Assembly (NCBI RefSeq): GCF_003952225.1
Contig: NZ_CP034437.1
Coordinates: 6,062,001 to 6,126,000, forward strand
Reading direction: 5' to 3'
DNA: 64,000 nt
Source: Paenibacillus albus
Lineage (GTDB): Bacteria > Bacillota > Bacilli > Paenibacillales > Paenibacillaceae
Positions 1-64,000 of the stretch are shown one piece after another. Made by a program: the position numbers and the translations under genes. The notes below the pieces were generated by a model. It saw only the letters and a program-made list of their open reading frames with translations. It did no database searches and was not told the origin of the DNA. How positions within the stretch are numbered: the stretch's first letter is position 1; the number at the start of each line of letters is the position of its first letter.

Positions 1-1153
1 TGCCCGAATAAGTCATGAAAATCCGCGTCTGCCCGCTCTTCGGGAACGCTGTACAGAAGCCGCCCGGACGTTTGCCGGGACGATCCTCCGCTTCAATCCA
101 ACCATCGCGGAATGCCTTCTCCGAGAAATCCGCCAGATCAGGACTGAACGCACGGAATTGCTCGAGAATAATCTGAGCAGCGTCATCGTAAGGTATAACC
201 TTATGCGAAGAGCCGAGCGGTGCGCCGACATCGTGCCAGTCCAACTGCTTCAGTCCGAGCAATTCCGCCTTACGCTCTAAGTATTTGACCAGCTTCGGCT
301 TGCCTTCGGTCACGGCCTGCCACATTGCGCTGAGCGTCGTTTCACTCATTCGGTTAATCGCGAGCGGCTCCTTCAGTACAGATTTCCAGCCCCGCTTCTC
401 ATACAACTTCAGACGGAAGCCGGAGATGCGGTTAATCGTATCCGCACATAGGTCGCCTTGTTCATTCCATTCGCGCTCCCACTCCTCGAATGCCGCTTCA
501 CGCACCCCGCGTTTGCTGTTAGTGAGTCGGTTGCTCATCTGACCGGCGGATAGCTGCTTCTTCACTTCGTTGCCCGCACCATCGTCCTCCGTCACCTCGA
601 AGCGAATTCGGGAGACGATTGTATTGTAGAAGTCGCCCCAGCCGTGGTAACCGTCGACGGCAAGCTCCGCAGCAAGCGCCTCCTGGCTCGGAGGCAGCTT
701 TTCCTTCGCAGCTTCACGGCGCTCGTTCAGCACGAAAGCGACCGGAGCTGCAATCTCCGATGATTGCAGCCAGCTCGTCCAAGCCGCGTCCTGGGTGTTC
801 AGCAGCTGCTCGTCAAAAGCAGTCAGAGCGCCGTTGAACTTTGCCGACAGCGTCTTCACGCGGTCATTGAGCCCATTAGCAGCTGCATCCTTCATCTGCT
901 GCGCTTGCAAGCAGCCTACGAAAGAATCCGACTGGCGAATGCGCAGCAAAATCGACTCCACAGCAGCGGTCCACTTATTCAATTGCTCCACAGAAGGAGA
1001 TTCTGCACCCTCTGACTTCGCCTCCGCCAGCTGCTGAGACAACGCCTCGATATCAGCTTCCATACCGCTTAGTTCTTGCAGGAATGCTCCAGAATGCGAG
1101 CCCCCTGCATACAACACTTCCAAATCCCAGCTTTTCGGATATGCTGTTTTCAT
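1..1153 (-). CDS. M3 family oligoendopeptidase, C-terminus cut by window edge
   Basis: Cytoplasmic zinc metallopeptidase of the M3 (PepF-like) family, which cleaves short peptides. Reading the minus strand from an ATG at 1153 gives an open frame of 384 residues with no stop before the window edge; it begins MKTAYPKSWDLEVLY and continues through the helical N-terminal domain characteristic of M3 peptidases. Family members are about 590-600 residues, so the HExxH zinc site should lie just outside the window and cannot be checked here. GAGGTGG sits about 6 bases before the ATG. The gene is transcribed away from the rest of the window. Family assignment is from overall resemblance, not from the catalytic motif. 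Confidence 0.85.
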   Translation of the reverse strand, partial: MKTAYPKSWDLEVLYAGGSHSGAFLQELSGMEADIEALSQQLAEAKSEGAESPSVEQLNKWTAAVESILLRIRQSDSFVGCLQAQQMKDAAANGLNDRVKTLSAKFNGALTAFDEQLLNTQDAAWTSWLQSSEIAAPVAFVLNERREAAKEKLPPSQEALAAELAVDGYHGWGDFYNTIVSRIRFEVTEDDGAGNEVKKQLSAGQMSNRLTNSKRGVREAAFEEWEREWNEQGDLCADTINRISGFRLKLYEKRGWKSVLKEPLAINRMSETTLSAMWQAVTEGKPKLVKYLERKAELLGLKQLDWHDVGAPLGSSHKVIPYDDAAQIILEQFRAFSPDLADFSEKAFRDGWIEAEDRPGKRPGGFCTAFPKSGQTRIFMTYSG

Positions 1154-1320
1154 TCTTTTCCACCTCGTTCTCGCGATTTGCGAAATTGACAGTCTCAGTG
1201 TATAACTGAAGGTATAACCGTTTGAGGATTGTCCTCTACTCATACATTACCCATACTATGAAGAATGAAGCCCTGCTTATGCAAGCAGAGCCAATACGAC
1301 AGATAAGGAGTGTAAAGACT

Positions 1321-1491
1321 ATGACGCAACCGTTACAGCTGTCTCCGGAGACGGCGATCAAGCTTTCTAAGGAGCTTGGCGTACCGCTGGAGCATCTGAT
1401 GCATATGCCGAAACATATTTTGCTGCAAAAGATCGCCGAGCTTGCTGCCAAACAAGCAGCGGATGAGCCCAAAGGAGACGTGGGCAAGTGA
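1321..1491 (+). CDS. yycC: YycC family small protein
   Basis: A 56-residue protein matching the YycC family of Bacillales, whose function is unknown. The diagnostic core is a leucine-rich stretch with PLQLSPETA near the start followed by LEHLMHMPKHILLQKIAEL. The chosen ATG has AAGGAG about 9 bases upstream; the frame stays open further upstream but without a ribosome site. The last bases overlap the GTG start of the next gene, so the two are probably translationally coupled. No membrane segment or signal peptide is visible. Confidence 0.85.
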   Translation: MTQPLQLSPETAIKLSKELGVPLEHLMHMPKHILLQKIAELAAKQAADEPKGDVGK

Positions 1492-1724
1492 TCCCGTTCG
1501 AACGTGCATGGCCTTATGATATCATTATGAAAGACGTATATGTTTCTTCCTGCCCTTTCTGCCACAAGGATAACGTACTGCTTCCTCTGCGACCGAAAGA
1601 GCTCGACCATATTCGTTCCGGCCGTAAGAAGCTGCTTGTCTTCCCTTGCTGCCACAGTCGCGTGACCGTTGTCGATGCGGACCAGGATTACCTGCTCACC
1701 GACACGAAGCTGCGCCAAGCCTAA
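1488..1724 (+). CDS. Small cysteine-containing conserved hypothetical protein
   Basis: A 78-residue protein I do not recognise by function. The GTG start overlaps the stop of yycC (GTGA) and has AAAGGAG about 10 bases upstream, which supports it; an in-frame ATG at residue 14 (MKDVYVSSCPFC) is an alternative start that would trim a poorly structured leader. It contains CPFC followed later by a CC pair and a histidine, suggesting an incomplete zinc ribbon. A perfect hairpin terminator follows 6 bases after the stop, so yycC and this gene form a two-gene unit. Confidence 0.65.
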   Translation: MIPFERAWPYDIIMKDVYVSSCPFCHKDNVLLPLRPKELDHIRSGRKKLLVFPCCHSRVTVVDADQDYLLTDTKLRQA

Positions 1725-1729
1725 TAAGT

Positions 1730-1761
1730 AAAGCCGCCCAGGATAAGACCTGAGCGGCTTT
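1730..1761. terminator. Bidirectional rho-independent terminator
   Basis: Arms AAAGCCGCCCAGG and CCTGAGCGGCTTT (one G-T wobble) enclose a 6-base loop, flanked by A-rich and T-rich sequence on the two sides. It separates the convergent small-gene pair on the plus strand from the DUF2225 gene on the minus strand. Confidence 0.85.
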
Positions 1762-1768
1762 CGTGTTA

Positions 1769-2467
1769 TTATGCATTCATTGCAACTGGTTCATCCTCAT
1801 ACAGCACGTTATTGTTATTCTCCCGTATCATTTGCCATTGGTCGCGGCTTGCCCGGATCATTGATGCATCCGTAATCCGCTTGTCATTCACGACTCTCGA
1901 GAACCATTGAACCGCCTTGCGAGGCTCGCCAACTCGGCGGTGCAGTTCTCCAATCAGATACATCAGCTTCGCATTGTTAAGCGATCCGCCTTCTGTTTCG
2001 AAGACGTTTACGTAAGCCTCAAGCGCAAACCGCAGGAAACGCTGCTCCTGCTCCTGAAGCCCGTCGTAGCGGTGCAGCCAAGCAATATGATGAAGAAGGC
2101 CTGCAACGACCCGAGGCTTCTCATTAATAATTCCGCAGCAGATGAGCGCAAGCTTGTAGCACTCCAGCGCCTGCTCCTTCGTACGGTCGCCGCCGTAATC
2201 ACGATAAATCCAGCGGTTGCCGAAGGAATCATAATATTCCTTCTTCTGCGCATCCGTCATACGCTCAGCACCGTTCTCCGTAGAAGCGAAGCCGCAGCGA
2301 GGACAGACGCGAACGACGTAATAGTCCGGATTAAAATCTGTTTTGTAATGCGAGCAGAAATCCGTATCCCGGTTCGACGGTTTCTTAAAGCTTGGGCGCA
2401 CGCGAGATGTCTTATAGGTCGTCTCACAGCAGATACATGTAATAGATGTTAAATAGAGCGGCTCCAT
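1769..2467 (-). CDS. DUF2225 family protein
   Basis: A 232-residue cytoplasmic protein of the DUF2225 family, common in Bacillales and clostridia, function unknown. It has two cysteine clusters typical of the family: CICC at residues 11-14 and CPRCGF near residue 55, likely a zinc ribbon. The C-terminal two thirds resembles TPR-like helical repeats (alternating leucine and alanine helices, with an RAKAVQWF-type segment near residue 185). The ATG has a GGGAGA ribosome site. It stands alone between two intergenic gaps, with the shared terminator downstream. Confidence 0.8.
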   Translation of the reverse strand: MEPLYLTSITCICCETTYKTSRVRPSFKKPSNRDTDFCSHYKTDFNPDYYVVRVCPRCGFASTENGAERMTDAQKKEYYDSFGNRWIYRDYGGDRTKEQALECYKLALICCGIINEKPRVVAGLLHHIAWLHRYDGLQEQEQRFLRFALEAYVNVFETEGGSLNNAKLMYLIGELHRRVGEPRKAVQWFSRVVNDKRITDASMIRASRDQWQMIRENNNNVLYEDEPVAMNA

Positions 2468-2505
2468 ATACTCACGTCTCCCTCGAATTTGTGTTCACAT
2501 TAAAT

Positions 2506-2883
2506 CTACGGTTGATTAACAAAGTGGTGCGCAGGTCCCGACAGCCGGTCGATAACGAGCTCTTGCAGAGCCTCCGGCAAGTCCGTTTCACGAAGCGCTT
2601 CGCGCATACAGCCAAGCCATGCCTCCGCACGTTCAACCGTAATCGGGAAAGGTAGATGTCTGCCTCTCATCATCGGATGACCGTATTCATCTGAGTACAA
2701 GGATGGTCCTCCAAAAAACTGCGTCAGAAACTTCGTTTGCTTCTCCATCACGGGTATAATGTCAGCCGGGAAGAGCGGTGCCAGCAGTGGATGCCGCTGT
2801 ACTTTAGGATAAAAGGCCTGCACGATGCCTTCGATTCCCTTAGCCCCTCCGATAGCTTCATATATAGTGCTATAGTTATTCAT
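2506..2883 (-). CDS. yjbI: Truncated hemoglobin, group II (HbO type)
   Basis: Haem-binding globin of 125 residues, the size of group II truncated hemoglobins such as B. subtilis YjbI, which bind oxygen and are linked to oxidative or nitrosative stress handling. The family pattern is visible: IYEAIGG near the start, FYPKVQRHPLLAPLF, FLTQFFGGPSLYSDEYG, MRGRHLPFPI carrying the proximal histidine, and WLGCMREAL. The ATG at 2883 has AAGGCGG about 9 bases upstream; a GTG six bases earlier is possible but badly spaced. In B. subtilis yjbI neighbours yjbH; here it is flanked by unrelated genes. Confidence 0.88.
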   Translation of the reverse strand: MNNYSTIYEAIGGAKGIEGIVQAFYPKVQRHPLLAPLFPADIIPVMEKQTKFLTQFFGGPSLYSDEYGHPMMRGRHLPFPITVERAEAWLGCMREALRETDLPEALQELVIDRLSGPAHHFVNQP

Positions 2884-3076
2884 CGTCACATACCGCCTTA
2901 AATTTTAGGTCTTTTGTAGTAGTTCTTCATAGATATTTTATCATGAAATCCGTATGGATTAAAACCATGCTTTCGGGTGGAGATAAAAAATGCTGCCAGC
3001 CCTTTTGCCAGGCGACAGCTCGCTTGTATTATCATAACCGCATTATAATAACCCCAGCAGTTTCGCGGGACGGCAA

Positions 3077-3108
3077 CAAAAAAATGCCCTCTTCATTAAG
3101 AGGGCATT
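3077..3108 (-). terminator. Rho-independent terminator of the 30-residue gene
   Basis: Eleven-base arms AATGCCCTCTT and AAGAGGGCATT around a 4-base loop, followed on the minus strand by a run of T. It lies about 40 bases after the stop of the small gene at 3149-3241, which supports that gene being transcribed. Confidence 0.85.
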
Positions 3109-3148
3109 GCAGTGTAAGTAGTGGTTCGAATAGATGGCGGCAAGTTGT

Positions 3149-3241
3149 TTAGCTTTCGTAATCCTCTTCTCCAGGAGCCACCAGTGACTCGCGGATGACA
3201 TAAACGAATGCACAGACGAGAATGCCTGCAATAATACTCAT
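3149..3241 (-). CDS. 30-residue single-span membrane peptide
   Basis: A very short frame: MSIIAGILVCAFVYVIRES followed by an acidic tail ending EEDYES. Residues 2-16 form one hydrophobic span, with charged residues only after it, so the C-terminus would be an acidic cytosolic or external tail. GGAG lies 8 bases before the ATG (an ATG six bases upstream is a less well spaced alternative), and a strong terminator follows the stop. Start signal, membrane span and terminator together make it a credible gene. I do not recognise the family; size and shape recall small subunits of membrane complexes (KdpF or CydX type), but no sequence match is claimed. Confidence 0.6.
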   Translation of the reverse strand: MSIIAGILVCAFVYVIRESLVAPGEEDYES

Positions 3242-3461
3242 TGTCATCACTCCAAGTTCTATTGACGTGAGACAATTGTATCATACCGTCCAACAAAATA
3301 ACATCAAGCTTGCAAGCGTTTTCGAAATGTAACATTGCTGTAATATAAGCGAAACTTTTGGCGCTTTCCTTGCCTTTCAAGGCGAGTGAGTGATGATTGT
3401 CCAACCTCCCACATATAGCAGTAATAGAGCATTTTGTTCGCTCACGGGGAGGGACTTACGT

Positions 3462-4541
3462 TTGCATATTGTTCGTTATTTAATGCGGCCAGCCGTCATC
3501 CCGGCATGGTCAGCCGTCATCCTGACACTGCTGATGATCGGTTTTCCGAGCGAAGCGCTTCAAGCCTCCATTCGCGGGCTTTCGATCTGGTGGGAAGTAC
3601 TGTTCCCTGCCCTTTTTCCCTTCTTCGTCATTTCGGAGCTGCTCCTTGGGCTTGGCATTGTCCATTTCTTCGGCAAAATGCTTGATCCGCTCATGCGCCC
3701 TCTCTTTCGCATACCAGGCATCGGCGGCTTCGTCGTCACAATGGGGTACGCTTCAGGCTACCCTGTCGGGGCAAGGCTAACGGCTCAGCTCTGGGAGCAG
3801 AAGCTCATCAATCGCGCAGAAGGAGAGCGCCTTGTCGCTTTCACGACGACATCCGATCCGATCTTCTTGATCGGCGCCGTCTCGCTCGGCTTCTTCCATA
3901 ATGTCGCGCTCGCTCCGGTACTCGCAGCCGCGCACTACGGGGGAGGTCTCATCATTGGCTTGCTTATGCGGTTTCATGATCGGAAAGCGCCAGCAACGCC
4001 GCAGACTATCGCGGAGACGCGCAGCGGTAGACGCAAGAGCCGCCTCGCTGAAGCGATTAAGGCGATGCATACCGCCCGCATGATGGACGGCCGAACGCTC
4101 GGCACCCTGCTGCAGGATGCTGTACAAGCTGCCTTGCGGCTCATGATCGTCGTCGGCGGACTCGTCGTCGTCTTCTCCGTCATAATGGAGCTCCTCCGGC
4201 AAGCTGGAGGGATCGAGGTGCTCGCCGCAGGCGTACGTGAGCTGCTCGGCCTAATCAACGTTCCGCCTGCACTGTCTGATGCTGTCGTAAACGGCCTCTT
4301 CGAGGTGACACTTGGCGCACGTTCCGCCGGAACGGCAACGAGCAGCGGACTGCTGCATCAAGCGGCGATTGCCGCCTTCGTGCTATCGTGGGCAGGTCTC
4401 TCCGTTCATGCCCAGATCGCAAGCTTGCTTAGCCGCACTGACCTACGCTACAAACCTTTTATAATCGCGCGATTCCTCCACGGCTGCATTGCAACCGGGC
4501 TTATCTATCTACTCTGGGACTGGCTCGGACCTGCCGTCTAA
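3462..4541 (+). CDS. ylbJ: Sporulation integral membrane protein YlbJ
   Basis: Polytopic membrane protein of about 359 residues, required in B. subtilis for normal spore cortex formation and expressed in the mother cell. Recognisable features are IRGLSIWWEVLFPALFPFF near the start, the GYASGYPVGA and TTSDPIFLIGAVS segments, and about eight hydrophobic spans (nucleoside-transporter gate-like repeats). I place the start at TTG 3462 because GGGGAGGGA lies 7 bases upstream and the protein then begins where YlbJ homologues do; the frame is open back to ATG 3390, which would add 24 residues without a good ribosome site. It stands alone, divergent from the 30-residue gene. Confidence 0.88.
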   Translation: MHIVRYLMRPAVIPAWSAVILTLLMIGFPSEALQASIRGLSIWWEVLFPALFPFFVISELLLGLGIVHFFGKMLDPLMRPLFRIPGIGGFVVTMGYASGYPVGARLTAQLWEQKLINRAEGERLVAFTTTSDPIFLIGAVSLGFFHNVALAPVLAAAHYGGGLIIGLLMRFHDRKAPATPQTIAETRSGRRKSRLAEAIKAMHTARMMDGRTLGTLLQDAVQAALRLMIVVGGLVVVFSVIMELLRQAGGIEVLAAGVRELLGLINVPPALSDAVVNGLFEVTLGARSAGTATSSGLLHQAAIAAFVLSWAGLSVHAQIASLLSRTDLRYKPFIIARFLHGCIATGLIYLLWDWLGPAV

Positions 4542-4716
4542 CGTTGTATTCAGCATCATTTTCCGCTATGATCAAGTGGAAAAGGCTGTTGCTGCCCTTG
4601 GCTGCAATAGTTAACGTTTCGCGGAGAAATCTAAGCAAATGGCTGTAATCGTCCTTGGGCGGAAAAGGCTGCATAATCTCGAAGAAAAACTACCCGCGCG
4701 GAAGGGGCTTGTTTGT

Positions 4717-5514
4717 TTGAACTATGTCATCATTGACAGAGGCGATAAGCTGTCGAAGGAGCTTGTCGATCGTTTTCATGAGCTTGCTGCTGCACGTGGA
4801 ATTGCGCGCAACGATGAAATGCCGGACACCATCATCTCCATCGGCGGCGACGGAACGCTCCTGAAAGCATTTCACACGTATGAAGATCGGATTCATGATG
4901 TCGCCTTTATTGGTATCCATACCGGTCATCTCGGCTTCTTCGCCGATTGGAAGGCCGATGAAATCGAGGAGCTTGTCCGCATGATGGCGGAAAGCGAGGC
5001 GCGCATTGTCCGTTATCCACTGGCGCAGATCGAGCTCGAAACGGACGAAGGAATCTCGACCTACACTTGCCTGAATGAATTTACGCTTAAAGGCCTCAAC
5101 AATATGCTTGTTGCACAGATCGATGTGAATGACGAGCTGTTCGAGATGTTCCGCGGCGATGGCATCGTCGTTTCCACTCCTGCAGGAAGTACCGGTTATA
5201 ACAAAAGCTTGGGCGGAGCCATTATCCATCCTTCGATTGAATCGCTCCAGATCGCTGAGATCGCGTCGATTAACAATCGGATCTACCGTACTCTGGGTTC
5301 ATCGCTTGTGCTGCCTCAGCATCATCACTGCGATATTATCCCGCGCAGAGACCAGCGCTTGCAGCTGACCATCGATCAGTTGTCTATTACTCGAAACGAT
5401 ATTCGTTCCATCCGGTGCAGCGTCGCAACGCGCAAGGTGAGCTTTGCCCGCTATCGGCCGTTCACGTTCTGGAATCGGGTACGCGAAGCGTTTCTTGGCT
5501 ACGATGTGAAATAG
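4717..5514 (+). CDS. ppnK: NAD kinase
   Basis: Phosphorylates NAD to NADP using ATP or polyphosphate. The ATP/NAD-kinase signature ISIGGDGTLLKAF is at residues 40-52, the NE pair of the NAD site at about 119-120 (CLNEFTLKG), and the glycine-rich DGIVVSTPAGSTGYNKSLGG follows. The start is TTG 4717 with GGAAGGGG about 9 bases upstream; the 265-residue product then begins NYVIIDRGDKLS like homologues in this family. An upstream ATG at 4639 would add 26 residues and has no ribosome site. The stop is directly followed by the ATG of the ABC exporter, so the two are co-translated. Confidence 0.92.
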   Translation: MNYVIIDRGDKLSKELVDRFHELAAARGIARNDEMPDTIISIGGDGTLLKAFHTYEDRIHDVAFIGIHTGHLGFFADWKADEIEELVRMMAESEARIVRYPLAQIELETDEGISTYTCLNEFTLKGLNNMLVAQIDVNDELFEMFRGDGIVVSTPAGSTGYNKSLGGAIIHPSIESLQIAEIASINNRIYRTLGSSLVLPQHHHCDIIPRRDQRLQLTIDQLSITRNDIRSIRCSVATRKVSFARYRPFTFWNRVREAFLGYDVK

Positions 5515-7254
5515 ATGAGTCATTATCGCGCCTATTTGCGGATTGTCGCACCTTACAAATGGCTCATTCTGGTGACGATCATCATCGGCATCATCAAATT
5601 CGCCATTCCTCTGACACTGCCGCTTTTTATTAAACATGTCGTCGATGACATCCTGCTGGCGGACTTGTCTACCGATGTGAAGACCTCCAAGCTGATGAAG
5701 GCGATCGGGCTTGCATTTCTGCTATTCGTTGTTGTCCGGTATCCAATCGAATATTATCGTCAATATTTCGCGCAGCTGACGACGAGCCGCGTGCTTTTTG
5801 ACTTACGCAATAAACTGTACAGCCATCTCCAGCATCTGTCGCTACGCTTCTACCAGAACCGCAAATCCGGCGAGATCATCTCCCGGATGATGAACGACGC
5901 TGAACAGACCAAGTCCCTCGTCGAGACGGGACTTATGAACATCTGGCTCGACATGTTTACGCTGGTACTGGCACTCATCATCATGTTTAACATGAATGTG
6001 CCGCTAACGTTCGTCTCGATTGCCATTTTGCCGTTCTATGGTTATGCGGTTAAAAAGCTGTATAAGCGGCTGCGCGGTTATTCCCGCTCACGCTCGCAAG
6101 CGATGGCTGAGATGCAAGGTTATTTAAATGAACATGTGAACGGCATTCCCGTTGTAAAAAGCTTCACGCTGGAGCAATACGAGCAGCAGCAATTCGGCAA
6201 ACGAAATCAGACGTTTCTCGAGCGCGCCTTTGCGCTGACTCGCTGGAATGCGCTCACGCAGTCGATCATTAATACGCTGACCGAGATTGCACCGTTACTC
6301 GTGCTTGCATGCGGCGGCTATCTGGTCATACAGAAGTCGCTGACGCTAGGCGGATTCGTTGCGTTCTACGGCTACTTGGACCGGCTGTACGCGCCACTTC
6401 GTCGACTCGTTAACTCTTCAACAGAACTAACGCAAGCGTCAGCTTCGCTGGAACGTGTGATGGAGCTGCTAGGTGAGAAGCCGGAAATTAGCGATTCACC
6501 GTATGCGGTGGAGGTGCGGACTGTAAAAGGAGACATTCGCTTTCGCGATGTTTCGTTCCGATATGGCCCTGACGGCGAATGGGTGCTGCTTGGCATTAAC
6601 TTGGACATTCCGCAAGGCCATACGGTAGCGCTAGTCGGTATGAGCGGCGGCGGTAAGTCATCGCTCGTCAGCTTGCTCGCCCGCTTCTACGATACGCAGG
6701 AGGGCGACATCACGATTGATGGCAGATCCATTCGCGATCTGACGCAAGAAAGTCTGCGCTCGCATATCGGAATGGTACTGCAGGACAATATTCTATTCAG
6801 CGGTTCGGTCCGCGAAAATATTATGCTTGGCAATCCCGAGGCTACTAACGAGCAAATCGTTGCAGCAGCCAAAAAAGCGAGTGCCCACGAGTTCATCATG
6901 TCGCTGCCAAAGGGCTACGACACCGAGATCGGCGAGCGGGGTGTGAAGCTCTCCGGCGGCCAAAAGCAGCGGATCGCGATCTCCCGCGTATTCCTAAAGG
7001 ATCCCGCGATTCTCGTGCTTGATGAAGCAACCTCGGCGCTAGATCTTGAATCGGAGCACGCGATTCAAGAGTCGCTTGCTGAGCTCGCGCAGAACCGCAC
7101 AACGCTCATCGTTGCGCATCGCCTCTCCACCATCACGCATGCCGACCTCATCGTCGTCGTTGAGCATGGTGTAATCGTGGAGAAGGGCACACATGATGAG
7201 CTAATGGCGAAGAACGGATCGTATGCACGTCTTTATAACGTACAGTACTTATAG
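5515..7254 (+). CDS. ABC exporter, fused membrane and ATPase domains
   Basis: A 579-residue half-transporter of the MsbA/BmrA type, probably working as a homodimer to export a lipid or drug. Six membrane spans occupy residues 1-300; the ATPase domain follows with Walker A VGMSGGGKSSL near 375, signature LSGGQKQR near 480, Walker B ILVLDEA near 499 and the H-loop in IVAHR near 533. The ATG abuts the NAD kinase stop with no gap, indicating translational coupling; a strong terminator follows. The glycine-rich Walker A (GMSGGGKS) is slightly unusual but keeps the GxxGxGKS pattern. The substrate cannot be told from sequence. Confidence 0.92.
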   Translation: MSHYRAYLRIVAPYKWLILVTIIIGIIKFAIPLTLPLFIKHVVDDILLADLSTDVKTSKLMKAIGLAFLLFVVVRYPIEYYRQYFAQLTTSRVLFDLRNKLYSHLQHLSLRFYQNRKSGEIISRMMNDAEQTKSLVETGLMNIWLDMFTLVLALIIMFNMNVPLTFVSIAILPFYGYAVKKLYKRLRGYSRSRSQAMAEMQGYLNEHVNGIPVVKSFTLEQYEQQQFGKRNQTFLERAFALTRWNALTQSIINTLTEIAPLLVLACGGYLVIQKSLTLGGFVAFYGYLDRLYAPLRRLVNSSTELTQASASLERVMELLGEKPEISDSPYAVEVRTVKGDIRFRDVSFRYGPDGEWVLLGINLDIPQGHTVALVGMSGGGKSSLVSLLARFYDTQEGDITIDGRSIRDLTQESLRSHIGMVLQDNILFSGSVRENIMLGNPEATNEQIVAAAKKASAHEFIMSLPKGYDTEIGERGVKLSGGQKQRIAISRVFLKDPAILVLDEATSALDLESEHAIQESLAELAQNRTTLIVAHRLSTITHADLIVVVEHGVIVEKGTHDELMAKNGSYARLYNVQYL

Positions 7255-7256
7255 AG

Positions 7257-7291
7257 CTGAGAGCGCGGAGGTGGCGCTCTCGGCTTTTTTT
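7257..7291 (+). terminator. Rho-independent terminator after the ABC exporter
   Basis: GAGAGCGC and GCGCTCTC pair across a 7-base loop and are followed by seven T. The arms resemble the hairpins that recur in the next 450 bases. Confidence 0.9.
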
Positions 7292-7741
7292 ACACGCTGC
7301 GCTTTCATCACAGGCATTTCATGGTTTGCTGTGCAAGGGCGCGAGAGTCGGGTTTCCCGACTTTCCATGGCTTCTGTTACGGATGGTCCTTAATTTGGTG
7401 CTCCAGAAGTGTGACCGAATCGTGGAGCAAGCCTCCATCCACCTCCAACTCTCCGCTCAACAAACCTGCCCTTCCTGACCTCTCTCTACTCCAAGAGCGG
7501 CTTTTTCCTCTCTCCGTTCATTTTTTGACAATATGGAGGGCTGAGAGAGGCTTTTCCCGCTCTCAGCACCTCTATTATGCTGTTTTCTTCGATTTCTTCC
7601 TCGGAGAGAGGCTTTTCCCGTTCTCGGATCACCATTCTCATCATTTTGTGTGTTGAGTGAGGCTTTTTCCTCTCTCAGCTCCGCTGTCCCCTAATAGCAT
7701 GGCCCCTACTTGGTGCCGAGAGCACACATACGCGCTCTCAG
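7292..7741. repeat. Gene-free stretch with repeated GAGAG/CTCTC hairpins
   Basis: No convincing gene lies between the exporter terminator and yutD. Instead there are several short hairpins: a perfect AGTCGGG/CCCGACT stem at 7346-7362, then related units with the shape GAGAG-AGGCTTTTCCCG-CTCTC at about 7495, 7541-7566, 7601-7627, 7652-7679, and GAGAGC/GCTCTC at about 7720-7741. The shared GGCTTTT boxes start at 7499, 7549, 7610 and 7661, that is 50, 61 and 51 bases apart. The loops are T-rich and resemble terminator stems. A 111-codon frame over this region has no ribosome site and looks like an accident of the repeats. Confidence 0.6.
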
Positions 7742-7795
7742 CGTCCCACAGCCAGTAACATGGCTCCCCTTGCCAACTCCTCCGCCACCCCATGC

Positions 7796-7835
7796 AACAA
7801 AAAAACGCCGGCTCATCCTAAGATGAGTCGGCGTT
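7796..7835 (-). terminator. Rho-independent terminator of yutD
   Basis: Fourteen-base arms AACGCCGGCTCATC and GATGAGTCGGCGTT (one G-T wobble) with a T run on the minus strand, immediately downstream of the yutD stop. Confidence 0.9.
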
Positions 7836-7841
7836 CCATAT

Positions 7842-8756
7842 TTAAGATTGCTTCGGAGCATGGTCCTTCTGCTCCTTGTGCTCCCTGTTACCGCGTTCGC
7901 GCGGAGCGTGGTTCGTCTGCTCAGAAGCAGCGGCCACCGGCGCTTTGTTGTTGTTGAAATGCTGACGCTTGTTGCGGTTCCGTTCCGGACGTTCCGATCG
8001 GTTGCCACCGCCACCGCCTCCGCGCTCAGCGTTCCGCTCACCGCGCTGCTCCTGATTACGCTCGCCGCGATCCTGCCTTTCGCCACGTTCGCCACGATCC
8101 TGCCGTTCACCGCGCTCTTGCTTCTCGCCGCGATCCTGCTTCTCACCGCGCTCGTGCTGGTTGCGCCCTTGACGGCCACCGTGATCGCCGCCACGCTCCT
8201 TGCCGCCGAACGGCTTGCGTCCCTCGCGGCCGCCTTCCTTCTCGGCATCCTTGGCCGAGTCTTTGCGGTGGCTGTTGCGCTGCTGCTCACGACGCAGGTC
8301 ACGCTCAGCGCGCGGCATGAACTTCACTTGCTGATGCTCGCTCGCAGGCGCATCGCTCGATTGCGCCGTAGCCGCGACTGCGCGTGAAGCGGATACATAT
8401 GCATCCAGTGCGCCTTCCGCCAGCTCAAAGTCTTCGCCATCATGATCGTCGCTTTGCTCTCCGTCCTCACCGGATTTAGAGCCCCCTGGCTGCTTCTCCA
8501 GAACAAAGTAAGCGCAACCGAAATTGCAGTACTCATTAATATAATCGACCATCGAGGAGATCGCGCTTTCGCGCGTCACCTTCGGATGGTTGTCACGGAA
8601 GAACCCTTTGAGCCGCAGCTGATTATATCCCCAATCACCGATTACGTAATCGTACCGTTCCAGCACTTCACTGAATCGTTCGCGAAACGCTTCAAAGTTC
8701 CAACCGTTTCTATTTTCATGAATTAATTCGTAGGTTCTGCCGCCGATATGGATCAA
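7842..8756 (-). CDS. yutD: YutD-like protein (DUF1027) with long Arg-Gly-rich tail
   Basis: The first ~105 residues match YutD: IHIGGRTYELIHENRNGWN, then YDYVIGDWGYNQLRLKGFF and INEYCNFGCAYFVLEK. The function of the family is unknown. The start is TTG 8756 with GAGGGAGGGAG about 9 bases upstream; an ATG at 8873 lies inside lipA and is rejected. Known YutD proteins are near 100 residues; this one has about 200 further residues, acidic first and then strongly basic and disordered, with many RGE, RGG and ERGEKQDR-type repeats. The tail looks suited to binding nucleic acid, but that is inference. It lies 19 bases after lipA, the same neighbours as in B. subtilis. Confidence 0.85.
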   Translation of the reverse strand: MIHIGGRTYELIHENRNGWNFEAFRERFSEVLERYDYVIGDWGYNQLRLKGFFRDNHPKVTRESAISSMVDYINEYCNFGCAYFVLEKQPGGSKSGEDGEQSDDHDGEDFELAEGALDAYVSASRAVAATAQSSDAPASEHQQVKFMPRAERDLRREQQRNSHRKDSAKDAEKEGGREGRKPFGGKERGGDHGGRQGRNQHERGEKQDRGEKQERGERQDRGERGERQDRGERNQEQRGERNAERGGGGGGNRSERPERNRNKRQHFNNNKAPVAAASEQTNHAPRERGNREHKEQKDHAPKQS

Positions 8757-8775
8757 GTCTGCTTCTCCCTCCCTC

Positions 8776-9678
8776 TTACAGGGTTGCCGATAATTTGGCT
8801 TCGGTTGCCGATGCGGATTGAACCTGCTCATGCGCATGATACGAGCTGCGTACGAGCGGTGCCGATTCCACATGGCTGAAGCCGCGTTTCAGGCCCTCTT
8901 CTTTCAGCTTCGCGAACTCATCCGGATGCACATAGCGCGCAATCGCCAGATGGTTCTTCGTAGGCTGCAAATACTGGCCAAGCGTCAAAATATTGCAGTC
9001 CACAGCACGCAAATCGTCCATCGTCTGCAAAATTTCATCCCATTCCTCGCCAACGCCAAGCATAATGCTCGACTTCGTCGGAATGTTCGGTTTCATTTCT
9101 TTGGCGCGCTTCAGAAGCTCCATCGAACGGGCATATTTCGCCTTCGCACGAACGCGGTTCGATAAACGGGCAACCGTTTCAATATTATGGTTCAAAATGT
9201 CCGGATTCGCATCCATCACCGCTTGAAGCGCATCCCAATTCCCCATAAAGTCAGGAATCAGCACCTCTACGCTGCAGAGCGGCAGACGTTTACGGATCGC
9301 TTTGATCGTTTCAACGAAGATCATAGCGCCGCCGTCCTTCAGATCATCGCGCGCAACAGATGTTACGACGCAGTGTTTCAGCCCCATCTGTTCAGCTGCC
9401 TCGGCTACTCGTTCCGGCTCCTGCAGATCAAGCTCTGTCGGCAAGCCCGTCTTTACCGCGCAGAAGCGGCAAGCACGGGTGCAAATATCGCCAAGGATCA
9501 TGAAGGTTGCCGTACGATTCGCCCAGCATTCATAAATATTCGGACAACGCGCTTCCTCGCACACCGTATGCAGTGTCTTCGTGCGCATCATCTCTTTAAT
9601 TTCGGCATAGTTGCCGTCAGTCGTCAATCTTATGCGAAGCCAGTCCGGCTTGGGTACTCGTTCTTTCTCGTTCTTCAT
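8776..9678 (-). CDS. lipA: Lipoyl synthase
   Basis: Radical-SAM enzyme that inserts two sulfur atoms into protein-bound octanoyl groups to make lipoyl cofactor. Both iron-sulfur motifs are present: the auxiliary cluster [12 protein letters not shown] near residue 40 and the radical-SAM motif CTRACRFC near residue 66, followed by [14 protein letters not shown] and [11 protein letters not shown]. At 300 residues it has the normal length. It is followed by yutD; M23 peptidase and yunB lie upstream, matching the B. subtilis yunB / lytH / lipA / yutD neighbourhood. Confidence 0.96.
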
Positions 9679-9866
9679 AAAGGGAGTTAACCTGCTTTCT
9701 GTATTCTCTGCGTCTTATTATAGCACGTTTCGGATAAAAACCAATGATTTGCAGATCATAACAGGAGAGCATTACGCGAACCAATTGCAACCAATTTAAT
9801 CATTCAACCGGAGGCGATAACCCGCACATCCCGGTTGGCACTTGGAGGCCGATACTTCTGAGATCC

Positions 9867-10940
9867 TTGTGTTTACGCTTAATAACGGTCGTACTAGTTA
9901 TTAATCTGCAGTTCTTCGGCCTAGTCCAGGAACATACCGCAATCGCTGCTTCGGGAACTCCGCCAGCACGGGAAGCTCCGGCAGCGCAGAGCACAATCGC
10001 CAATAAAACCGATGCCAAAGACGACTCTTTCTCTAAAAGGCGCATCCTCTATGATGAAATCAGCGTCGTCACCCGAATTCCCTGGTTTCGACTCGCCGCG
10101 ATCGACCAGTATGAACGGACGATAACGAAGGCAAGACCTAAGACGCGCGAGCAGCTGGGCCAATACATCAGCGTGTTCGTATCGGAGTCTGAGTGGGCAG
10201 GGGAGCTCAATCCCGATATCAATGACCAATCGCCGATGTCGATCCGCTGGTTCAGCGGACTTGGCGAGGATGGCGATGGGGACGGGCTCGCGGTGCGAAC
10301 GAACGACACTGACTTACTGTATTCCGTTGCCAATCATTTGATGCGATTCGGTACGGAAGAGGACGATTTTTCAATCGGGTTATGGCAGTATTATCACAAT
10401 ACGAGAGCGGTCCAGCGCATTCGCCAGTTCGCCCGCCTCTATGAGCACTTCGGGACATTAAATCTGTTCGAGCATGCATTCCCGCTGCCAATCGGCGATA
10501 ACTATTCCTACAAAGGAACATGGGGAACGCGCCGCAGCTGGGGTGGCTACCGTATTCATGAGGGTACTGATATCTTTGCAGGCTATGGCGTTCCTGTACG
10601 CAGCACCTGCTACGGCATTATTGAGATAAAAGGCTGGAATCCATATGGAGGCTGGCGCCTTGGTATACGAGATCTCAATAATTATTATCATTATTATGCG
10701 CATCTGTCCGGCTATGACAAGGCGCTATCCGTAGGAAGCGCCGTTAAGCCCGGCCAAGTTGTCGGTTGGGTCGGAAGCTCCGGCTATGGACGTCCCGGAA
10801 CGAGCGGAAAGTTCCCGCCGCACCTGCATTACGGCATCTATCGAGACCGCGGCTTAGTCGAGTGGTCCTTCGATCCCTATCCGTCGCTCAGACAATGGGA
10901 GAACGATGAACGCCGCCAACTCCGCAAACGCAAATCATAA
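9867..10940 (+). CDS. lytH: Secreted M23 peptidoglycan endopeptidase (LytH-like)
   Basis: Cell-wall metallo-endopeptidase. Residues 1-29 form a signal peptide or membrane anchor ending near AIAAS. A middle region of unknown role follows, then the LytM domain with zinc ligands HEGTD (His231, Asp235) and HLH (319-321). B. subtilis LytH trims L-alanine side chains of spore cortex peptidoglycan, and the neighbourhood with yunB, lipA and yutD matches. The start is uncertain: the TTG at 9867 lies 18 bases after GGAGG, while a CTG at 9858 is 9 bases after it; no ATG or GTG is available in frame upstream. Divergent from lipA. Confidence 0.82.
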   Translation: MCLRLITVVLVINLQFFGLVQEHTAIAASGTPPAREAPAAQSTIANKTDAKDDSFSKRRILYDEISVVTRIPWFRLAAIDQYERTITKARPKTREQLGQYISVFVSESEWAGELNPDINDQSPMSIRWFSGLGEDGDGDGLAVRTNDTDLLYSVANHLMRFGTEEDDFSIGLWQYYHNTRAVQRIRQFARLYEHFGTLNLFEHAFPLPIGDNYSYKGTWGTRRSWGGYRIHEGTDIFAGYGVPVRSTCYGIIEIKGWNPYGGWRLGIRDLNNYYHYYAHLSGYDKALSVGSAVKPGQVVGWVGSSGYGRPGTSGKFPPHLHYGIYRDRGLVEWSFDPYPSLRQWENDERRQLRKRKS

Positions 10941-10942
10941 AG

Positions 10943-10991
10943 AAAAGCGCTCGTCAGAGGCCTGCTATAGGCTTAAGATGAGCGCTTTTTT
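10943..10991. terminator. Bidirectional terminator between lytH and yunB
   Basis: AAAAGCGCTC and GAGCGCTTTT flank a second small inverted repeat (AGGCCT...AGGCTT region), with A and T runs on either side. It serves the convergent M23 and yunB genes. Confidence 0.85.
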
Positions 10992-11002
10992 GCTGCTGCC
11001 GG

Positions 11003-11887
11003 TCATTCCCCGGTATTCGTATTCGCATTCGCATTTGAATTCTCATTTGAATTCGCATCCGTATTCGTCGAAGCAGGCACCGATCCGTCAGATCCAGCCG
11101 TTCCGCCCTCCGTTGGCGACGTCGTGGTGACGCCGTTCTTGCCATTTTGCATCGGAAGTGAAATATTCGGAGCATTCGGCGCGGAATCGCCAACCGGATT
11201 GCCCTTGTTGTCATAATAGTACATCGGCACATCGCCAACGACGAGCAGGTACGAGATCGGAATTTCCGTATCCACGAGCTCCGGCTGCGTATCGAACGGA
11301 ATGATGATGGAAACCTCCGCCACGATATGCATATACACCTCGACGAGGATCATATTAATCCCGGCATCCTTTTGGCGCGTGTCAAGATCGACCTTTACGG
11401 CGCCCATTGGCTCGAATTTAACCGGGATACGCGGACCGAATGAAGCGATAATGGCGCTGCCGAGCGCTTGGCCGAGCGGTATTTTCTCCGGGATGTCGCC
11501 CATATGGTTCAAGGTCGACTGCACCGTATCGATCGTCTCGGACGTAATGCGCATATGCTCGGAGTAATTCAGCATGAAGCCGGACACTTTTCCGCTCGCA
11601 TTCGTCTTCCACTCAATGAGCTTATCGACGGACGATTGATGAGCAACCTGCTCCGTAATCGCCTTATTGATCGCCTGCGTCGCAACCTGCTTGACGCGGA
11701 CCTTGGCAACAGCCATGAGCGGACCTTGTAAATTCCGTTCGACGAAAATAAACATCTGGAAGAAGAACAGTCCGAAGATGACCAGCAAAATAAGAACGAG
11801 CTTGCTTCGGCTCATCTTCTTGCCGCTGCCTCCCGATCGACGCCGGCGTCCGCTGCTTCGCCATCCCCTTCTTCCCCATCTGCGCAT
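11003..11887 (-). CDS. yunB: Sporulation protein YunB
   Basis: Sporulation protein, mother-cell expressed in B. subtilis, with an N-terminal membrane span. The protein opens with a very basic stretch (MRRWGRRGWRSSGRRRR), then a span at about residues 28-48 (LVLILLVIFGLFFFQMFIF), then the conserved YunB body with AINKAI, IPLGQALGSAI, GPRIPVKFEPMG and VEVYMHIVAEVSIIIPF. AGGAGG precedes the ATG. The last ~60 residues are a low-complexity Ser/Thr/Asn tail ending in alternating Asn-Ala and Asn-Thr, encoded by near-perfect six-base repeats (ATTCGC on the plus strand at about 11014-11064), a place prone to length change. Confidence 0.9.
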   Translation of the reverse strand: MRRWGRRGWRSSGRRRRSGGSGKKMSRSKLVLILLVIFGLFFFQMFIFVERNLQGPLMAVAKVRVKQVATQAINKAITEQVAHQSSVDKLIEWKTNASGKVSGFMLNYSEHMRITSETIDTVQSTLNHMGDIPEKIPLGQALGSAIIASFGPRIPVKFEPMGAVKVDLDTRQKDAGINMILVEVYMHIVAEVSIIIPFDTQPELVDTEIPISYLLVVGDVPMYYYDNKGNPVGDSAPNAPNISLPMQNGKNGVTTTSPTEGGTAGSDGSVPASTNTDANSNENSNANANTNTGE

Positions 11888-11963
11888 ATGGGCGCCTCCT
11901 TCACTACCGTTGTCCGCTGTCCCATTCCAAGCTTATGCGGCTAACAGGTAAAAAAGAAGACAG

Positions 11964-14243
11964 CTAGTTCAGCTCAATTAATCCAAGCTGTAAGCAGGCG
12001 CTGACCGCAAGCTTGCGAACCCCGGTCGTAAAGCGGATATCGACCATTTCCGCATTAATCGCAATAAGCTCGCCGCTGCCAAACACGCGATGCTTCAGCT
12101 GCGTGCCAGGCGCAATGCCTTTGAAGCTCTTAAGCGCATTGGGATTCGCCGGCACGAAGGCCTCCTCCGGCTTGCTAATCGTCACGCTGCCTGAAGCAGC
12201 TGTGCCGGGTGGCCTGCGCTGCGATGTCGTCACTCCCGAAGAATGCTGCTGCACCGGGGGCTCCGCGTTCGGGTCCTGAATATATCGAACGGCAGCAACG
12301 AACTCGGATTCCTTCACTTCCTCGCCGTCCCGTTTGCCGTATGCGATCAGCTCCAGCTGCTGCTTCGCCCGCGTCATGCCAACATAGAAGAGCCGCACGG
12401 CCTCCTCCATCTGCTCGGACACTTCCCCATCGACCTTCTTATTATCTTCGCTCGAAGGAATGATGCCGTCGATGAGATCGATGATGTACACGCGCTCGAA
12501 CTCAAGTCCCTTCGCGCTGTGCAGCGTCGAGAAGGTTACGGCATTGGTGTTCTTATTCTTCTTCGACGCCTTCATGACCGCTTCCAAGTACTTCAATCTC
12601 TTCGCAAAATCCTCCAGCGTCTCCAAGCCATCCGCAATATCCTCAAGCGTGTTCAAAATCCCGATCAGACTCTCCTTACGGAAGCCGAGCCGTTCACACA
12701 TCCGATCCAGCGCCCGCTCATAGCCGAGCTTGTTCCGAATCGTCCGAATCGCTTTGCGCGGCTGCATCTCCTTCAGCGACTGGAACGTTTCCTTGCATTC
12801 GAGCAGCTGCTTCGGCTGGTAATCCTGCACCGGTACATGATTAATGAGATTATCGAAGACCGATTCGTTATTCTGAATGCGAAGCAGCGCCGCCATTTGG
12901 GTTTTGGAAATATAGCCGCTCATCTTCGTATGAATTTTCTCCAGCAGCTCCGGTCTCTTGTCCGTATACGCCATCCGCATGAAGCCAAGAATATCCTCCA
13001 ATATCCAATGAGAAAAGAAACGGTTATCGCCGTCCTTCATATAGAACGGAATGCCTCGGCGCTCGAACTCATTCATGAGCGTTATCGAGGACGAATTGTT
13101 CCGGTACAGCAGCGCCACCTCGCGCAGCTCCTCAATCCGCAAAACCTTCTCCGCCACATACTTGGCCTGCTGTTTGTAATCGGCGAGGCTTTTGATCCGA
13201 ATGGGTCTGCTGGTGGAGTTGCGTGTAAACATGTTCTTGTCATAGCGATTCTTGTTGCGCTTAATAAACTGGTTCGCGATTGATACGATGTTCTTCGAGG
13301 AGCGGTAGTTCTGCTCCATCTTCAGAATCGCCGCATCTGGGTACACGTTCTTGAAATCGAGCAAATACTGCGGTTCCGCCGCACGCCATGTATAGATACT
13401 CTGGTCATCATCCGCAACAACGCACAGACAGCCATGCCGCTTCACGAGCTTCTCGATAATCGCATGCTGAACCATCGACGTATCTTGGCTTTCATCCGTC
13501 AGCACATAATCGTACTTATTCTGATATTTCCACAGCAGCTCATTGCTCTCTGCAAGCGCACGATTGCCGATAACGAGCATGTCGTCGTAATCAACCAGCA
13601 GCTTGTCACTGCGCGTACGCTTGAATGCTTCATATTCCTTCATAATAAGAGCGGCTTCCTTAACGTCGCAGTTCACGGATGTCCACTGATCCTCGGGAAT
13701 GAGCTTATTCTTGATATAACTGATGAAGGTCGTCAGCTCCTCCATCTGCTCTTCCGTGATGTTGTCGTTATGGATTCGCTTATAGAGATCACGCAGAATC
13801 AACTTCTTATGCAATGGCGGGTTGTCTTCATCGAAGCCCTCACCTTCGCTCTCATTGTCAACGGAGCCCTCAATAATTTGCCATGAAACCCGGTTGCGTC
13901 GCAAAAACTCCCGCATCAGCTCGAATGCGAGACTGTGAATCGTCGAGAAATCGACGCTGCCCGCAGGATGGTCCGGGAAGAAACGGCTGAACCGCTCCTT
14001 CATATCCTGCGCAGACGCCTTGCTGAACGTGACTGCCTTAATGCGGCTAGGGTGAACACCCTTCACCTCAATTAAGTAGCCAATTCGCATTATAATCGTT
14101 GTCGTCTTACCCGAGCCCGGCGATGCAAGCAGCAGCAATGCGCCTTCCGTATGAAGCACAGCCTGACGCTGCACCTCGTTCAGCTGAACGCCAAGCTCGT
14201 CCTTCTTCCGCTCAAAAAAATTCGTTGTCGTTGCTTTCGTCAT
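11964..14243 (-). CDS. yjcD: UvrD/PcrA-superfamily ATP-dependent helicase, YjcD-like
   Basis: Superfamily 1A DNA helicase of 759 residues, the same length as B. subtilis YjcD. Visible motifs: Q-motif LNEVQRQAV, Walker A ASPGSGKTT near residue 41, motif Ia KAVTFSKASAQDMKERF, motif II VLTDESQDTS near 251 (DESQ where PcrA has DEFQ), motif III VADDDQSIYTWRAA, motif IV YRSSKNIV, motif V STLHSAKGLEFERVYI and motif VI LFYVGMTRAKQQL. The C-terminal ~100 residues end in the small beta domain (LKHRVFGSGELIAI) seen in PcrA-type helicases. All ATPase motifs look intact. It is monocistronic. Confidence 0.9.
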   Translation of the reverse strand: MTKATTTNFFERKKDELGVQLNEVQRQAVLHTEGALLLLASPGSGKTTTIIMRIGYLIEVKGVHPSRIKAVTFSKASAQDMKERFSRFFPDHPAGSVDFSTIHSLAFELMREFLRRNRVSWQIIEGSVDNESEGEGFDEDNPPLHKKLILRDLYKRIHNDNITEEQMEELTTFISYIKNKLIPEDQWTSVNCDVKEAALIMKEYEAFKRTRSDKLLVDYDDMLVIGNRALAESNELLWKYQNKYDYVLTDESQDTSMVQHAIIEKLVKRHGCLCVVADDDQSIYTWRAAEPQYLLDFKNVYPDAAILKMEQNYRSSKNIVSIANQFIKRNKNRYDKNMFTRNSTSRPIRIKSLADYKQQAKYVAEKVLRIEELREVALLYRNNSSSITLMNEFERRGIPFYMKDGDNRFFSHWILEDILGFMRMAYTDKRPELLEKIHTKMSGYISKTQMAALLRIQNNESVFDNLINHVPVQDYQPKQLLECKETFQSLKEMQPRKAIRTIRNKLGYERALDRMCERLGFRKESLIGILNTLEDIADGLETLEDFAKRLKYLEAVMKASKKNKNTNAVTFSTLHSAKGLEFERVYIIDLIDGIIPSSEDNKKVDGEVSEQMEEAVRLFYVGMTRAKQQLELIAYGKRDGEEVKESEFVAAVRYIQDPNAEPPVQQHSSGVTTSQRRPPGTAASGSVTISKPEEAFVPANPNALKSFKGIAPGTQLKHRVFGSGELIAINAEMVDIRFTTGVRKLAVSACLQLGLIELN

Positions 14244-14448
14244 TGCGTTCTAACCCTTCCGTTCTTCCATTAACGATAGCGATTCCTCTCCTTCTTCATT
14301 CGAAAGAGGGAATCTACGTTCCCATTTTTCACGATAATACTAGTATCGCTTGTGAGCGCCGCCTGCTGCAATAGTTATTTTTAGTTATTTTCTGCCTAGT
14401 ATTTCGAAACGGTTCTGCTACGCTGATTTCATAGGGAGGGGGATAGAT

Positions 14449-14937
14449 ATGACGATTGAGCTTGTGCCAGTCGATAAAGATAACCGAGAAGTTCTCTACA
14501 GTTTATATCAATACTACTACTATGACTTCAGTCCATATACCGGAAGCGAATTGGGGATAGATGGACGGTATTCGGTAAATCTGGAGCATTATTGGGAGGA
14601 TCCCAGGTGGAATCCTTACCTCATTTGTGCCGGGAGCAGCCTCGTAGGTTTTCTAGTCATTCTTTTCGAAAATCTCGATACGGAGCCTGATCCGACTCAT
14701 GTCATCTATGATTTCTTGATTCTGAGTAAGTATCGGAGACAAGGACTTGGGAAGGCGGCGGCCGTGCAAGCATTTGATCTTCATAGAGCGAATTGGAAGG
14801 TTGCTCAGATGAGTGTCAATCTTCCGGCACTGCACTTCTGGCGGGATGTTGTGGATGAATATACGTCCGGGCAGTATACGGAACAATTTCGCGAGGATCG
14901 CAACAAATATATACAATCGTTCAATAATAGAGGCTAG
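14449..14937 (+). CDS. GNAT family acetyltransferase
   Basis: A 162-residue cytoplasmic N-acetyltransferase. The acetyl-CoA loop is YRRQGLGKAAA (R/Q-x-x-G-x-G/A pattern) near residue 100, preceded by the beta4 strand VIYDFLILSKY. The N-terminus carries an unusual run of tyrosines (YQYYYYDFSPY), known in members annotated only as GNAT proteins. GGAGGGGG lies about 8 bases before the ATG. The acceptor substrate cannot be deduced. Upstream (14244-14448) there is an inverted repeat GATTCC.CTC / GAG.GAATC near 14281-14314 but no further gene. Confidence 0.85.
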   Translation: MTIELVPVDKDNREVLYSLYQYYYYDFSPYTGSELGIDGRYSVNLEHYWEDPRWNPYLICAGSSLVGFLVILFENLDTEPDPTHVIYDFLILSKYRRQGLGKAAAVQAFDLHRANWKVAQMSVNLPALHFWRDVVDEYTSGQYTEQFREDRNKYIQSFNNRG

Positions 14938-14956
14938 CAGCTCAGGCTTAAAAGAC

Positions 14957-14986
14957 AAAAAAGAGCGGACCCGATCAGTCCGCCCT
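14957..14986. terminator. Hairpin terminator between convergent genes
   Basis: AGAGCGGAC and GTCCGCCCT pair around a 7-base loop; six A lie on the left side, giving a T run for the minus-strand ADP-ribosylglycohydrolase gene, and CTTTCT on the right. Confidence 0.75.
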
Positions 14987-15006
14987 TTCTCTATTCTCAC
15001 TAGCAG

Positions 15007-16110
15007 CTACCCCAGCATCTCCGTTACAAAGCCATTAATCCCCTGCAGCCGCGACTGAAAGGCCTCGTACATACCATTCGATTGCTCTGCAATCGTCTTC
15101 CTGCTGCAGCTGAACTTGTTTAAGCTTGCAGCTTGATCCACCTGCGCCACAAGCTGCTCCGGTAACGCTGCACCGCCGCTTAATGCGCCAGCGATGCCTG
15201 CTGCGAGCGCCGTTACACTCGCAGTATCTCTGCCCATATTGGCCCCTGCGATAAGCGCGTCATAGACATTACCATCAACCAGCTTCACAATGCAGATGGC
15301 TTTGGTCACCACTTCATTCGCAAAGCTATTGCCGTACGGTACACCGCTGCCATGATATAAACGGTCGAATGCTTCACGCAATTGTTGGAAGTCCGTGCAG
15401 TTATCAACCAGTCGCAAGCCCTTATCCAGCTCTTCAAGCACATTATCCCGCAGGTATCCGTATTTGTAGCCGTCAATCTGCATCCCAACATCCTTGTAAT
15501 TACAGTGCTCATACAGATCATGGATGACACTGTCAATTGTCGCATCCGGCTTCGTTGCGGCAGCAATAGCCGCTGCTGTAACCCCCGACCACTTCACCCC
15601 GTAGCTTCGCGAAGCTTGATAGAGCTGCCCGAGCTCGAATGCATCGCGAACCGCATTCTTCACATCACCGGCATTAACGAGACCAACCGGATGGCAATAG
15701 CCGGCGAAGCTGTTCAGCCCTGCATAATCGCAATATTTGCCCAAATCACGTGCGGGTAAGCCATTGTTCGCAAGTGCAAGCAGACCGATGTCGAATGGCT
15801 CCATGACCTTCTCGGCATGACTTCGAATCAGGTCGGCATTCCATATCGCGCGCACATCTTCTGCCGTAACGCGGTCCTGCCGCTCGCAGATTGCTGTAAT
15901 TAAGAGCTTTTGACGTTCGATGCCGCTCTCCGTCGTTCCCGCCGGCCGTGACCAGACTCGCTCATAAGGCAGCAGCTTGTTCAACACCCCATACTTGCTC
16001 GCAATCTCCTGCCAGCTCCAGCCTTGCACGGGAGCCCCCATTGCTGCGCCAACCTGCGCGCCGGCAATACAGCCGTAAAATTTATCCTTCAAGCTGACTC
16101 TTCCGCTCAT
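15007..16110 (-). CDS. ADP-ribosylglycohydrolase family protein (second of tandem pair)
   Basis: A 367-residue all-helical protein of the ADP-ribosylglycohydrolase (DraG/ARH) fold; family members remove ADP-ribose from proteins or small molecules with two metal ions. Diagnostic segments are FYGCIAGAQVGAAMGAP at the start and NMGRDTASVTALAAGIAGA near residue 290, holding the metal-binding aspartate region (GxDTD in classical members; here GRDTAS, with one acidic ligand replaced by Ala). The start is ATG 16110 with GGGGAG about 10 bases upstream; a GTG 9 bases earlier is possible. The paralogue upstream is 24 bases away, so they are co-transcribed. No peptide signal is seen. Confidence 0.85.
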   Translation of the reverse strand: MSGRVSLKDKFYGCIAGAQVGAAMGAPVQGWSWQEIASKYGVLNKLLPYERVWSRPAGTTESGIERQKLLITAICERQDRVTAEDVRAIWNADLIRSHAEKVMEPFDIGLLALANNGLPARDLGKYCDYAGLNSFAGYCHPVGLVNAGDVKNAVRDAFELGQLYQASRSYGVKWSGVTAAAIAAATKPDATIDSVIHDLYEHCNYKDVGMQIDGYKYGYLRDNVLEELDKGLRLVDNCTDFQQLREAFDRLYHGSGVPYGNSFANEVVTKAICIVKLVDGNVYDALIAGANMGRDTASVTALAAGIAGALSGGAALPEQLVAQVDQAASLNKFSCSRKTIAEQSNGMYEAFQSRLQGINGFVTEMLG

Positions 16111-16134
16111 CTCTCGCACGCTCCCCGGTTTTTT

Positions 16135-17202
16135 TTACAATGCACCCATCAAATTCGAATAAGCTTTCAACCGCGTCAGTCTGCTGGTGTAGGCTTGATA
16201 TAAGCCCTCCGCATGCTCCTGAATCGTGCGCTGAGAGTTCGTCACCACATGCAGGGTAGTCGCATAATCCGTCTGTTTGATCCAAGCTTCTGGAACAGTC
16301 GAGATCCCCGTTAGTGCTCCAGATATGCCAGCCGCAACTGCGGTTACACAGTCTGTGTCACGTCCCATATTAACTGCAGCGACTGCCGCGTCTTTGACAT
16401 TGCCCTTCGTCCAGTTGAAGATACAGATTCCCTTCGTCACAACTTCGTTCGCGTAGCTGACTTCATAAGGAATGCCTCGAATGTTATAGGATTCATAGAG
16501 CGCTCTTCGAAACTCACGGTAATCCGCAATACGCGCTGTCCGCTTCAGCTCGCGGTCAAGCTCGCTGACCACAACATCCGGATCACAATGATCATAGATT
16601 GCGCCGAGCACGCTATCTAGCGTTGCACCAGGCTTCGTACCGGAAGCGATGGCAACGGCGGTCACCATCGCCCACTTCAGCCCGCGTCCATTCATCGTCT
16701 GGTACAGCTGGCCGACTTCGTTCACATCGTCGATGGCTCCGGAGATGTCACCGGCGTTGATAAGACCGATCGGATGGCAGGAACGGGAGAAGCTGTTCAG
16801 CCCTGCATAATCGCAATATTTGCCGATGTCCCGGGCAGGAATGCCGCTCTTCGCCATCGCCAGCAGCACTGCTTCGAACGGCTCCGAGATCATGCCGGCA
16901 GACTCGGGCTTAATGCCGGATATCCACATTTTCCGAACATCCTCAGCGGTTACGCGGTCCTGCTTCTCCATAATGGCAGAGATCATCAGCTTCTGGCGCT
17001 CGACACCGTCCTCGGTCGTGCCTGCTTCACGCATCCAGCCATTGTGAAAATGCTCATAGGGCAGCAGCTCCTCCAAAATGCCGTATTCCGCGTCAATGCG
17101 CTCGAAATCCCAGCCTTCTACCGGCGCGCCCATGGCGGAACCGATATGTACACCTGCAATGCAGCCATAAAATTTGTCAAATAAGGCGACTTGCTCGCTC
17201 AT
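16135..17202 (-). CDS. ADP-ribosylglycohydrolase family protein (first of tandem pair)
   Basis: A 355-residue paralogue of the following gene with the same landmarks: FYGCIAGVHIGSAMGAPVEGW at the start, GTTEDGVERQKLMISAI, GKYCDYAGLNSF and NMGRDTDCVTAVAAGISGA near residue 275. Unlike its partner it keeps GRDTDC, with the second aspartate of the metal site, so it is the better candidate for an active hydrolase. AGGAGAG lies about 10 bases before the ATG. It is divergent from the nucleoside hydrolase gene, with a 168-base gap that should hold both promoters. Whether the substrate is ADP-ribosyl protein or a ribosyl small molecule is unknown. Confidence 0.87.
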   Translation of the reverse strand: MSEQVALFDKFYGCIAGVHIGSAMGAPVEGWDFERIDAEYGILEELLPYEHFHNGWMREAGTTEDGVERQKLMISAIMEKQDRVTAEDVRKMWISGIKPESAGMISEPFEAVLLAMAKSGIPARDIGKYCDYAGLNSFSRSCHPIGLINAGDISGAIDDVNEVGQLYQTMNGRGLKWAMVTAVAIASGTKPGATLDSVLGAIYDHCDPDVVVSELDRELKRTARIADYREFRRALYESYNIRGIPYEVSYANEVVTKGICIFNWTKGNVKDAAVAAVNMGRDTDCVTAVAAGISGALTGISTVPEAWIKQTDYATTLHVVTNSQRTIQEHAEGLYQAYTSRLTRLKAYSNLMGAL

Positions 17203-17370
17203 TAGCTTGATCTCTCCTCTTCATTAGGTAATCTGCTAGATACGAAAAGCGGTGCAATAATCAAACTTGCTTTGAAAGTTGAACATATTCGGAGCGTTTG
17301 CAGCTCGCCTATAATGATCTCGGGTAGTGTACGAATCTATGGAGACAGATGAAAGGGTGTAGCGGATAAG

Positions 17371-18312
17371 ATGGTTGATTATGCGAAGTATCGTCTGGAT
17401 GATGCAATGATGTTGAAGCGGTTGGCCCATCCGAATGGCAAAGTTAGAATGATTTTGGATACGGATGCATTCAATGAAGTGGACGATCAGTTTGCGCTGG
17501 CATACAGCTTGCTGTCGCCGGAGAAGCTTCAGGTGCTGGCCGTGACGGCTGCGCCATTCTTCAATTGGAACTCGACAAGCCCCGGCGAGGGTATGGAGAA
17601 AAGCTATCATGAGATCTTCAATATCTACAAGCTGATGGAGCTGAATCAAGCGCCGCCGGTGTACCGGGGATCAGCTCAATTCATGGACAGTGCAGATGAG
17701 CCCGTTCCAAGCCAGGCTGTGGACCGCATCATAGAGCTCGCATTAAGTGGCGGGGAGAATGAACCACTCTATGTCGTTGCAATTGGAGCGATTACGAATG
17801 TTGCCTCTGCCATTGCCAAATGCCCCGAAATCATTCAGAGGATCGTCGTCGTCTGGCTTGGACCGAACTCGTACTGGTGGCCGACACAAGATATTTTTAA
17901 CGTCTCGCAGGATTATCACGCCTCACGCATCATCTACGACAGTGGAGTTCCTCTTGTCATCCTGCCTTGCCACAGCGTTGCCTCGCATCTGCTTACATCA
18001 ACCTACGAGATTGACGCTTGCCTGCGCGATCGCAACAAGCTTGGCACCTACTTCAGCGATTTGTTCCACGGCAGATTCGAGCGGTTCGGCCGCAATCGTC
18101 CTGGTTGGTCCAAGGTGCTGTGGGATGTCTCGGCGATTGCTTGGCTTCTCAATGAAGAATGGGTGCCATCCGTTGTGCGACGAACGCCGATCCTTAATCC
18201 GAACTTCACTTACTCCGTCGATGACACCCGTCATTTCTACAAAGAAGCGATCGACATTGACCGCAGTCTCGTCTATATCGATCTGTTCGAGAAGCTGTCC
18301 AAGCCTTACTAG
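17371..18312 (+). CDS. Inosine-uridine preferring nucleoside hydrolase family protein
   Basis: A 313-residue calcium-dependent N-ribohydrolase-type protein; relatives split nucleosides into base and ribose. The calcium motif LDTDAFNEVDDQFAL is at residues 28-42 (DTDxxxEVDD, one residue longer than the classical DTDPGIDD), followed by IGAITNVASAI and the C-terminal DVSAIAWLL and DTRHFYKEAID, which carries the usual active-site His-Asp region. The ribosome site is weak (AAAGGG about 14 bases away), so the start is only probable. Its position opposite two ADP-ribosylglycohydrolases and near rpiB suggests ribosyl-compound salvage. Confidence 0.87.
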   Translation: MVDYAKYRLDDAMMLKRLAHPNGKVRMILDTDAFNEVDDQFALAYSLLSPEKLQVLAVTAAPFFNWNSTSPGEGMEKSYHEIFNIYKLMELNQAPPVYRGSAQFMDSADEPVPSQAVDRIIELALSGGENEPLYVVAIGAITNVASAIAKCPEIIQRIVVVWLGPNSYWWPTQDIFNVSQDYHASRIIYDSGVPLVILPCHSVASHLLTSTYEIDACLRDRNKLGTYFSDLFHGRFERFGRNRPGWSKVLWDVSAIAWLLNEEWVPSVVRRTPILNPNFTYSVDDTRHFYKEAIDIDRSLVYIDLFEKLSKPY

Positions 18313-18333
18313 TACCTGACCACCAGCTTGCGA

Positions 18334-18813
18334 TTAACGGGCCACGGCCATGCTGCTCTCTCGGTATTGGCCGGGCGTAATGCCGACACTTCGTTTGAAG
18401 GCGCGAATGAAGCTGTGCACATTGGTATAACCGACCTCTCCGCTGATCGCAAGAACTGTCTGGCTGTCCATCATCAGCAGCTGCTTTGAACGCTCAATCC
18501 GTTTCTGTGTAAGGAGGCTGTAGAAGGTATAGCCTGTGCGCTGCTTCAACAGTCGGTTCAGATAGGTCGACGAGCAGTGCATCTCATCCGTCACCTGCGC
18601 CAGGCCAAAATCCTTCCCGAAATGCACATCAATATAAGCCAGTGCCTCCTCGACAATATGCGTTGCTAACAGAGATTGGCAGAACATCGTAATCGAGCCT
18701 TCTTGCTTATGGAGCATTCGCTCCACGACGCCATACATGATCGAATTGTACAGCGCCTCTGCCTCCTTCTGATCGGTTGCGGCTGGGACGATGGGACTTT
18801 GAAAAGTTTGCAT
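18334..18813 (-). CDS. Short AraC-family regulator, DNA-binding domain only
   Basis: A 159-residue protein whose last ~100 residues are a complete AraC double helix-turn-helix (AYIDVHFGKDFGLAQVTDEM, YLNRLLKQRTGYTFYSLL, then ISGEVGYTNVHSFIRAFKRSVGITPGQYR). The usual sugar-binding cupin or sensor domain is missing; only a ~55-residue helical leader precedes the DNA-binding part. GAGGAGG lies about 11 bases before the ATG, so the short form appears intended rather than a truncated call. It follows rpiB by 45 bases on the same strand and may share its transcript. Confidence 0.8.
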   Translation of the reverse strand: MQTFQSPIVPAATDQKEAEALYNSIMYGVVERMLHKQEGSITMFCQSLLATHIVEEALAYIDVHFGKDFGLAQVTDEMHCSSTYLNRLLKQRTGYTFYSLLTQKRIERSKQLLMMDSQTVLAISGEVGYTNVHSFIRAFKRSVGITPGQYRESSMAVAR

Positions 18814-18858
18814 TTTCCGAGATGCCTCCTCACCAAAAAGTACATGATCGTACGCGCG

Positions 18859-19323
18859 TTACGGCTTCAAATATTGCGCTGCTTCGCGCTCCAGTACGGC
18901 AAGCTTCTCGACTCTTCTGCGGAACTGCTCTTCGGTGCTGAACGTCGCCTGCACGAATGATGCAATCAGATCCTTGGCAAGCCAAGCGCCGACGATCTGA
19001 GCGCCGATGCACATGATGTTCACATCGTCATGCTCTACGCTTTGATGCGCGGAATGATAGTCGTGGCATACAGCCGCGCGAATGCCGGGAATCTTGTTCG
19101 CTGCAATACTCGCGCCGACACCTGTTCCGCACACCATAATGCCGCGTTCCGCCTCGCCGTTCAGAACAGCTTGACAGACTAGCCGGGCAATATCCGGAAA
19201 ATCCACTGCTTCTGCACTATGGCAGCCATGGTCAATGACCTCGCAACCAAGCGAGCGCAAGTGCTCCACTACCGCTGCTTTCAACTGAAACCCAGCGTGA
19301 TCGCAGCCAAGAGAAATCTTCAT
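18859..19323 (-). CDS. rpiB: RpiB/LacAB family sugar-phosphate isomerase
   Basis: A 154-residue isomerase interconverting aldose and ketose phosphates (ribose-5-phosphate / ribulose-5-phosphate, or allose or galactose analogues). The family signature is clear: SLGCDHAGFQLK at the start, DFPDIARLV, the catalytic cysteine in MVCGTGVGASIAANK near residue 65, and CHDYHSAHQSVEHDDVNIMCIG. GGAGGG lies 8 bases before the ATG. A LacI-type operator 45 bases upstream suggests repression by the divergent LacI protein, so this is likely a pathway isomerase rather than the housekeeping enzyme. Confidence 0.9.
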   Translation of the reverse strand: MKISLGCDHAGFQLKAAVVEHLRSLGCEVIDHGCHSAEAVDFPDIARLVCQAVLNGEAERGIMVCGTGVGASIAANKIPGIRAAVCHDYHSAHQSVEHDDVNIMCIGAQIVGAWLAKDLIASFVQATFSTEEQFRRRVEKLAVLEREAAQYLKP

Positions 19324-19367
19324 AGGCGCATCCCTCCAAAGGAAAGTAAGTCATTCGAGGTGCAAAA

Positions 19368-19381
19368 TGACAACGTTGCCA
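19368..19381. promoter_or_regulatory. LacI-type operator, rpiB-proximal
   Basis: TGACAACGTTGCCA, one mismatch from the perfect palindrome at 19460-19473. It sits 45 bases upstream of the rpiB start and has the central CG of LacI/GalR-family operators. Confidence 0.75.
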
Positions 19382-19459
19382 TTAACAAAAAAACGAGTAG
19401 CTGGAGAGCTGCAGAAATAGAGCTTTGTGCTCTCGTTTGCTTGCTCTCGTTTTATTTTA

Positions 19460-19473
19460 TGGCAACGTTGCCA
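19460..19473. promoter_or_regulatory. LacI-type operator, perfect palindrome
   Basis: TGGCAACGTTGCCA is a perfect 14-base palindrome. It lies 92 bases (centre to centre) from the rpiB-proximal copy, a spacing that would allow looping, and 138 bases before the lacI-type gene, which is the likely binder. Confidence 0.78.
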
Positions 19474-19610
19474 ATTTAAGCAGATCATAGCGTAGGTCGC
19501 TTGCAGCTGTCAACCCGTTCCATTTAAAATTTACATGCTGCTTTGCTAGCATTTTGCACGGAGATTCATTAAAATCGTGATAGATGGTATCGTTTACACA
19601 TAGATGAGCC

Positions 19611-20663
19611 ATGACGATCAAGGAGGAAATTGCGATTAAGAAACCAACTATACATGACGTCGCAGAACGAGCGAAAGTGACGCCCTCCACCGTATCACGG
19701 GTAATGAATGGCTCAAGCCTAGTCAAGCCGAAGACCCGACAGCGGGTACTCGATGCCGTCCAAAGTCTCAGCTACGTGCCGAGTCGAACGGCCCGTATGT
19801 TCAAGTCCGGCAAGAGCGGCATCCTCGGACTGGTCGTGAGCGCACAGCATATTAGCGAGCTTGTCTACAATGCCGGCTTTCAATCGCTCTTCAAAGCGCT
19901 AACGGAGAAAGCCCATGCTGAGGGCTACAATCTCCTCATTATTACATCGGCCCGCGCGGATTCTGACTCCTTCTTCGATGTCATTAAGAGCCAGGCTGCC
20001 GATGGTTTTATTATTTTGAGCCCATCCGGGAGTGAGGTGCTGGCTTCGAAGCTCGAAGAAGCGGGCATCCCTTATGTGTTTAATATGAAATATTCGAATA
20101 AGCCCGAGGATCTTTACTATGCTTCCTACGACGATGTAGAAGCGGGTTATATCGCAGCCAAATATTTGCTTGATCTGAATCATACCGACATCCGGTTCAT
20201 CGTCGGCAGCATTAACGGCAGCGTGATCTCCTTCAACAGTGATCGCATTATCGGCGTGAAGAAGGCGTTCGAGGAGTACGGATTGCCATTTCAAGACGAC
20301 TCCATCGTCCGTGTTCCGGGCCAAATGGAAGAGAGCTATGACGCAATTCATCAGCTCATGACGGCGCAGAAGCCGACGGCGCTGATGATCTCGAATGAAA
20401 CGACAACGGTCGCTGCGCTCAATTATTTCTACGATTACGGCTACCGTGTCCCGCAGGATCTGTCGGTCATCGGATTCGGACCAGCGGACTTTTACCGCAG
20501 GCTGCGTCCCAATTTAACAAGCGTCAGCTTCGATATCGCATGGTCCAGCGGCCGGATCGTCGACATGCTGCTGCAGCGAATCGAAGGGGTACCGGTGCTG
20601 CCCGAGCTACCGAAGAAGCCGGAGCTAGTAATCCGAGATAGCACAGCACGCAGGGGAGGATAG
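19611..20663 (+). CDS. LacI/GalR family transcriptional regulator
   Basis: A 350-residue repressor with an N-terminal helix-turn-helix (PTIHDVAERAKVTPSTVSR, then the hinge around YVPSRTARMFKSGKSGILGLVV) and a periplasmic-binding-like sugar domain (ADGFIILSPSG, ISNETTTVAALNYFYDYG, VPQDLSVIGFG). The ATG at 19611 has no ribosome site. AAGGAGG lies inside the frame at 19620-19626, 8 bases before an ATT codon at 19635 (the residue just before KKPTIHDV, where homologues start), so an unusual ATT start is possible. Two palindromic operators upstream are the probable targets, including autoregulation. Confidence 0.9.
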   Translation: MTIKEEIAIKKPTIHDVAERAKVTPSTVSRVMNGSSLVKPKTRQRVLDAVQSLSYVPSRTARMFKSGKSGILGLVVSAQHISELVYNAGFQSLFKALTEKAHAEGYNLLIITSARADSDSFFDVIKSQAADGFIILSPSGSEVLASKLEEAGIPYVFNMKYSNKPEDLYYASYDDVEAGYIAAKYLLDLNHTDIRFIVGSINGSVISFNSDRIIGVKKAFEEYGLPFQDDSIVRVPGQMEESYDAIHQLMTAQKPTALMISNETTTVAALNYFYDYGYRVPQDLSVIGFGPADFYRRLRPNLTSVSFDIAWSSGRIVDMLLQRIEGVPVLPELPKKPELVIRDSTARRGG

Positions 20664-20678
20664 CGGGGGAGGATTGAG

Positions 20679-20984
20679 TGTGGTCCACCAGACCAGCTTC
20701 TTGAGCTCGTTTGGATGGATTTCTGTGAGATGTGGTCCAGCAGACCAGCTTCTTTCGCTCGCTTGGGCGGTTTTCTACGAATGTAGTCCACCAGACCAGC
20801 TTCTTGAGCTCGCTTGGGTGGTTTTCTGCGAATGTAGTCCAGCAGACCAGCTTCTTGCACTCGTTTGGGCGGATTTCTGCGAATGTAGTCCAGCAGACCA
20901 GCTTCTTTCGCTCGCTTGGATGGAGTTCTACGAATGTAGTCCAGTTTGGCTACCTCTCTCGCATAAATGGTCCCTTTCCACTCA
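20679..20984. repeat. 51-bp tandem repeat array A (GGTC...GACC core)
   Basis: Six units starting (TGTGG or TGTAG) at 20679, 20731, 20782, 20833, 20884 and 20935; spacing 52, 51, 51, 51, 51, then 50 to array B. The pattern is TGTAG, core TCCAGCAGACCAGCT, TCTTTCGCTCG, a G-rich middle, then TTCTGCGAA. The core is a small inverted repeat (GGTC/GACC in the first copies). The sixth unit is a hybrid joining to array B. Frames over the array encode 17-residue repeats with no ribosome site. Confidence 0.85.
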
Positions 20985-21290
20985 TGTAGATCCCTAGGGG
21001 ATTCTCTTTCACCAAATTAGCTGCTTTCCCACTCATGTAGATCCCTGGGGGATGCTCTTTCACCAAATTGGCTGCTTTCCCACTCATGTAGATCCCTGGG
21101 GGATACTCTTTCACCAAATTAGCTGCTTTCCCACTCATGTAGATCCCTGGGGGATGCTCTTTCACCAAATTGGCTGCTTTCCCACTCATGTAGATCCCTG
21201 GGGGATACTCTTTCACCAAATTAGCTGCCTCTCCACTTATGTAAATCCCTAGGGGATGCTCTTTCGCCAAATTGGCTGCTTTCCCACTCA
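20985..21290. repeat. 51-bp tandem repeat array B (ATCCC...GGGAT core)
   Basis: Six units start at 20985, 21036, 21087, 21138, 21189 and 21240, exactly 51 bases apart. Each is TGTAG, core ATCCCTGGGGGAT, then GCTCTTTCACCAAATTGG and CTGCTTTCCCACTCA. Alternate units differ at two matching positions (GATG with TTGG, GATA with TTAG), giving a two-unit alternating pattern. A 205-codon minus-strand frame across them has a 17-residue period (KEHPPGIYMSGKAANLV); I regard it as non-coding. Confidence 0.87.
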
Positions 21291-21328
21291 AAAAGCACCC
21301 ACCGCAATCCTGCGAGTGAGTGCTCTTT
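21290..21328 (-). terminator. Probable terminator of the Gfo/Idh/MocA operon
   Basis: AAAAAGCACCCAC pairs with GTGAGTGCTCTTTT with two imperfect positions; the A run on the left gives a T run for minus-strand transcription. It lies just past the stop at 21345 and touches the end of array B. Confidence 0.65.
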
Positions 21329-21344
21329 TGCATCAAATCACACG

Positions 21345-22448
21345 TTAGCCCCGAACCGGCTCGGAGCTTTGCGGAGCATAAATTTGCGGATTTTGGCGGC
21401 GGCATTCTTCGATGACGACCAGCTGCTGGCGTACCTGCTGCGGCGTGATTTCGAGTGGGGCTCCATCTAGGATTGTGCGGCGCAGCATGTGGTAGAGTTG
21501 CTCCGCCATGTAGCCATACTCGTCTTTGCCGTCCTTGAGCGCGAGCTCCCAGCCTTCCGAATGCCATGTGAGCGTCTCACGGCAGTAAGACGGCAGGCCG
21601 TTCTTATCGACAAGAGGCTCCGTAATGAGCTGCTGCTCAGGCGCTTCCTCCGACTTGAAGTACCTCCACTCCAGACGCTCGTTGTTGCCACGCAAGCCGC
21701 CGTTCGTTCCCTGAATAACGAACTGCTCGCCAGGAAACACACTACAGGAGGACACTTCCACATCAACCGTCGGACGGCCTTCCCCTTGCAGCACCAGCTT
21801 CACATAATCTTCCGCGTCACCGAATGTGTTCGCACGGTCCATGATGCATTTTACCTCCGGCATACTATCGTTCCCGAACAGCTGCAGCGCCTGATCGAGC
21901 ACATGCGAGCCGAGATTGAGCAAGCTGCCGCCATTGTTGCTTTGAAGCGTCTGCCAATCCCATCTGCGCGTAAATCGACTGCTTGTAAAATCCAGCTGCA
22001 CGATACGCCCAAGCACGCCGCTCGCAATGACTTCACGAATCTTGACATAAGCAGGCATGTAGCGGGATTGCTGGAAGACGGCGAGCAGCTTGCCGCTTCG
22101 CTCCGATGCCTCGATGAGCTGGTCCACTTCAGCGGATGTGCGGGCAAGAGGCTTCTCGCACAGCACGTGGAAACCGTGGTTCAGCAGCTCCAGTGAAATC
22201 GGCACATGCTGATGGCTCGGGGAAGCGTTGATGACGAGATCAAGCGACTCAGCAGCGATCATCTCCTGCCAAGTGCCGTACGCTTTGCAGCCGAACTCTT
22301 TTTCCGCCAGTTGTTGACGCTCCGGCAGCGAATCCGCAACCGCCACAATTTGAAAATAATCCGGCAGCTTTGCCAAGTTCAGCCCATGAATATCGCGCCC
22401 GCTTCTGCCTTGTCCGATAATACCGACTTTTAGAATATTTTGGCTCAT
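21345..22448 (-). CDS. Gfo/Idh/MocA family oxidoreductase
   Basis: A 367-residue NAD(P)-dependent sugar dehydrogenase-type protein. The Rossmann motif is VGIIGQGRSGRDIHG at residues 8-22; the family EKP motif follows as HVLCEKPLARTSAEVD near 97, and the C-terminal domain has GGSLLNLGSHVLDQALQLFG (GGG...D-x-G-x-H-x-x-D region). GGAGA lies about 10 bases before the ATG. It is the last gene of a TIM barrel / Gfo / Gfo unit, 27 bases after its neighbour. Substrate unknown; relatives oxidise sugars, inositols or glycosides. Confidence 0.88.
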   Translation of the reverse strand: MSQNILKVGIIGQGRSGRDIHGLNLAKLPDYFQIVAVADSLPERQQLAEKEFGCKAYGTWQEMIAAESLDLVINASPSHQHVPISLELLNHGFHVLCEKPLARTSAEVDQLIEASERSGKLLAVFQQSRYMPAYVKIREVIASGVLGRIVQLDFTSSRFTRRWDWQTLQSNNGGSLLNLGSHVLDQALQLFGNDSMPEVKCIMDRANTFGDAEDYVKLVLQGEGRPTVDVEVSSCSVFPGEQFVIQGTNGGLRGNNERLEWRYFKSEEAPEQQLITEPLVDKNGLPSYCRETLTWHSEGWELALKDGKDEYGYMAEQLYHMLRRTILDGAPLEITPQQVRQQLVVIEECRRQNPQIYAPQSSEPVRG

Positions 22449-22475
22449 ACGCTCTCATTCTCCTTTTCGTACTCG

Positions 22476-23531
22476 TTATAGGATGAATTGCGGTTCAATG
22501 CGGACTTCCTTGCCGCCAGCCGAGCTCTCATAGATCCCTTCAATTAGTTGAATGGCTCGAAATCCATCTCCGCCGGTTACAGCGAGCTGACTGACAAATT
22601 CAATAGATTCAATAACATTTGATAGCTGTTGTTGATGATAGATATGACTAATGCTGCGCGGGTCCGAAACCCCGCCGTAGGCAGGCGACTCAGCGAACAC
22701 TGGTGGAGCATCATAACCGGGAACAGACCAATGTTCAATGTTGGAACCTGAAAGCTTAATTGTCCCTTCGGAACCATATAAACGGATTGCCGCCGGGAAT
22801 CCAGGGGTGATACTCGTGGAAGCCATCATCGTGCCAAGCGCCCCGCTTTTAAACTGCACGATGGCGACGCCAAGATCCTCCGCTTCCATCTCGTGCGTTT
22901 GCGTAACAGTCCGACCGTACACGGCACGAGCCTCACCTGCGAACCAGAGCAAAAGGTCGACCGAATGAATCCCTTGATTCATGAACGCCCCGCCGTCCTC
23001 GGCAATCGTTCCACGCCATGGCGAGCTGTCATAGTACTGCTGTGATCTGTAAAATGGAACCTCTACCTCGGCGAGCAGCAGCTTCCCGATTCGCCCCTCT
23101 GCCACGATACGCTTCACCTCGAGATGAAGGGGCTCGAATCTGCGCTGCGAGATGACGGACAGCATTAGTCCACGCTCTTCCGCCAATCGGCACAGCTCTT
23201 CCGCTTCAGCAGCCCGCATTGCTAGCGGCTTCTCAATCACTACATGCTTGCCCGCTACGAGCGCATCATGGCCGATTCGATAGTGACTGCCGCTAGAAGT
23301 GGTGATGCACACGATATCAACATCATTCCGCTGCAATAGCTCCTTGTAATCCACCGTCCAAGCACAGCCTTCGCGCTCTGCGATCGCTTGCGCCTTCGTT
23401 CCATCACGACTCGATACGACCGTTAACTTAGCGCCGTCCAGCCCTCGAATTGCAGCGATGTGAAAATCCGCTATTGTACCGCAGCCAATAATTCCGAACC
23501 GCCACAAACCTGAACTACTGTTCGCATCCAT
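22476..23531 (-). CDS. Gfo/Idh/MocA family oxidoreductase
   Basis: About 351 residues. Rossmann motif FGIIGCGTIADFHIAAIRG near the start, VVIEKPLAMRAAEAEEL near residue 92 (catalytic lysine of EKP), GGAFMNQGIHSVDLLLWFAG near 175 (GGG-like, then H and D). The preferred start is ATG 23531 with GAGGTG about 9 bases upstream; a GTG at 23543 overlaps the stop of the upstream gene but has no usable ribosome site. Together with the next gene it gives two different oxidoreductases in one operon, suggesting two successive redox steps or a two-subunit enzyme. Confidence 0.88.
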   Translation of the reverse strand: MDANSSSGLWRFGIIGCGTIADFHIAAIRGLDGAKLTVVSSRDGTKAQAIAEREGCAWTVDYKELLQRNDVDIVCITTSSGSHYRIGHDALVAGKHVVIEKPLAMRAAEAEELCRLAEERGLMLSVISQRRFEPLHLEVKRIVAEGRIGKLLLAEVEVPFYRSQQYYDSSPWRGTIAEDGGAFMNQGIHSVDLLLWFAGEARAVYGRTVTQTHEMEAEDLGVAIVQFKSGALGTMMASTSITPGFPAAIRLYGSEGTIKLSGSNIEHWSVPGYDAPPVFAESPAYGGVSDPRSISHIYHQQQLSNVIESIEFVSQLAVTGGDGFRAIQLIEGIYESSAGGKEVRIEPQFIL

Positions 23532-23539
23532 GCGTGCGT

Positions 23540-24418
23540 TCACCTCGCTTCGGATTGAAGCTGCTCAAGCAGCGCGTTCAAACCTGCCAACGACATCGCA
23601 GTACCTTCCATGGCAGTGCCACCCTCTGGGATATAGTGCGTTTCAATCGTGAACAAGCCGTCGTAGCCATCCTCTCGAAGTGCTTGAAAATGCTCAGCAT
23701 ACGGTACTATGCCGTCTCCAATTGGAACCGCTCGCGGCTTCCCTTCTGCATCAAGCAAAACATCTTTGAGATGCACGTGCGCGAGCAGCTCTCGAACCAT
23801 AGCGTAGCCCTCCGGGAAGCAGGGTCTGCTGCCGTATTGCTCATTGCCCGGGTCCCATAATACGCGAAGAGCGGGGGACTGCACGGCAGAGGCAAAACGG
23901 GCAACTTCTTCGGCGAAGCCACCATTGCAGGAGGGTTCATTTTCCAGCAGAAGCAGCATGCCGCGTTCTTCCGCCAGCTTGGCGGCGCGAGTTAGATGGC
24001 TGACGATCTCCGCCTCGAAACGTTCGATCGGCTCCTCCTCTCGCCAGAACGAGAAGATGCGGATGCGGTTCGTGCCGAGGCGTTCGGCAAGCTCCATCGC
24101 GCGCTCCAGCATGGCAAAATGCTCAGCGACCGACCGCTCCGCCTGGTTGAACCTATCTCCTTCAGCAACTTGCCGGGATGCATCCAGCGCGCATTTGAAT
24201 ACAGGGGAGGCGATGCACGAGATGAACAGCCCTCGGCTCTCCGTCTCCTGACGAATGCGGTCAGCCTCTTCATCGCTCAGAGCAAGTACATTGCGGCTGT
24301 CTACGCTGCGAATCTCAACATGCTTCAGCCCATTTGCCGCCGCAAAGTCTAGCGCTGTGATAATGTCGGATGAGACCTCGTCCGTTATAACGCCTAATCT
24401 GTCGCTTATTCGTTCCAC
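23540..24418 (-). CDS. Sugar-phosphate isomerase/epimerase-like TIM barrel
   Basis: A 292-residue xylose-isomerase-like (IolE/IolI-type) TIM barrel. Landmarks: LGVITDEVSSDIITALDFAAA, VEIRSVDSRNV, LLLENEPSCNG (metal glutamate on strand 5), VLWDPGNEQY (metal Asp), VHLKDV (metal His) and LFTIETHY (final Glu). All metal ligands expected for the fold are present. GTG start with AGGAG 7 bases upstream. It heads the TIM / Gfo / Gfo unit; the 51-bp repeat array C lies directly upstream. Likely acts on the keto-sugar made by one of the adjacent oxidoreductases, by inference. Confidence 0.85.
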   Translation of the reverse strand: MERISDRLGVITDEVSSDIITALDFAAANGLKHVEIRSVDSRNVLALSDEEADRIRQETESRGLFISCIASPVFKCALDASRQVAEGDRFNQAERSVAEHFAMLERAMELAERLGTNRIRIFSFWREEEPIERFEAEIVSHLTRAAKLAEERGMLLLLENEPSCNGGFAEEVARFASAVQSPALRVLWDPGNEQYGSRPCFPEGYAMVRELLAHVHLKDVLLDAEGKPRAVPIGDGIVPYAEHFQALREDGYDGLFTIETHYIPEGGTAMEGTAMSLAGLNALLEQLQSEAR

Positions 24419-24439
24419 GAAGCAGCTCCTTTCGTCGAA

Positions 24440-24592
24440 AGCAGATCCCTAGGGGATTCTCTTTCTCACATTCAGCCAGTTTTCCGCCAATGTAGATCCC
24501 TGGGGGATTCTCTTTCGCTCATTTCGCCGGATTTTCGCCAATGTAGATCCCTGGGGGATTCTCTTTCACTCATTTCGCCGGATTTCCACCTT
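24440..24592. repeat. 51-bp tandem repeat array C
   Basis: Three units at 24440, 24491 and 24542 with array B's core (ATCCCTGGGGGAT) followed by TCTCTTTCGCTCATTTCGCCGG and TTTTCGCCAA. The array fills nearly all of the 183-base gap between nagA and the TIM-barrel gene, both transcribed leftward, so it is either inside a read-through transcript or overlaps the promoter of the downstream operon. Confidence 0.85.
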
Positions 24593-24601
24593 ATCTGACC
24601 T

Positions 24602-25858
24602 CTACCACAAAGATGCCCCATCTTGCCAAACCGTCCGGCCTCCAATGACCGTCTGCTCAATCTGAATTCGCCCCTGCCCAATTCGGCTCCCTTGCGTGCC
24701 TCTGCCACCTTCTTCCTCCATGCGAAAAAGGGTCAAGTTCGCCCGAGCGCCCGGTTCCAGACGACCGAGCTCCTGCCAGCCCATTGCTTCCGCAGGACGC
24801 TTCGTCACCGCGTCTATCGCTTCCGCCAAGCTCACGCCAGCGAGCTTCATCGCATTCTCGATGCCGCGCATTAATGGCTGAGCGGAGCCCGCCAGAATGC
24901 GAGGATCGGCTGCCGTCTGCAGCCTTCCGTTATCGAGCAGCTCGACCTGCTGCCCGATCTCGCTGTCATAGCGGCCCGGCGGCATGCCGCCGAACTTGAC
25001 GCTGTCGCTCACGAGGATGAATCGTGATTGCTTCGCCCGAATCATCGTTTTCAGCGCAGCAGCGCCGAGATGGTGTCCATCGGCGATAAACATCGCCGTC
25101 AGCGCATCCTCCGCCAGCTGCTCCCAAATGTAGTTCGGATGGCGCGGCAGCACCGGATGCGCCCCATTGCCAAGATGCGTGGACATCGTAGCTCCCGCTG
25201 CCACTGCATCCCCCAGCTCTTCCGCCACTGCCATCGTGTGGCCGATGCTGACGCGAACTCCGGCATCGCGGAGCTGCCGGATGAAGAGCACCGCGCCTTC
25301 CTTCTCCGGCGCGACGGTGCATAGAGCAATTCGCCCGCCTGCCGCCTCCTGCCAAGCAGCGAACTCCGCAAAGACCGGCTCGCGAATATGTGCTTTGTCA
25401 TGCGCGCCGCGCGGTCCATCTTCGGCCGACAAATACGGCCCTTCCAGATGGATGCCCGGGATCGCCTCGCCAAGCAGCTGATCATGCTCGCACGCGGCAT
25501 GAATTGCGCGCATCGCTTGGCTAATTCGCTCCGCACTGCCCGTAATGACTGTCGGGCAGAAGCTCGTCACGCCGCGAGCGAACAAAGCGCGCGCCACCCC
25601 GTATACATCCTCCGGCGAGGTCACTTCGCCGTTCAGATCATAGCCGGCGAAGCCGTTCACCTGCAGATCGATCCAGCCGGGAGAGATCCAGCAGAACTTC
25701 TCGTTCTCACTTTCTCCCTCACTTTTGACTACGATCTCACCTGCACCGTTCCCCTCTACTCCCCTTGCCGCAGTAACAGAAACAATGACTCCGTCCTCCG
25801 CATCGATAAGTACCAGCTCGCCGGTGTCATAACGCCTTCCCGTCCATCGTCTTCGCAT
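24602..25858 (-). CDS. nagA: N-acetylglucosamine-6-phosphate deacetylase
   Basis: Amidohydrolase of 418 residues that removes acetate from GlcNAc-6-phosphate, feeding NagB. Landmarks: PGWIDLQVNGFAGYDLNG (first metal-site region), GIHLEGPYLSAEDGPRGAH (metal Glu), VSIGHTMA (His) and FILVSDSVKFGGMPPG (catalytic Asp). The start is ATG 25858, two bases after the nagB stop; the frame remains open upstream but only inside nagB. The usual NagA segment THLFNAM is altered here to STHLGNGAHPVLPR. A charged insertion near residues 45-65 and a Gly/Arg-rich stretch near the C-terminus are not typical. Second nagA-like gene lies at 47836-49020. Confidence 0.87.
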   Translation of the reverse strand: MRRRWTGRRYDTGELVLIDAEDGVIVSVTAARGVEGNGAGEIVVKSEGESENEKFCWISPGWIDLQVNGFAGYDLNGEVTSPEDVYGVARALFARGVTSFCPTVITGSAERISQAMRAIHAACEHDQLLGEAIPGIHLEGPYLSAEDGPRGAHDKAHIREPVFAEFAAWQEAAGGRIALCTVAPEKEGAVLFIRQLRDAGVRVSIGHTMAVAEELGDAVAAGATMSTHLGNGAHPVLPRHPNYIWEQLAEDALTAMFIADGHHLGAAALKTMIRAKQSRFILVSDSVKFGGMPPGRYDSEIGQQVELLDNGRLQTAADPRILAGSAQPLMRGIENAMKLAGVSLAEAIDAVTKRPAEAMGWQELGRLEPGARANLTLFRMEEEGGRGTQGSRIGQGRIQIEQTVIGGRTVWQDGASLW

Positions 25859-25859
25859 G

Positions 25860-26603
25860 CTACTCGCAAGCCGCCAATTCCGTACGCGCAGCGGAGGCGC
25901 GGTCCAGATACAGCGTCCAGCTCGGATGCGTGCGCAGCATCGTCGACGGTACATTCGGCGAAATCTCGCTCGACAAGGTCAGCCTTATCGCCTCCGCTTT
26001 CACCGCATGGGGGACGCAGGAGAGGATCACCTTGCTTTTCAGAATTTGCCGCACACTCATCGTAATCGCGTGAGTCGGCACGTCCTCCAAACCGGCGAAC
26101 CAGCCTTCCCCTACCTGCTGTCTTTTGCACGCGTCATCCAGTTCCACGACAATGTAGGGCTCTTCTGTATCAAAATCAGCCGGAGGATCGTTGAACGCGA
26201 TATGCGCATTCTCTCCAATGCCAATCATGGCAAGGTCAATCGGAGCTTCGCGAATGGCTTCATTTAACTGAGCAATCGTCGCGCGAGGATCGCCGGTGCC
26301 ATCGACAAGATGATAGCTGCCGAGCTCCACCTGCCCGATGAAACGTTCGAGCAAATATGCCTGGAAGCTGGCAGGATGATCCGGCTGAATGCCTGCATAT
26401 TCATCAAGATGAAACATCTCGACTTTACTCCATTCCACTGGCTGGGCAACGAACGCCTTGAAAAATTCAAACTGGGACGAGCCCGTAGACAGCAGCAGTC
26501 TCGCTTTCCCTTGCCTCTCTATTGCCTCTTGCAGAACCGATGCCGCACGCGCCGCAGCTTGCTCGCCTAACAGCTGCGCATTTTCCAGTACATGAACGTC
26601 CAT
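25860..26603 (-). CDS. nagB: Glucosamine-6-phosphate deaminase family protein
   Basis: A 247-residue enzyme of the NagB/SIS-like hexose-phosphate isomerase family, converting glucosamine-6-phosphate to fructose-6-phosphate and ammonia. Visible motifs: LLLSTGSSQFEFFKA (phosphate loop, STGSSQ where NagB has ATGSTP), FHLDEYAG with the proton-abstracting aspartate, and MIGIGENAHIAFNDPP with the active-site His (classical GIGxDGHIAFNEP; here GENAHIAFNDP). The deviations suggest a relative acting on GlcN-6-P or a close analogue. Coupled to nagA and 16 bases after the Gfo/Idh/MocA gene. Confidence 0.87.
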   Translation of the reverse strand: MDVHVLENAQLLGEQAAARAASVLQEAIERQGKARLLLSTGSSQFEFFKAFVAQPVEWSKVEMFHLDEYAGIQPDHPASFQAYLLERFIGQVELGSYHLVDGTGDPRATIAQLNEAIREAPIDLAMIGIGENAHIAFNDPPADFDTEEPYIVVELDDACKRQQVGEGWFAGLEDVPTHAITMSVRQILKSKVILSCVPHAVKAEAIRLTLSSEISPNVPSTMLRTHPSWTLYLDRASAARTELAACE

Positions 26604-26619
26604 TTCGATCCCCGCCTCG

Positions 26620-27885
26620 TCAAAGTTTAATTAATTCCGCAATGCGGACCGGCCGCCCTTCCCGAATCGACCGATTCGCCGCAAACCCGATCGCACACGA
26701 CAACGCGCCATCCCGACTCGTCGCCTGCCTGCCACCATCATCATCGCCGCCGATTAGCAGCGCCCGAAGCAGCCGCTCATCGCCGCCTCCATGACCTCCA
26801 CTCTCATCTGCCAGCGGAACATCAACAACCAACCCCTGTCGCCCAAACAGCCTAATCCTTTTTCCCGTGCCCTTACCCTCGCCTTTGCCTTCTTCCTTAC
26901 ATTCACCTTCGCCCGATCCCATGCCCTTACCTTCGCCGCCGAAATCACTTTCCGTATACTCCGCTTCCAGCCGTCCAGCTGTACCTGTAATCACCATGCG
27001 AAAGCCTTCATACGGTGCATAGGCCGTCAAGGAATAGCTCATCATCGCTCCACCGGCATAGCGAGCGGTCAAGCTAACCGTATCTTCAATGTCGATCTCA
27101 TCCGCAAACACGCAAGCATCGCGGTAATACTGATCCACATCCTCGCAATCCGAATAGAGCAGCCGATAATTCCCTTCCCGGATGTCGATATGAAACTCAC
27201 AGCTCGACGCATACTGGCAGCCGCTGCAGCGCACGCCCCGCTCTTGCCGCGTCGGTCCATAGAACCTCGTCGAACCGAACGCCTGCACTTCTGCCGGCTC
27301 ATCCTCCATTACCCAATTCACAATGTCAAAGTGATGCGTCGACTTATGGACAATAAGACCGCCGGAATTCCGCTTCTGCCGATGCCACCGCCGAAAATAA
27401 TCCGCGCCATGCTTCGTATCCAGAAACCACTCGAAATGCACATGCGTAATCGCGCCAACCTTGCCTGCCATTTCTTTCAGCTGCCCCATAAAAGGCATGT
27501 ATCGCAGGTTGAACGTCACCGTCACCCGCTTGCCCGTCCGGCGCTCCGCCTCCAGAATTAGCTCGCACTTGTCCTCATCAATCGTCAGCGGTTTCTCCGT
27601 GATGACATCGCAACCAGCATGCAGCGCCGCTACGATATATGTGTGATGCGTACTGTCTATGGACGTCACGATAACGACATCGGGCTTTGCTAGTTCCAGC
27701 ATCACCGCGTAATCCTCATAAACCGGCACATGCCCGCCGATCCTCGCCTGCAGCAGCGCCGCCCGCTTCGCGTTCGTATCGAACACGCCGACGATTTCGG
27801 CCGTATCCGCATAATCCCGGCTCATCGGCACGGCATACATATAAGTGCCTCGATTGCCCGCTCCTACAAAAGCATACTTTTTCAC
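26620..27885 (-). CDS. Gfo/Idh/MocA family oxidoreductase with low-complexity insertion
   Basis: About 421 residues. Rossmann motif KYAFVGAGNRGTYMYAV at the start, VITEKPLTIDEDKCEL near residue 95, and SGGLIVHKSTHHFDIVNWVM with the HHFD dyad. A cysteine-containing segment (RGVRCSGCQYASSC) is typical of a subgroup found in Paenibacillus. The start is GTG 27885 after a GGGGAAGGGG run; the longer frame reaches into the upstream gene. Near residue 360 lies a Gly/Lys/Glu-rich insertion (GEGKGMGSGEGE and onward, about 30 residues) that interrupts a beta strand region of the C-terminal domain. It lies between the Eis-like gene and nagB in one operon. Confidence 0.86.
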   Translation of the reverse strand: MKKYAFVGAGNRGTYMYAVPMSRDYADTAEIVGVFDTNAKRAALLQARIGGHVPVYEDYAVMLELAKPDVVIVTSIDSTHHTYIVAALHAGCDVITEKPLTIDEDKCELILEAERRTGKRVTVTFNLRYMPFMGQLKEMAGKVGAITHVHFEWFLDTKHGADYFRRWHRQKRNSGGLIVHKSTHHFDIVNWVMEDEPAEVQAFGSTRFYGPTRQERGVRCSGCQYASSCEFHIDIREGNYRLLYSDCEDVDQYYRDACVFADEIDIEDTVSLTARYAGGAMMSYSLTAYAPYEGFRMVITGTAGRLEAEYTESDFGGEGKGMGSGEGECKEEGKGEGKGTGKRIRLFGRQGLVVDVPLADESGGHGGGDERLLRALLIGGDDDGGRQATSRDGALSCAIGFAANRSIREGRPVRIAELIKL

Positions 27886-27902
27886 TTCCGGCCCCTTCCC
27901 CT

Positions 27903-29081
27903 CTAGAAAAAGTCCGTCATATACGAGATTCGCCGCGGTATCGCCTGCTCCCATGCAGCCACTGCCTCCGCTGATCCGTCCAGATAGCCATGATCTGCAA
28001 GCTGCGACGGTCGTTGGCATCCAATCAGCATTGCCCCGAGTGTCTGAATACTGCAGCTGATCGTCCCGCTAGCAGATGCTTCCCCAGCAAGAAGCGCAGC
28101 CTCCGCTCTCCCATCCGCGCTAACCGAAACCTCCCATACTCCGTTATTCCACTCGGCATGCTCGTCAACGAGGCTCACTTGCAATACACTCCCCTGCGCC
28201 GAACCCGCAAACCTGTATTGCTTCACGAAAGCCGCCGCGTCAACGACACGGAACATGAAATTCGAGTGCAGCTCATGCTGCAGCTTAGGCTCCGCCATCC
28301 CGAACAGAAATGCCTCATCGGCAGGAGCCGTAAACTTCAGCCTTGAAACGACCGAGTCGTGATTCCGGATGAACTGCCACAAGCCGTTCCTGCTCTCAAG
28401 GTCCAGATAGACAAGCTCATGCATATTCAGATGCCGATCCTTGATGTCATACAGCATATAACCTGTCGGCTCGCCGCTGCCCGCCGCATAATAAACCGCC
28501 AAGCTGCCCAGCTTGCGCCGAAAAACATGGTTCAGCCACCAATTCTCATCTCGCCGCAGCATGCCGTTATACCTTTTTGCATAGTTGTCATAGACGCGGT
28601 CTGCCTCTGTCCAGCCCTCTGCCCGAAGTCGCTTCACGGCACCAGACGCAGTCGGATACTTTGGTGCGGCACCAAGCTCAAGCGTATACAAGCTCTGCAC
28701 GGAGAAATATTCCCAGCCGTACTTGCGATAGAATCCGTACGCGAATGGGTTCAGCATAGAAACGGTTTGCCCCCGCTCACGCATCTCTGCAAGACTTCTC
28801 ACGAGCAGCTTGCCCACCATGCCCTGCCTGCGAAGCTCTGGGTAAGAGGACACGGAAGCGATGCCGCCCATCGCGATTTTCTCCCCTTGCACATAGATCG
28901 TAAGCGGCAAAATTTCCAGCTGAGCAGCGAGCTGACCGTCGACGAAATAGCCGAGATATTGATCCATCTTCAGCTTGGGAAGACGCTGTTCGATGTCACT
29001 CTCGCTGAAACGGATCGCGAAGGCCGCCTGAGTCAGCTCGAGGGATTGCCGCACTTCCTCTTGCCTGATCGTTCTGATCAT
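27903..29081 (-). CDS. Eis-like GNAT acetyltransferase with sterol-carrier-like domain
   Basis: A 392-residue protein of the Eis (enhanced intracellular survival) family: tandem GNAT domains and a C-terminal SCP2-like domain. Acetyl-CoA loop SYPELRRQGMVGKLL near residue 82, preceded by IAMGGIASVSS; FAYGFYRKYGWEYFS near residue 112 is the family's substrate-side signature. Mycobacterial Eis acetylates aminoglycosides and proteins; other members act on unknown amines. GGGGG lies 7 bases before the ATG. It heads a four-gene operon with Gfo, nagB and nagA, so an amino-sugar or its derivative is a possible acceptor. Confidence 0.85.
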   Translation of the reverse strand: MIRTIRQEEVRQSLELTQAAFAIRFSESDIEQRLPKLKMDQYLGYFVDGQLAAQLEILPLTIYVQGEKIAMGGIASVSSYPELRRQGMVGKLLVRSLAEMRERGQTVSMLNPFAYGFYRKYGWEYFSVQSLYTLELGAAPKYPTASGAVKRLRAEGWTEADRVYDNYAKRYNGMLRRDENWWLNHVFRRKLGSLAVYYAAGSGEPTGYMLYDIKDRHLNMHELVYLDLESRNGLWQFIRNHDSVVSRLKFTAPADEAFLFGMAEPKLQHELHSNFMFRVVDAAAFVKQYRFAGSAQGSVLQVSLVDEHAEWNNGVWEVSVSADGRAEAALLAGEASASGTISCSIQTLGAMLIGCQRPSQLADHGYLDGSAEAVAAWEQAIPRRISYMTDFF

Positions 29082-29281
29082 GCTGTTTCCCCCCTTTTGA
29101 CTTCACTATAGCGAATTGCCGCAGCACCTGATACAGGCAGTATTTGATATGGTTCATTTTATTTGGATTACCCAAAAATACAGTGAAGTTATGAAAATAA
29201 GACCATTGTTCAATCGCCCGCTATTCTATAAACTTAATGTAAACAGGCTTGAAAACATACCAAGATGAAAGGGTTGTTTTC

Positions 29282-31531
29282 ATGAATCGAATTGCGTCGC
29301 TGCTTGCGTTCCCGATTGCCCGCATTAAGTCGCCCTCCCTTTTCCTCTGGCTCCTGATCAGCTATATCACAATAGTGACACTGCTCGTTTCTTTCATTCT
29401 GTATTCCGTCTTCTTCTACCGAGGCCACATTAAAGAAGAAGTCATTACCTACAATAACCTCAACTTGAAAAATACGATCGACAGCTACGAAGGCAAAATC
29501 AGCCTCATCGAAAACTCCATCCTCTCCTTCTCCATGAACGACAAAATCGCTGCGCTCGACAAACCGAACTTCGATTACGCAGCAGGCAGCAAGCTAATTG
29601 ATGAGCTCCAGATGTACCTCTCTAATCAATCGCTCTATCTCGAGAATATGATTATTTACTTCCAGAAGAGCAACGTCACCATTGAGAAATCCCGCGGCGC
29701 CGATGCCGATGTGATGTTCCAGCGCTATTACAGCAGCAAGGACTACTCGTACGAGTTCTGGAAATCACAATTCGATAACCTTTATGTCACCCGAATTTTG
29801 CCTGCATCGACCTTTTCCGAGTATGAATATTTGAACAAGAAAGTAAGCACCCAGCTCATTCCGATCGTCATCAAGAACCAGACGAATCCTTCTGTCCTCA
29901 TCATCGCTTTTGCGGATGCACGGAAGATGTTCGAAGCGTTCCACCAATCCATTACGAACGAATTCTACATCGTAGATGATGTGCAGCGCCCTTATTTCTC
30001 GAGCGGCGGAGCGGATGAGACATTCCCTGCTTTTGACCGAAACTCCAGCTTTGTGAAGCACGGAAACAATTATTATTTCTATAAGAAGGGCGATACGAGC
30101 AGGCTCACCTACGTCAACGTCATTCCGGATGACACGATCTCGCAGATGAAATGGAACATTAACTTCGTCCTGCTGCTCGCGCTCGCGGTTGTCATCAGCA
30201 TTCTCGCGGCCTTCCTGTTCAGCGTGCAGTTCAACCGTCCAGTCAAGCAGCTCGTGCTTGCGATTCAGCAGCTAACGACCGGGTTCCCTTGGCAGAAGCA
30301 TAGCAGCATCAAGGAGTTCGCGATTATTCAAGATAAGGTCCGCCACCTGCTCGACTCCAACTTTGATATCAGTCAGAACCTCGAAGAGAAGAATTCGCTG
30401 CTGCGCCATTATGCATATATCAATCAATTGAAGAACATCCGGGGCAATGCCAGCTATCTGACGGATCTGATCAAGAGCAACCAGCCGTACCGGGTTGTGT
30501 TGTTCAAGCTGACTTTCCGGCCGCAGCTGCTCGAAGAAATCGCTGATGACGAGGAACGCGCAACGTTATTTATTAGAGCTTATATTGATAAAATCTTAAC
30601 TGAGAAGTATCCCGATTCGCTTACCCTCCAGCTCGAGAGCGATCAACTGCTGTCTGTCATTTACTCGGGCGACGCTGAACTGAGTCTGGAAGATACGCTC
30701 GACGGACTCAAAGAAGTGCTAGAGCTTGACCAAGCATACTGCTTCTCGACGATAGCGGTAAGTGCCCGTTACGAGCGGCAGGAAGAGTTCAAGGTGTCCT
30801 TCGAGCAGGTGAAGTCGCTGCTGCAGCATCGCAAATTCGGCAGCGATAACCAGGTGCTGTGGGAGTCGGCAGATTCGAAGCTGGCGAATTATTACTTGAT
30901 GCCTGCGCAGGAGGAAGAGTTGAATGCAAGCCTGACCAGCGGCAATGAAGGACAGCTCATTCAGTTCGTGAAGCGGGAGCTTGCGGCTATTCGGAAGAAG
31001 GAAGCAGGCGAGCATGAGGTAAGGAGCTTCGTAAGCTGCATTGTCGACCGTGCGAAGCGAGCGTTCATCGTCAACCAGCTTGATATCGAGCTGCTCCAAA
31101 CGATGCAGACGCGTCTTGCACACTGCCATACTTTCGAGGAGCTGGAGCTCGTGTTCGAAGAGTGGCTGCCGCGGCTGACGGACCTGATCAAGAGCAAGAA
31201 GGAGAAGAAGGATCATATTACGAGCTTCGTGTTCGACTATCTGGAGCAGCACTATGCCCACGATATTACGCTCGATATGATGGCCGACAAGCTGAACATT
31301 ACACGCAGCTACCTGTCGACGTATTTCAGAGAGAAGACGGGTACCTACTTCGTCGACTATGTGAATTTGATCCGGGTAAGCCGGGCGAAGGAGCTGCTCT
31401 CCCGCTCCGACGTCAAGATCGGGGACGCCGCCGCACGGGTCGGCTACCAGAATATCAATTCATTCAATCGAATGTTTAAGAAGTTTACCGGCGTGACGCC
31501 GAGCGAGTTCCGCAAGGTGGAGCGGGCTTGA
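29282..31531 (+). CDS. Membrane sensor fused to AraC-family regulator
   Basis: A 749-residue one-component regulator common in Paenibacillus: membrane span at about residues 19-42, an extracellular sensor region of about 250 residues, a second span at about 297-320, a cytoplasmic linker, and a C-terminal AraC helix-turn-helix (LDMMADKLNITRSYLSTYFR, then AAARVGYQNINSFNRMFKKF). Such proteins usually control adjacent sugar transport and glycosidase genes. The start is ATG 29282 with AAAGGG 9 bases upstream; a TTG 33 bases earlier is rejected. The sugar transporter operon at 36.3-40.8 kb is the nearest candidate target. The 200-base gap upstream holds no gene. Confidence 0.9.
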   Translation: MNRIASLLAFPIARIKSPSLFLWLLISYITIVTLLVSFILYSVFFYRGHIKEEVITYNNLNLKNTIDSYEGKISLIENSILSFSMNDKIAALDKPNFDYAAGSKLIDELQMYLSNQSLYLENMIIYFQKSNVTIEKSRGADADVMFQRYYSSKDYSYEFWKSQFDNLYVTRILPASTFSEYEYLNKKVSTQLIPIVIKNQTNPSVLIIAFADARKMFEAFHQSITNEFYIVDDVQRPYFSSGGADETFPAFDRNSSFVKHGNNYYFYKKGDTSRLTYVNVIPDDTISQMKWNINFVLLLALAVVISILAAFLFSVQFNRPVKQLVLAIQQLTTGFPWQKHSSIKEFAIIQDKVRHLLDSNFDISQNLEEKNSLLRHYAYINQLKNIRGNASYLTDLIKSNQPYRVVLFKLTFRPQLLEEIADDEERATLFIRAYIDKILTEKYPDSLTLQLESDQLLSVIYSGDAELSLEDTLDGLKEVLELDQAYCFSTIAVSARYERQEEFKVSFEQVKSLLQHRKFGSDNQVLWESADSKLANYYLMPAQEEELNASLTSGNEGQLIQFVKRELAAIRKKEAGEHEVRSFVSCIVDRAKRAFIVNQLDIELLQTMQTRLAHCHTFEELELVFEEWLPRLTDLIKSKKEKKDHITSFVFDYLEQHYAHDITLDMMADKLNITRSYLSTYFREKTGTYFVDYVNLIRVSRAKELLSRSDVKIGDAAARVGYQNINSFNRMFKKFTGVTPSEFRKVERA

Positions 31532-31564
31532 AGCTAATCGCAATTATTGAAAGGAAGAGTATCT

Positions 31565-33408
31565 ATGTTAAGATCTATACTTCACAAAAGGCTCTTGTTG
31601 TTTAGCAAATTAATCGCCGTATGCCTGTTCCTATTGGCGTTTCCCATGACGGTGATGGCTGCACAGCCAATCATTAAGCCCGGCATAGAGATTACGCTCC
31701 CCCCCGCATTGGTGCCGGTTACGTTCAAAGATCCTGTACTTTCAAGCATAATACGCAAGATGTTATACAAAAAGAAGGAGAGACAATAAGAAAAGCAGAT
31801 GTTGCTCAATATTGCGCGCTGATAAACAGCGGCAATCAATACAATGGTTTGTATTTACGCGGAGGGGATCCGGGCTATCAAATTAATAGCTTGGATGGCA
31901 TCCAAGCGTTCTCCGCTTGCCATTTCGATACCATTGATATCGAGAACAATCAGATTACTGATTTATCTCCACTTGCGGCATTCGGACCAAATATTCAATA
32001 TTTGGATGCAGCCCACAACAACATCACCAGTATTGACTTGCTGTCGACGTTCAAGAGCTTGTTCAACTTGGATATTTCGTTCAACCAAGTTAACGATTTG
32101 ACACCCATTAAAAATTCACCCCGATTGCTCACGCTGGATGCGTCGAATAACGCTATTTTTGACGTAACTCCACTTAATCCGATTGAGACACTAGTGGCAC
32201 TCGATCTCTCTAATAACCGAATAACGAGAGCAACCTCTCTGTGGAGTCTATCCGCGATGGAAGAGCTAAGCGTGGCCGATAATCAAATTTCCGACATTAG
32301 CGCATTTGATCGGATGCCATTATTGAGGGAGTTAGACATAAGCGGGAACCAGGTCACAGATTTATCGCCTATCGCCAGGCTGTTGTACTTAAACCAACTG
32401 AATCTATCGAGCAATCAGCTGCACAGCCTGGACAAAATATCCGAACTGACTCAATTAACGCAATTAGATATTAGCAGCAACCCGATTATTAATCCTGCAC
32501 CGCTTCAAGCGATGACCAAGATGAGCAAGCTGTCCATGAACCAAATCGGCTTGACCAGCTTGACTTCGCTTTCCGCCATGAACCAACTGACCGAGCTCCA
32601 TCTTGCCAACAATCTCGTTGAGTCGCTCGTCCCGCTCGCCAAGATGAGCAAATTGAAGACTTTGGAGCTGACGAACAATGTAGTCGCCGATCTATCGCCT
32701 TTAAAGAAGTTGGCGCACCTCGAATCTCTTGCTGCGGGCAATAACCGAATTACATCCATCGCTCCTCTGAGTGGATTGCCGTTAACCAACGTGCAATTGG
32801 ACGCGAATGAAATCGACGTTCAAGCGGAGCCCAACCACACGGTTTATCAGAAGTGGCTGAAAGCCAAGGTGAAGCTCTCCATGAACAATCAGCGCGTGAA
32901 GCCTTCCGAACAAACCATTCCGTTCAAAGACATTACCGGCCATTGGGCAAAGGACGACATCCTGTGGGCGTATGACAATGGGATTGTAGGCGGGGTTTCG
33001 CCAGGCCTCTTTAGTCCGAATGCCATTACGACGGAGTCGCAATTTTTGAAAATGCTCCTCCTCGCGATGAACGGCTTAGAAGAGAAGCCGCCAAGCACGC
33101 CATGGAGCCAAAAATATTACGATTATGCGGCAGCTAACCATTATCCGATCGCAGCCGCAGACCGCGACAAGCCGATTACGCGCACAAGGGTTGCCGAGCT
33201 CATCGCCGCGACACAAGGCATTAAAGCGAGCGGCGACGCCGCCATTCAATATTTACTGGATCAGAAGCTGAGCAGCGGCAAAACAGCGCCTACTGTCGAG
33301 GGCTATGCAGGCAGCGAGAATTTAACGCGCGCGGAGGCTGTGCGGTTCATTCGCAACGTACTGACCAATGCAGCGTCCAAGAAGCCTCTTCCCTTGCCGG
33401 CATCATAA
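31565..33408 (+). pseudogene. Leucine-rich-repeat surface protein with SLH domains, frameshifted
   Basis: Two frames make one protein. The first (from ATG 31565, GGAAGAG upstream) encodes a signal peptide (LLLFSKLIAVCLFLLAF...VMAAQ) and ends at 31789. Restoring one A in the A run at 31769-31773 joins it to the frame that continues without interruption to 33408, giving 614 residues. The body has about ten internalin-type repeats (pattern LxxLxLxxNxIxDLSPL) followed by SLH modules (FKDITGHWAKDDILWAYDNGIVGG and two weaker ones) that would attach it to secondary wall polymer. Could be a disrupted gene or a sequence error; the remainder shows no decay. Confidence 0.82.
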
Positions 33409-33413
33409 CTTCT

Positions 33414-33449
33414 ACAGAAGCAGCCGAACCCATGGACGGCTGCTTCTGT
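33414..33449. terminator. Bidirectional terminator, perfect 13-base stem
   Basis: ACAGAAGCAGCCG and CGGCTGCTTCTGT enclose a 10-base loop, between the convergent LRR/SLH and hydrolase genes. Confidence 0.9.
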
Positions 33450-33455
33450 TTATTC

Positions 33456-35507
33456 CTACAGATCAAACGGTGGTTCTGCCGGCTGCTTCATCGGATCTAG
33501 CCAGCTCTCGACAATGATGCTTCCACTTAGCTCCGCTTGCAGCATTTGCAGCAGATCCGGAATGTCGAAGGCAAGCAGCAGCCCTGGGACGATAATGCCT
33601 GCATCGTACTTGTGCTGCTCCGCTTCCGCGAATGCTCGGAAGCTGGCAAGCAGCCCTGCAGCATGCAGGCTGTGAATGCTGTGGCCGCCACTTAACACGG
33701 CGGCGGCATAGAGGGCTGTGAGGGCATGCTCCTCCTGCCCGCACAATGTCACTTCCGCCCGTTCGAAGCCGGGCGTCTGCTTCAAGCTGCCGATGGCTGC
33801 GAGTACATCCGTTACTCGCAGCCCTTGCAGCGACTGGCCGAGCATGCGGACGTTATAGCCGCTCGCCAGTTCAGGCCCAAACATGCCGAACGTGCAGCCT
33901 GGCTCCAGTGCAGCCGGTCCAGTCCCTCGCGGGTGAACGATAAGCACGGCGTCATAGCCGGAATTCTTGGCGCGCGCAAGCTCCGCTTCGTTCATGCCGC
34001 CGATCGCGATGCAGATCCGCTGGAGTTCGCCAGATTCAGCGGCGCTCCAACGATGAAGCGCTCCCGTGATGATCATCCCGCTCTCGGACTCGAACGCGAT
34101 ACTTCCGTTCTGATCAGGCTCTAACGGCGAGTACTTCAGCTCACTCTCTGTATTCAGCTGCAGCAAGCCGTTCAACCGCTCCCTTACCTCTGCCCCATTC
34201 TGCACAGACCGCTGCATCACGGGTAAGCTCCCCACTTTCTTTCGAACAATATCAAGCAGCGAGCCGCTTGCAAGGGCTGATTCGTCGCCGCTGCCATCTA
34301 CCGTCAAGCATAGCAGCTCCGTCTCCGAAGGCAGCCGAGCATAATCTACTCCATTCTCCGAGTTCCATTGAACCTCGAACGTACGGCAGAAAAACTGCAG
34401 CACCTGCTCCCGCATCTCCTTCCAGAAGCCGTGACCTTTCATAACCACATGCAGCTCAAGCTGCTCCTCCGCATCAAGCAGCCGGTACAGCTTCTTCGCT
34501 TCGATGAAGGCATCGCGCACACCGTCGATTGGGAAGAAATCGAACATCGCAGCGCCGATATGATAAGGCTTCGGAGCCGCTGCCGTTACCAAATCGCTGT
34601 GATCGAGTCCGCGCTCCATGAAGCCGGGTAAGCATTGCTCCGCATCCTGCGCCATAAGACGGTATAGCATCGAACGCAGCTCAGTAATGTAACAGCAAGG
34701 CGCAACCGCTTTTACCCGATCGTCATATGCGCCCATATACGCCGACATCGTGCCGCCGCCTGAATTGCCGGTCACGCCGACGCGCGCGCTGTCTACCTCC
34801 GGCCTTGCCAGCATATACGTCAACGCTGCAATGTTGTCCTGCATCATATAAGCGCCGAGATGCTCGCCGAGCAGACTCAGCTTCTGGTCGAGGAAACAGT
34901 GCGCTGCGACCGGGTCCAGCCAAGCACTATTGCTTTCGCTGCTTTCGTTGCCTTCACCCTCTTCCACTCCCCGCACCCGCCGCTCGCCCTGCCCGACAGG
35001 GTCGAACGTCAATACGCAGAAGCCGCTCGTCACCGCTTCGACGCAGAACGATACATAAGTCACATGCGCTTTGCCCTCATTCGAATGCCCGCACAAGAGC
35101 AGCAATGCCGGCAGCTGCTTATCATCTCCGCCGTCGCCGCGCTTCTTCGGATAATAAAAGCTGCCTGTGGCATAGATCCCGGGCATCGTCTCGATACAAA
35201 CCTTATCGATTAAGTAGCTTCCAAAGTCCAATGTCCCCGTCACATAAGCGTTCGTACAGCCGGCTGGCAGCTGACCCACCGATTCGCGAAATGCCTCTAG
35301 AACCTTCGCCTGATAATCCATCGCCGCCGCTTTATCGTTCACCTGCCGAAGCGCCGTCTTGCGCCTGACCAAATATTCCGTATTCCGCTTATCCAAATAC
35401 CGGCGGAATGGATGCGAGTGAAACCGCTCCATATCGGGATAGTCCTCGATATAGGACAGCTCCCGTCTCCGATTCGCCTGCTCTTCTTGCAAGGAGTAAT
35501 TACGCAT
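33456..35507 (-). CDS. Large alpha/beta hydrolase (acetylxylan-esterase or dienelactone-hydrolase-like)
   Basis: A 683-residue cytoplasmic protein with no signal peptide. The first half is an alpha/beta hydrolase: LLLLCGHSNEGKAH (oxyanion region), CVLTFDPVGQGERR, nucleophile elbow VGVTGNSGGGTMSAYMG near residue 257, and HVVMKGHGFWKEM with the likely catalytic histidine near 390. The last ~250 residues read as a second hydrolase-like fold (VLIVHPRGTGPAAL, HALTALYAAAVLSGG) with no obvious Gly-x-Ser-x-Gly, probably non-catalytic. GAAAGGAGA precedes the ATG at 35507. Members are annotated as esterase or peptidase; substrate unknown, de-esterification of a carbohydrate fits the context. Confidence 0.78.
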   Translation of the reverse strand: MRNYSLQEEQANRRRELSYIEDYPDMERFHSHPFRRYLDKRNTEYLVRRKTALRQVNDKAAAMDYQAKVLEAFRESVGQLPAGCTNAYVTGTLDFGSYLIDKVCIETMPGIYATGSFYYPKKRGDGGDDKQLPALLLLCGHSNEGKAHVTYVSFCVEAVTSGFCVLTFDPVGQGERRVRGVEEGEGNESSESNSAWLDPVAAHCFLDQKLSLLGEHLGAYMMQDNIAALTYMLARPEVDSARVGVTGNSGGGTMSAYMGAYDDRVKAVAPCCYITELRSMLYRLMAQDAEQCLPGFMERGLDHSDLVTAAAPKPYHIGAAMFDFFPIDGVRDAFIEAKKLYRLLDAEEQLELHVVMKGHGFWKEMREQVLQFFCRTFEVQWNSENGVDYARLPSETELLCLTVDGSGDESALASGSLLDIVRKKVGSLPVMQRSVQNGAEVRERLNGLLQLNTESELKYSPLEPDQNGSIAFESESGMIITGALHRWSAAESGELQRICIAIGGMNEAELARAKNSGYDAVLIVHPRGTGPAALEPGCTFGMFGPELASGYNVRMLGQSLQGLRVTDVLAAIGSLKQTPGFERAEVTLCGQEEHALTALYAAAVLSGGHSIHSLHAAGLLASFRAFAEAEQHKYDAGIIVPGLLLAFDIPDLLQMLQAELSGSIIVESWLDPMKQPAEPPFDL

Positions 35508-35568
35508 AGAATCTCCTTTCAGCTTGTTATAAACTATTAACAGTAATGGAAATCGAAGGGAGCACAAT

Positions 35569-36288
35569 ATGATGCCTATTAAACTCATCCTATTCGATCT
35601 GGATGATACGCTATTACATTTTGACGACTATTGGGAAATTAGCGTGAAGGAAGTACTCAGCAATCACTTCTACACGAAAGAGATGAATGTGAACGAGCTA
35701 TACGGTGTCTTTGAACAGGTCAATCAAGGCATGATCGAGAAATTGGACAGCGGCCAAGTGACCATTGATGAATTCCGCATACAACGATTCGTCCGCACGA
35801 TGGAGCAAGTCGGGAAGCATGCAGATGAAGAGCTGGCAATCAGCTTCGAGAATCTCTACCAATCCATAAGCAAGAGATATATGAAACCCAATGTGCTGAC
35901 AAAGCAGCTCGTCACTGAGCTCAGCAACCACTATCAGCTTGGCGTTCTGACAAACGGCAGCAGAGATTGGCAGCTATCCAAGCTCGATGCCATCGAGCTC
36001 ATTGACGTCATACCGCCAGAGCATATTTTCATATCCGGCGAGATCGGCCATGAGAAGCCAAATCCCGAAATCTATCAGCATGTGATCAGATCGGCTGCCC
36101 TATCACCAGAGCAAGTACTCGTCGTCGGCGACTCTTGGAAGAATGATATTGAAGGGCCTATCCGGCAAGGATTCCAAGCCATCTGGTTGAATTGCAAAAA
36201 CAAGCAGCTCCCCGAAGCGCCGCTGCCACTAGCAATTATTACGGAATTAGAAGAGCTGCGCGCGATTCTGCTGCCACAGCAGGTTTAA
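35569..36288 (+). CDS. HAD family hydrolase, YjjG-like
   Basis: A 239-residue phosphatase of the haloacid dehalogenase superfamily. Motif I FDLDDTLLHFDD near residue 9, motif II VLTNGSRDWQ near 125, the lysine in IGHEKPNPEIYQ near 162 and motif III VLVVGDSWKNDIEGP near 186 are intact. The cap insertion between motif I and II is helical (C1 cap), as in YjjG nucleotidases and phosphoglycolate phosphatases. Substrate uncertain. Divergent from the hydrolase gene with a 61-base gap. Confidence 0.87.
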   Translation: MMPIKLILFDLDDTLLHFDDYWEISVKEVLSNHFYTKEMNVNELYGVFEQVNQGMIEKLDSGQVTIDEFRIQRFVRTMEQVGKHADEELAISFENLYQSISKRYMKPNVLTKQLVTELSNHYQLGVLTNGSRDWQLSKLDAIELIDVIPPEHIFISGEIGHEKPNPEIYQHVIRSAALSPEQVLVVGDSWKNDIEGPIRQGFQAIWLNCKNKQLPEAPLPLAIITELEELRAILLPQQV

Positions 36289-36297
36289 AATAAAGAA

Positions 36298-36325
36298 GGA
36301 GAGAGAGTCGCCTTCGTCTCTCTCC
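36298..36325. terminator. Hairpin terminator between HAD and solute-binding genes
   Basis: GGAGAGAGA and TCTCTCTCC pair around a 10-base loop. The T-rich tail (CTTCTTTATTT) is on the minus strand, so it mainly serves the transporter operon. Confidence 0.75.
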
Positions 36326-36341
36326 CCTCCTCCTTACTCAC

Positions 36342-38000
36342 CTATTTCCATTCGCCCGCGATACCGTCTTTATCAAGCAATTGGTTCACCTGGTCGATAA
36401 TATCCTGGCCGCCTTTGCTCAAGTACTCCTGGACCATCTTATCCCAGTCCTCAATCGATTCCTGGCCAACGATCATCTTGGTCGTATGCTCGGCAACCGT
36501 CTGATCGAGCTCGGATACCTTCGCATACAGCAAGTCGGAATGTACGCGGTTGACCGGATCTAGATACGTCTTCGTATTCTTCAGCAGATCGACCGCCGAC
36601 TGTACGAAGCTCTTCGTGAACGGATCCTGCAGCACCATCGCTGGCTGCGTATCTTCATCTGTTGGAGCCCAGTAACGAATACCGAGGTACGTCTCCGGCA
36701 TTTCGCTGAACGCGCCGTCAATGTCAAGAGCAACGCCGTTCTCCATGTTGTAGCCTTTACCGACGCCGCCGTGCTGCCAGTCAAACTCCGGATTCTGATC
36801 GTTGCGTTGATCGACCGGAATGAACGTCATGAAGTAATTGATCATTTCGAGAATACGATCGATTTTGTCCGGATCATCTTTCAAATTCGCGTTCAAGCTG
36901 TGCAATTCATAATAGCCCGGCAAGCCAGTAAAGCCCTGCTGCCCGTCGTCTTGCGTGAACGGAGGAATAACGGCTAGCTCTGCTGTTGGATTCGTTTCCT
37001 TCAGCTGCTTGAAGCGCGTTTCGGAAATATCATACGGCTGCTCGTAGTAGATGCCGATCTTGCCGGCGAAGAAATCTTTGCGAGCGTCCGCCGACTTCGT
37101 GACCGCCCAGTCTTTGCTGATCGCGCCTTCTTTGTACAAGTCGCGCAGCAATGTCACCTGCTTCTTGAAGCCCTCGGAGATATTGCCCGGAATGAGCTGG
37201 CCTTTGTCATTCTTGTTATACCAGCCGCTGTCCCACTCCGCTCCCATCCACGCACCGTACACGATTGATTTCGCAAGGCCCAAACCTAGCGTATCATTCT
37301 TGCCATCCTTGTCCGGATCGTTCTTCGCGAAGGCAATCGCCACTTTCTTCAGCTCGTCGTAGCTCGTCGGCATCGACAGACCGAGATTGTCGAGCCAGTC
37401 TTTGCGGATGATCGGCTTCTTGCCGTACTTAGCAGGGAAGTAGTTCGGAATGGCGTAGATCTTGCCATCAACGGTGACCGCATCCCATACACTCTTAGGT
37501 ATATTCTTAATTGCATCATACTTGTCGATGTAGTCGTTCAGCGGCAGGAACGCGCCTTGCTTCGCCCACTTCACGAAGTTGGCATCGACGCCCTCCATAC
37601 CGATCATATCCGGCAGATCGCCGGCAGCCATAACGACTGGGAGCTTATTCGCATATTCGTCATACGGCACGAACTGCGATTTCAGATCGACGTTGAACTT
37701 TTCATTGATCATTTTCGCACCGTTGCCTGCTGGATCTGGAAGTGGACTTGCCCAGGTGCCTTGAATACTGGAAATTTCGAGCTTCTTGTCTGTCGTGGTC
37801 GCTGCTGCATTATCTGTAGTTGTATTCGTGGTCGTATTTGCATTCGTCTTGTTCGTGGTCGTGTTGCTGGAGTCGGTCGTTTCCGCATTGTTCGTGCTTG
37901 CCGTATTGCTCTCGGAATTATTGTTCGAGCCCCCGCAGCCGGCAAGCCCTGTTACTAGACATAGTGCTGCGAACAGTGTAACGATCTTGTTCGTTTTCAT
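36342..38000 (-). CDS. Sugar ABC transporter substrate-binding lipoprotein
   Basis: A 552-residue extracellular binding protein of the LplA/LipO type. Lipoprotein signal peptide with lipobox LAGC, Cys22, follows MKTNKIVTLFAALCLVTG. A ~45-residue Asn/Thr/Ser linker comes next, then the binding domain (DLPDMIGMEGVDANFVKWAKQGAFLPL pattern, PNYFPAKYGKKPIIRKDWLDNLGL). GGAGGGG precedes the ATG at 38000. It is the last gene of a TIM barrel / permease / permease / binding-protein operon. Relatives take up oligosaccharides from plant or bacterial polysaccharides. No ATPase gene is in the operon. Confidence 0.9.
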   Translation of the reverse strand: MKTNKIVTLFAALCLVTGLAGCGGSNNNSESNTASTNNAETTDSSNTTTNKTNANTTTNTTTDNAAATTTDKKLEISSIQGTWASPLPDPAGNGAKMINEKFNVDLKSQFVPYDEYANKLPVVMAAGDLPDMIGMEGVDANFVKWAKQGAFLPLNDYIDKYDAIKNIPKSVWDAVTVDGKIYAIPNYFPAKYGKKPIIRKDWLDNLGLSMPTSYDELKKVAIAFAKNDPDKDGKNDTLGLGLAKSIVYGAWMGAEWDSGWYNKNDKGQLIPGNISEGFKKQVTLLRDLYKEGAISKDWAVTKSADARKDFFAGKIGIYYEQPYDISETRFKQLKETNPTAELAVIPPFTQDDGQQGFTGLPGYYELHSLNANLKDDPDKIDRILEMINYFMTFIPVDQRNDQNPEFDWQHGGVGKGYNMENGVALDIDGAFSEMPETYLGIRYWAPTDEDTQPAMVLQDPFTKSFVQSAVDLLKNTKTYLDPVNRVHSDLLYAKVSELDQTVAEHTTKMIVGQESIEDWDKMVQEYLSKGGQDIIDQVNQLLDKDGIAGEWK

Positions 38001-38067
38001 GTTTAGCCCCTCCCTATTGTCCACCTTAATGGTATGCCGAATCTGGACGCGATTACAATGCTGCTTT

Positions 38068-38955
38068 TTAACCCTTTACCGATCCCAGCATCACCCCCTT
38101 GGCAAAATGTTTTTGCAGAAACGGATACACAATCAGAATCGGAATCGTCGCCAAAATAATCGCGGCCATCCCAATCGTCTCCGGTGGCGGCAGATGCGCA
38201 CTTCTCGCAGCTTCACGAGCGGCACTGGCAAGGGTATTGGTCGTATCGTCGAGGATTACGATTTGCCGCAAAATAACCTGGACCGTCCATTTGGACGGAT
38301 CGTTCAAATAGAGAATGGCTGTGAAATACGTGTTCCACTGCCCGACCGCATAGAAGAGTCCGAAAGCGGCAAGCGCAGGCTTAGAGAGCGGAAGAATAAT
38401 GCGCGTGTAGATCTGCAGATCGTTCGCACCGTCGATTACGGCTGCTTCATGCAGCTCTTCGGGAATGCTCAGGAAGAACTGGCGCATAACGATCAAGTTG
38501 AAGGCGCTGATTGCATCGGGAATGATGAGCGACCAGTAGGAATCGATGAGACCCGTTGCTTTGACGATCAGATACGTAGGAATCATGCCAGCACCGAAGA
38601 TGAAGGTAAACAAGACGAGGAAGAGATAGAATCGCTGTCCCCACAGCTTGCGAATGAGCGCGAAAGCCATGGTGGAGGTAAGCAGCAGGCTCACGATGGA
38701 GCCGACAACGGTAATGTACACGGTCACGCCGATAGAGCGAATGAACTCCTTGGAGTCGAAGATGAACCGGTACGCATCCAGCACCCATGCTTTCGGGAAC
38801 AGGAGAAAGTCGGTATTCACGAACTCTTCATAGGAAGAGAAGGAGACCGCGGTAATGTAATAGAACGGAAACAGCATCACAAGCGACAACAGCAGCAGCA
38901 GAAACAGGTTGATTCCATCGGTGATCCGATCCGCCAAGGTACGTTTAATCGGCAT
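38068..38955 (-). CDS. Sugar ABC transporter permease, LplC/YtcP type
   Basis: A 295-residue inner-membrane permease with six spans and the EAA loop that contacts the ATPase (EELHEAAVIDGANDLQIYTRIILPLSKPAL) near residue 185. The N-terminus DRITDGINLFLLLLLSLVMLFPF is typical of YtcP. The chosen ATG at 38955 fits homologues; an upstream GTG or longer start is less likely. Immediately downstream of the other permease (22 bases). Confidence 0.9.
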   Translation of the reverse strand: MPIKRTLADRITDGINLFLLLLLSLVMLFPFYYITAVSFSSYEEFVNTDFLLFPKAWVLDAYRFIFDSKEFIRSIGVTVYITVVGSIVSLLLTSTMAFALIRKLWGQRFYLFLVLFTFIFGAGMIPTYLIVKATGLIDSYWSLIIPDAISAFNLIVMRQFFLSIPEELHEAAVIDGANDLQIYTRIILPLSKPALAAFGLFYAVGQWNTYFTAILYLNDPSKWTVQVILRQIVILDDTTNTLASAAREAARSAHLPPPETIGMAAIILATIPILIVYPFLQKHFAKGVMLGSVKG

Positions 38956-38977
38956 AGCTCGCTTCACCCCTTCCTGA

Positions 38978-39952
38978 TTAGAATACGCCTTCTTCTCCGA
39001 ACTTCTTGGCAAACCGGTTCACGCCGACGATGAGCACCAAGCCGACAACTCCTTTGAACAATCCGACTGCCGTACCGAAGCTGAAGTCCGACTGTTGGAT
39101 CCCTTTGAAATAAACGAAGGTGTCGAGCACGTTGCCGACGTCCATCGTGAACGGATTCAGCATCAGGAAGATTTGGGTAAAGCCGGAATCAAGCACGCTG
39201 CCAAGCCGTAAAATCAATAGAATAATAATCGTGCCCCGAATGGCTGGGAGCGTAATATGCCAAATTTGACGCCACCGGCTCGCACCGTCCACAATCGCCG
39301 CTTCATACAGGGTCGGATTAACACCAGCGAGTGCCGCGAGGAAGATGATCGTTCCCCAGCCAGCTTCCTTCCAGATGACTTCGAGCACGATGAGCGGCAT
39401 GAACCAGCCAGGCTCTTGAAGAAATTGAATGGAGTCCATCCCGAATGCAAGGCTCAGCCCTTTGTTAACGATGCCTTCCGTCTTCAAGAAGATCGTCACA
39501 ATACCGATGACCACGACCCATGAGAGAAAATGAGGCAAATAGACGACCGATTGAATGAGCCGCTTCAATCGCTGATTTCGCACTTCGTTCAGCATGAGCG
39601 CCAGAACGATAGGTATTGGAAAAGCGAATGCGATTTGCAGCAAGGAGAGCCACAGCGTGTTTCCGATGACTCTGATCACTTCCGCATCCTCGAAGATGCG
39701 GGCAAAATGCTTGAAGCCTACCCAGTCGCTGTGCAGAAAGCCTCTGAACGGACTGTAATCCTCGAAGGCGATAATGTTGCCGAGCATCGGGACGTAGCGG
39801 AACCAGATAAAGAACACAAGACCCGGAAGCAGCAGCAGAAATCCGTAGCGTTCCCGGTATAATCGGGTGGCAAGCGATCTGGTCGGCGCTTTCGCCTTGA
39901 CGTTAGCCGACTTGTTGCTGGCTTCGGGCGATAGTGGTGTTGTTACTGCCAT
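38978..39952 (-). CDS. Sugar ABC transporter permease, LplB/YteP type
   Basis: A 324-residue permease with a ~30-residue cytosolic leader, then RYGFLLLLPGLVFFIWFRYVPMLG and EDYSPFRGF, the usual LplB/YteP opening. The EAA loop is NPTLYEAAIVDGASRWRQIWHITLPAIRG near residue 225. AGGAGGGG precedes the ATG. Pairs with the following LplC-type permease to form the channel. Typically energised in Bacillales by a shared MsmX-type ATPase encoded elsewhere. Confidence 0.9.
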   Translation of the reverse strand: MAVTTPLSPEASNKSANVKAKAPTRSLATRLYRERYGFLLLLPGLVFFIWFRYVPMLGNIIAFEDYSPFRGFLHSDWVGFKHFARIFEDAEVIRVIGNTLWLSLLQIAFAFPIPIVLALMLNEVRNQRLKRLIQSVVYLPHFLSWVVVIGIVTIFLKTEGIVNKGLSLAFGMDSIQFLQEPGWFMPLIVLEVIWKEAGWGTIIFLAALAGVNPTLYEAAIVDGASRWRQIWHITLPAIRGTIIILLILRLGSVLDSGFTQIFLMLNPFTMDVGNVLDTFVYFKGIQQSDFSFGTAVGLFKGVVGLVLIVGVNRFAKKFGEEGVF

Positions 39953-39971
39953 GCAGCTTCCCCTCCTTTGC

Positions 39972-40778
39972 CTATGGACTCTTGATATAGCGGATAAAAT
40001 GCGGCAGCGCGACCTCCGGCTCTTCTATGGAAGGAATCCAGCGTTTCTCCCACTCGAAGGATAGCCAGCCTTCATAGCCTCTCTCCGCCAGCAGCTGGAT
40101 ACATGCTTTAATGGGAACGTCGCCTTCACCGCACAGCGTCGTTGGTGCGTGCATGTCCGCACCGCGGGTATCCTTAATATGCGTGTGCTTGATGTAGCGC
40201 CCTAACCTTTCGTAGGTTAGCTCAAGCGGCTCTCCGTCTCCGTATTTATAGGGATTGTTAATGTCCCAGAGGACGCCGAATGCGCTGCTGCCAACCTGCT
40301 CGATAACGGCAAGCAATGTACGAGAATCGGAGAAATCGCCGTGCGTTTCCATTAAGACAGTAACGCCGGTATCCTCTGCATAACGGCTTACGGCTTGGAT
40401 ACCACGCGCTACCTGTGCAATCGTCTCTTCGCGATCGCGATCGTTTGGAATCGCATCCCCGAACACCCGGATATAAGGAACGCCAAGCTTTACCGCGAGG
40501 TCGACCGCTGCCTTCCCTTCTTCAATAGAAGTTTCATATTTCGCGAGATCGTGGAAGACGCAGGAGGTGTCGAGACTAATAATCTCGAGTCCATGGTCCC
40601 TCAGCTGCTGCTTAGACTGTTCAATGTTCTCCGGCAGAAACGGCGTGCAACGGTGAACCATCATCTCTTGCTCGATGCCGCGTATTTCGATGCCGTCATA
40701 CCCAAGCGCGGAAGCTTCTTCTAAAATCCGCTCCCAGCTCCAGGCCGGGCACGCTAGTGTGGAAAATGCTGCTTTCAT
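39972..40778 (-). CDS. Sugar-phosphate isomerase/epimerase-like TIM barrel
   Basis: A 268-residue xylose-isomerase-like TIM barrel: FSTLACPAWSWERILEEASALGYDGIEIRG at the start, LMETHGDFSD (metal Glu), VLWDINNPYKYG (metal Asp), KHTHIKDTRG (metal His) and WLSFEWEKRW (final Glu). The start is ATG 40778 with GGAGGCGAG upstream; the longer frame to 40850 has no ribosome site. First gene of the transport operon, divergent from the DUF4091 operon. It links uptake to an isomerisation or epimerisation step. Confidence 0.87.
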   Translation of the reverse strand: MKAAFSTLACPAWSWERILEEASALGYDGIEIRGIEQEMMVHRCTPFLPENIEQSKQQLRDHGLEIISLDTSCVFHDLAKYETSIEEGKAAVDLAVKLGVPYIRVFGDAIPNDRDREETIAQVARGIQAVSRYAEDTGVTVLMETHGDFSDSRTLLAVIEQVGSSAFGVLWDINNPYKYGDGEPLELTYERLGRYIKHTHIKDTRGADMHAPTTLCGEGDVPIKACIQLLAERGYEGWLSFEWEKRWIPSIEEPEVALPHFIRYIKSP

Positions 40779-40884
40779 CGCTCTCGCCTCCATCGTCACT
40801 CTTGCTGATTCAACTGTAATGGATGCCGGATGAGAATGAAATTGGACCATTTTTCACTCGTTCATCTATTTATCGCTGTCCGTA

Positions 40885-40937
40885 AAATTCGTGAAGAATT
40901 GAAAAAACTGACTAGGAACTTACGGTAAATTCGTGAA
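40885..40937. promoter_or_regulatory. Direct repeats in a divergent promoter region
   Basis: AAATTCGTGAA occurs at 40885-40895 and again at 40927-40937, 42 bases (four helical turns) apart, in the 243-base gap between the divergent transport and DUF4091 operons. A related inverted pair TTTCAC/GTGAAA is near 40957-40975. These look like binding sites of an AraC- or LacI-type regulator acting on both operons. Confidence 0.5.
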
Positions 40938-41021
40938 CCATGCGAAATTGCTACAATTTCACTTTGCCTCGTGAAAGCGCACAATGACTATAGCGGTTAA
41001 ATCAAAGGAGATGATCCGATT

Positions 41022-42800
41022 ATGGCGCTAGCGGTGTGGGCTGTGAATGACGGCGAGAAAGTGTTGAAGGAAGATCTGGCGAATCCGAATAAACGAGGGA
41101 ACAGCGTCTGGGACGGGAGCAAAGTTCAATTGTTCGGTGCGCGGAACGAGACGGTCGCGTTTCAAGTCATCGTTGAGGCTGGAGATGCGGAGGTTTCAAG
41201 CTCCCTCTATGTGGAGATGTCCGGGCTTGTCCATAACGAGCATCAGGATTGCCGGATTGAAAATGACATATCGTTTAATGGAGACGAGGCGAGTAATGTT
41301 GGCTTACGGATTGAAGTATTCACGCAGCACTATTTGTATGTTTCTCCTGACCTTAGCACGGCGCCTCAATGGTTCTATGAGGAGTCCGCACCTCCACTCC
41401 ATCAATCCGGTTGGATTCCGGATGCGCTTATTCCTGCTCATGCGAAGCCGCGGCTTGGCGGTCAGCCCGTTCGCTTAGGTGCGGGGTCGAACCAAGGTTT
41501 CTGGATTGATATTTATACGCCGCGCGATGCTGCGCTGAAGGCGGGGACTTACCTTGGAACGGTTACGGTGCGGGACGGTGAGGTGCTAGTCGCTGAGCTG
41601 CCGGTGGAGCTTACGCTGTATGATTTTGCGCTGCCGGATGAGAATCACTCGGTCACTTTCGTCTACGCGAACGACGTTTCGGAGTACTACCCTGACGTCC
41701 CGGACATTCGGGATCGGTTTCGCCGGATGGCGCATCGCCACCGCTTCGATCTCGTCGGCTCCGATGTTCACGGCCAGAAGTTCGATGCTGAGGCGCTGGA
41801 GCAGTATGCGCCGTACTTGAACGGCTCCTTCTTCACGAAAGAGAACGGCTATGAAGGTCCCGGCGAGCATGTCGGTGAAGGCGTGTTTCCGATTGGCATG
41901 TACGGCGCTAAAGTACTCGGAAGCGAGCCGGAAGAGATGCAGCGCGAAGCGGATAAGTGGGTGGAGTACTTCGAAGGGCTGAACTGGCCCGGCAGTTATT
42001 TCTGCTATCTGATTGACGAACCGCTCCCGGCAAAATATGAATGGATTCGCGAGCAAGCTGGTATTGTGCATGGATCAGCCGGAGTCGGCAAAAGGCTTCC
42101 GCTGCTCACGACGCGCCGCTATACGCCGGAGATCGAGGATGCGATCGATATCTGGTGCGCGCACAAGATTGATGGCGAATCTATGGCGTATTGCCGGTCG
42201 AGCGGCGACAAGCTGTGGTTTTATAACGGCTACCGTCCTTATCACGGTTCGTTGATATTGGAAGCGGAAGCCGTCGATATGCGTGTGAATTCGTGGCTGC
42301 GGTACCGCTATGGCGTAGAAGGGTATTTCGTCTGGCACGGCACGCATTGGCGGCATAACCATCAAGGTCCGCGGGGGCGTTGGAATCAGAACGTCTACAG
42401 CTATGCAGTTACGTTCATGTACGTCGCGAAGAATGAAGATGCCTATTACGGAGACGACGGCGTTCATTTCGGCAATGGCGACGGCCTCTTGTTCTATCCC
42501 GGCCGCGAGCCGTTCTTCCGCGAGCAGGATCGTGGTATTGACGGGCCGATCAGCTCGATCCGGATGAAGAATCTGCGCCGCGGCATTCAGGATTATGAGT
42601 ATTTGTGGCTGGCGGCACAGCGCGGATTGGCTGCTGAGGCGGACGCGATTGCACGCGAAGCGGTTCCGAGCGGCATGCATGAAACGGTTGCGGGCGGGAA
42701 AGCTTCTTGGTCCTCTAGTGGCAGCAAGTGGGATGAGTACCGTAGGAAGGCGGCGGAGCTGATTGTCGGTGTTTCGGTGGGAGCAAAGGATAACGTTTAG
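41022..42800 (+). CDS. DUF4091 domain protein, putative glycoside-hydrolase-like
   Basis: A 592-residue protein without signal peptide. The N-terminal ~200 residues are beta-sandwich-like (VQLFGARNETVAFQVIV, GSNQGFWIDIYTPRDA, GTVTVRDGEVLVAELPVELTLYDF); the rest matches DUF4091, with a TIM-barrel-like core (GSYFCYLIDEPLP, WLRYRYGVEGYFVWHGTHWRHN, DGLLFYPGREP, SSIRMKNLRRGIQDYEYLWL). The IDEP Asp-Glu pair is a candidate catalytic site. GGAG precedes the ATG. It heads an operon with two PfkB kinases and faces the sugar transporter, so it may act on an imported glycoside; activity is unproven for the family. Confidence 0.85.
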   Translation: MALAVWAVNDGEKVLKEDLANPNKRGNSVWDGSKVQLFGARNETVAFQVIVEAGDAEVSSSLYVEMSGLVHNEHQDCRIENDISFNGDEASNVGLRIEVFTQHYLYVSPDLSTAPQWFYEESAPPLHQSGWIPDALIPAHAKPRLGGQPVRLGAGSNQGFWIDIYTPRDAALKAGTYLGTVTVRDGEVLVAELPVELTLYDFALPDENHSVTFVYANDVSEYYPDVPDIRDRFRRMAHRHRFDLVGSDVHGQKFDAEALEQYAPYLNGSFFTKENGYEGPGEHVGEGVFPIGMYGAKVLGSEPEEMQREADKWVEYFEGLNWPGSYFCYLIDEPLPAKYEWIREQAGIVHGSAGVGKRLPLLTTRRYTPEIEDAIDIWCAHKIDGESMAYCRSSGDKLWFYNGYRPYHGSLILEAEAVDMRVNSWLRYRYGVEGYFVWHGTHWRHNHQGPRGRWNQNVYSYAVTFMYVAKNEDAYYGDDGVHFGNGDGLLFYPGREPFFREQDRGIDGPISSIRMKNLRRGIQDYEYLWLAAQRGLAAEADAIAREAVPSGMHETVAGGKASWSSSGSKWDEYRRKAAELIVGVSVGAKDNV

Positions 42801-42820
42801 GATCGGGGGCGGCCGTTAAC

Positions 42821-43780
42821 ATGATGTCAAATTCAGCGCAATCTGGCAGCAAGGTGATCGTCATCGGAGAGTTGAACGTCGATTTGATTTTTGCGGATTC
42901 GAATATCAGGCCGGAGCCGAACCGCGAGAAGCTCGTTCGGGATTTCCGCCTTGCTCTCGGCTCTTCTTCAGCGATAGCGGCGGCGGGATTGGCCGGACTC
43001 GGGCTTGAAGTTGCCTTCGTCTCCATCGTTGGGGATGACGAGTTCGGGCATTTCTGCCTGAAGGAGCTTGCACGGTTGGGCGTCGATGTAACGCATGTGG
43101 CGGTGGACCGCTCGGTGCGTACCGGCGTGACGCTGTCACTGACGGATGGACATGACCGCTCGCTGCTTACATATATGGGCTCGATCGGCTCGGTTACGCC
43201 TGCTTTAGTTCCTGCGGAACTGTTCCGCGAGGCGGCGCATGTGCACTTCGGCTCTTACTTTCTGCAAGATGCGATGCGGCCGCATTGGCTTGAAGTGTTC
43301 AAGCTCGCGAAAGCTTGCGGGCTGACTACATCGTTCGACGCCGGCTGGGACCCGGCGGAGCACTGGGATCGGGAACGGCTGGCGGCTCTGCTCGCTTATA
43401 CGGATTGGTTCATCCCGAGCGAGGAAGAAGCGCTGCGAGTGTTCGAGGCAGGCGCGGTCGATGAGCTGCCGGAACGGCTGCCAGCGGAACGCGGTGCGGT
43501 GATCGTGAAGTGCGGCAGCGCGGGATCGGTCGGTTTGTTCGCGGACGGGCGGGTCGAATATGCGCCGCCGTTCTCGGTGCAGCCGGTCGACACGACCGGG
43601 GCCGGCGACTCGTTCAACGCCGGCTTCATTGCCTCGAAGCTGCGCGGCGGGACGGATCGGGAGGCGCTTGAATACGCCAATGCGTGCGGCGCGCTCTCGA
43701 CGCTTGCCATCGGCGGGGCTGGCGCGGTCTCGCTGGAGGGATTGGCGCGGTTTTGGCCGGAAGGGCGGCGGCCGGCATGA
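42821..43780 (+). CDS. PfkB family carbohydrate kinase (ribokinase-like)
   Basis: A 319-residue sugar kinase. Signature 1 region: VIGELNVDLIFADSN with the N-terminal GELNVD, then LGSSSAIAAAGLAGLGLEVAFVSIVGDDEFG; signature 2 near residue 250: VDTTGAGDSFNAGFIA with catalytic Asp in GAGDS. Substrate cannot be fixed (ribose, fructose, KDG or other). 20 bases after DUF4091; the stop overlaps an in-frame ATG of the next gene's reading frame. Confidence 0.9.
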   Translation: MMSNSAQSGSKVIVIGELNVDLIFADSNIRPEPNREKLVRDFRLALGSSSAIAAAGLAGLGLEVAFVSIVGDDEFGHFCLKELARLGVDVTHVAVDRSVRTGVTLSLTDGHDRSLLTYMGSIGSVTPALVPAELFREAAHVHFGSYFLQDAMRPHWLEVFKLAKACGLTTSFDAGWDPAEHWDRERLAALLAYTDWFIPSEEEALRVFEAGAVDELPERLPAERGAVIVKCGSAGSVGLFADGRVEYAPPFSVQPVDTTGAGDSFNAGFIASKLRGGTDREALEYANACGALSTLAIGGAGAVSLEGLARFWPEGRRPA

Positions 43781-43809
43781 GTGACGTAGGAAATGGGGGA
43801 TCGCCGGAC

Positions 43810-44745
43810 ATGTCGATTGTCTGCGTTTCATTAAACACCGCTATTGATAAGCGGCTGCTCGTTCCCGTGTTTCAGCTTGGCGCGGTCAACCGCGCCGTTC
43901 AGGTCAACGCAACCGCTGGCGGCAAAGGGCTGAATGTCGCGCGCGTGGCACAGTCGCTTGGTGCGGACGTGCTTGCCGTAGGATTTGCAGGAGGCAGCAA
44001 CGGAGATTGGATTAGGAGAAAGCTCGATTCGATCGACCTTGCTCACCAGATGGTGCCCATTGCTCAGGAGAGCCGGATCTGCCTCAATATGATTGATCGT
44101 GATACAGGCCAATCAACCGAGGTGCTTGAACCGGGGCCGGAAATCTCAGCAGCGGAGAAGGAACAGTTCCTTGCATTGTGGAAGAAGCTGTGCGTGCCCG
44201 GTAGATGGCTGTCATTGTCCGGCAGCTTGCCGCGCGGGCTCGGCAATGACTTCTATGCACGGCTTGTGGCAGAGGCGCGAGGAGCCGGAGCTTGGGTCGT
44301 ACTGGATACGAGCGGCGAGCCATTGCAGCTTGGCGTCTTGAGCGGCCCGCATACGGTGAAGCCGAATGAGGAGGAGTTTCGGCAGTGGTGCGGCGCCGAT
44401 CCGCGCGACTATGCCGCAGTGCGGCGAGTGGCGGCAGAGCTTGGCAGCCATGGCGTGCAGACGCTGCTTGTATCGCTCGGGCGCGAAGGCTGCATCGCGG
44501 CTAAGCCGGACGGCAGTCTGTGGCTGGCGGTCCCCCCAGCCGTGGACGCCGTCAACCCGGTCGGCAGCGGCGACTCCTTCGTCGCCGGCTGGACCGTTGC
44601 TTGCTCGCGCGGGCTCGCTGTCTCGGAAGCGCTGCGCTGTGCGGTTGCCGCGGGCACCGTCAACGCGATGTCCCCGGGCACCGGCGAAGTCGATCGTTCC
44701 GCGGCGGAGGCTATGGCTTCGCGGGTTGTTGTGACGCAGCTCTAG
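43810..44745 (+). CDS. PfkB family kinase, 1-phosphofructokinase / tagatose-6-phosphate kinase-like
   Basis: A 311-residue kinase of the LacC/FruK branch: IVCVSLNTAIDKRLLV at the start, NATAGGKGLNVARVAQSLG (GGKGxNVA) near residue 36, SGSLPRGLG near 140 and NPVGSGDSFVAGW near 252 with the catalytic Asp. The branch phosphorylates sugar phosphates to bisphosphates that an aldolase cleaves. The start at 43810 has GGGGG about 9 bases upstream; an ATGA overlap start at 43777 would add 11 residues. With the first PfkB this gives two sequential phosphorylations, a sugar to sugar-phosphate to bisphosphate route; no aldolase is in the window. Confidence 0.88.
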   Translation: MSIVCVSLNTAIDKRLLVPVFQLGAVNRAVQVNATAGGKGLNVARVAQSLGADVLAVGFAGGSNGDWIRRKLDSIDLAHQMVPIAQESRICLNMIDRDTGQSTEVLEPGPEISAAEKEQFLALWKKLCVPGRWLSLSGSLPRGLGNDFYARLVAEARGAGAWVVLDTSGEPLQLGVLSGPHTVKPNEEEFRQWCGADPRDYAAVRRVAAELGSHGVQTLLVSLGREGCIAAKPDGSLWLAVPPAVDAVNPVGSGDSFVAGWTVACSRGLAVSEALRCAVAAGTVNAMSPGTGEVDRSAAEAMASRVVVTQL

Positions 44746-44752
44746 TTTTGTT

Positions 44753-44784
44753 AAAAGGACAGCCCAAGCGCGGCTGTCCTTTTT
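44753..44784 (+). terminator. Rho-independent terminator of the DUF4091 operon
   Basis: AAAAGGACAGCC and GGCTGTCCTTTTT flank a 7-base loop, 7 bases after the stop of the second PfkB gene. Confidence 0.92.
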
Positions 44785-44900
44785 CGTTTCATTTTCGGTC
44801 TATGGTTTTTCTCCAGCCCCCATGCTCCTCAAACGATGCCCATGTGCTCCATTACCCGCCCTACCGCCGAACAACTAATGAACGTTTCAATGGGGGGAAA

Positions 44901-45754
44901 AAGAGTACTCCAAGTATCTGCATTGGTGGAATTACGGTAGGTTGAGCTAATGTGAGTACTCTAGGTATCTACATTGGTGGATTTACGACAGGTTGAGCTA
45001 AAGAGAGTACTCTAAGTATCTACTTTGGTAGCGAAAATCCGGCGAATCGAGCCAATGTAGCTGGTCTACTGGACCTCTTCCGTGGAAATCCGGCGAATCG
45101 AGCCAATGTAGCTGGTCTACTGGACCTCTTTCGCTGAAACCCGGCGAATCGAGCCAATGTAGCCGGTCTGCTGGACCTCTTTCGCGGAATTCCGGCGAAT
45201 CGAGCCAATGTAGCTGGTCTACTGGACCTCTTTCGCGGAATTTCCGCGAATCCAACGAAGGTAGCTGGTTTACTAGACCTCTTCGACGATATTCCGGCGA
45301 ATCAAGCCAATGTAGCTGGTCTGCTGGACCTCTTTCGCGAAACCCCGGCGAATTGAGCCAATGTAGCCAGTCTGCTGGACCTCTTCCGTGGAAATCCGGC
45401 GAATCGAACCAATGTAGCTGGTCTGCTGGACCTCTTCCGTGGAAACCCGGCGAATCGAGCCAATGTAGCCGGTCTGCTGGACCTCTTTCGCGGAATTCCG
45501 GCGAATCGAGCCAATGTAGTTGGTCTACTGGACCTCTTTCGCGGAATTCCGGCGAATCGAGCCAATGTAGCTGGTCTGCTGGACCTCTTCGGCGGAAATC
45601 CAGCAAATCGGGCCAATGTAGCTGGTCTACTGGACCTCTTTCGCGGAATTCCCGCGAATCGAGCCAATGCAGCTGGTCTACTGGACCCCTTCGGCGGAAT
45701 TCCGCCAAAACCTGCCAATGTAGCTGGTCCACTGGACCTCTTCCGCGGAATTCT
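44901..45754. repeat. 51-bp tandem repeat array D (17 units, two orientations)
   Basis: Fills the ~1-kb gap between the PfkB terminator and the MDR gene; I see no gene in it. Three units read on the minus strand (TGTAG boxes at 44918-44922, 44969-44973, 45020-45024, core ATACCTAGAGTACT), followed by fourteen units on the plus strand whose TGTAG boxes start at 45056 and every 51 bases to 45719 without an indel. The plus units have the core CTGGTCTACTGGAC, then CTCTTTCGCGGAA and GGCGAATCGAGCCAA. A 244-codon minus-strand frame and a 143-codon plus-strand frame are open only because 51 is a multiple of three. Confidence 0.9.
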
Positions 45755-45805
45755 CATCAAATGAAAAAGAGAGCCCCCATCTAGCAGGCCCCCTCCCCTC
45801 CTATA

Positions 45806-46840
45806 CTATCCGCGCCTGCGCCAATCCAGAATGACACCGCACGCGCGGTTCTTATGGTGAAGAAGCAGCTCATACGCCAGCTTCGCTTCCGTACTCGGCA
45901 GCCGGTGCGTGATGAACGGCTCCACGCAGAGTGCGCCGTTCTGGATCATGCCGAGCACTTCCCGATATAGCTCGCCCGAGGTCGGCAGCCCCTCGATTCC
46001 TTTGAGAGAAGCATGTGCTCCAGTCATGCTTATACCTTTGCGATGAATGAGATCATATACATTCAACGTCACTAACCCCCGCGTTGAACCAAGCAGGATC
46101 ACTTGCCCAAGCTGACGGCACAGCTCCAGCGCCGTAATAACCAGCTCGGGCACGCCGCTTGCTTCAACCACGATGTCCGGGTCTTTGCCGCCAGTGATGC
46201 GATGAACATCTTCCCGAAGCGCGGCCGTCCCGCCTTCTCCGCCGGACAGCACAACATGCGCAATGCCCGTCTGCTTTGCCAGCTCCAGCCGCTCCGGCAC
46301 GACGTCGATGCTGATCGGAATGGCGCCGCGCTGCGCAAACAGCTGCGCTGCTAAGTTGCCGACCAAACCCATGCCGAGGACAGCGACATAGTCGCCCTCT
46401 CGCACCCGCGACAAGAGCACCGACGTCATCGAAATTTCGGCGATCCGTCCAAACAATGCAAGCTCCGGCCTCAAGCCCTCCGGCAGCCGGACAACCAAAT
46501 CATCTGCTGCTTCCAGCACTTCATGGCTCGCATGATGCCCCGCCGTGAAGACACGGTCGCCACGCTCAAATCCACTATTCGCTCCCGCTTCCACCACTTC
46601 TCCCACCGTCGAATATCCCGGATGGAACGGAAACTTCGCGAAGCGGTTTGCCGGATTCGGCAAATCAATGTGCGTGCCTGTATATAGCGCCAGCTCCGTT
46701 CCCGGGCTAATCAAGCTATAATGCGTCTCTACCAGAACTTCGCGTTCACCTAATCGCGCCCCCTCTGGCCGCTCGCTCTCTTCATACTGAACCGAATAAG
46801 GACCGGGAAACCGCAGTTTCGTTATATGACGCATCGTCAT
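45806..46840 (-). CDS. MDR-family (zinc-type) alcohol/sugar dehydrogenase
   Basis: A 344-residue medium-chain dehydrogenase. Landmarks: HYSLISPGTELALYTG near residue 40 (region of the first zinc ligand, where Cys is replaced), FPFHPGYSTVGEVVEAG (GxExxG-like), VLGMGLVGNLAAQLFAQRGA (nucleotide-binding loop near 156) and VVEASGVPELV. The absence of the catalytic Cys and of the four structural-zinc cysteines suggests a zinc-independent or unusual member (BchC/2-desacetyl-like branch). The start lies inside the 3' end of the ROK gene (59-base overlap). Last gene of a seven-gene operon. Confidence 0.85.
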   Translation of the reverse strand: MTMRHITKLRFPGPYSVQYEESERPEGARLGEREVLVETHYSLISPGTELALYTGTHIDLPNPANRFAKFPFHPGYSTVGEVVEAGANSGFERGDRVFTAGHHASHEVLEAADDLVVRLPEGLRPELALFGRIAEISMTSVLLSRVREGDYVAVLGMGLVGNLAAQLFAQRGAIPISIDVVPERLELAKQTGIAHVVLSGGEGGTAALREDVHRITGGKDPDIVVEASGVPELVITALELCRQLGQVILLGSTRGLVTLNVYDLIHRKGISMTGAHASLKGIEGLPTSGELYREVLGMIQNGALCVEPFITHRLPSTEAKLAYELLLHHKNRACGVILDWRRRG

Positions 46841-47843
46841 CGCCCCAATTCACCTCCTTCTCGCACTGGGCTGCGTAGGCAACCGCACCAATTAGGCCCG
46901 CTGAGTCGCCGAGCGCCGCTCTCACTACGATCGGCTTTTTCGAATTAACGTACCGACTGTTGATTCGCTCCCGGACAGGACCGAGCAAGAGCTCGCCAGC
47001 CTCCGCAATGCCCCCGCCAATAATAACCGCAGCCGGATTAAGCAGGCAGACGGCTGTCAGCAGCTTGGATGCAAGCACTTCCCCGACATAGCGAAAAATC
47101 TCCCGTGCAGCCCTGTCCCCCGCGCTTGCCGCTTGATAAACATCCAATGCATTCGGCCTGTGCGCCAGCATGCTCAACGCCGTCCCATCGCCAATAGAAT
47201 CAACGGCCTCTGCCGCTAGCCTCGAAATCCCTCTCGCCGATACAATGCTTTCGACGCAGCCGCGTTCACCGCACGCGCATAATGCCGATTCCCCTGCAAC
47301 CGGATCATGCCCGATCTCCCCTGCATAGTAATCTCCCCCACGTACAATCCGCCCATCTACAAAAGTCGCTGCCGCGATCCCAGTGCCCACGGTCAAACAA
47401 AGCACATTTCGGTAGCCTCGCCCTGCTCCTGCCAGCACTTCGCCAAGTCCGTAGATACGTACGTCATTGTCAATATGAACGGGAACGCCAAGCCTGCTGC
47501 TCATCTGCTCCGCGAACGGCACTCCGAACCATCCCATATTGGATGCCGCTTCTGCCCTGCCGCGAACCGGATCGACTCGACCTGGTACGCCCATGCCGCA
47601 CAGCGCAATGCCATCCGTGCAATCAACCTCCAGCGCGAGTCGCTCGATCTCCTCTTGCAGCATGTCGAAGAAGACAACAGGATGATCCGTCTTCCCGGGC
47701 AAATGCGGCAGAAGCGTTGGCACAGACCGCTTGCCAAGCAATCGCCGCGAACGGTCGAAGATCCCGATTACCGTATTCGTACCGCCAATATCGACACCGA
47801 CAAAAGCTCTCTTCAACGAAGCCGAGGGCAGCAGCTCACTCAT
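46782..47843 (-). CDS. ROK family sugar kinase
   Basis: A 353-residue ATP-dependent hexose kinase-type protein of the ROK family (glucokinase, N-acetylglucosamine or N-acetylmannosamine kinase). Phosphate loop GVDIGGTNTVIGIFD near residue 18; catalytic region VHIDNDVRIYGLGE near 117; ROK signature and zinc-site AGEIGHDPV...CACGERGCVESIVSARG near 185-200 with His and the three Cys. No helix-turn-helix, so a kinase rather than a repressor. GGAGG 7 bases before the ATG at 47843, overlapping the NagA stop by 8 bases. Paired with NagA it suggests amino-sugar phosphorylation. Confidence 0.9.
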   Translation of the reverse strand: MSELLPSASLKRAFVGVDIGGTNTVIGIFDRSRRLLGKRSVPTLLPHLPGKTDHPVVFFDMLQEEIERLALEVDCTDGIALCGMGVPGRVDPVRGRAEAASNMGWFGVPFAEQMSSRLGVPVHIDNDVRIYGLGEVLAGAGRGYRNVLCLTVGTGIAAATFVDGRIVRGGDYYAGEIGHDPVAGESALCACGERGCVESIVSARGISRLAAEAVDSIGDGTALSMLAHRPNALDVYQAASAGDRAAREIFRYVGEVLASKLLTAVCLLNPAAVIIGGGIAEAGELLLGPVRERINSRYVNSKKPIVVRAALGDSAGLIGAVAYAAQCEKEVNWGDDDASYNETAVSRSLFGSV

Positions 47844-49020
47844 CCGCATCCCTCCGGTAGACGGTTTTGCCGCGAACGACGGTCTGCTGTACATGCAGCT
47901 CGGCATCCAGCAGCACGAAATCCGCATCTTTTCCGGCTTCAATCGAACCTTTTGCAGCAGATACGCCGATTTGTCTAGCGGGTACAAACGTAAGCGACGG
48001 CAGTACCTGCTCCAGCGTTAGTCCCGTGAACGAAATCACATTACGAAGCGCTTGCCCCATCGTGAGCGCACTGCCGGCAAGGCTGGAGCCATCTTTCAGA
48101 TAGACTTGACCGTCATGCATCGTCACCTTCCCATAGTCACCATCCGGCAGCCCGGCACAGGTTACGGCGTCGGTAATCATGCACACTTTGCTCGGCCCCT
48201 TAACCTCGAACAACAGTTTCACGACCGCAGGATGCACATGAATGCCGTCACAGATCAGCTCGCAAGTCAGCTCGTTCAGCGTCAGACCGGCGCCAGCGAG
48301 TCCAGGCACACGGTGATGCAGCGGGCTCATCCCGTTAAAATGATGCGTCGTATGCCGAAGACCAGCGCGTACCGCCTCGCGAACCTGCTCATAGGTCGCG
48401 TTGGAATGTCCTGCTGACACTGTAATGCCATGCCCCACCAGCTGACGGACTGCCTCCAACCCTCCGTTCACTTCGGGAGCCAATGTCACCAATCGAATCT
48501 GCTGCCGCGCGGCTTCTAAGATCAGCTCGATCTCCTGCGCCGATGGCGTCCGAATATCGTCAACGCTCTGCGCTCCGCGCCGAAGCACATCGAGATAAGG
48601 TCCTTCGAGATGGATGCCAATCAGCTCCGCGCCGCCGAGTCCATCGCCAAGAACAACCGAAGACGCAGCATCAAGCGCATGCAAAATCCGCTCAAGCGGC
48701 GCCGTGGTCGTCGTAGCGAGAAAAGAGGTCGTACCATGCTTGGCATGAAATCGGCTGATGCCATCCAAGTTCTCCCGATCCCCCGCCATCACGTTAAAGC
48801 CGTTGCCTCCGTGGATATGAACGTCGATGAAGCCTGGCACGAGCAGCTGCCCGCTGGCATCGTGGACCTGCACATCGGCGGGAATCGATAACTCCCCTCC
48901 GCCAATTGCTGCAATTCTCCCGTTTTCATCTACCAAAAGCCGACCGCCTTCAATGACCCCATCCGGCGTATAAATCGCTGCGTTTGCGTAACATGCTGCC
49001 TTTACACTCGCCATCGTCAT
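47836..49020 (-). CDS. nagA: N-acetylglucosamine-6-phosphate deacetylase (second copy)
   Basis: A 394-residue amidohydrolase with the classical NagA signature, closer to textbook enzymes than the copy at 24.6 kb: PGFIDVHIHGGNGFNVM (HxH metal pair), IHLEGPYLDVLRRGAQ (metal Glu), VSAGHSNATYEQV, HTTHHFNGMSPLHHRVPG and MITDAVTCAGLPDGDY (catalytic Asp). Two ATG codons at the start (49020 and 49014) are both possible. Upstream is the creatininase-family gene, downstream the ROK kinase. Two nagA copies in separate operons suggest distinct amino-sugar substrates. Confidence 0.92.
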   Translation of the reverse strand: MTMASVKAACYANAAIYTPDGVIEGGRLLVDENGRIAAIGGGELSIPADVQVHDASGQLLVPGFIDVHIHGGNGFNVMAGDRENLDGISRFHAKHGTTSFLATTTTAPLERILHALDAASSVVLGDGLGGAELIGIHLEGPYLDVLRRGAQSVDDIRTPSAQEIELILEAARQQIRLVTLAPEVNGGLEAVRQLVGHGITVSAGHSNATYEQVREAVRAGLRHTTHHFNGMSPLHHRVPGLAGAGLTLNELTCELICDGIHVHPAVVKLLFEVKGPSKVCMITDAVTCAGLPDGDYGKVTMHDGQVYLKDGSSLAGSALTMGQALRNVISFTGLTLEQVLPSLTFVPARQIGVSAAKGSIEAGKDADFVLLDAELHVQQTVVRGKTVYRRDADE

Positions 49021-49048
49021 CGCTCACTTCATCTCCTTCATGAGTCGC

Positions 49049-49844
49049 TTATTCGAATTTCAGCAGCCTCGCATAACGCTCCTCAGCAAATCGAACTAAC
49101 CCGTCGACCTGCCGCTCATAACGAAGCTCGCCCTCCGCAGCCGTAGCCGCAGAATACGGTCGTTCGCCGCCAACACCTAGATGCTCGCAGTCATGGCCCG
49201 CATTCGCTGCCATATTCACCCTGTCACCAAACAGATGCAGCATCATGCTCGTCTCAATTGCGGCGGCGTGGTCGCTTGCGCGGAGCGGATCATCCGATTC
49301 CATCAGCATGTAATACATAGAGAAGCAGACCGGTTCCCCGCCGTCATCACGCTTGCAGCGGTAGCACACTTCGTCGATGACATTTTGCTGGATGGGCGGA
49401 TTGTGTCCGGAGATCAGCACGACAAGCCGGAAGCCGCGGCTTAAGTAATTGCGACATGCGTTCTCGAGCACCGCTGCGAACAGCCGCGTGTCGATGGAAT
49501 AGAACGAACCCGGCAGCGCGTAGCCTGCAGTGGCGTCCATGCCGTAACCGATGCCGAAGCCCCCATCCCAATAAGCATCCGCTGCAAAATGAATCGCAGG
49601 CATCACGACGCCGCCGGTCTGCTTCGCCGCTGCCAAACATAGCTGCTCGGCTTTCAACGAATCGACGCCGAGCGGATTATGTCGACCGTGCCACTCCAGT
49701 GTGCCGCGGCTGATACGCAACCGGGAACTGCTCCTGAATCGCCAGCAGCTCGCCCGGTCGCAAGTACTGCGCGCGCACCTCCGCAGGTATCGGCTCCAGC
49801 GGCACCTCGCCCCTCACTCTAGCTGCGTCATAATGCTTTCTCAT
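49049..49844 (-). pseudogene. Creatininase family protein, frameshifted
   Basis: Two frames make one protein of about 265 residues. The first starts at ATG 49844 with GGAGGTG upstream and runs MRKHYDAARVRGEVPLEPIP to LLAIQEQFPVAYQPR before going out of frame (stop at 49677); the second continues GTLEWHGRHNPLGVD (metal-site Glu and His) from about 49712 to 49049, including ISGHNPPIQQN and SDHAAAIETSMM. The shift is at or next to GTGCCGCGGCTG (49701-49712) and needs two added or one removed base. Creatininase-family enzymes are metal amidohydrolases acting on cyclic or linear amides. The rest of the gene shows no decay. Confidence 0.8.
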
Positions 49845-49859
49845 CACCGCACCTCCACC

Positions 49860-50684
49860 TTAAACGTGCTCCAGGTATCTACTCTTAATCAAGGAAAGCG
49901 AAGCCTCGCCGCTTAACTCCCATATCTCCTTATTGAAAATCTCCACCTCAATCGGTCCCGCATAACCGGCTGCCTCGACAGCTTGCCGAATGCGCCGAAG
50001 CTCGATGACGCCATCTCCCATCATGCCGCGTCCCATCAAGAGATCCGGCGTCGGGACGATCCAGTCCGAAACGTGATAGCCAACAATTCTACCGGCAGCT
50101 CTAGCAATTTGTTCATATAAGGCGGGGTCCCACCAAACATGGAACACATCGACGACAACGCCGACCTGCTCCGGACGGTACCGCTCCGCGATATCGTTCG
50201 CCTGCGAGAGCAGGTTGATGACCGAACGCTCAGCCGCGTACATCGGATGGAGCGGTTCAATGCCGAGCCGGATGCCGTGCGACTCCGCGAACGGAACCAG
50301 CTCGGCGATGCCTTCCTCGACCATGAGCCTCGCTTCGGCAATATCTTTGCCTGCGGCCGAGCCGCAGACGAGGACAAGCACATCCGTGCCGAGCTCCGCC
50401 GCTTCCTCCACCGCGCGGCGGTTGTCGTCCATCCGCTTCCGCCGCTCCTCGGGCGTCGCTGCAGGGAACATGCCGCCCCGGCATAGACTCGATACGCGCA
50501 GGCCGGAATCCCGAATCAACCGCCGCGCTTCCGTGAGGCTCGGCATTTGGGCCAGCTTGTGGCGCCATAGCGCAATCCATGGGACATCTGCGCGAAGACA
50601 AGCCTCTACCGCTTCCGGCAGAGACAGCCGGTCCGTCGTTATTTGATTCAAGCTGAGCCGTTCGAAGTTGGTTAGCTGTTGCAT
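49860..50684 (-). CDS. Sugar-phosphate isomerase/epimerase-like TIM barrel
   Basis: A 274-residue xylose-isomerase-like TIM barrel: LSLNQITTDRLSLPEAVEACL at the start, VSSLCRGGMFP, IRLGIEPLHPMYAAERSVI (metal Glu), VGVVVDVFHVWWDP (metal Asp and His), VGYHVSDWIVP (metal His) and GPIEVEIFNKEIW (final Glu). GAGGAGGG precedes the ATG at 50684. The last codons (SRYLEHV) are encoded by a sequence resembling the TGTAG-ATACCT-AGAGTAC core of repeat array D. Third gene of the Gfo / DUF993 / TIM / creatininase / NagA / ROK / MDR operon. Confidence 0.87.
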   Translation of the reverse strand: MQQLTNFERLSLNQITTDRLSLPEAVEACLRADVPWIALWRHKLAQMPSLTEARRLIRDSGLRVSSLCRGGMFPAATPEERRKRMDDNRRAVEEAAELGTDVLVLVCGSAAGKDIAEARLMVEEGIAELVPFAESHGIRLGIEPLHPMYAAERSVINLLSQANDIAERYRPEQVGVVVDVFHVWWDPALYEQIARAAGRIVGYHVSDWIVPTPDLLMGRGMMGDGVIELRRIRQAVEAAGYAGPIEVEIFNKEIWELSGEASLSLIKSRYLEHV

Positions 50685-50697
50685 GGGAACCCTCCTC

Positions 50698-51879
50698 TCA
50701 TTGTTCAATTCCTGCGAGCGTCAGCACCTGCTTCATCCGGCGCGCGGCAAGCTCCGGCTGAGCAAGCAGTCCTGCTCCGTCCGCCAGCCGGAACAGCTCG
50801 GACAGATGCACGATGGATCGTGCTCCCTCGGCTGCACCGAGCATACGGAAGTGATTTTGATGACCGTTCAGATAAGCCATGAACACGATGCCCGTCTTAT
50901 ACGCATAGGTTGGACGCTGGAAAATATGCCGAGACAACGGCACAGTCGGCGCAAACAACGCCTGGTACCCCGCCGCGTCTCCTTCATCAAGAGCGTGAAT
51001 TGCCGCCGCTGCAACAGGCGCAATCGCATCGAAGATACCGAGCAGCGCATCGCTGTAGCCGTATTCGTCGCCCTGAATTAGTTCGGGATAATTGAAATCG
51101 TCACCGGTATACATCCGCACGCCGCATGGGAGTCTCCGGCGCATCTGCACTTCTTTGTCCGCATCGAGAAGCGAAATCTTGATTCCGTCCACCTTATCCC
51201 GATTCGCCTCAATAATGCGGAGACAGACTGACATCGCCGTGCCGATATCGCGCGAGCCCCAATAACCGGCAAGAGCAGGATCGAACATATCCCCGAGCCA
51301 ATGCAGAATGACCGGCCGCGACACTTGGCGCAGAATCGTCCCATACACCTGCTCGTAATCCTCTGGCGACTTCGCGATCGCTGCCAACGCTCGGCTCGCC
51401 ATCAGTATGACTTGACCGCCGCGGCTCTCGATATATTCGCACTGCTCCTCGTAGGCGCGAATGACTTGCTCGATTGTCACCTGCGGCCCCGGTGCCAGCT
51501 GATCCGTCCCAGCTCCGCAAGCGATGCGTCCGCCCACAGACGCTGCTTCCGCAAGCGACAGTCCGATCAGCTCTTTGGCGCGCAACCAATCGAGCCCCAT
51601 TCCGCGCTGAGCCGTATCCATCGCTTCGGCAACGGCAAGGCCGAGCGACCATAGATGATGCCGGTACGCCATCGTCGCCTGCCAATCCACAGCAGCACCA
51701 AGCAGCGGCTCCGCAGCGGCAAGCGGATCGCATACGACATGTGCCGCAGAGAAGGCGATTCGCCCTTTCAACGGAACGGCAGGCGCTTCAATCGGCGCTC
51801 TCCCGCTCAGCGTATAATCGGTCAATCCCCCTCCGGCGATAGGTAGCTTAATCAATTGGCTTTTGCTTTGGCTCATCAT
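50698..51879 (-). CDS. DUF993 family protein (TIM-barrel aldolase-like)
   Basis: A 393-residue protein of the DUF993 family, distantly related to dihydrodipicolinate synthase/aldolase barrels but without biochemical proof that I know of. Segments: MAYRHHLWSLGLAVAEAMDTAQRGMG, LIGLSLAEA, GQVILMASRALAAIAKSPEDYEQVYG, VILHWLGDMFDPALAGYWGS, DGIKISLLDADKE (candidate Schiff-base lysine in IKIS) and TGDDFNYPELIQGD. 13 bases after the Gfo/Idh/MocA gene. DUF993, Gfo/Idh/MocA and TIM-barrel isomerase genes are commonly found together, which suggests oxidation, isomerisation and carbon-carbon cleavage of one sugar; the order is inference. Confidence 0.85.
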   Translation of the reverse strand: MMSQSKSQLIKLPIAGGGLTDYTLSGRAPIEAPAVPLKGRIAFSAAHVVCDPLAAAEPLLGAAVDWQATMAYRHHLWSLGLAVAEAMDTAQRGMGLDWLRAKELIGLSLAEAASVGGRIACGAGTDQLAPGPQVTIEQVIRAYEEQCEYIESRGGQVILMASRALAAIAKSPEDYEQVYGTILRQVSRPVILHWLGDMFDPALAGYWGSRDIGTAMSVCLRIIEANRDKVDGIKISLLDADKEVQMRRRLPCGVRMYTGDDFNYPELIQGDEYGYSDALLGIFDAIAPVAAAAIHALDEGDAAGYQALFAPTVPLSRHIFQRPTYAYKTGIVFMAYLNGHQNHFRMLGAAEGARSIVHLSELFRLADGAGLLAQPELAARRMKQVLTLAGIEQ

Positions 51880-51890
51880 CGTGCCCCCTC

Positions 51891-53042
51891 CTACAGCTCA
51901 AGCGCCGGAACATCCACCCAGCGCCGCTCCGCCCATGATTGCAGGCCAAGCTCCGCCATCTGGGTTCCTTTTGCCCCTTCAAGCAGATCCCACGGGAACG
52001 GTGAGCCCGTAACGACATGCTTCAAGAACAGCTCCCATTGCACCTTGAAGCCGTTCTCGAACAGCTGGTTATCCGGGACTTCCTGCCACTGCTCCGTGAA
52101 CTGGAAAGGATTCGGAATATCAGGATTCCACACCGGCTTCGGCGTGTTGACCCGGTGCTGCGCCTTGCAATCGCGCAAACCGGCAACGGCACTGCCTTCG
52201 GTGCCATCCACTTGAATCGTAAGCAGGTCATCCCGGTCGACCCGCACCGCCCAAGAAGAGTTCGCTTGAACGACAATGCCGCCATCGAGCTGAAATGTCG
52301 CGTATGCCGCATCGTCCGCCGTACATGAGTAACGCTCGCCCTGCTCGTCGATACGTTCTGGAATATGCGTTGCGCCAAGGCAAGATACCGCTTTCACTTC
52401 GCCGAACAGATTATCCAGCACATAGCGCCAATGCGCGAACATGTCGACGATGATGCCGCCGCCGTCAGCCTTGCGGTAATTCCAAGAAGGGCGCTGAGCT
52501 GCCTGCCAATCTCCTTCGAACACCCAGTAGCCGAATTCCATGCGCACGGACAGAATTCGGCCGAAGTAGCCCGAATCTACCAATCGCTTCAGCTTAATGA
52601 GTCCTGGCAGAAACAGCTTATCCTGCACGACGCCGTTCTTCACGCCAGCTTCCCGAGCAAGCTTCGCAATCGCAAGCGACTCCTTCAAGCTGTCTGCCGT
52701 CGGTTTCTCGCAATAAATATGTTTGCCTGCAGCAATGGCTTGCTTCACGCTCTCCGCCCGCCGAAGGGTTGTCTGCGCATCAAAATATATCGTACTGTTA
52801 GGGTCCGCCAAACACGCCTCAAGGTCAGTGCTCCATCTTGCGACGCCGTGCTTCTCCGCCAATGCTTGCAGCTTACTCGCCTGCCTGCCGACCAGAATCG
52901 GATCAGGCATAATGGTGTCACCGTTCGAAAGCGCAATGCCTCCCTGCTGACGAATCGCCAGAATCGAGCGGATCAGATGCTGATTCGTGCCCATTCGTCC
53001 TGTCACGCCATTCATAATAATGCCAAGCGTATGTACGGTCAT
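51891..53042 (-). CDS. Gfo/Idh/MocA family oxidoreductase
   Basis: A 383-residue oxidoreductase with an atypical N-terminus: LGIIMNGVTGRMGTNQHLIRSI (GVTGRMGxN nucleotide loop, reminiscent of dihydrodipicolinate reductase) near residue 7, then KHIYCEKPTADSLKES near 115 with the catalytic EKP lysine, and ADGGGIIVDMFAHWRYVLDNLFGE near 205. AAGGAGG lies 9 bases before the ATG; between them is an ATGTAA start-stop pair. Heads the seven-gene operon, 81 bases after the beta-helix gene. The nucleotide loop distinguishes it from the other three Gfo/Idh/MocA proteins in the window. Confidence 0.88.
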   Translation of the reverse strand: MTVHTLGIIMNGVTGRMGTNQHLIRSILAIRQQGGIALSNGDTIMPDPILVGRQASKLQALAEKHGVARWSTDLEACLADPNSTIYFDAQTTLRRAESVKQAIAAGKHIYCEKPTADSLKESLAIAKLAREAGVKNGVVQDKLFLPGLIKLKRLVDSGYFGRILSVRMEFGYWVFEGDWQAAQRPSWNYRKADGGGIIVDMFAHWRYVLDNLFGEVKAVSCLGATHIPERIDEQGERYSCTADDAAYATFQLDGGIVVQANSSWAVRVDRDDLLTIQVDGTEGSAVAGLRDCKAQHRVNTPKPVWNPDIPNPFQFTEQWQEVPDNQLFENGFKVQWELFLKHVVTGSPFPWDLLEGAKGTQMAELGLQSWAERRWVDVPALEL

Positions 53043-53123
53043 CTTACATAGCCTCCTTAAGATTAGGTGCCGCCGCCAGCCTCTATCAGCCCGTTCGTCC
53101 GCAGCCAGCGGCGGCACAGCCAT

Positions 53124-55238
53124 CTATTTCTTCACATACTCAAATGCGCCGATATCCGGCTTTCCTTGATCCGGCCGCTTCTCGCTCTGCTGATGCAGCA
53201 CGTACTGCTTCTGAAGCAGTTCACCTAGCGAGCCGTTCAATCCCGCTCCCGCATCGATCAGAGCAGAATCGGCTTTCAGCTTGTAATTCTGCACGCCAAG
53301 CGTCACATCAACGAAGCCTGGATCCACCCCGGTCAACGTTCCCATATTCTTCGCAGGAACACGATCCGGTTCATTGAAGTCATAATAATAGCCCTCAGAG
53401 AACCAGTTGTTCCGAAGCTCGATCGTGCCGTCATCATCGGTAATGACTAGGGGCGCCGGATTCGCGCCGGCATGGTGGAACACATTGCCCCGCGCATCCA
53501 CATGCTTGCCCGGCGCATAGAAGAGCACGGTCCGCTCCGTGCGGCCAGGATCCTTAAGACCAGGCACGCCATCTTGTCCATACACGCGCTGCTGACGGTA
53601 CGTCACGACCGTGTTGTTCCAGAAATTCAGCGTCCCGTGCCGATCCGGAACCGTCACATTGTCGCCGCCGAAGTTAATAATTTCGTCATCGCCCCAAGTG
53701 TCGAACAGATGGTCATGCTCAATGAGCAGATTCCCGTATACGAACGAGCTGTTGTACGCCTTGTCGAACACAATACGCGGCGTATCCTCTGCGTCATCCA
53801 GCGCAATTTGCCTGCGGCCGCCCTCTATCCAGTTATACCGAACGACGGTGCCTGCGCCGCGGTCCTTCAGGCCGTAGCCTTGCGAGCCTGCCAGCAAATC
53901 GCCATAATGGTTGTTCTCATATACGGTGCCGATTGCCGCAATATAGCTGTTATGCTCGAACATGCGCCCTATGTTGCCGTTACCGTAGATGGAGTTGCCT
54001 TGAATGAGCAAATCCTTCGAGGTGTAGTCGATGAGCGCTCCTTCCCATACATACATCGAGGATGTCCCAAATATGCCGTTTCCGTTGTCATGAATCGTAT
54101 TGTTCCGCAGCGTCACATGGTCGCCGTTATCGATCCAGATGCCCGCCGCATTGACCGCATAGCTGGCCCCCGCACCGCTCGCGTTCACATACTTCTTCGA
54201 GGCGTGCGCATTTAGCACTTCAAAATTCTCAAACGTCACATAAGCCGCCTTCTTGCTGTCCTTGCCGATACGCACAAGCGAACGGTTGGCGTTCGGAATC
54301 GGATTGAGCGCGCGCGTCACCGCTCCGCTGCCGTCAATCTTAGGCAGCTCGCCGCCCGGTCCCGGTACGCCGTGGATGATGATCGGCTGCTCCTTCGTAC
54401 CCTCTGCGAATATCCCGATTTTTTCCCGATAGGGCTCTGGGCGATAGTAGATATACACGACATCTCCGGCTTTCAGCGTCTCCCAGGCAAAATCATTGAT
54501 ATTCTCGTACGTCTTGCCCGGACCGATCTCCACCGTCGCAGGCGGCGCTTCATTCACGCTCGGCTGCTTCTTTGAGGCGGCTGGCACCCAATTGTCATAG
54601 TTCACGCTGCTAAGGTCGATCTGGAACTTCAGCTTATCCTTGTCCGTCATCCCAGCCAGATCAATCGGATCGTTGAAGACCATCCATGATGCGCCTGCAC
54701 TGCCGGCCACAGAGTACGCGATACACTTGGAATCAGACACCCCGCACTTCTTGGTAATAATCCCGTTGATTGTGTACGTGTAGTATGGATCGTCCTCATT
54801 TGCGAAATTGAGGAACTGAAACGGGCGCTGCGCCTCATTCGTGAACAGCTTCATGCCTCCGACGCTCATTTGGTCCACATAGAGCGCATCCTTCGATTCC
54901 GGCCATCCGTTTACAATCTCGCCTTCCTCGTCCATCGCTGCCTCTGCAGGAACAATAGCAATGCTGCCCAGCTTGCCGTCAACCAGCGTCTTCAAGACAG
55001 ATACCGGAATATCGACCGTTTGGAGCCCATCCTTCAAATCGACGTCGAACGTGAACGAATGTGCTGCATCTCCCTCGTATGTACCGCTCTCCGCGTCGAT
55101 ATTGAACAAGGCTTTCAGCTTGAATTGCGCGGCAGCGCCACTGGCCCGCTGTACACCTCCGGCTGCAAACAGCGCGAGCAGCATCGTAAACATAATAAGC
55201 ATAAGGATGGCTTTCTTCGGTTTGAGTGCTTGGATCAT
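53124..55238 (-). CDS. Secreted right-handed beta-helix protein
   Basis: A 704-residue exported protein. Signal peptide at residues 1-35 (KKAILMLIMFTMLLALFAAGG...ASGAA). Residues ~36-220 form a separate beta-rich domain with a Cys pair (KKCGVSDSKC). From ~225 (IGPGKTYENINDFAWETLKAGDVVYIYYRPEPYREKI) comes a beta-helix of the pectate-lyase-like superfamily, with repeated Asn-rich turns (LRNNTIHDNGNGIFG, LIQGNSIYGNGN, VRYNWIEGG). It ends GKPDIGAFEY, as do polysaccharide-lyase-like secreted proteins. Glycan cleavage is plausible, but no lysine or aspartate site is assigned. The helix half is homologous to the next gene. Confidence 0.87.
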   Translation of the reverse strand: MIQALKPKKAILMLIMFTMLLALFAAGGVQRASGAAAQFKLKALFNIDAESGTYEGDAAHSFTFDVDLKDGLQTVDIPVSVLKTLVDGKLGSIAIVPAEAAMDEEGEIVNGWPESKDALYVDQMSVGGMKLFTNEAQRPFQFLNFANEDDPYYTYTINGIITKKCGVSDSKCIAYSVAGSAGASWMVFNDPIDLAGMTDKDKLKFQIDLSSVNYDNWVPAASKKQPSVNEAPPATVEIGPGKTYENINDFAWETLKAGDVVYIYYRPEPYREKIGIFAEGTKEQPIIIHGVPGPGGELPKIDGSGAVTRALNPIPNANRSLVRIGKDSKKAAYVTFENFEVLNAHASKKYVNASGAGASYAVNAAGIWIDNGDHVTLRNNTIHDNGNGIFGTSSMYVWEGALIDYTSKDLLIQGNSIYGNGNIGRMFEHNSYIAAIGTVYENNHYGDLLAGSQGYGLKDRGAGTVVRYNWIEGGRRQIALDDAEDTPRIVFDKAYNSSFVYGNLLIEHDHLFDTWGDDEIINFGGDNVTVPDRHGTLNFWNNTVVTYRQQRVYGQDGVPGLKDPGRTERTVLFYAPGKHVDARGNVFHHAGANPAPLVITDDDGTIELRNNWFSEGYYYDFNEPDRVPAKNMGTLTGVDPGFVDVTLGVQNYKLKADSALIDAGAGLNGSLGELLQKQYVLHQQSEKRPDQGKPDIGAFEYVKK

Positions 55239-55378
55239 CTTCGTCTGTTCCTCCCATTCATCGAAGGACTGCCCTAAGTCTAACGGTACAGCAGCCGTAT
55301 CCACGCCGCTACGGTAGCCTTTTGCAGTCCTTCATTCTTCTTCAACTTGTGAAAATAGTGACCTGAATCGAAAAATAA

Positions 55379-55408
55379 GAGAAGAACCTCAAGAGTACGG
55401 CTCTTCTC
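55379..55408 (-). terminator. Probable terminator of the upstream beta-helix gene
   Basis: GAGAAGA and TCTTCTC pair with an imperfect inner stem; AATAAAAA-type sequence gives a T-rich tail on the minus strand. It lies just after the stop at 55419, so the two beta-helix genes are separately terminated. Confidence 0.65.
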
Positions 55409-55418
55409 CTATGCACGG

Positions 55419-56870
55419 TTAATTCTCGAAAGCGCCGATATCAAGCGTGCTATGAGCTGCACGGGCGATGGATGATTGATGCTTCACATATTCCATGTTG
55501 ATCGGATAAGAGCTTGCGCCAGCTGCCAGCGAAGTGCCTGCATTAATAAGCGCAGAACCTGTTGCCGGACGCAAATCGAGTGTAGAGAAGTTCGTGAAGC
55601 CAGGCGACGTGCCGGTAATTGTGCCGGAGTGAGTTACTGTTCCGCCGGAGCCTGCCGCAATGTTCACATAGCCGGTGTTGATCCAGTTGTTATACAGATT
55701 CGCCGTACCCGTCTGATCAATTATGCGAAGTGAGGAAGTGGAGACGCTCTTATAAAACACGTTGTTGCGTACATCCGCCGTCTCGCTGCTTGTCGACAGC
55801 CGCAGCAAGGTTGCGTTATCGGTCCGATTCGAAATAAACGTGTTGTTATACAAGTAGAGCGTTCCTTTGCGGTAGAGGGAGGTAGTGCCATTGTCGCCGC
55901 CGTAGTGGACGAATTGCGGGTTGCGCGTATCATTTGGCTTAATGAGGACATTGCCGTAGACGTAGGTTTGATGGTAATTGGCATCGCTGCTGATGAGCGT
56001 CGTATCGTCCCCTTCGACCAGATCGAGCTGGCGGTTGCCGCCTTCAACCCAGTTGTACCGGATAACGGTTCCGGATGAGCGGTCCTTGAGATTGTTGCCC
56101 GTGCAGCCGCTGCACAGATCGCCTAATCGGTTGTACTGGAAGGTGATGCCGATTGCCGCGGTGTAGATGTTATGCTCGTAAACGCTGCCACTGTTGCCGT
56201 TGCCGTAGATGTAGTTGCCTTCAACGAGAATGTTCCGCGAAGCGCCGGCATCCGAACTTGCAACGAACAAGCCGTTGCCTCCGTCAGTAATGATATTGTT
56301 GCGGAACGTCAAGTTCTCGCCGTACTCCACGAAGATCGGCGAGGCCGCTTTGACGTAGCTGACCGATGTGCCAACATTGTTCGTATAGGAGTAACCTAGC
56401 TTGGCGCCGCGGATCTCCAGGTTCTCTATCGTGATGTATTTTGGCAAATTGCCAGTCGATGGATCTGATGCGCTGCCTGTGAAGCGAGCCCCGCCGATCT
56501 TGATGACGGAACGGTTGTCGTTCCAGAAGTCTAGCGCGGCACGAGTCGTTGCCCCGCTGCCATCAATGACAGGCCTTACGCCGCTCGCATTCGGAACGCC
56601 AGTGACCGTAATCGGCGCTGCCGCGGTTCCCATCCGGGAGAGAACGATCTTCTCCTTGTACGGCGTGGAGCGCCAATAAATTTTCACTTGGTCGCCTGCG
56701 TTCAGCGATTCCCACGGCACATCGCCGATATTGGCGTACACCTTGCCAGGTCCTACCTCGTAAAGCGTTGCTGCATAAGCTTTGTCCGCGTTTGGCGCGA
56801 AGCTGATCAATCCCAGTACGAGCAGCATCGCGAGTACCGCATAAACCGTTTGTTTACTCATCTTTCGCAT
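55419..56870 (-). CDS. Secreted right-handed beta-helix protein (paralogue)
   Basis: A 483-residue exported protein: signal peptide (TVYAVLAMLLVLGLISFAP...AYA), then directly the beta-helix unit VGPGKVYANIGDVPWESLNAGDQVKIYWRSTPYKEKI, IEDSG-type IDGSGATTRAAL, repeated Asn turns (LTFRNNIITDGGNGLF, LVEGNYIYGNGN, VIRYNWVEGG) and the ending STLDIGAFEN. It lacks the ~190-residue N-terminal domain of its neighbour. GGAGG sits 6 bases before the ATG at 56870 (another ATG is too close to it). A CSGCTG motif may bind metal or form a disulfide. Probably arose by duplication of the helix part. Confidence 0.87.
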   Translation of the reverse strand: MRKMSKQTVYAVLAMLLVLGLISFAPNADKAYAATLYEVGPGKVYANIGDVPWESLNAGDQVKIYWRSTPYKEKIVLSRMGTAAAPITVTGVPNASGVRPVIDGSGATTRAALDFWNDNRSVIKIGGARFTGSASDPSTGNLPKYITIENLEIRGAKLGYSYTNNVGTSVSYVKAASPIFVEYGENLTFRNNIITDGGNGLFVASSDAGASRNILVEGNYIYGNGNSGSVYEHNIYTAAIGITFQYNRLGDLCSGCTGNNLKDRSSGTVIRYNWVEGGNRQLDLVEGDDTTLISSDANYHQTYVYGNVLIKPNDTRNPQFVHYGGDNGTTSLYRKGTLYLYNNTFISNRTDNATLLRLSTSSETADVRNNVFYKSVSTSSLRIIDQTGTANLYNNWINTGYVNIAAGSGGTVTHSGTITGTSPGFTNFSTLDLRPATGSALINAGTSLAAGASSYPINMEYVKHQSSIARAAHSTLDIGAFEN

Positions 56871-57005
56871 CTTCATCCTCCTTTAGTTAGCTCATCTCTC
56901 GCCATCATAGCGGTATCCGTCCGCGCCTTTAGCGGTGCGCACAACATGATGCAAGCCTCCTAACGAATCACCTCCGGTCGCTCTAGAATGACCCCACTAT
57001 AGAAA

Positions 57006-57035
57006 AAAACCGACGAGAAACCAATCGTCGGTTTT
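57006..57035. terminator. Bidirectional terminator of the GH20 operon
   Basis: AAAACCGACGA and TCGTCGGTTTT pair around an 8-base loop, with A run and T run on each side, 40 bases after the GH20 stop. Confidence 0.9.
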
Positions 57036-57074
57036 CATTGTCCCTCACAGTTTTCATGCTTTCTAACAATCTGA

Positions 57075-59099
57075 CTAATTGGATGCCAAATTCGCCTCTC
57101 CCATAATGCGAATCTGCTCCTTCGGCTCCGCGTTCTGCACGCTCGCGCGGTCGGGAACAAGCTTCATCTCCTTGACCCAGATGTTGCCGCCCACCGGTTG
57201 ATCGACAAGCAGCCTGACCGCAGCTACAGTCCGCTCTGGATGCGGGTTCTCAATCAGCCATTTGTAGCAGGTTTCATCCCCGAACTGTATCGGCAGCGAC
57301 GTGAATGCGGCTTCGTTTAAGATGGCATCTACGTCGTACTGCGCTGCCGTATGGATCGTTCCTCTAGTCAGCTTTCGGTTCCAGAACCGGTCCTTATTCG
57401 AGATGTTGAAACCGTACGTGATCGGTACGCCAGCCTTCGAGCCATCCTCGTACTCCAGCACATATTCGCCGATCCGGTATTCCCGGTTATCCAGATAGAT
57501 GCCGTCAATAAACTGATGGTATTCGCGAAGATGATCGGTCGTGTGCACGACTTCGATATATGCGGTGCCCGCAGCGGAGTCGGCGTGACGAAGCGCTTCC
57601 CTGTACCGGTATCGATACAGCTCCTCGAATGCGAGACTCGCCGCCCTTTCATGCATCGTGTCGTCGTAGCTATCCCGCCAGAAGAGATAGGACGAATACG
57701 CCATGGAGAAAAGCACGCCGTTGCGCTGCAGGTTCGCTTCCTTGAGCGCGCTCCAGTTCGAGATGATGCCGCCGAGCGGCTTTTGGCGAAGCCGCGTGCT
57801 CCAATCGGCGAAGGACGGTCCATCGAAATTACCGTAAACGACCGGCATGCCCCGTTCAAAATATTGCTGTTCAAAATGCCGCTCAATGCCCCAATACCAA
57901 TGCATCATCAGCATATCCCGCGGCACAAGATCAATTGCTTTGAACGTTGCAGGAATCTTCTCGCCAAAATCAGCTCCCGTATAATAGTCGACCATGCGGC
58001 GCTCCGCTCCGCCGTAGGTTTTGCCATCGGATGTGACCGCGTTCAGCAACTTCTCGCTCCAGAGCATCGTTTGCACGCCACGGTCCTGCAAATACGCATA
58101 AATGCGGTTAATATCATCGGCATACAGCTGCTCCGCAGGCTTGCCTTTACACTTGTCGCAAAGCCCGATCGAATACAGCTCATCATGACCGATATGGACC
58201 GTACGCGGCTGGAAGACATCGAGCACTTCGTCCAGCACATCAAACAGCAGCTCATAGGACCGCTCATCGGATGGGCAATACGTATCCGGGTAAGGATCAT
58301 TATGGCGCTCCCTTATTTCAGGATGATTGATGAGCAAATAATCGCAATGGCTGTGGCTCGGCACCTCTGGAATAACGTCCAGATAGCGCTGCCTGCAGTA
58401 TTCCACCAGTTCCCGAACCTGCTCCTGCGAGAGATAGCGGCCGCCGCCGTTCTCGGCATGGATCGAATTTTTGTACCAGTTGAACGTCTGCTCTTGAATG
58501 ACAATCGTCTTGCCGCTGTATTCGTACATCTCCTCGCAATAACGCACCCAACCCTCATTAATTTCGGGATGCTTCTTATATTCCATCGCGCCGCCGACCT
58601 CGATGACGATCGTGTTGTATTTGAAGTAGAGCAGCATATCGACGAATCGCTTGAAATACGGGATGTCTTCCTCGGTTGGCAAATAAACCTTGAGGCCCCT
58701 TACAGGTACGGTCGGCTCGTTGTAGAGCAAGCCTGAAGGCAGGAAGCCATGCCTGCGGTCAGCCTGCTTTGCAAGTGTAACCGCTCCGTACATGAAGCCT
58801 CGCTCCTGCTCGGCATACACCGTAATCGCGTCGCCATCCGCATGGATGACATAGCCTTCTTCTTGCTCCGTGTACTCGACTCCTAGCTGCTTGCGGATAA
58901 GCTGACGAACCGCATCCGGCACGCCGAGTCGGAATGCTACCTCGCGATATGCCACCGTTTCGCTATCGGGTGACTGCGTCACAGCAGCCTCCACTACGAT
59001 GTCTCTGATGAATGAAATATCGCAGTGGAGCACCGTACCCTTCGTGAGCCAGCCTCCTGTCTGCTGCCAAGCTGCATGTGCCGTTAAAAAATCATCCAT
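57075..59099 (-). CDS. GH20 beta-N-acetylhexosaminidase-like protein
   Basis: A 674-residue glycoside hydrolase of family 20, removing terminal GlcNAc or GalNAc through substrate-assisted catalysis. N-terminal GH20b-like domain (VYAEQERGFMYGAVTLAKQ), then the TIM barrel: PVRGLKVYLPTEEDIPYFKRFVDMLLYFKYNTIVIE, VIPEVPSHSHCDYLL, and the catalytic Asp-Glu pair in TVHIGHDELYSIG (Asp306, Glu307). CDKCKGK follows. No signal peptide, so it probably acts on imported oligosaccharides. GGAGG precedes the ATG. Its position fits a pathway yielding GlcNAc for the nag genes. Confidence 0.9.
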   Translation of the reverse strand: MDDFLTAHAAWQQTGGWLTKGTVLHCDISFIRDIVVEAAVTQSPDSETVAYREVAFRLGVPDAVRQLIRKQLGVEYTEQEEGYVIHADGDAITVYAEQERGFMYGAVTLAKQADRRHGFLPSGLLYNEPTVPVRGLKVYLPTEEDIPYFKRFVDMLLYFKYNTIVIEVGGAMEYKKHPEINEGWVRYCEEMYEYSGKTIVIQEQTFNWYKNSIHAENGGGRYLSQEQVRELVEYCRQRYLDVIPEVPSHSHCDYLLINHPEIRERHNDPYPDTYCPSDERSYELLFDVLDEVLDVFQPRTVHIGHDELYSIGLCDKCKGKPAEQLYADDINRIYAYLQDRGVQTMLWSEKLLNAVTSDGKTYGGAERRMVDYYTGADFGEKIPATFKAIDLVPRDMLMMHWYWGIERHFEQQYFERGMPVVYGNFDGPSFADWSTRLRQKPLGGIISNWSALKEANLQRNGVLFSMAYSSYLFWRDSYDDTMHERAASLAFEELYRYRYREALRHADSAAGTAYIEVVHTTDHLREYHQFIDGIYLDNREYRIGEYVLEYEDGSKAGVPITYGFNISNKDRFWNRKLTRGTIHTAAQYDVDAILNEAAFTSLPIQFGDETCYKWLIENPHPERTVAAVRLLVDQPVGGNIWVKEMKLVPDRASVQNAEPKEQIRIMGEANLASN

Positions 59100-59139
59100 T
59101 GACGCATTCCTCCCGTTATTGGAATGGAGCTGATTCTGA

Positions 59140-62100
59140 TTATGCGAGCATCACTTCGAGCCGGGCAGAGATTCCCGTCGCCGCATCTTTTGCTGTAACG
59201 GTCCACTTCCCTGTCCGTTCATTGAATGGAATGAAGAGTTCATGGGAATGGGTCGCCTGCGTGCTAGTCAGCGTCAGATTCTCGTCATACAGCCACTGCT
59301 GCTTGCCGTCAGGGTCCGTCAGCTGGAAGCAGATTACGCTTGTAAATTGAAGCTGCGAATCGTCGGTCATCAAGCCGATGCTGATGGAGGCCTTTTCCCC
59401 GCGTTTCCATTCTTGGTTCTGGGACGATAGACTGATGCCGTTCACGCGGCAGGGCAGCAGGGCGAACAGCTTCGTATCTCCTTCGGCAAGCCCGAATTCC
59501 GCCTTGTCAGTCAGCCCCACGTAGCGCTGCTCGCGGATATCGTACACATGCGCCTGCTTCGCGAAGACGAATCGCAGCTGCTCTTCCTCTCCCTGCTGCT
59601 TCTTTCCTGCGCCGACGGCAAGGCCGTCATGCCCGAGTGCCCGCTTGCCGGACATGCCCCGAATGACCGCAACGTATGAGGCGCTCCCATTACGGTAATA
59701 GAAGCTTTCATACCCGGCGTGTGCCTCGGCGCCGCCCGCTTGCTGCAGCTCGGCAGGTTTTCCAGCCGCCGACAGGCCTACGAGCTCCCGCAGCAGTGCG
59801 CGTATGGACGCACCTTGCGAACCAATTTCACGCAGCTCTGTGTAGTCGGTCATTGCGATGTTCAAATATACCGCCTTGCCAGCGCCCACGCTGCGGACAT
59901 GCACGGCGCTAACCAGCCGCATGAAGTCATCGCGGAATGCGGGTTGGCCTTCCTTTGAACGTATGCCGATTTCGGCGAACTTTACTCCCTGGATCTCTTC
60001 GTTCAGCTTAAAGTACGGAAAGTCCGCATTCGGCACAAATTCATTGTTGATATAGAACGGCTCCGCTTCGCGCGATAATCGCTCGATGCCCAGCAGCGAA
60101 TCGAGCTGTCCTTGCTCCAGCAAGGCGCAGTGCCGGTCCATTAGACCGGTCTGGAAGTCGCCGATGACAACGCCGCCATCCTGGACGAATCGCGCAATGG
60201 CCTCTGTTTCTTCCGCACTGAGGGCAATCGAATAAGGCAGCACCAACAGCTTGAAGCCCCTCTGCTGCAATTCACCAGCCTCGATTTGCTGCGAAGCGAG
60301 GAAGACGTATTGATAGCCGCAATCCTCCAGCAAGTGAATCCAGCCTTGGCGATTCTTCTCGAAGCGCGTTTTGTCCGAAGCAATCGTTGCTCCGCGAACG
60401 GACGCCATTGAATAATGAACGGCAATGCCGCAGTGATCTCGCTCCGAGGCGTGCAGCAGCAGCTTGCCGAGGCCCTCTTCGCGAATTTCCTTGAATGGCA
60501 GGCTGAAATCGCGCGCGCTCTCGCTAAATGTGTAATCGGGATTGATGAGACTGAATTCCCAGAACAGGTTGCACAGCGTAAGTCCATGATAGAGCGCATG
60601 CCAGACACTGTGGCTCGCGGTCACGCCATCAACGCCGTATCCGAACCAGCCGCCAATGATCGTCCCCGGCCTTGCAAAAGAACGATGGAACTCGTATTGG
60701 TTGCCGACTCCGTAAGCCTCGAAGTAGCCGACATGCTGATGAAGCCGGTAGTAATCGTAGCCGGAATAAGCCGTCGATGCCTGGCAGCCGGACATCCGAA
60801 TAACACCTTCCTCATCCACGCTTCGGACGATAGCCGCGATTCGGCGGTACGCTTCCACGAAGGTATGCTCCATGAAACGACGGTGGTCTGCCCAAGGCGC
60901 GTAGCTCAACTTCGCCTTCGCTTCCTCCCGCGTGTACGGGATTACATCTTCCCAATCCGCGAAAGAGGTACTCCAGGCTTGGTTCAACGCCGCGATGCCG
61001 CCTGCGCCTCTGTCGGTGTACTCCAGCTTCAGCCACTCCCGCATTTCCCTCATGCAGTGCGAACAGAAGCACAGATCCAGCTCGTCGGTGTAGCAGGTCA
61101 GCGAGCCCTCGTCGTTGGCGAAGTAAGCAATCGGGCCAAAATGTTTAAACGCCGACACCTTGCTCGTCACCTTGCGCTCCATCCCCTCCCAGAACTCGGG
61201 GTCGTTCAAGCAAGGCACGCGGACAAGGAATTGTTTGTCCTTTGTCCGATAGTATTTTTCTTTGCGCTCCACATATGGCGCTCTGTGATACCAGTAGATG
61301 CCGAGCCCTTCTGCTCCCGACATCGTCAGCGTCTTCGCGCTGCCGGGATAAAGCCCCGTAATGCCAAGCTCGCGGAAGCGCTCGCCTACCAGATGAAGAA
61401 AATCACCATGCCCGCGGTTTTGCGGGGCGGTGAATACCTCAAAATCTTCAATGCGCCGCCGCTCTGGCGTCACGACGATCGGATCGGAGCTCCATCGTTG
61501 GATGCGAATCCCGCCGACATGAACATCGGCATGCACGGTGATGTGCATGGACTTGGATGCATGTGCCCGATAAGGAGCAGCATGGACTCTTATGACATTC
61601 GTTCCGGCTCCATCGCCGCTGAATTCGTGCTCGGATTGCTGCAGCACCTGGCCATAATCGTCGACGATCTGAACCACCAATCGGCCGGGGCTGGAACCGC
61701 CTTGTAGACAGAAGCTCGATTCGATGATTTCGCCGCTCGCTGCGGTTTGGTGGCTGACGTTAGCTTCGCTTATGCTTGCAGCGAGCGGCAGCGAGAAGCC
61801 GTACGTGGCGAAGTCTAGCAGTTCCCCTTCCGCATAGGCATTCAGCTCGACTCGGAAGTCGCCGCCTGCAGCCAATGAAGGCTTCTCCATCAGCGCAAGC
61901 AAGCCGCCGTTACCGCAGCTTCCTGCATCCACAACGTCGTCATAGCCGTTCTTGATCGTATAACGGATCTCATCCGGAGCTACAGAACCCGAGGTGCGAA
62001 TCTGCCAAGCCTCCTGCTGCCCTGTTCGCTCCGTTCGCTCTGGCCGTTCCAGCACACAATCAGGCTCGCGCCGCGCTGTCCACACGACGCTGCGGAAGGC

Positions 62101-62979
62101 GAGCTCATAGAACGATTCAAGAAATGCGAACGTGCAATCGCTCCGTACGCCTTGCCAACGATCAATAACAGCGTCGAACGTCGACTCCTTGCCAGTGTAG
62201 TCCTTATGCTGCGGCAGGATATCTCGCGGGTAATAGCCAAAAGCGATAACTCGGCCGCGTCCATAATTGCGAGCGGCGGCAATCGGCTCGCCATCCGGCG
62301 TTGCAATGAGCACCTCTGCTCCCTCAGCCGCTTGATACGGATAATAGGCAAGCTCTTCGCAAGGCAGCAGCTCAAGCGGGATGCCGCTTGTCACGTAGTG
62401 GGGCTTGGCTGCCTCCCACTTATCCGAGCGCAGCAGGTCGAATCTCACCTTCGGATAGCCTTCGCCTGCATTGTTGTCGACGGCGAACCCTTCCTCGAAC
62501 TGATTGACCAGCGGAGACAACGCTTCAAGCTCCGGCGATTTCGGTTTGTCCTGCCCATGGAAAGGCCGAATGAGCACAAGTCCAGCGCCGTTCTCCACTC
62601 TGCGTACAATGGCAGCTCTCGTGGCAGCAGTGAAATGTGCCCAGCCGTTCACGCCAGGAATGACGAGCACATCGTAGTGTTCCTCGCTCGTCATGGCTTT
62701 TTCCAAGTTGTCGTACATGATATGCTGGTCGTCCACCGAGGCGCGGATGTCATAGAAGTCGCCGAAGCCCCATTTGTTCAGGTCCCATGCCCGGTCAATG
62801 GTCACCGTCTCATACTGGACGCCGGTACGGCGAATGAATTCCACGATCTCACGCCCATACTTGACGCTTGGCACGAAGAACAGCTTCAGCTTGCTGCCGC
62901 CGCCTGCAAATGGCTGCAATCGGTCTGGATAAGCCTCGCCAACACTGATGTCATACTTGATGTCGTATTGGTACTCCAT
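59140..62979 (-). CDS. Very large GH42-like protein with glutaminase-like N-terminal domain
   Basis: A 1279-residue protein without signal peptide. Residues ~30-310 resemble a class I glutamine-amidotransferase-like fold (LKLFFVPSVKYG, DVLVIPGVNGW, GAGLVLIRPFHG, RGRVIAFGYYPRDILP). After beta-rich linkers comes a GH42-like beta-galactosidase TIM barrel: GHGDFLHLVGERFRELGITGLYPG, FANDEGSLTCYTDELDLCFCSHC near residue 640 (NDEG, candidate acid/base; CxC-x2-C zinc-like site as in GH42), FWEFSLINPDYTFSES, then a Rossmann-like trimer domain (LLVLPYSIALSAEETEAIARFVQDGGVVIGD) and a beta tail. Follows GH20. Substrate unknown. Confidence 0.8.
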   Translation of the reverse strand: MEYQYDIKYDISVGEAYPDRLQPFAGGGSKLKLFFVPSVKYGREIVEFIRRTGVQYETVTIDRAWDLNKWGFGDFYDIRASVDDQHIMYDNLEKAMTSEEHYDVLVIPGVNGWAHFTAATRAAIVRRVENGAGLVLIRPFHGQDKPKSPELEALSPLVNQFEEGFAVDNNAGEGYPKVRFDLLRSDKWEAAKPHYVTSGIPLELLPCEELAYYPYQAAEGAEVLIATPDGEPIAAARNYGRGRVIAFGYYPRDILPQHKDYTGKESTFDAVIDRWQGVRSDCTFAFLESFYELAFRSVVWTARREPDCVLERPERTERTGQQEAWQIRTSGSVAPDEIRYTIKNGYDDVVDAGSCGNGGLLALMEKPSLAAGGDFRVELNAYAEGELLDFATYGFSLPLAASISEANVSHQTAASGEIIESSFCLQGGSSPGRLVVQIVDDYGQVLQQSEHEFSGDGAGTNVIRVHAAPYRAHASKSMHITVHADVHVGGIRIQRWSSDPIVVTPERRRIEDFEVFTAPQNRGHGDFLHLVGERFRELGITGLYPGSAKTLTMSGAEGLGIYWYHRAPYVERKEKYYRTKDKQFLVRVPCLNDPEFWEGMERKVTSKVSAFKHFGPIAYFANDEGSLTCYTDELDLCFCSHCMREMREWLKLEYTDRGAGGIAALNQAWSTSFADWEDVIPYTREEAKAKLSYAPWADHRRFMEHTFVEAYRRIAAIVRSVDEEGVIRMSGCQASTAYSGYDYYRLHQHVGYFEAYGVGNQYEFHRSFARPGTIIGGWFGYGVDGVTASHSVWHALYHGLTLCNLFWEFSLINPDYTFSESARDFSLPFKEIREEGLGKLLLHASERDHCGIAVHYSMASVRGATIASDKTRFEKNRQGWIHLLEDCGYQYVFLASQQIEAGELQQRGFKLLVLPYSIALSAEETEAIARFVQDGGVVIGDFQTGLMDRHCALLEQGQLDSLLGIERLSREAEPFYINNEFVPNADFPYFKLNEEIQGVKFAEIGIRSKEGQPAFRDDFMRLVSAVHVRSVGAGKAVYLNIAMTDYTELREIGSQGASIRALLRELVGLSAAGKPAELQQAGGAEAHAGYESFYYRNGSASYVAVIRGMSGKRALGHDGLAVGAGKKQQGEEEQLRFVFAKQAHVYDIREQRYVGLTDKAEFGLAEGDTKLFALLPCRVNGISLSSQNQEWKRGEKASISIGLMTDDSQLQFTSVICFQLTDPDGKQQWLYDENLTLTSTQATHSHELFIPFNERTGKWTVTAKDAATGISARLEVMLA

Positions 62980-62996
62980 CCTTTACCACGCCTCCT

Positions 62997-63838
62997 TCAA
63001 TTTCCGCTGCGGTAGCGGTAGAGCTGATCGCACGGAAATTCCGTTCCGTAATGACTTCTCAGCGCGTGCGCACGGTTCATAACGCCAACGCGATACACAT
63101 CGTCCACTTGGCTGACATAATGCTTGAAGGCCAGTTGAACGACCGCCTCTGGGTGATGCCGGTAAACGCGCCGCTCCAGCGGGTGGCTCCCGGCCCACTC
63201 GTCGATGCGCGCCAGCTCCGCTTCCGTCGCAATGCCCCATAGGGCTTATCTTCTTGAAAATAAAACGTCGCCCGCGCTTCGCCGACCAGTTCTTGGGCAA
63301 CCGCAGCTGCAGCCTCACGAACGATGAAATGGTCGATATGCTCCTTGAACGCCAGCGGAAACACAAGCGCCGTGTCGGGCAGCGCTGCCCATGCCTTCGT
63401 CCGTGCGACCATCCGAGCGAAGATTGCATGATCCTGTTCGGTAAAATCCGCATACATGCCATGCGGAAATTCCATCTCGCTGTCTGCAAGCTGCTTGCCC
63501 CTTGTGAAGCATTCATTCTCGCCGAGCAGCTCATAGCCATAGCTGTATGGACCGAGCAGCTCGTCGATGCAGCCGAGATCCTCCAGCAGCCGCTTACCCG
63601 TGGCGAGCTTTACACGGTCCAGACTCGCGTCGAAGTTGCCGCTGCCTGTGTGCGCCAAGTAATTGCTTCTAGAGAAAACGTTCACGATGCGGAAGCTCTT
63701 CGTATGCAGCAGCCCTTGCTCCGCAAGCTCAAGAACATAGCCGCCCAAGAAGAACAGAAAATCATCATAGTGCGGGGAGATGACAACGATATTTCGCTCA
63801 GGAATAACCTCGTCGATTGGCAGTGGCGGCATGCTCAT
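62997..63838 (-). pseudogene. PIG-L family N-deacetylase, frameshifted
   Basis: Zinc deacetylase of the PIG-L/LmbE family (relatives deacetylate GlcNAc-containing substrates). The frame starts at ATG 63838 with VVISPHYDDFLFFLGG (HxDD metal site) and AFKEHIDHFIVREA (His-x-x-His). After YFQEDKPYG it leaves frame; restoring one G in the G run at 63235-63238 gives GIATEAELARIDEW... to YRYRSGN, stop 62997, a 280-residue product matching family length. Disrupted gene or base-calling error. 17 bases before the GH42-like gene. Confidence 0.82.
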
Positions 63839-64000
63839 TATTCCGATTCCTCCAGCAGCTTGTAAATTTCCGTGTACGAATCTTGAAAATAGGGCAGCTG
63901 CAAGCGCGCCAGCTCTTCATGCCTCGCATCCTCTTCAAGGAAAGCGACTGCCTGCTGCGCCGCTTCGAGCGAGTCGAACTCGCATTCCCAGATGAGCGTA
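63838..64000 (-). CDS. Unknown protein, N-terminus beyond window edge
   Basis: The last 53 or so codons of a minus-strand gene entering from the right edge. The visible sequence contains IWECEFDSLEAAQQAVAFL, then DARHEELARLQL and ends YKLLEESE. The stop overlaps the PIG-L start (TAATG), so the two are co-translated. The spacing of aromatic and Ala-rich segments recalls small ferredoxin-like alpha/beta barrel proteins (NIPSNAP or dimeric barrel type), but I cannot assign it. Confidence 0.6.
   Translation of the reverse strand, partial: TLIWECEFDSLEAAQQAVAFLEEDARHEELARLQLPYFQDSYTEIYKLLEESE

Follow-up and report, generated by a model that had tools for sequence, protein, structure and literature searches.

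Polar arrays of 51-bp units with exchangeable palindromic cores in the chromosomes of Paenibacillus and Cohnella

Introduction

Several described systems resemble, in one respect or another, the arrays of 51-bp units that we report here. The BIMEs of enterobacteria are likewise mosaic extragenic arrays of palindromes and spacers, but their palindromes alternate in orientation, whereas the arrays described below run in one direction that is set by replication. Noc sites are also palindromes of 14 bp that occur across the chromosome and are scarce near the terminus; unlike the arrays, they share one sequence and are neither tandem nor polar. The polar AIMS, KOPS and SRS motifs are single octamers that grow denser toward the terminus, where the 51-bp arrays become rarer. 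VNTR/MIRU minisatellites have in common with the arrays tandem intergenic units of about 50 bp and a copy number that varies between relatives, but not a 51-bp length and frame common to tens of loci in many species, nor a covarying palindrome. An orientation set by the direction of replication links the arrays to AIMS, KOPS and SRS (for AIMS, PMC5993296).

GTAG REPs are short extragenic imperfect palindromes that carry GTAG at one foot and are moved by RAYT transposases (PMC3733652). A 2013 survey reported them from Proteobacteria, Cyanobacteria, Chloroflexi and the PVC group; Firmicutes were not named (PMC3733652). Like the GTAG-REP/RAYT systems (PMC3733652, PMC2817692), the arrays are extragenic, contain a repeated short (20-40 bp) imperfect palindrome, come in several families per genome and lie between genes that are convergent or co-directional; the palindrome has a foot that is GTAG in most units. 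However, GTAG REPs occur as singletons or as inverted dimers flanking a RAYT gene, whereas the units of the arrays stand strictly head to tail, have a variable foot (GTGG, GTGT or GTAC) and follow replication polarity. The RAYT (Y1 transposase) profile PF01797 scored above cut-off in none of the 11 array-bearing genomes of the genus, P. albus included, and in Cohnella the presence of RAYT does not track that of arrays. On the absence of PF01797 from these 11 genomes we rejected a RAYT/IS200 partner. With RAYT absent, membership in the GTAG-REP class fails on a defining feature, although REP-like behaviour may remain. The open-access literature yielded nothing relevant on a 51-bp repeat or a REP in Paenibacillus or Cohnella. 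Here we analyse a 64,000-nt stretch of the Paenibacillus albus chromosome (the window; NZ_CP034437.1, 6,062,001 to 6,126,000), one array within it, array D, and the family to which that array belongs.

Results

Array D occupies positions 44898-45753, between two convergent genes (Table 1). A preliminary description had divided it into 3 minus and 14 plus units, the latter at exact 51-base steps, and this composition is borne out both by a reading of the letters and by TRF. The plus heads begin at 45054 and 45105 and continue to 45717 in 13 successive steps, each of exactly 51; from the last minus head to the first plus head the step is 54. The 14 plus units have a mean identity of 83% (range 63-100%) and no indels. 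Both core words named in the preliminary description belong to a single unit type with constant head and tail and an exchangeable palindromic core. The terminator on the pfkB side is strong and was recovered by a terminator tool scan as well as by a custom search. The hairpin on the dehydrogenase side is a weaker candidate, found by the custom search only and absent from the tool scan.

Table 1. Arrays in the window and features flanking array D (positions counted from the first nucleotide of the window)
Feature	Position	Strand	Description
Array A	20677-20959	+	Class I core in reverse, TCCAGCAGACCAGC; between a LacI-type regulator gene and a GFO/IDH/MocA gene
Array B	20983-21290	+	Class II core ATCCCTGGGGGAT; joins array A nearly in register (50 bases)
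Array C	24438-24592	+	Three class II units
PfkB-family carbohydrate kinase gene	43684-44745	+	Left flank of array D; convergent
Intrinsic terminator	44753-44783	+	Between the pfkB gene and array D; 12-bp stem, T run
Array D, minus units	44898-45026	-	Heads 44898-44924, 44949-44975 and 45000-45026; core ATACTTAGAGTACT
Array D, 14 plus units	45054-45753	+	Core CTGGTCTRCTGGAC, imperfect palindrome GGTCTACTGGACC
Terminator-like hairpin	45765-45797	-	Between the alcohol dehydrogenase gene and array D; TCATTT after it
Zinc-type alcohol dehydrogenase gene	45806-46840	-	Right flank of array D; convergent

The window holds three other arrays of the 51-bp kind (A to C in Table 1). At the junction of arrays A and B, reversed class I gives way to class II across a step of 50 bases, and the junction unit (20933) is a hybrid. 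The pattern ATGTAG-N14-CTCTT, with two mismatches or fewer, has 35 matches in the window against 3.4 expected, and a count of 35 was reached in 0 of 100 shuffles. The window also contains, at 11015-11067, a short tandem repeat of 6/12 bases (ATTCGC/ATTCGCATTTGA) that overlaps the 3' end of the ORF at 11003. Across the whole P. albus chromosome (6.63 Mb) there are about 32 arrays of 51-bp units; of these, 27 were examined closely. Their cores fall into the classes CTGGTCTRCTGGAC, its reverse complement, ATCCCTNNGGGAT, GGTACNNCGTACC and ATACTTAGAGTAC, and a single array may hold successive classes in or near register. Close to one array, at 6.282 Mb, stands a GC-rich 51-bp tandem repeat beginning GGCGCTTGGCGCGGACGCTTCGCGCAAG (L031, 1052-1304), of unrelated sequence and equal period. 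A CRISPR array was considered and rejected, since spacers recur within an array and what varies is part of the unit itself.

One unit is common to all arrays, as rendered in a sequence logo: ATGTRG, 14 variable bases, YTCTT and an array-specific spacer of about 25 nt. The 14-nt core is an imperfect palindrome whose sequence is specific to the array and the species. Cores elsewhere are very different (TGCACCGGGTGCA, CTCAAATTTTGAG, GTAACTGGATTAC, AGCTCTGGGAGCT and TCGATCTGATCGA) and yet palindromic about the same point. Among 52 distinct non-class-I cores, a set chosen to be diverse and leaving out class I (the core of array D itself), standard pairs fill 82% of the cells at six paired positions; shuffling lowers the figure to 51%, and 0 of 500 shuffles equalled it. 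The covariation score is 0.778, with slid controls at or below 0.225. When all 388 distinct non-class-I heads are taken together, Watson-Crick pairs make up 52-71% of cells at the five core pairs, where 27-44% would be expected. In class I the dyad is offset by about 2 bases, and this core also occurs flipped about its centre. In P. lycopersici and in most Cohnella the core comes close to a perfect palindrome; in P. sp. CF384 and P. lignilyticus it is only half palindromic.

The foot is GTAG in most units and GTGG, GTGT or GTAC in a sizeable share, its last base covarying with the other foot, and the bases around it, ATGT and YTCTT, are constant. Four contigs of one genome (G303; C19, C41, C44 and C49) have ATGTAC as a variant foot, in combination with cores like CGTACCTCGTACCG; there the opposite side has changed to a base that pairs with the last base of the foot, which lengthens the palindrome by one pair. 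Because the constant flanks that enclose the palindrome are asymmetric, the site is a dyad with a direction.

The preliminary description had held that unit length is conserved in spite of base divergence, and this extends well beyond array D. In a census of 831 units in 136 arrays of two genera, the 684 steps that fall between 49 and 53 comprise 639 of exactly 51, 31 of 52, 11 of 50, two of 49 and one of 53. The units run head to tail, 2-23 of them at 51. A few arrays (L028, L017, L025 and L026) run at 52 or alternate between 51 and 52, which suggests that a step of 52 is tolerated and that 50 is rarer. Mismatch between adjacent units is about 0.05 in the flanks, 0.13 in the core and 0.27 in the spacer. 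P. albus arrays of the same class share 83% of the core and 47% of the spacer, spacer identity being 42% between classes and 27% after shuffling. Given that same-class arrays have the core in common and far less of the spacer, core and flanks are maintained, or propagated, separately from the spacer, which is itself constrained mainly in length. Fifty-one bases are close to five helical turns, and the natural reading would be a phasing of putative bound proteins.

Fifty-one bases are also 17 codons, and array D contains a frame open for 244 codons. The preliminary description nonetheless took the array not to be a gene, and in this it was right: stops occur in all frames across the family (25-88% of units have one, in every frame), and over 114 arrays the changes between adjacent units fall on the three codon phases at 0.184, 0.180 and 0.190, with no 3-base phase. 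Its suggestion of looking for codon-like periodicity has a less uniform outcome: in array D, and there alone, changes in plus frame 0 fall in excess at third positions (38 of 71), and 36 are synonymous where 23.5 would be expected. That frame has three stops, and in the OV219 ortholog most units read AAT-TGA in it, as judged by eye from the unit list.

Array orientation follows replication. With the origin placed by dnaA and the strand of an array taken as the majority strand of its units, all 32 arrays of P. albus have ATGTRG...YTCTT on the minus strand where they lie right of the origin, and on the plus strand where they lie left of it. The same polarity holds in four other Paenibacillus genomes (8 of 8, 15 of 15, 6 of 6 and 8 of 9 arrays) and in one Cohnella (6 of 6), so that 75 of 76 arrays in six genomes of two genera obey it (p of about 2e-21 if arrays are independent; orthologous arrays are not independent across species, and P. 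albus alone gives p of about 5e-10). Two of the genomes surveyed, G315 and G308, have two dnaA-like genes with the DnaA C-terminal domain in one chromosome; the origin was placed at the gene at 3.618 Mb in G315 and at the 452-residue one in G308. Minority units against the rule number three each at 0.594, 1.588 and 6.107 Mb in P. albus, the last of these being array D. The compound arrays at the first two sites (L010 and L018) have, like D, opposite-orientation runs at one array end.

Most P. albus arrays sit between convergent genes, and an array at 2.08 Mb between head-on genes still obeys the replication rule; gene direction is thus not the cause of the polarity. Counted by fifths from origin to terminus the arrays number 19, 29, 20, 6 and 2, thinning toward the terminus. 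In a larger set, 49 array contexts are convergent, 45 co-directional and 3 divergent, according to gene calls that, like those around the P. albus arrays, come from a simple hexamer-score caller rather than a reference annotation. A terminator stands between the gene and a convergent array in 32 of 47 cases on the left (68%) and 26 of 49 on the right (53%), against about 5% in mononucleotide shuffles. No gene family is found constantly beside the arrays, neighbours being shared only by orthologous pairs of loci.

A two-unit pattern occurs in 22 of 394 Paenibacillaceae genomes, nearly all of them in the Paenibacillus genus of the window or in Cohnella. A three-unit pattern, searched for in all GTDB species representatives, matches only in Paenibacillus (OV219, lycopersici, CF384, taihuensis, lignilyticus and montanisoli) and Cohnella. 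The family is found only in the Paenibacillus OV219/taihuensis group and Cohnella. Reversed-pattern controls in the genome survey were almost all zero, which led us to reject a chance origin. A phage or plasmid origin was rejected as well, the two-unit pattern occurring in 0 viral contigs and array D in 0 plasmids. About half of the genomes in the genus of the window are without arrays, and the array system is therefore dispensable. Nearly every genome, with or without arrays, has three ParB_N genes; their count does not follow array presence, and extra ParB/Noc paralogs were accordingly rejected as partners of the arrays.

Many arrays stand at orthologous sites in several species, as identified by flanking genes, with differing cores. 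At the site of array D, the 3 minus and 14 plus units of P. albus correspond to 2 minus and 10 plus units of the same class in P. sp. OV219, to 4 minus and 3 plus units of the reversed class in P. taihuensis, to about 18-20 plus units of two quite different classes in P. sp. CF384 and to 7 units of yet another class in P. lignilyticus. Unit number and order had been proposed for comparison among strains: over these five species the number ranges from 7 to 20, core and spacer differ, and the orientation switch of array D recurs in two of the other species. Unit length, claimed to be conserved, stays at 51 in all five, with single steps of 50-53. Orthologs of the alcohol dehydrogenase (92-68% identical) adjoin an array wherever pfkB is the neighbour; in two further relatives (dehydrogenase 81%) the gene lies in another context, and no array is found there. 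Orthologous sites with different cores indicate that arrays persist while the core word is replaced in place.

Discussion

The interpretation offered by the preliminary description is partly supported: it was right that length is preserved in something other than a gene. It passed over the palindromic core and its turnover in place, the genus-wide extent of the family, the link between orientation and replication, and the location of arrays between terminators of convergent genes. Taking these into account, we tentatively read the arrays as DNA-level rows of polar sites for a putative fast-evolving factor along the chromosome arms, with a probability of roughly 0.4. We place this reading ahead of a selfish repeat without RAYT, and that in turn ahead of a functionless satellite.

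That cores change in step across many arrays while spacers drift suggests a trans-acting DNA-binding factor; protein binding, and action at the level of DNA, are our best guess. Units about five helical turns apart would set putative bound proteins on one face of the helix, where they could cooperate, and such phasing may be the cause of the 51-base length. Most arrays would be held away from transcription by their position in terminator-bounded gaps between convergent genes. A factor, or a few paralogous ones, with fast-evolving specificity might then read the sites along the axis from origin to terminus, and candidate roles include chromosome organisation, segregation and fork or repair traffic. 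One dimeric protein explains poorly the several classes per genome and the half-palindromic cores of CF384 and P. lignilyticus. A more specific proposal, which we hold with less assurance, is that of an unreported chromosome-marking system made of tandem, helically phased, directional operator arrays on both chromosome arms, with a quickly diverging DNA-binding factor as their reader, in which the arrays of a species change their recognition word together.

The main rival is a selfish, REP-like repeat that does without RAYT, which we regard as possible but doubtful. GTAG-tagged palindromes would have been mobilised via the single-stranded DNA of one replication strand by an HUH-type or other nuclease, now lost or diverged; local amplification would have produced the tandem arrays, and successive element families the core classes. 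Arguing for this, the foot that is mostly GTAG, the extragenic palindromes, the many copies, the several families and the gene context match GTAG REPs (PMC3733652), and strand-specific insertion would yield the replication polarity. Against it stand the lack of a Y1/RAYT gene in the 11 array-bearing genomes and its failure to track arrays in Cohnella, the presence of arrays at orthologous sites in several species, the head-to-tail order at a fixed 51 in place of singletons or inverted dimers, and the absence of the two-unit pattern from viral contigs and of array D from plasmids.

Alternatively, the arrays could be functionless satellites that expand and contract through replication slippage and unequal exchange, with hairpin-driven template switching keeping the cores palindromic and with arrays in the replication-unstable orientation being lost, leaving the polarity. 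Orientation-dependent repeat stability is known in general and counts in favour of this idea, as do the differing unit numbers of species at one site (7-20), the homogenisation of units within arrays and the flipping of the class I core about its centre. We nevertheless find it improbable. ATGTRG and YTCTT remain the same in both genera, and within arrays they are five times less variable than the spacer; the spacer keeps its length while its sequence drifts; and a core is common to loci without common spacers. Single core hairpins are also weak, at -1 to -5 kcal/mol as DNA.

Compensatory changes in the palindromic cores, and the location of arrays downstream of genes, would fit an element acting as RNA, a transcribed string of hairpins in 3' untranslated regions with a part in mRNA stability or regulation. 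Yet terminators precede most convergent arrays, polarity follows replication and not the flanking genes, and a search of Rfam gave no match over the gathering score and none above chance scores. G-T and A-C mismatches in the core are about equally common (72 against 54), and there is thus no signature of one-strand RNA. We consider an RNA-level role very improbable. Least credible by far is a coding repeat of 17-residue units, which we rejected on the stops in every frame, the missing 3-base phase and the OV219 stop in the best frame of array D, in spite of the local third-position excess and open frame there.

If the units are binding sites, the arrays would constitute a natural experiment in which a DNA-binding specificity and tens of sites on the chromosome co-evolve; they would also be a novel type of signal, one that conveys the direction of replication in regions other than the terminus. 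Should they instead be selfish, they would be GTAG-REP-like repeats in Firmicutes without RAYT, and would bear on how REP families arise or are kept up without a transposase. Under either reading, the chromosomes of these soil bacteria present two clear-cut facts open to test: a 51-bp ruler and an array polarity that follows replication.
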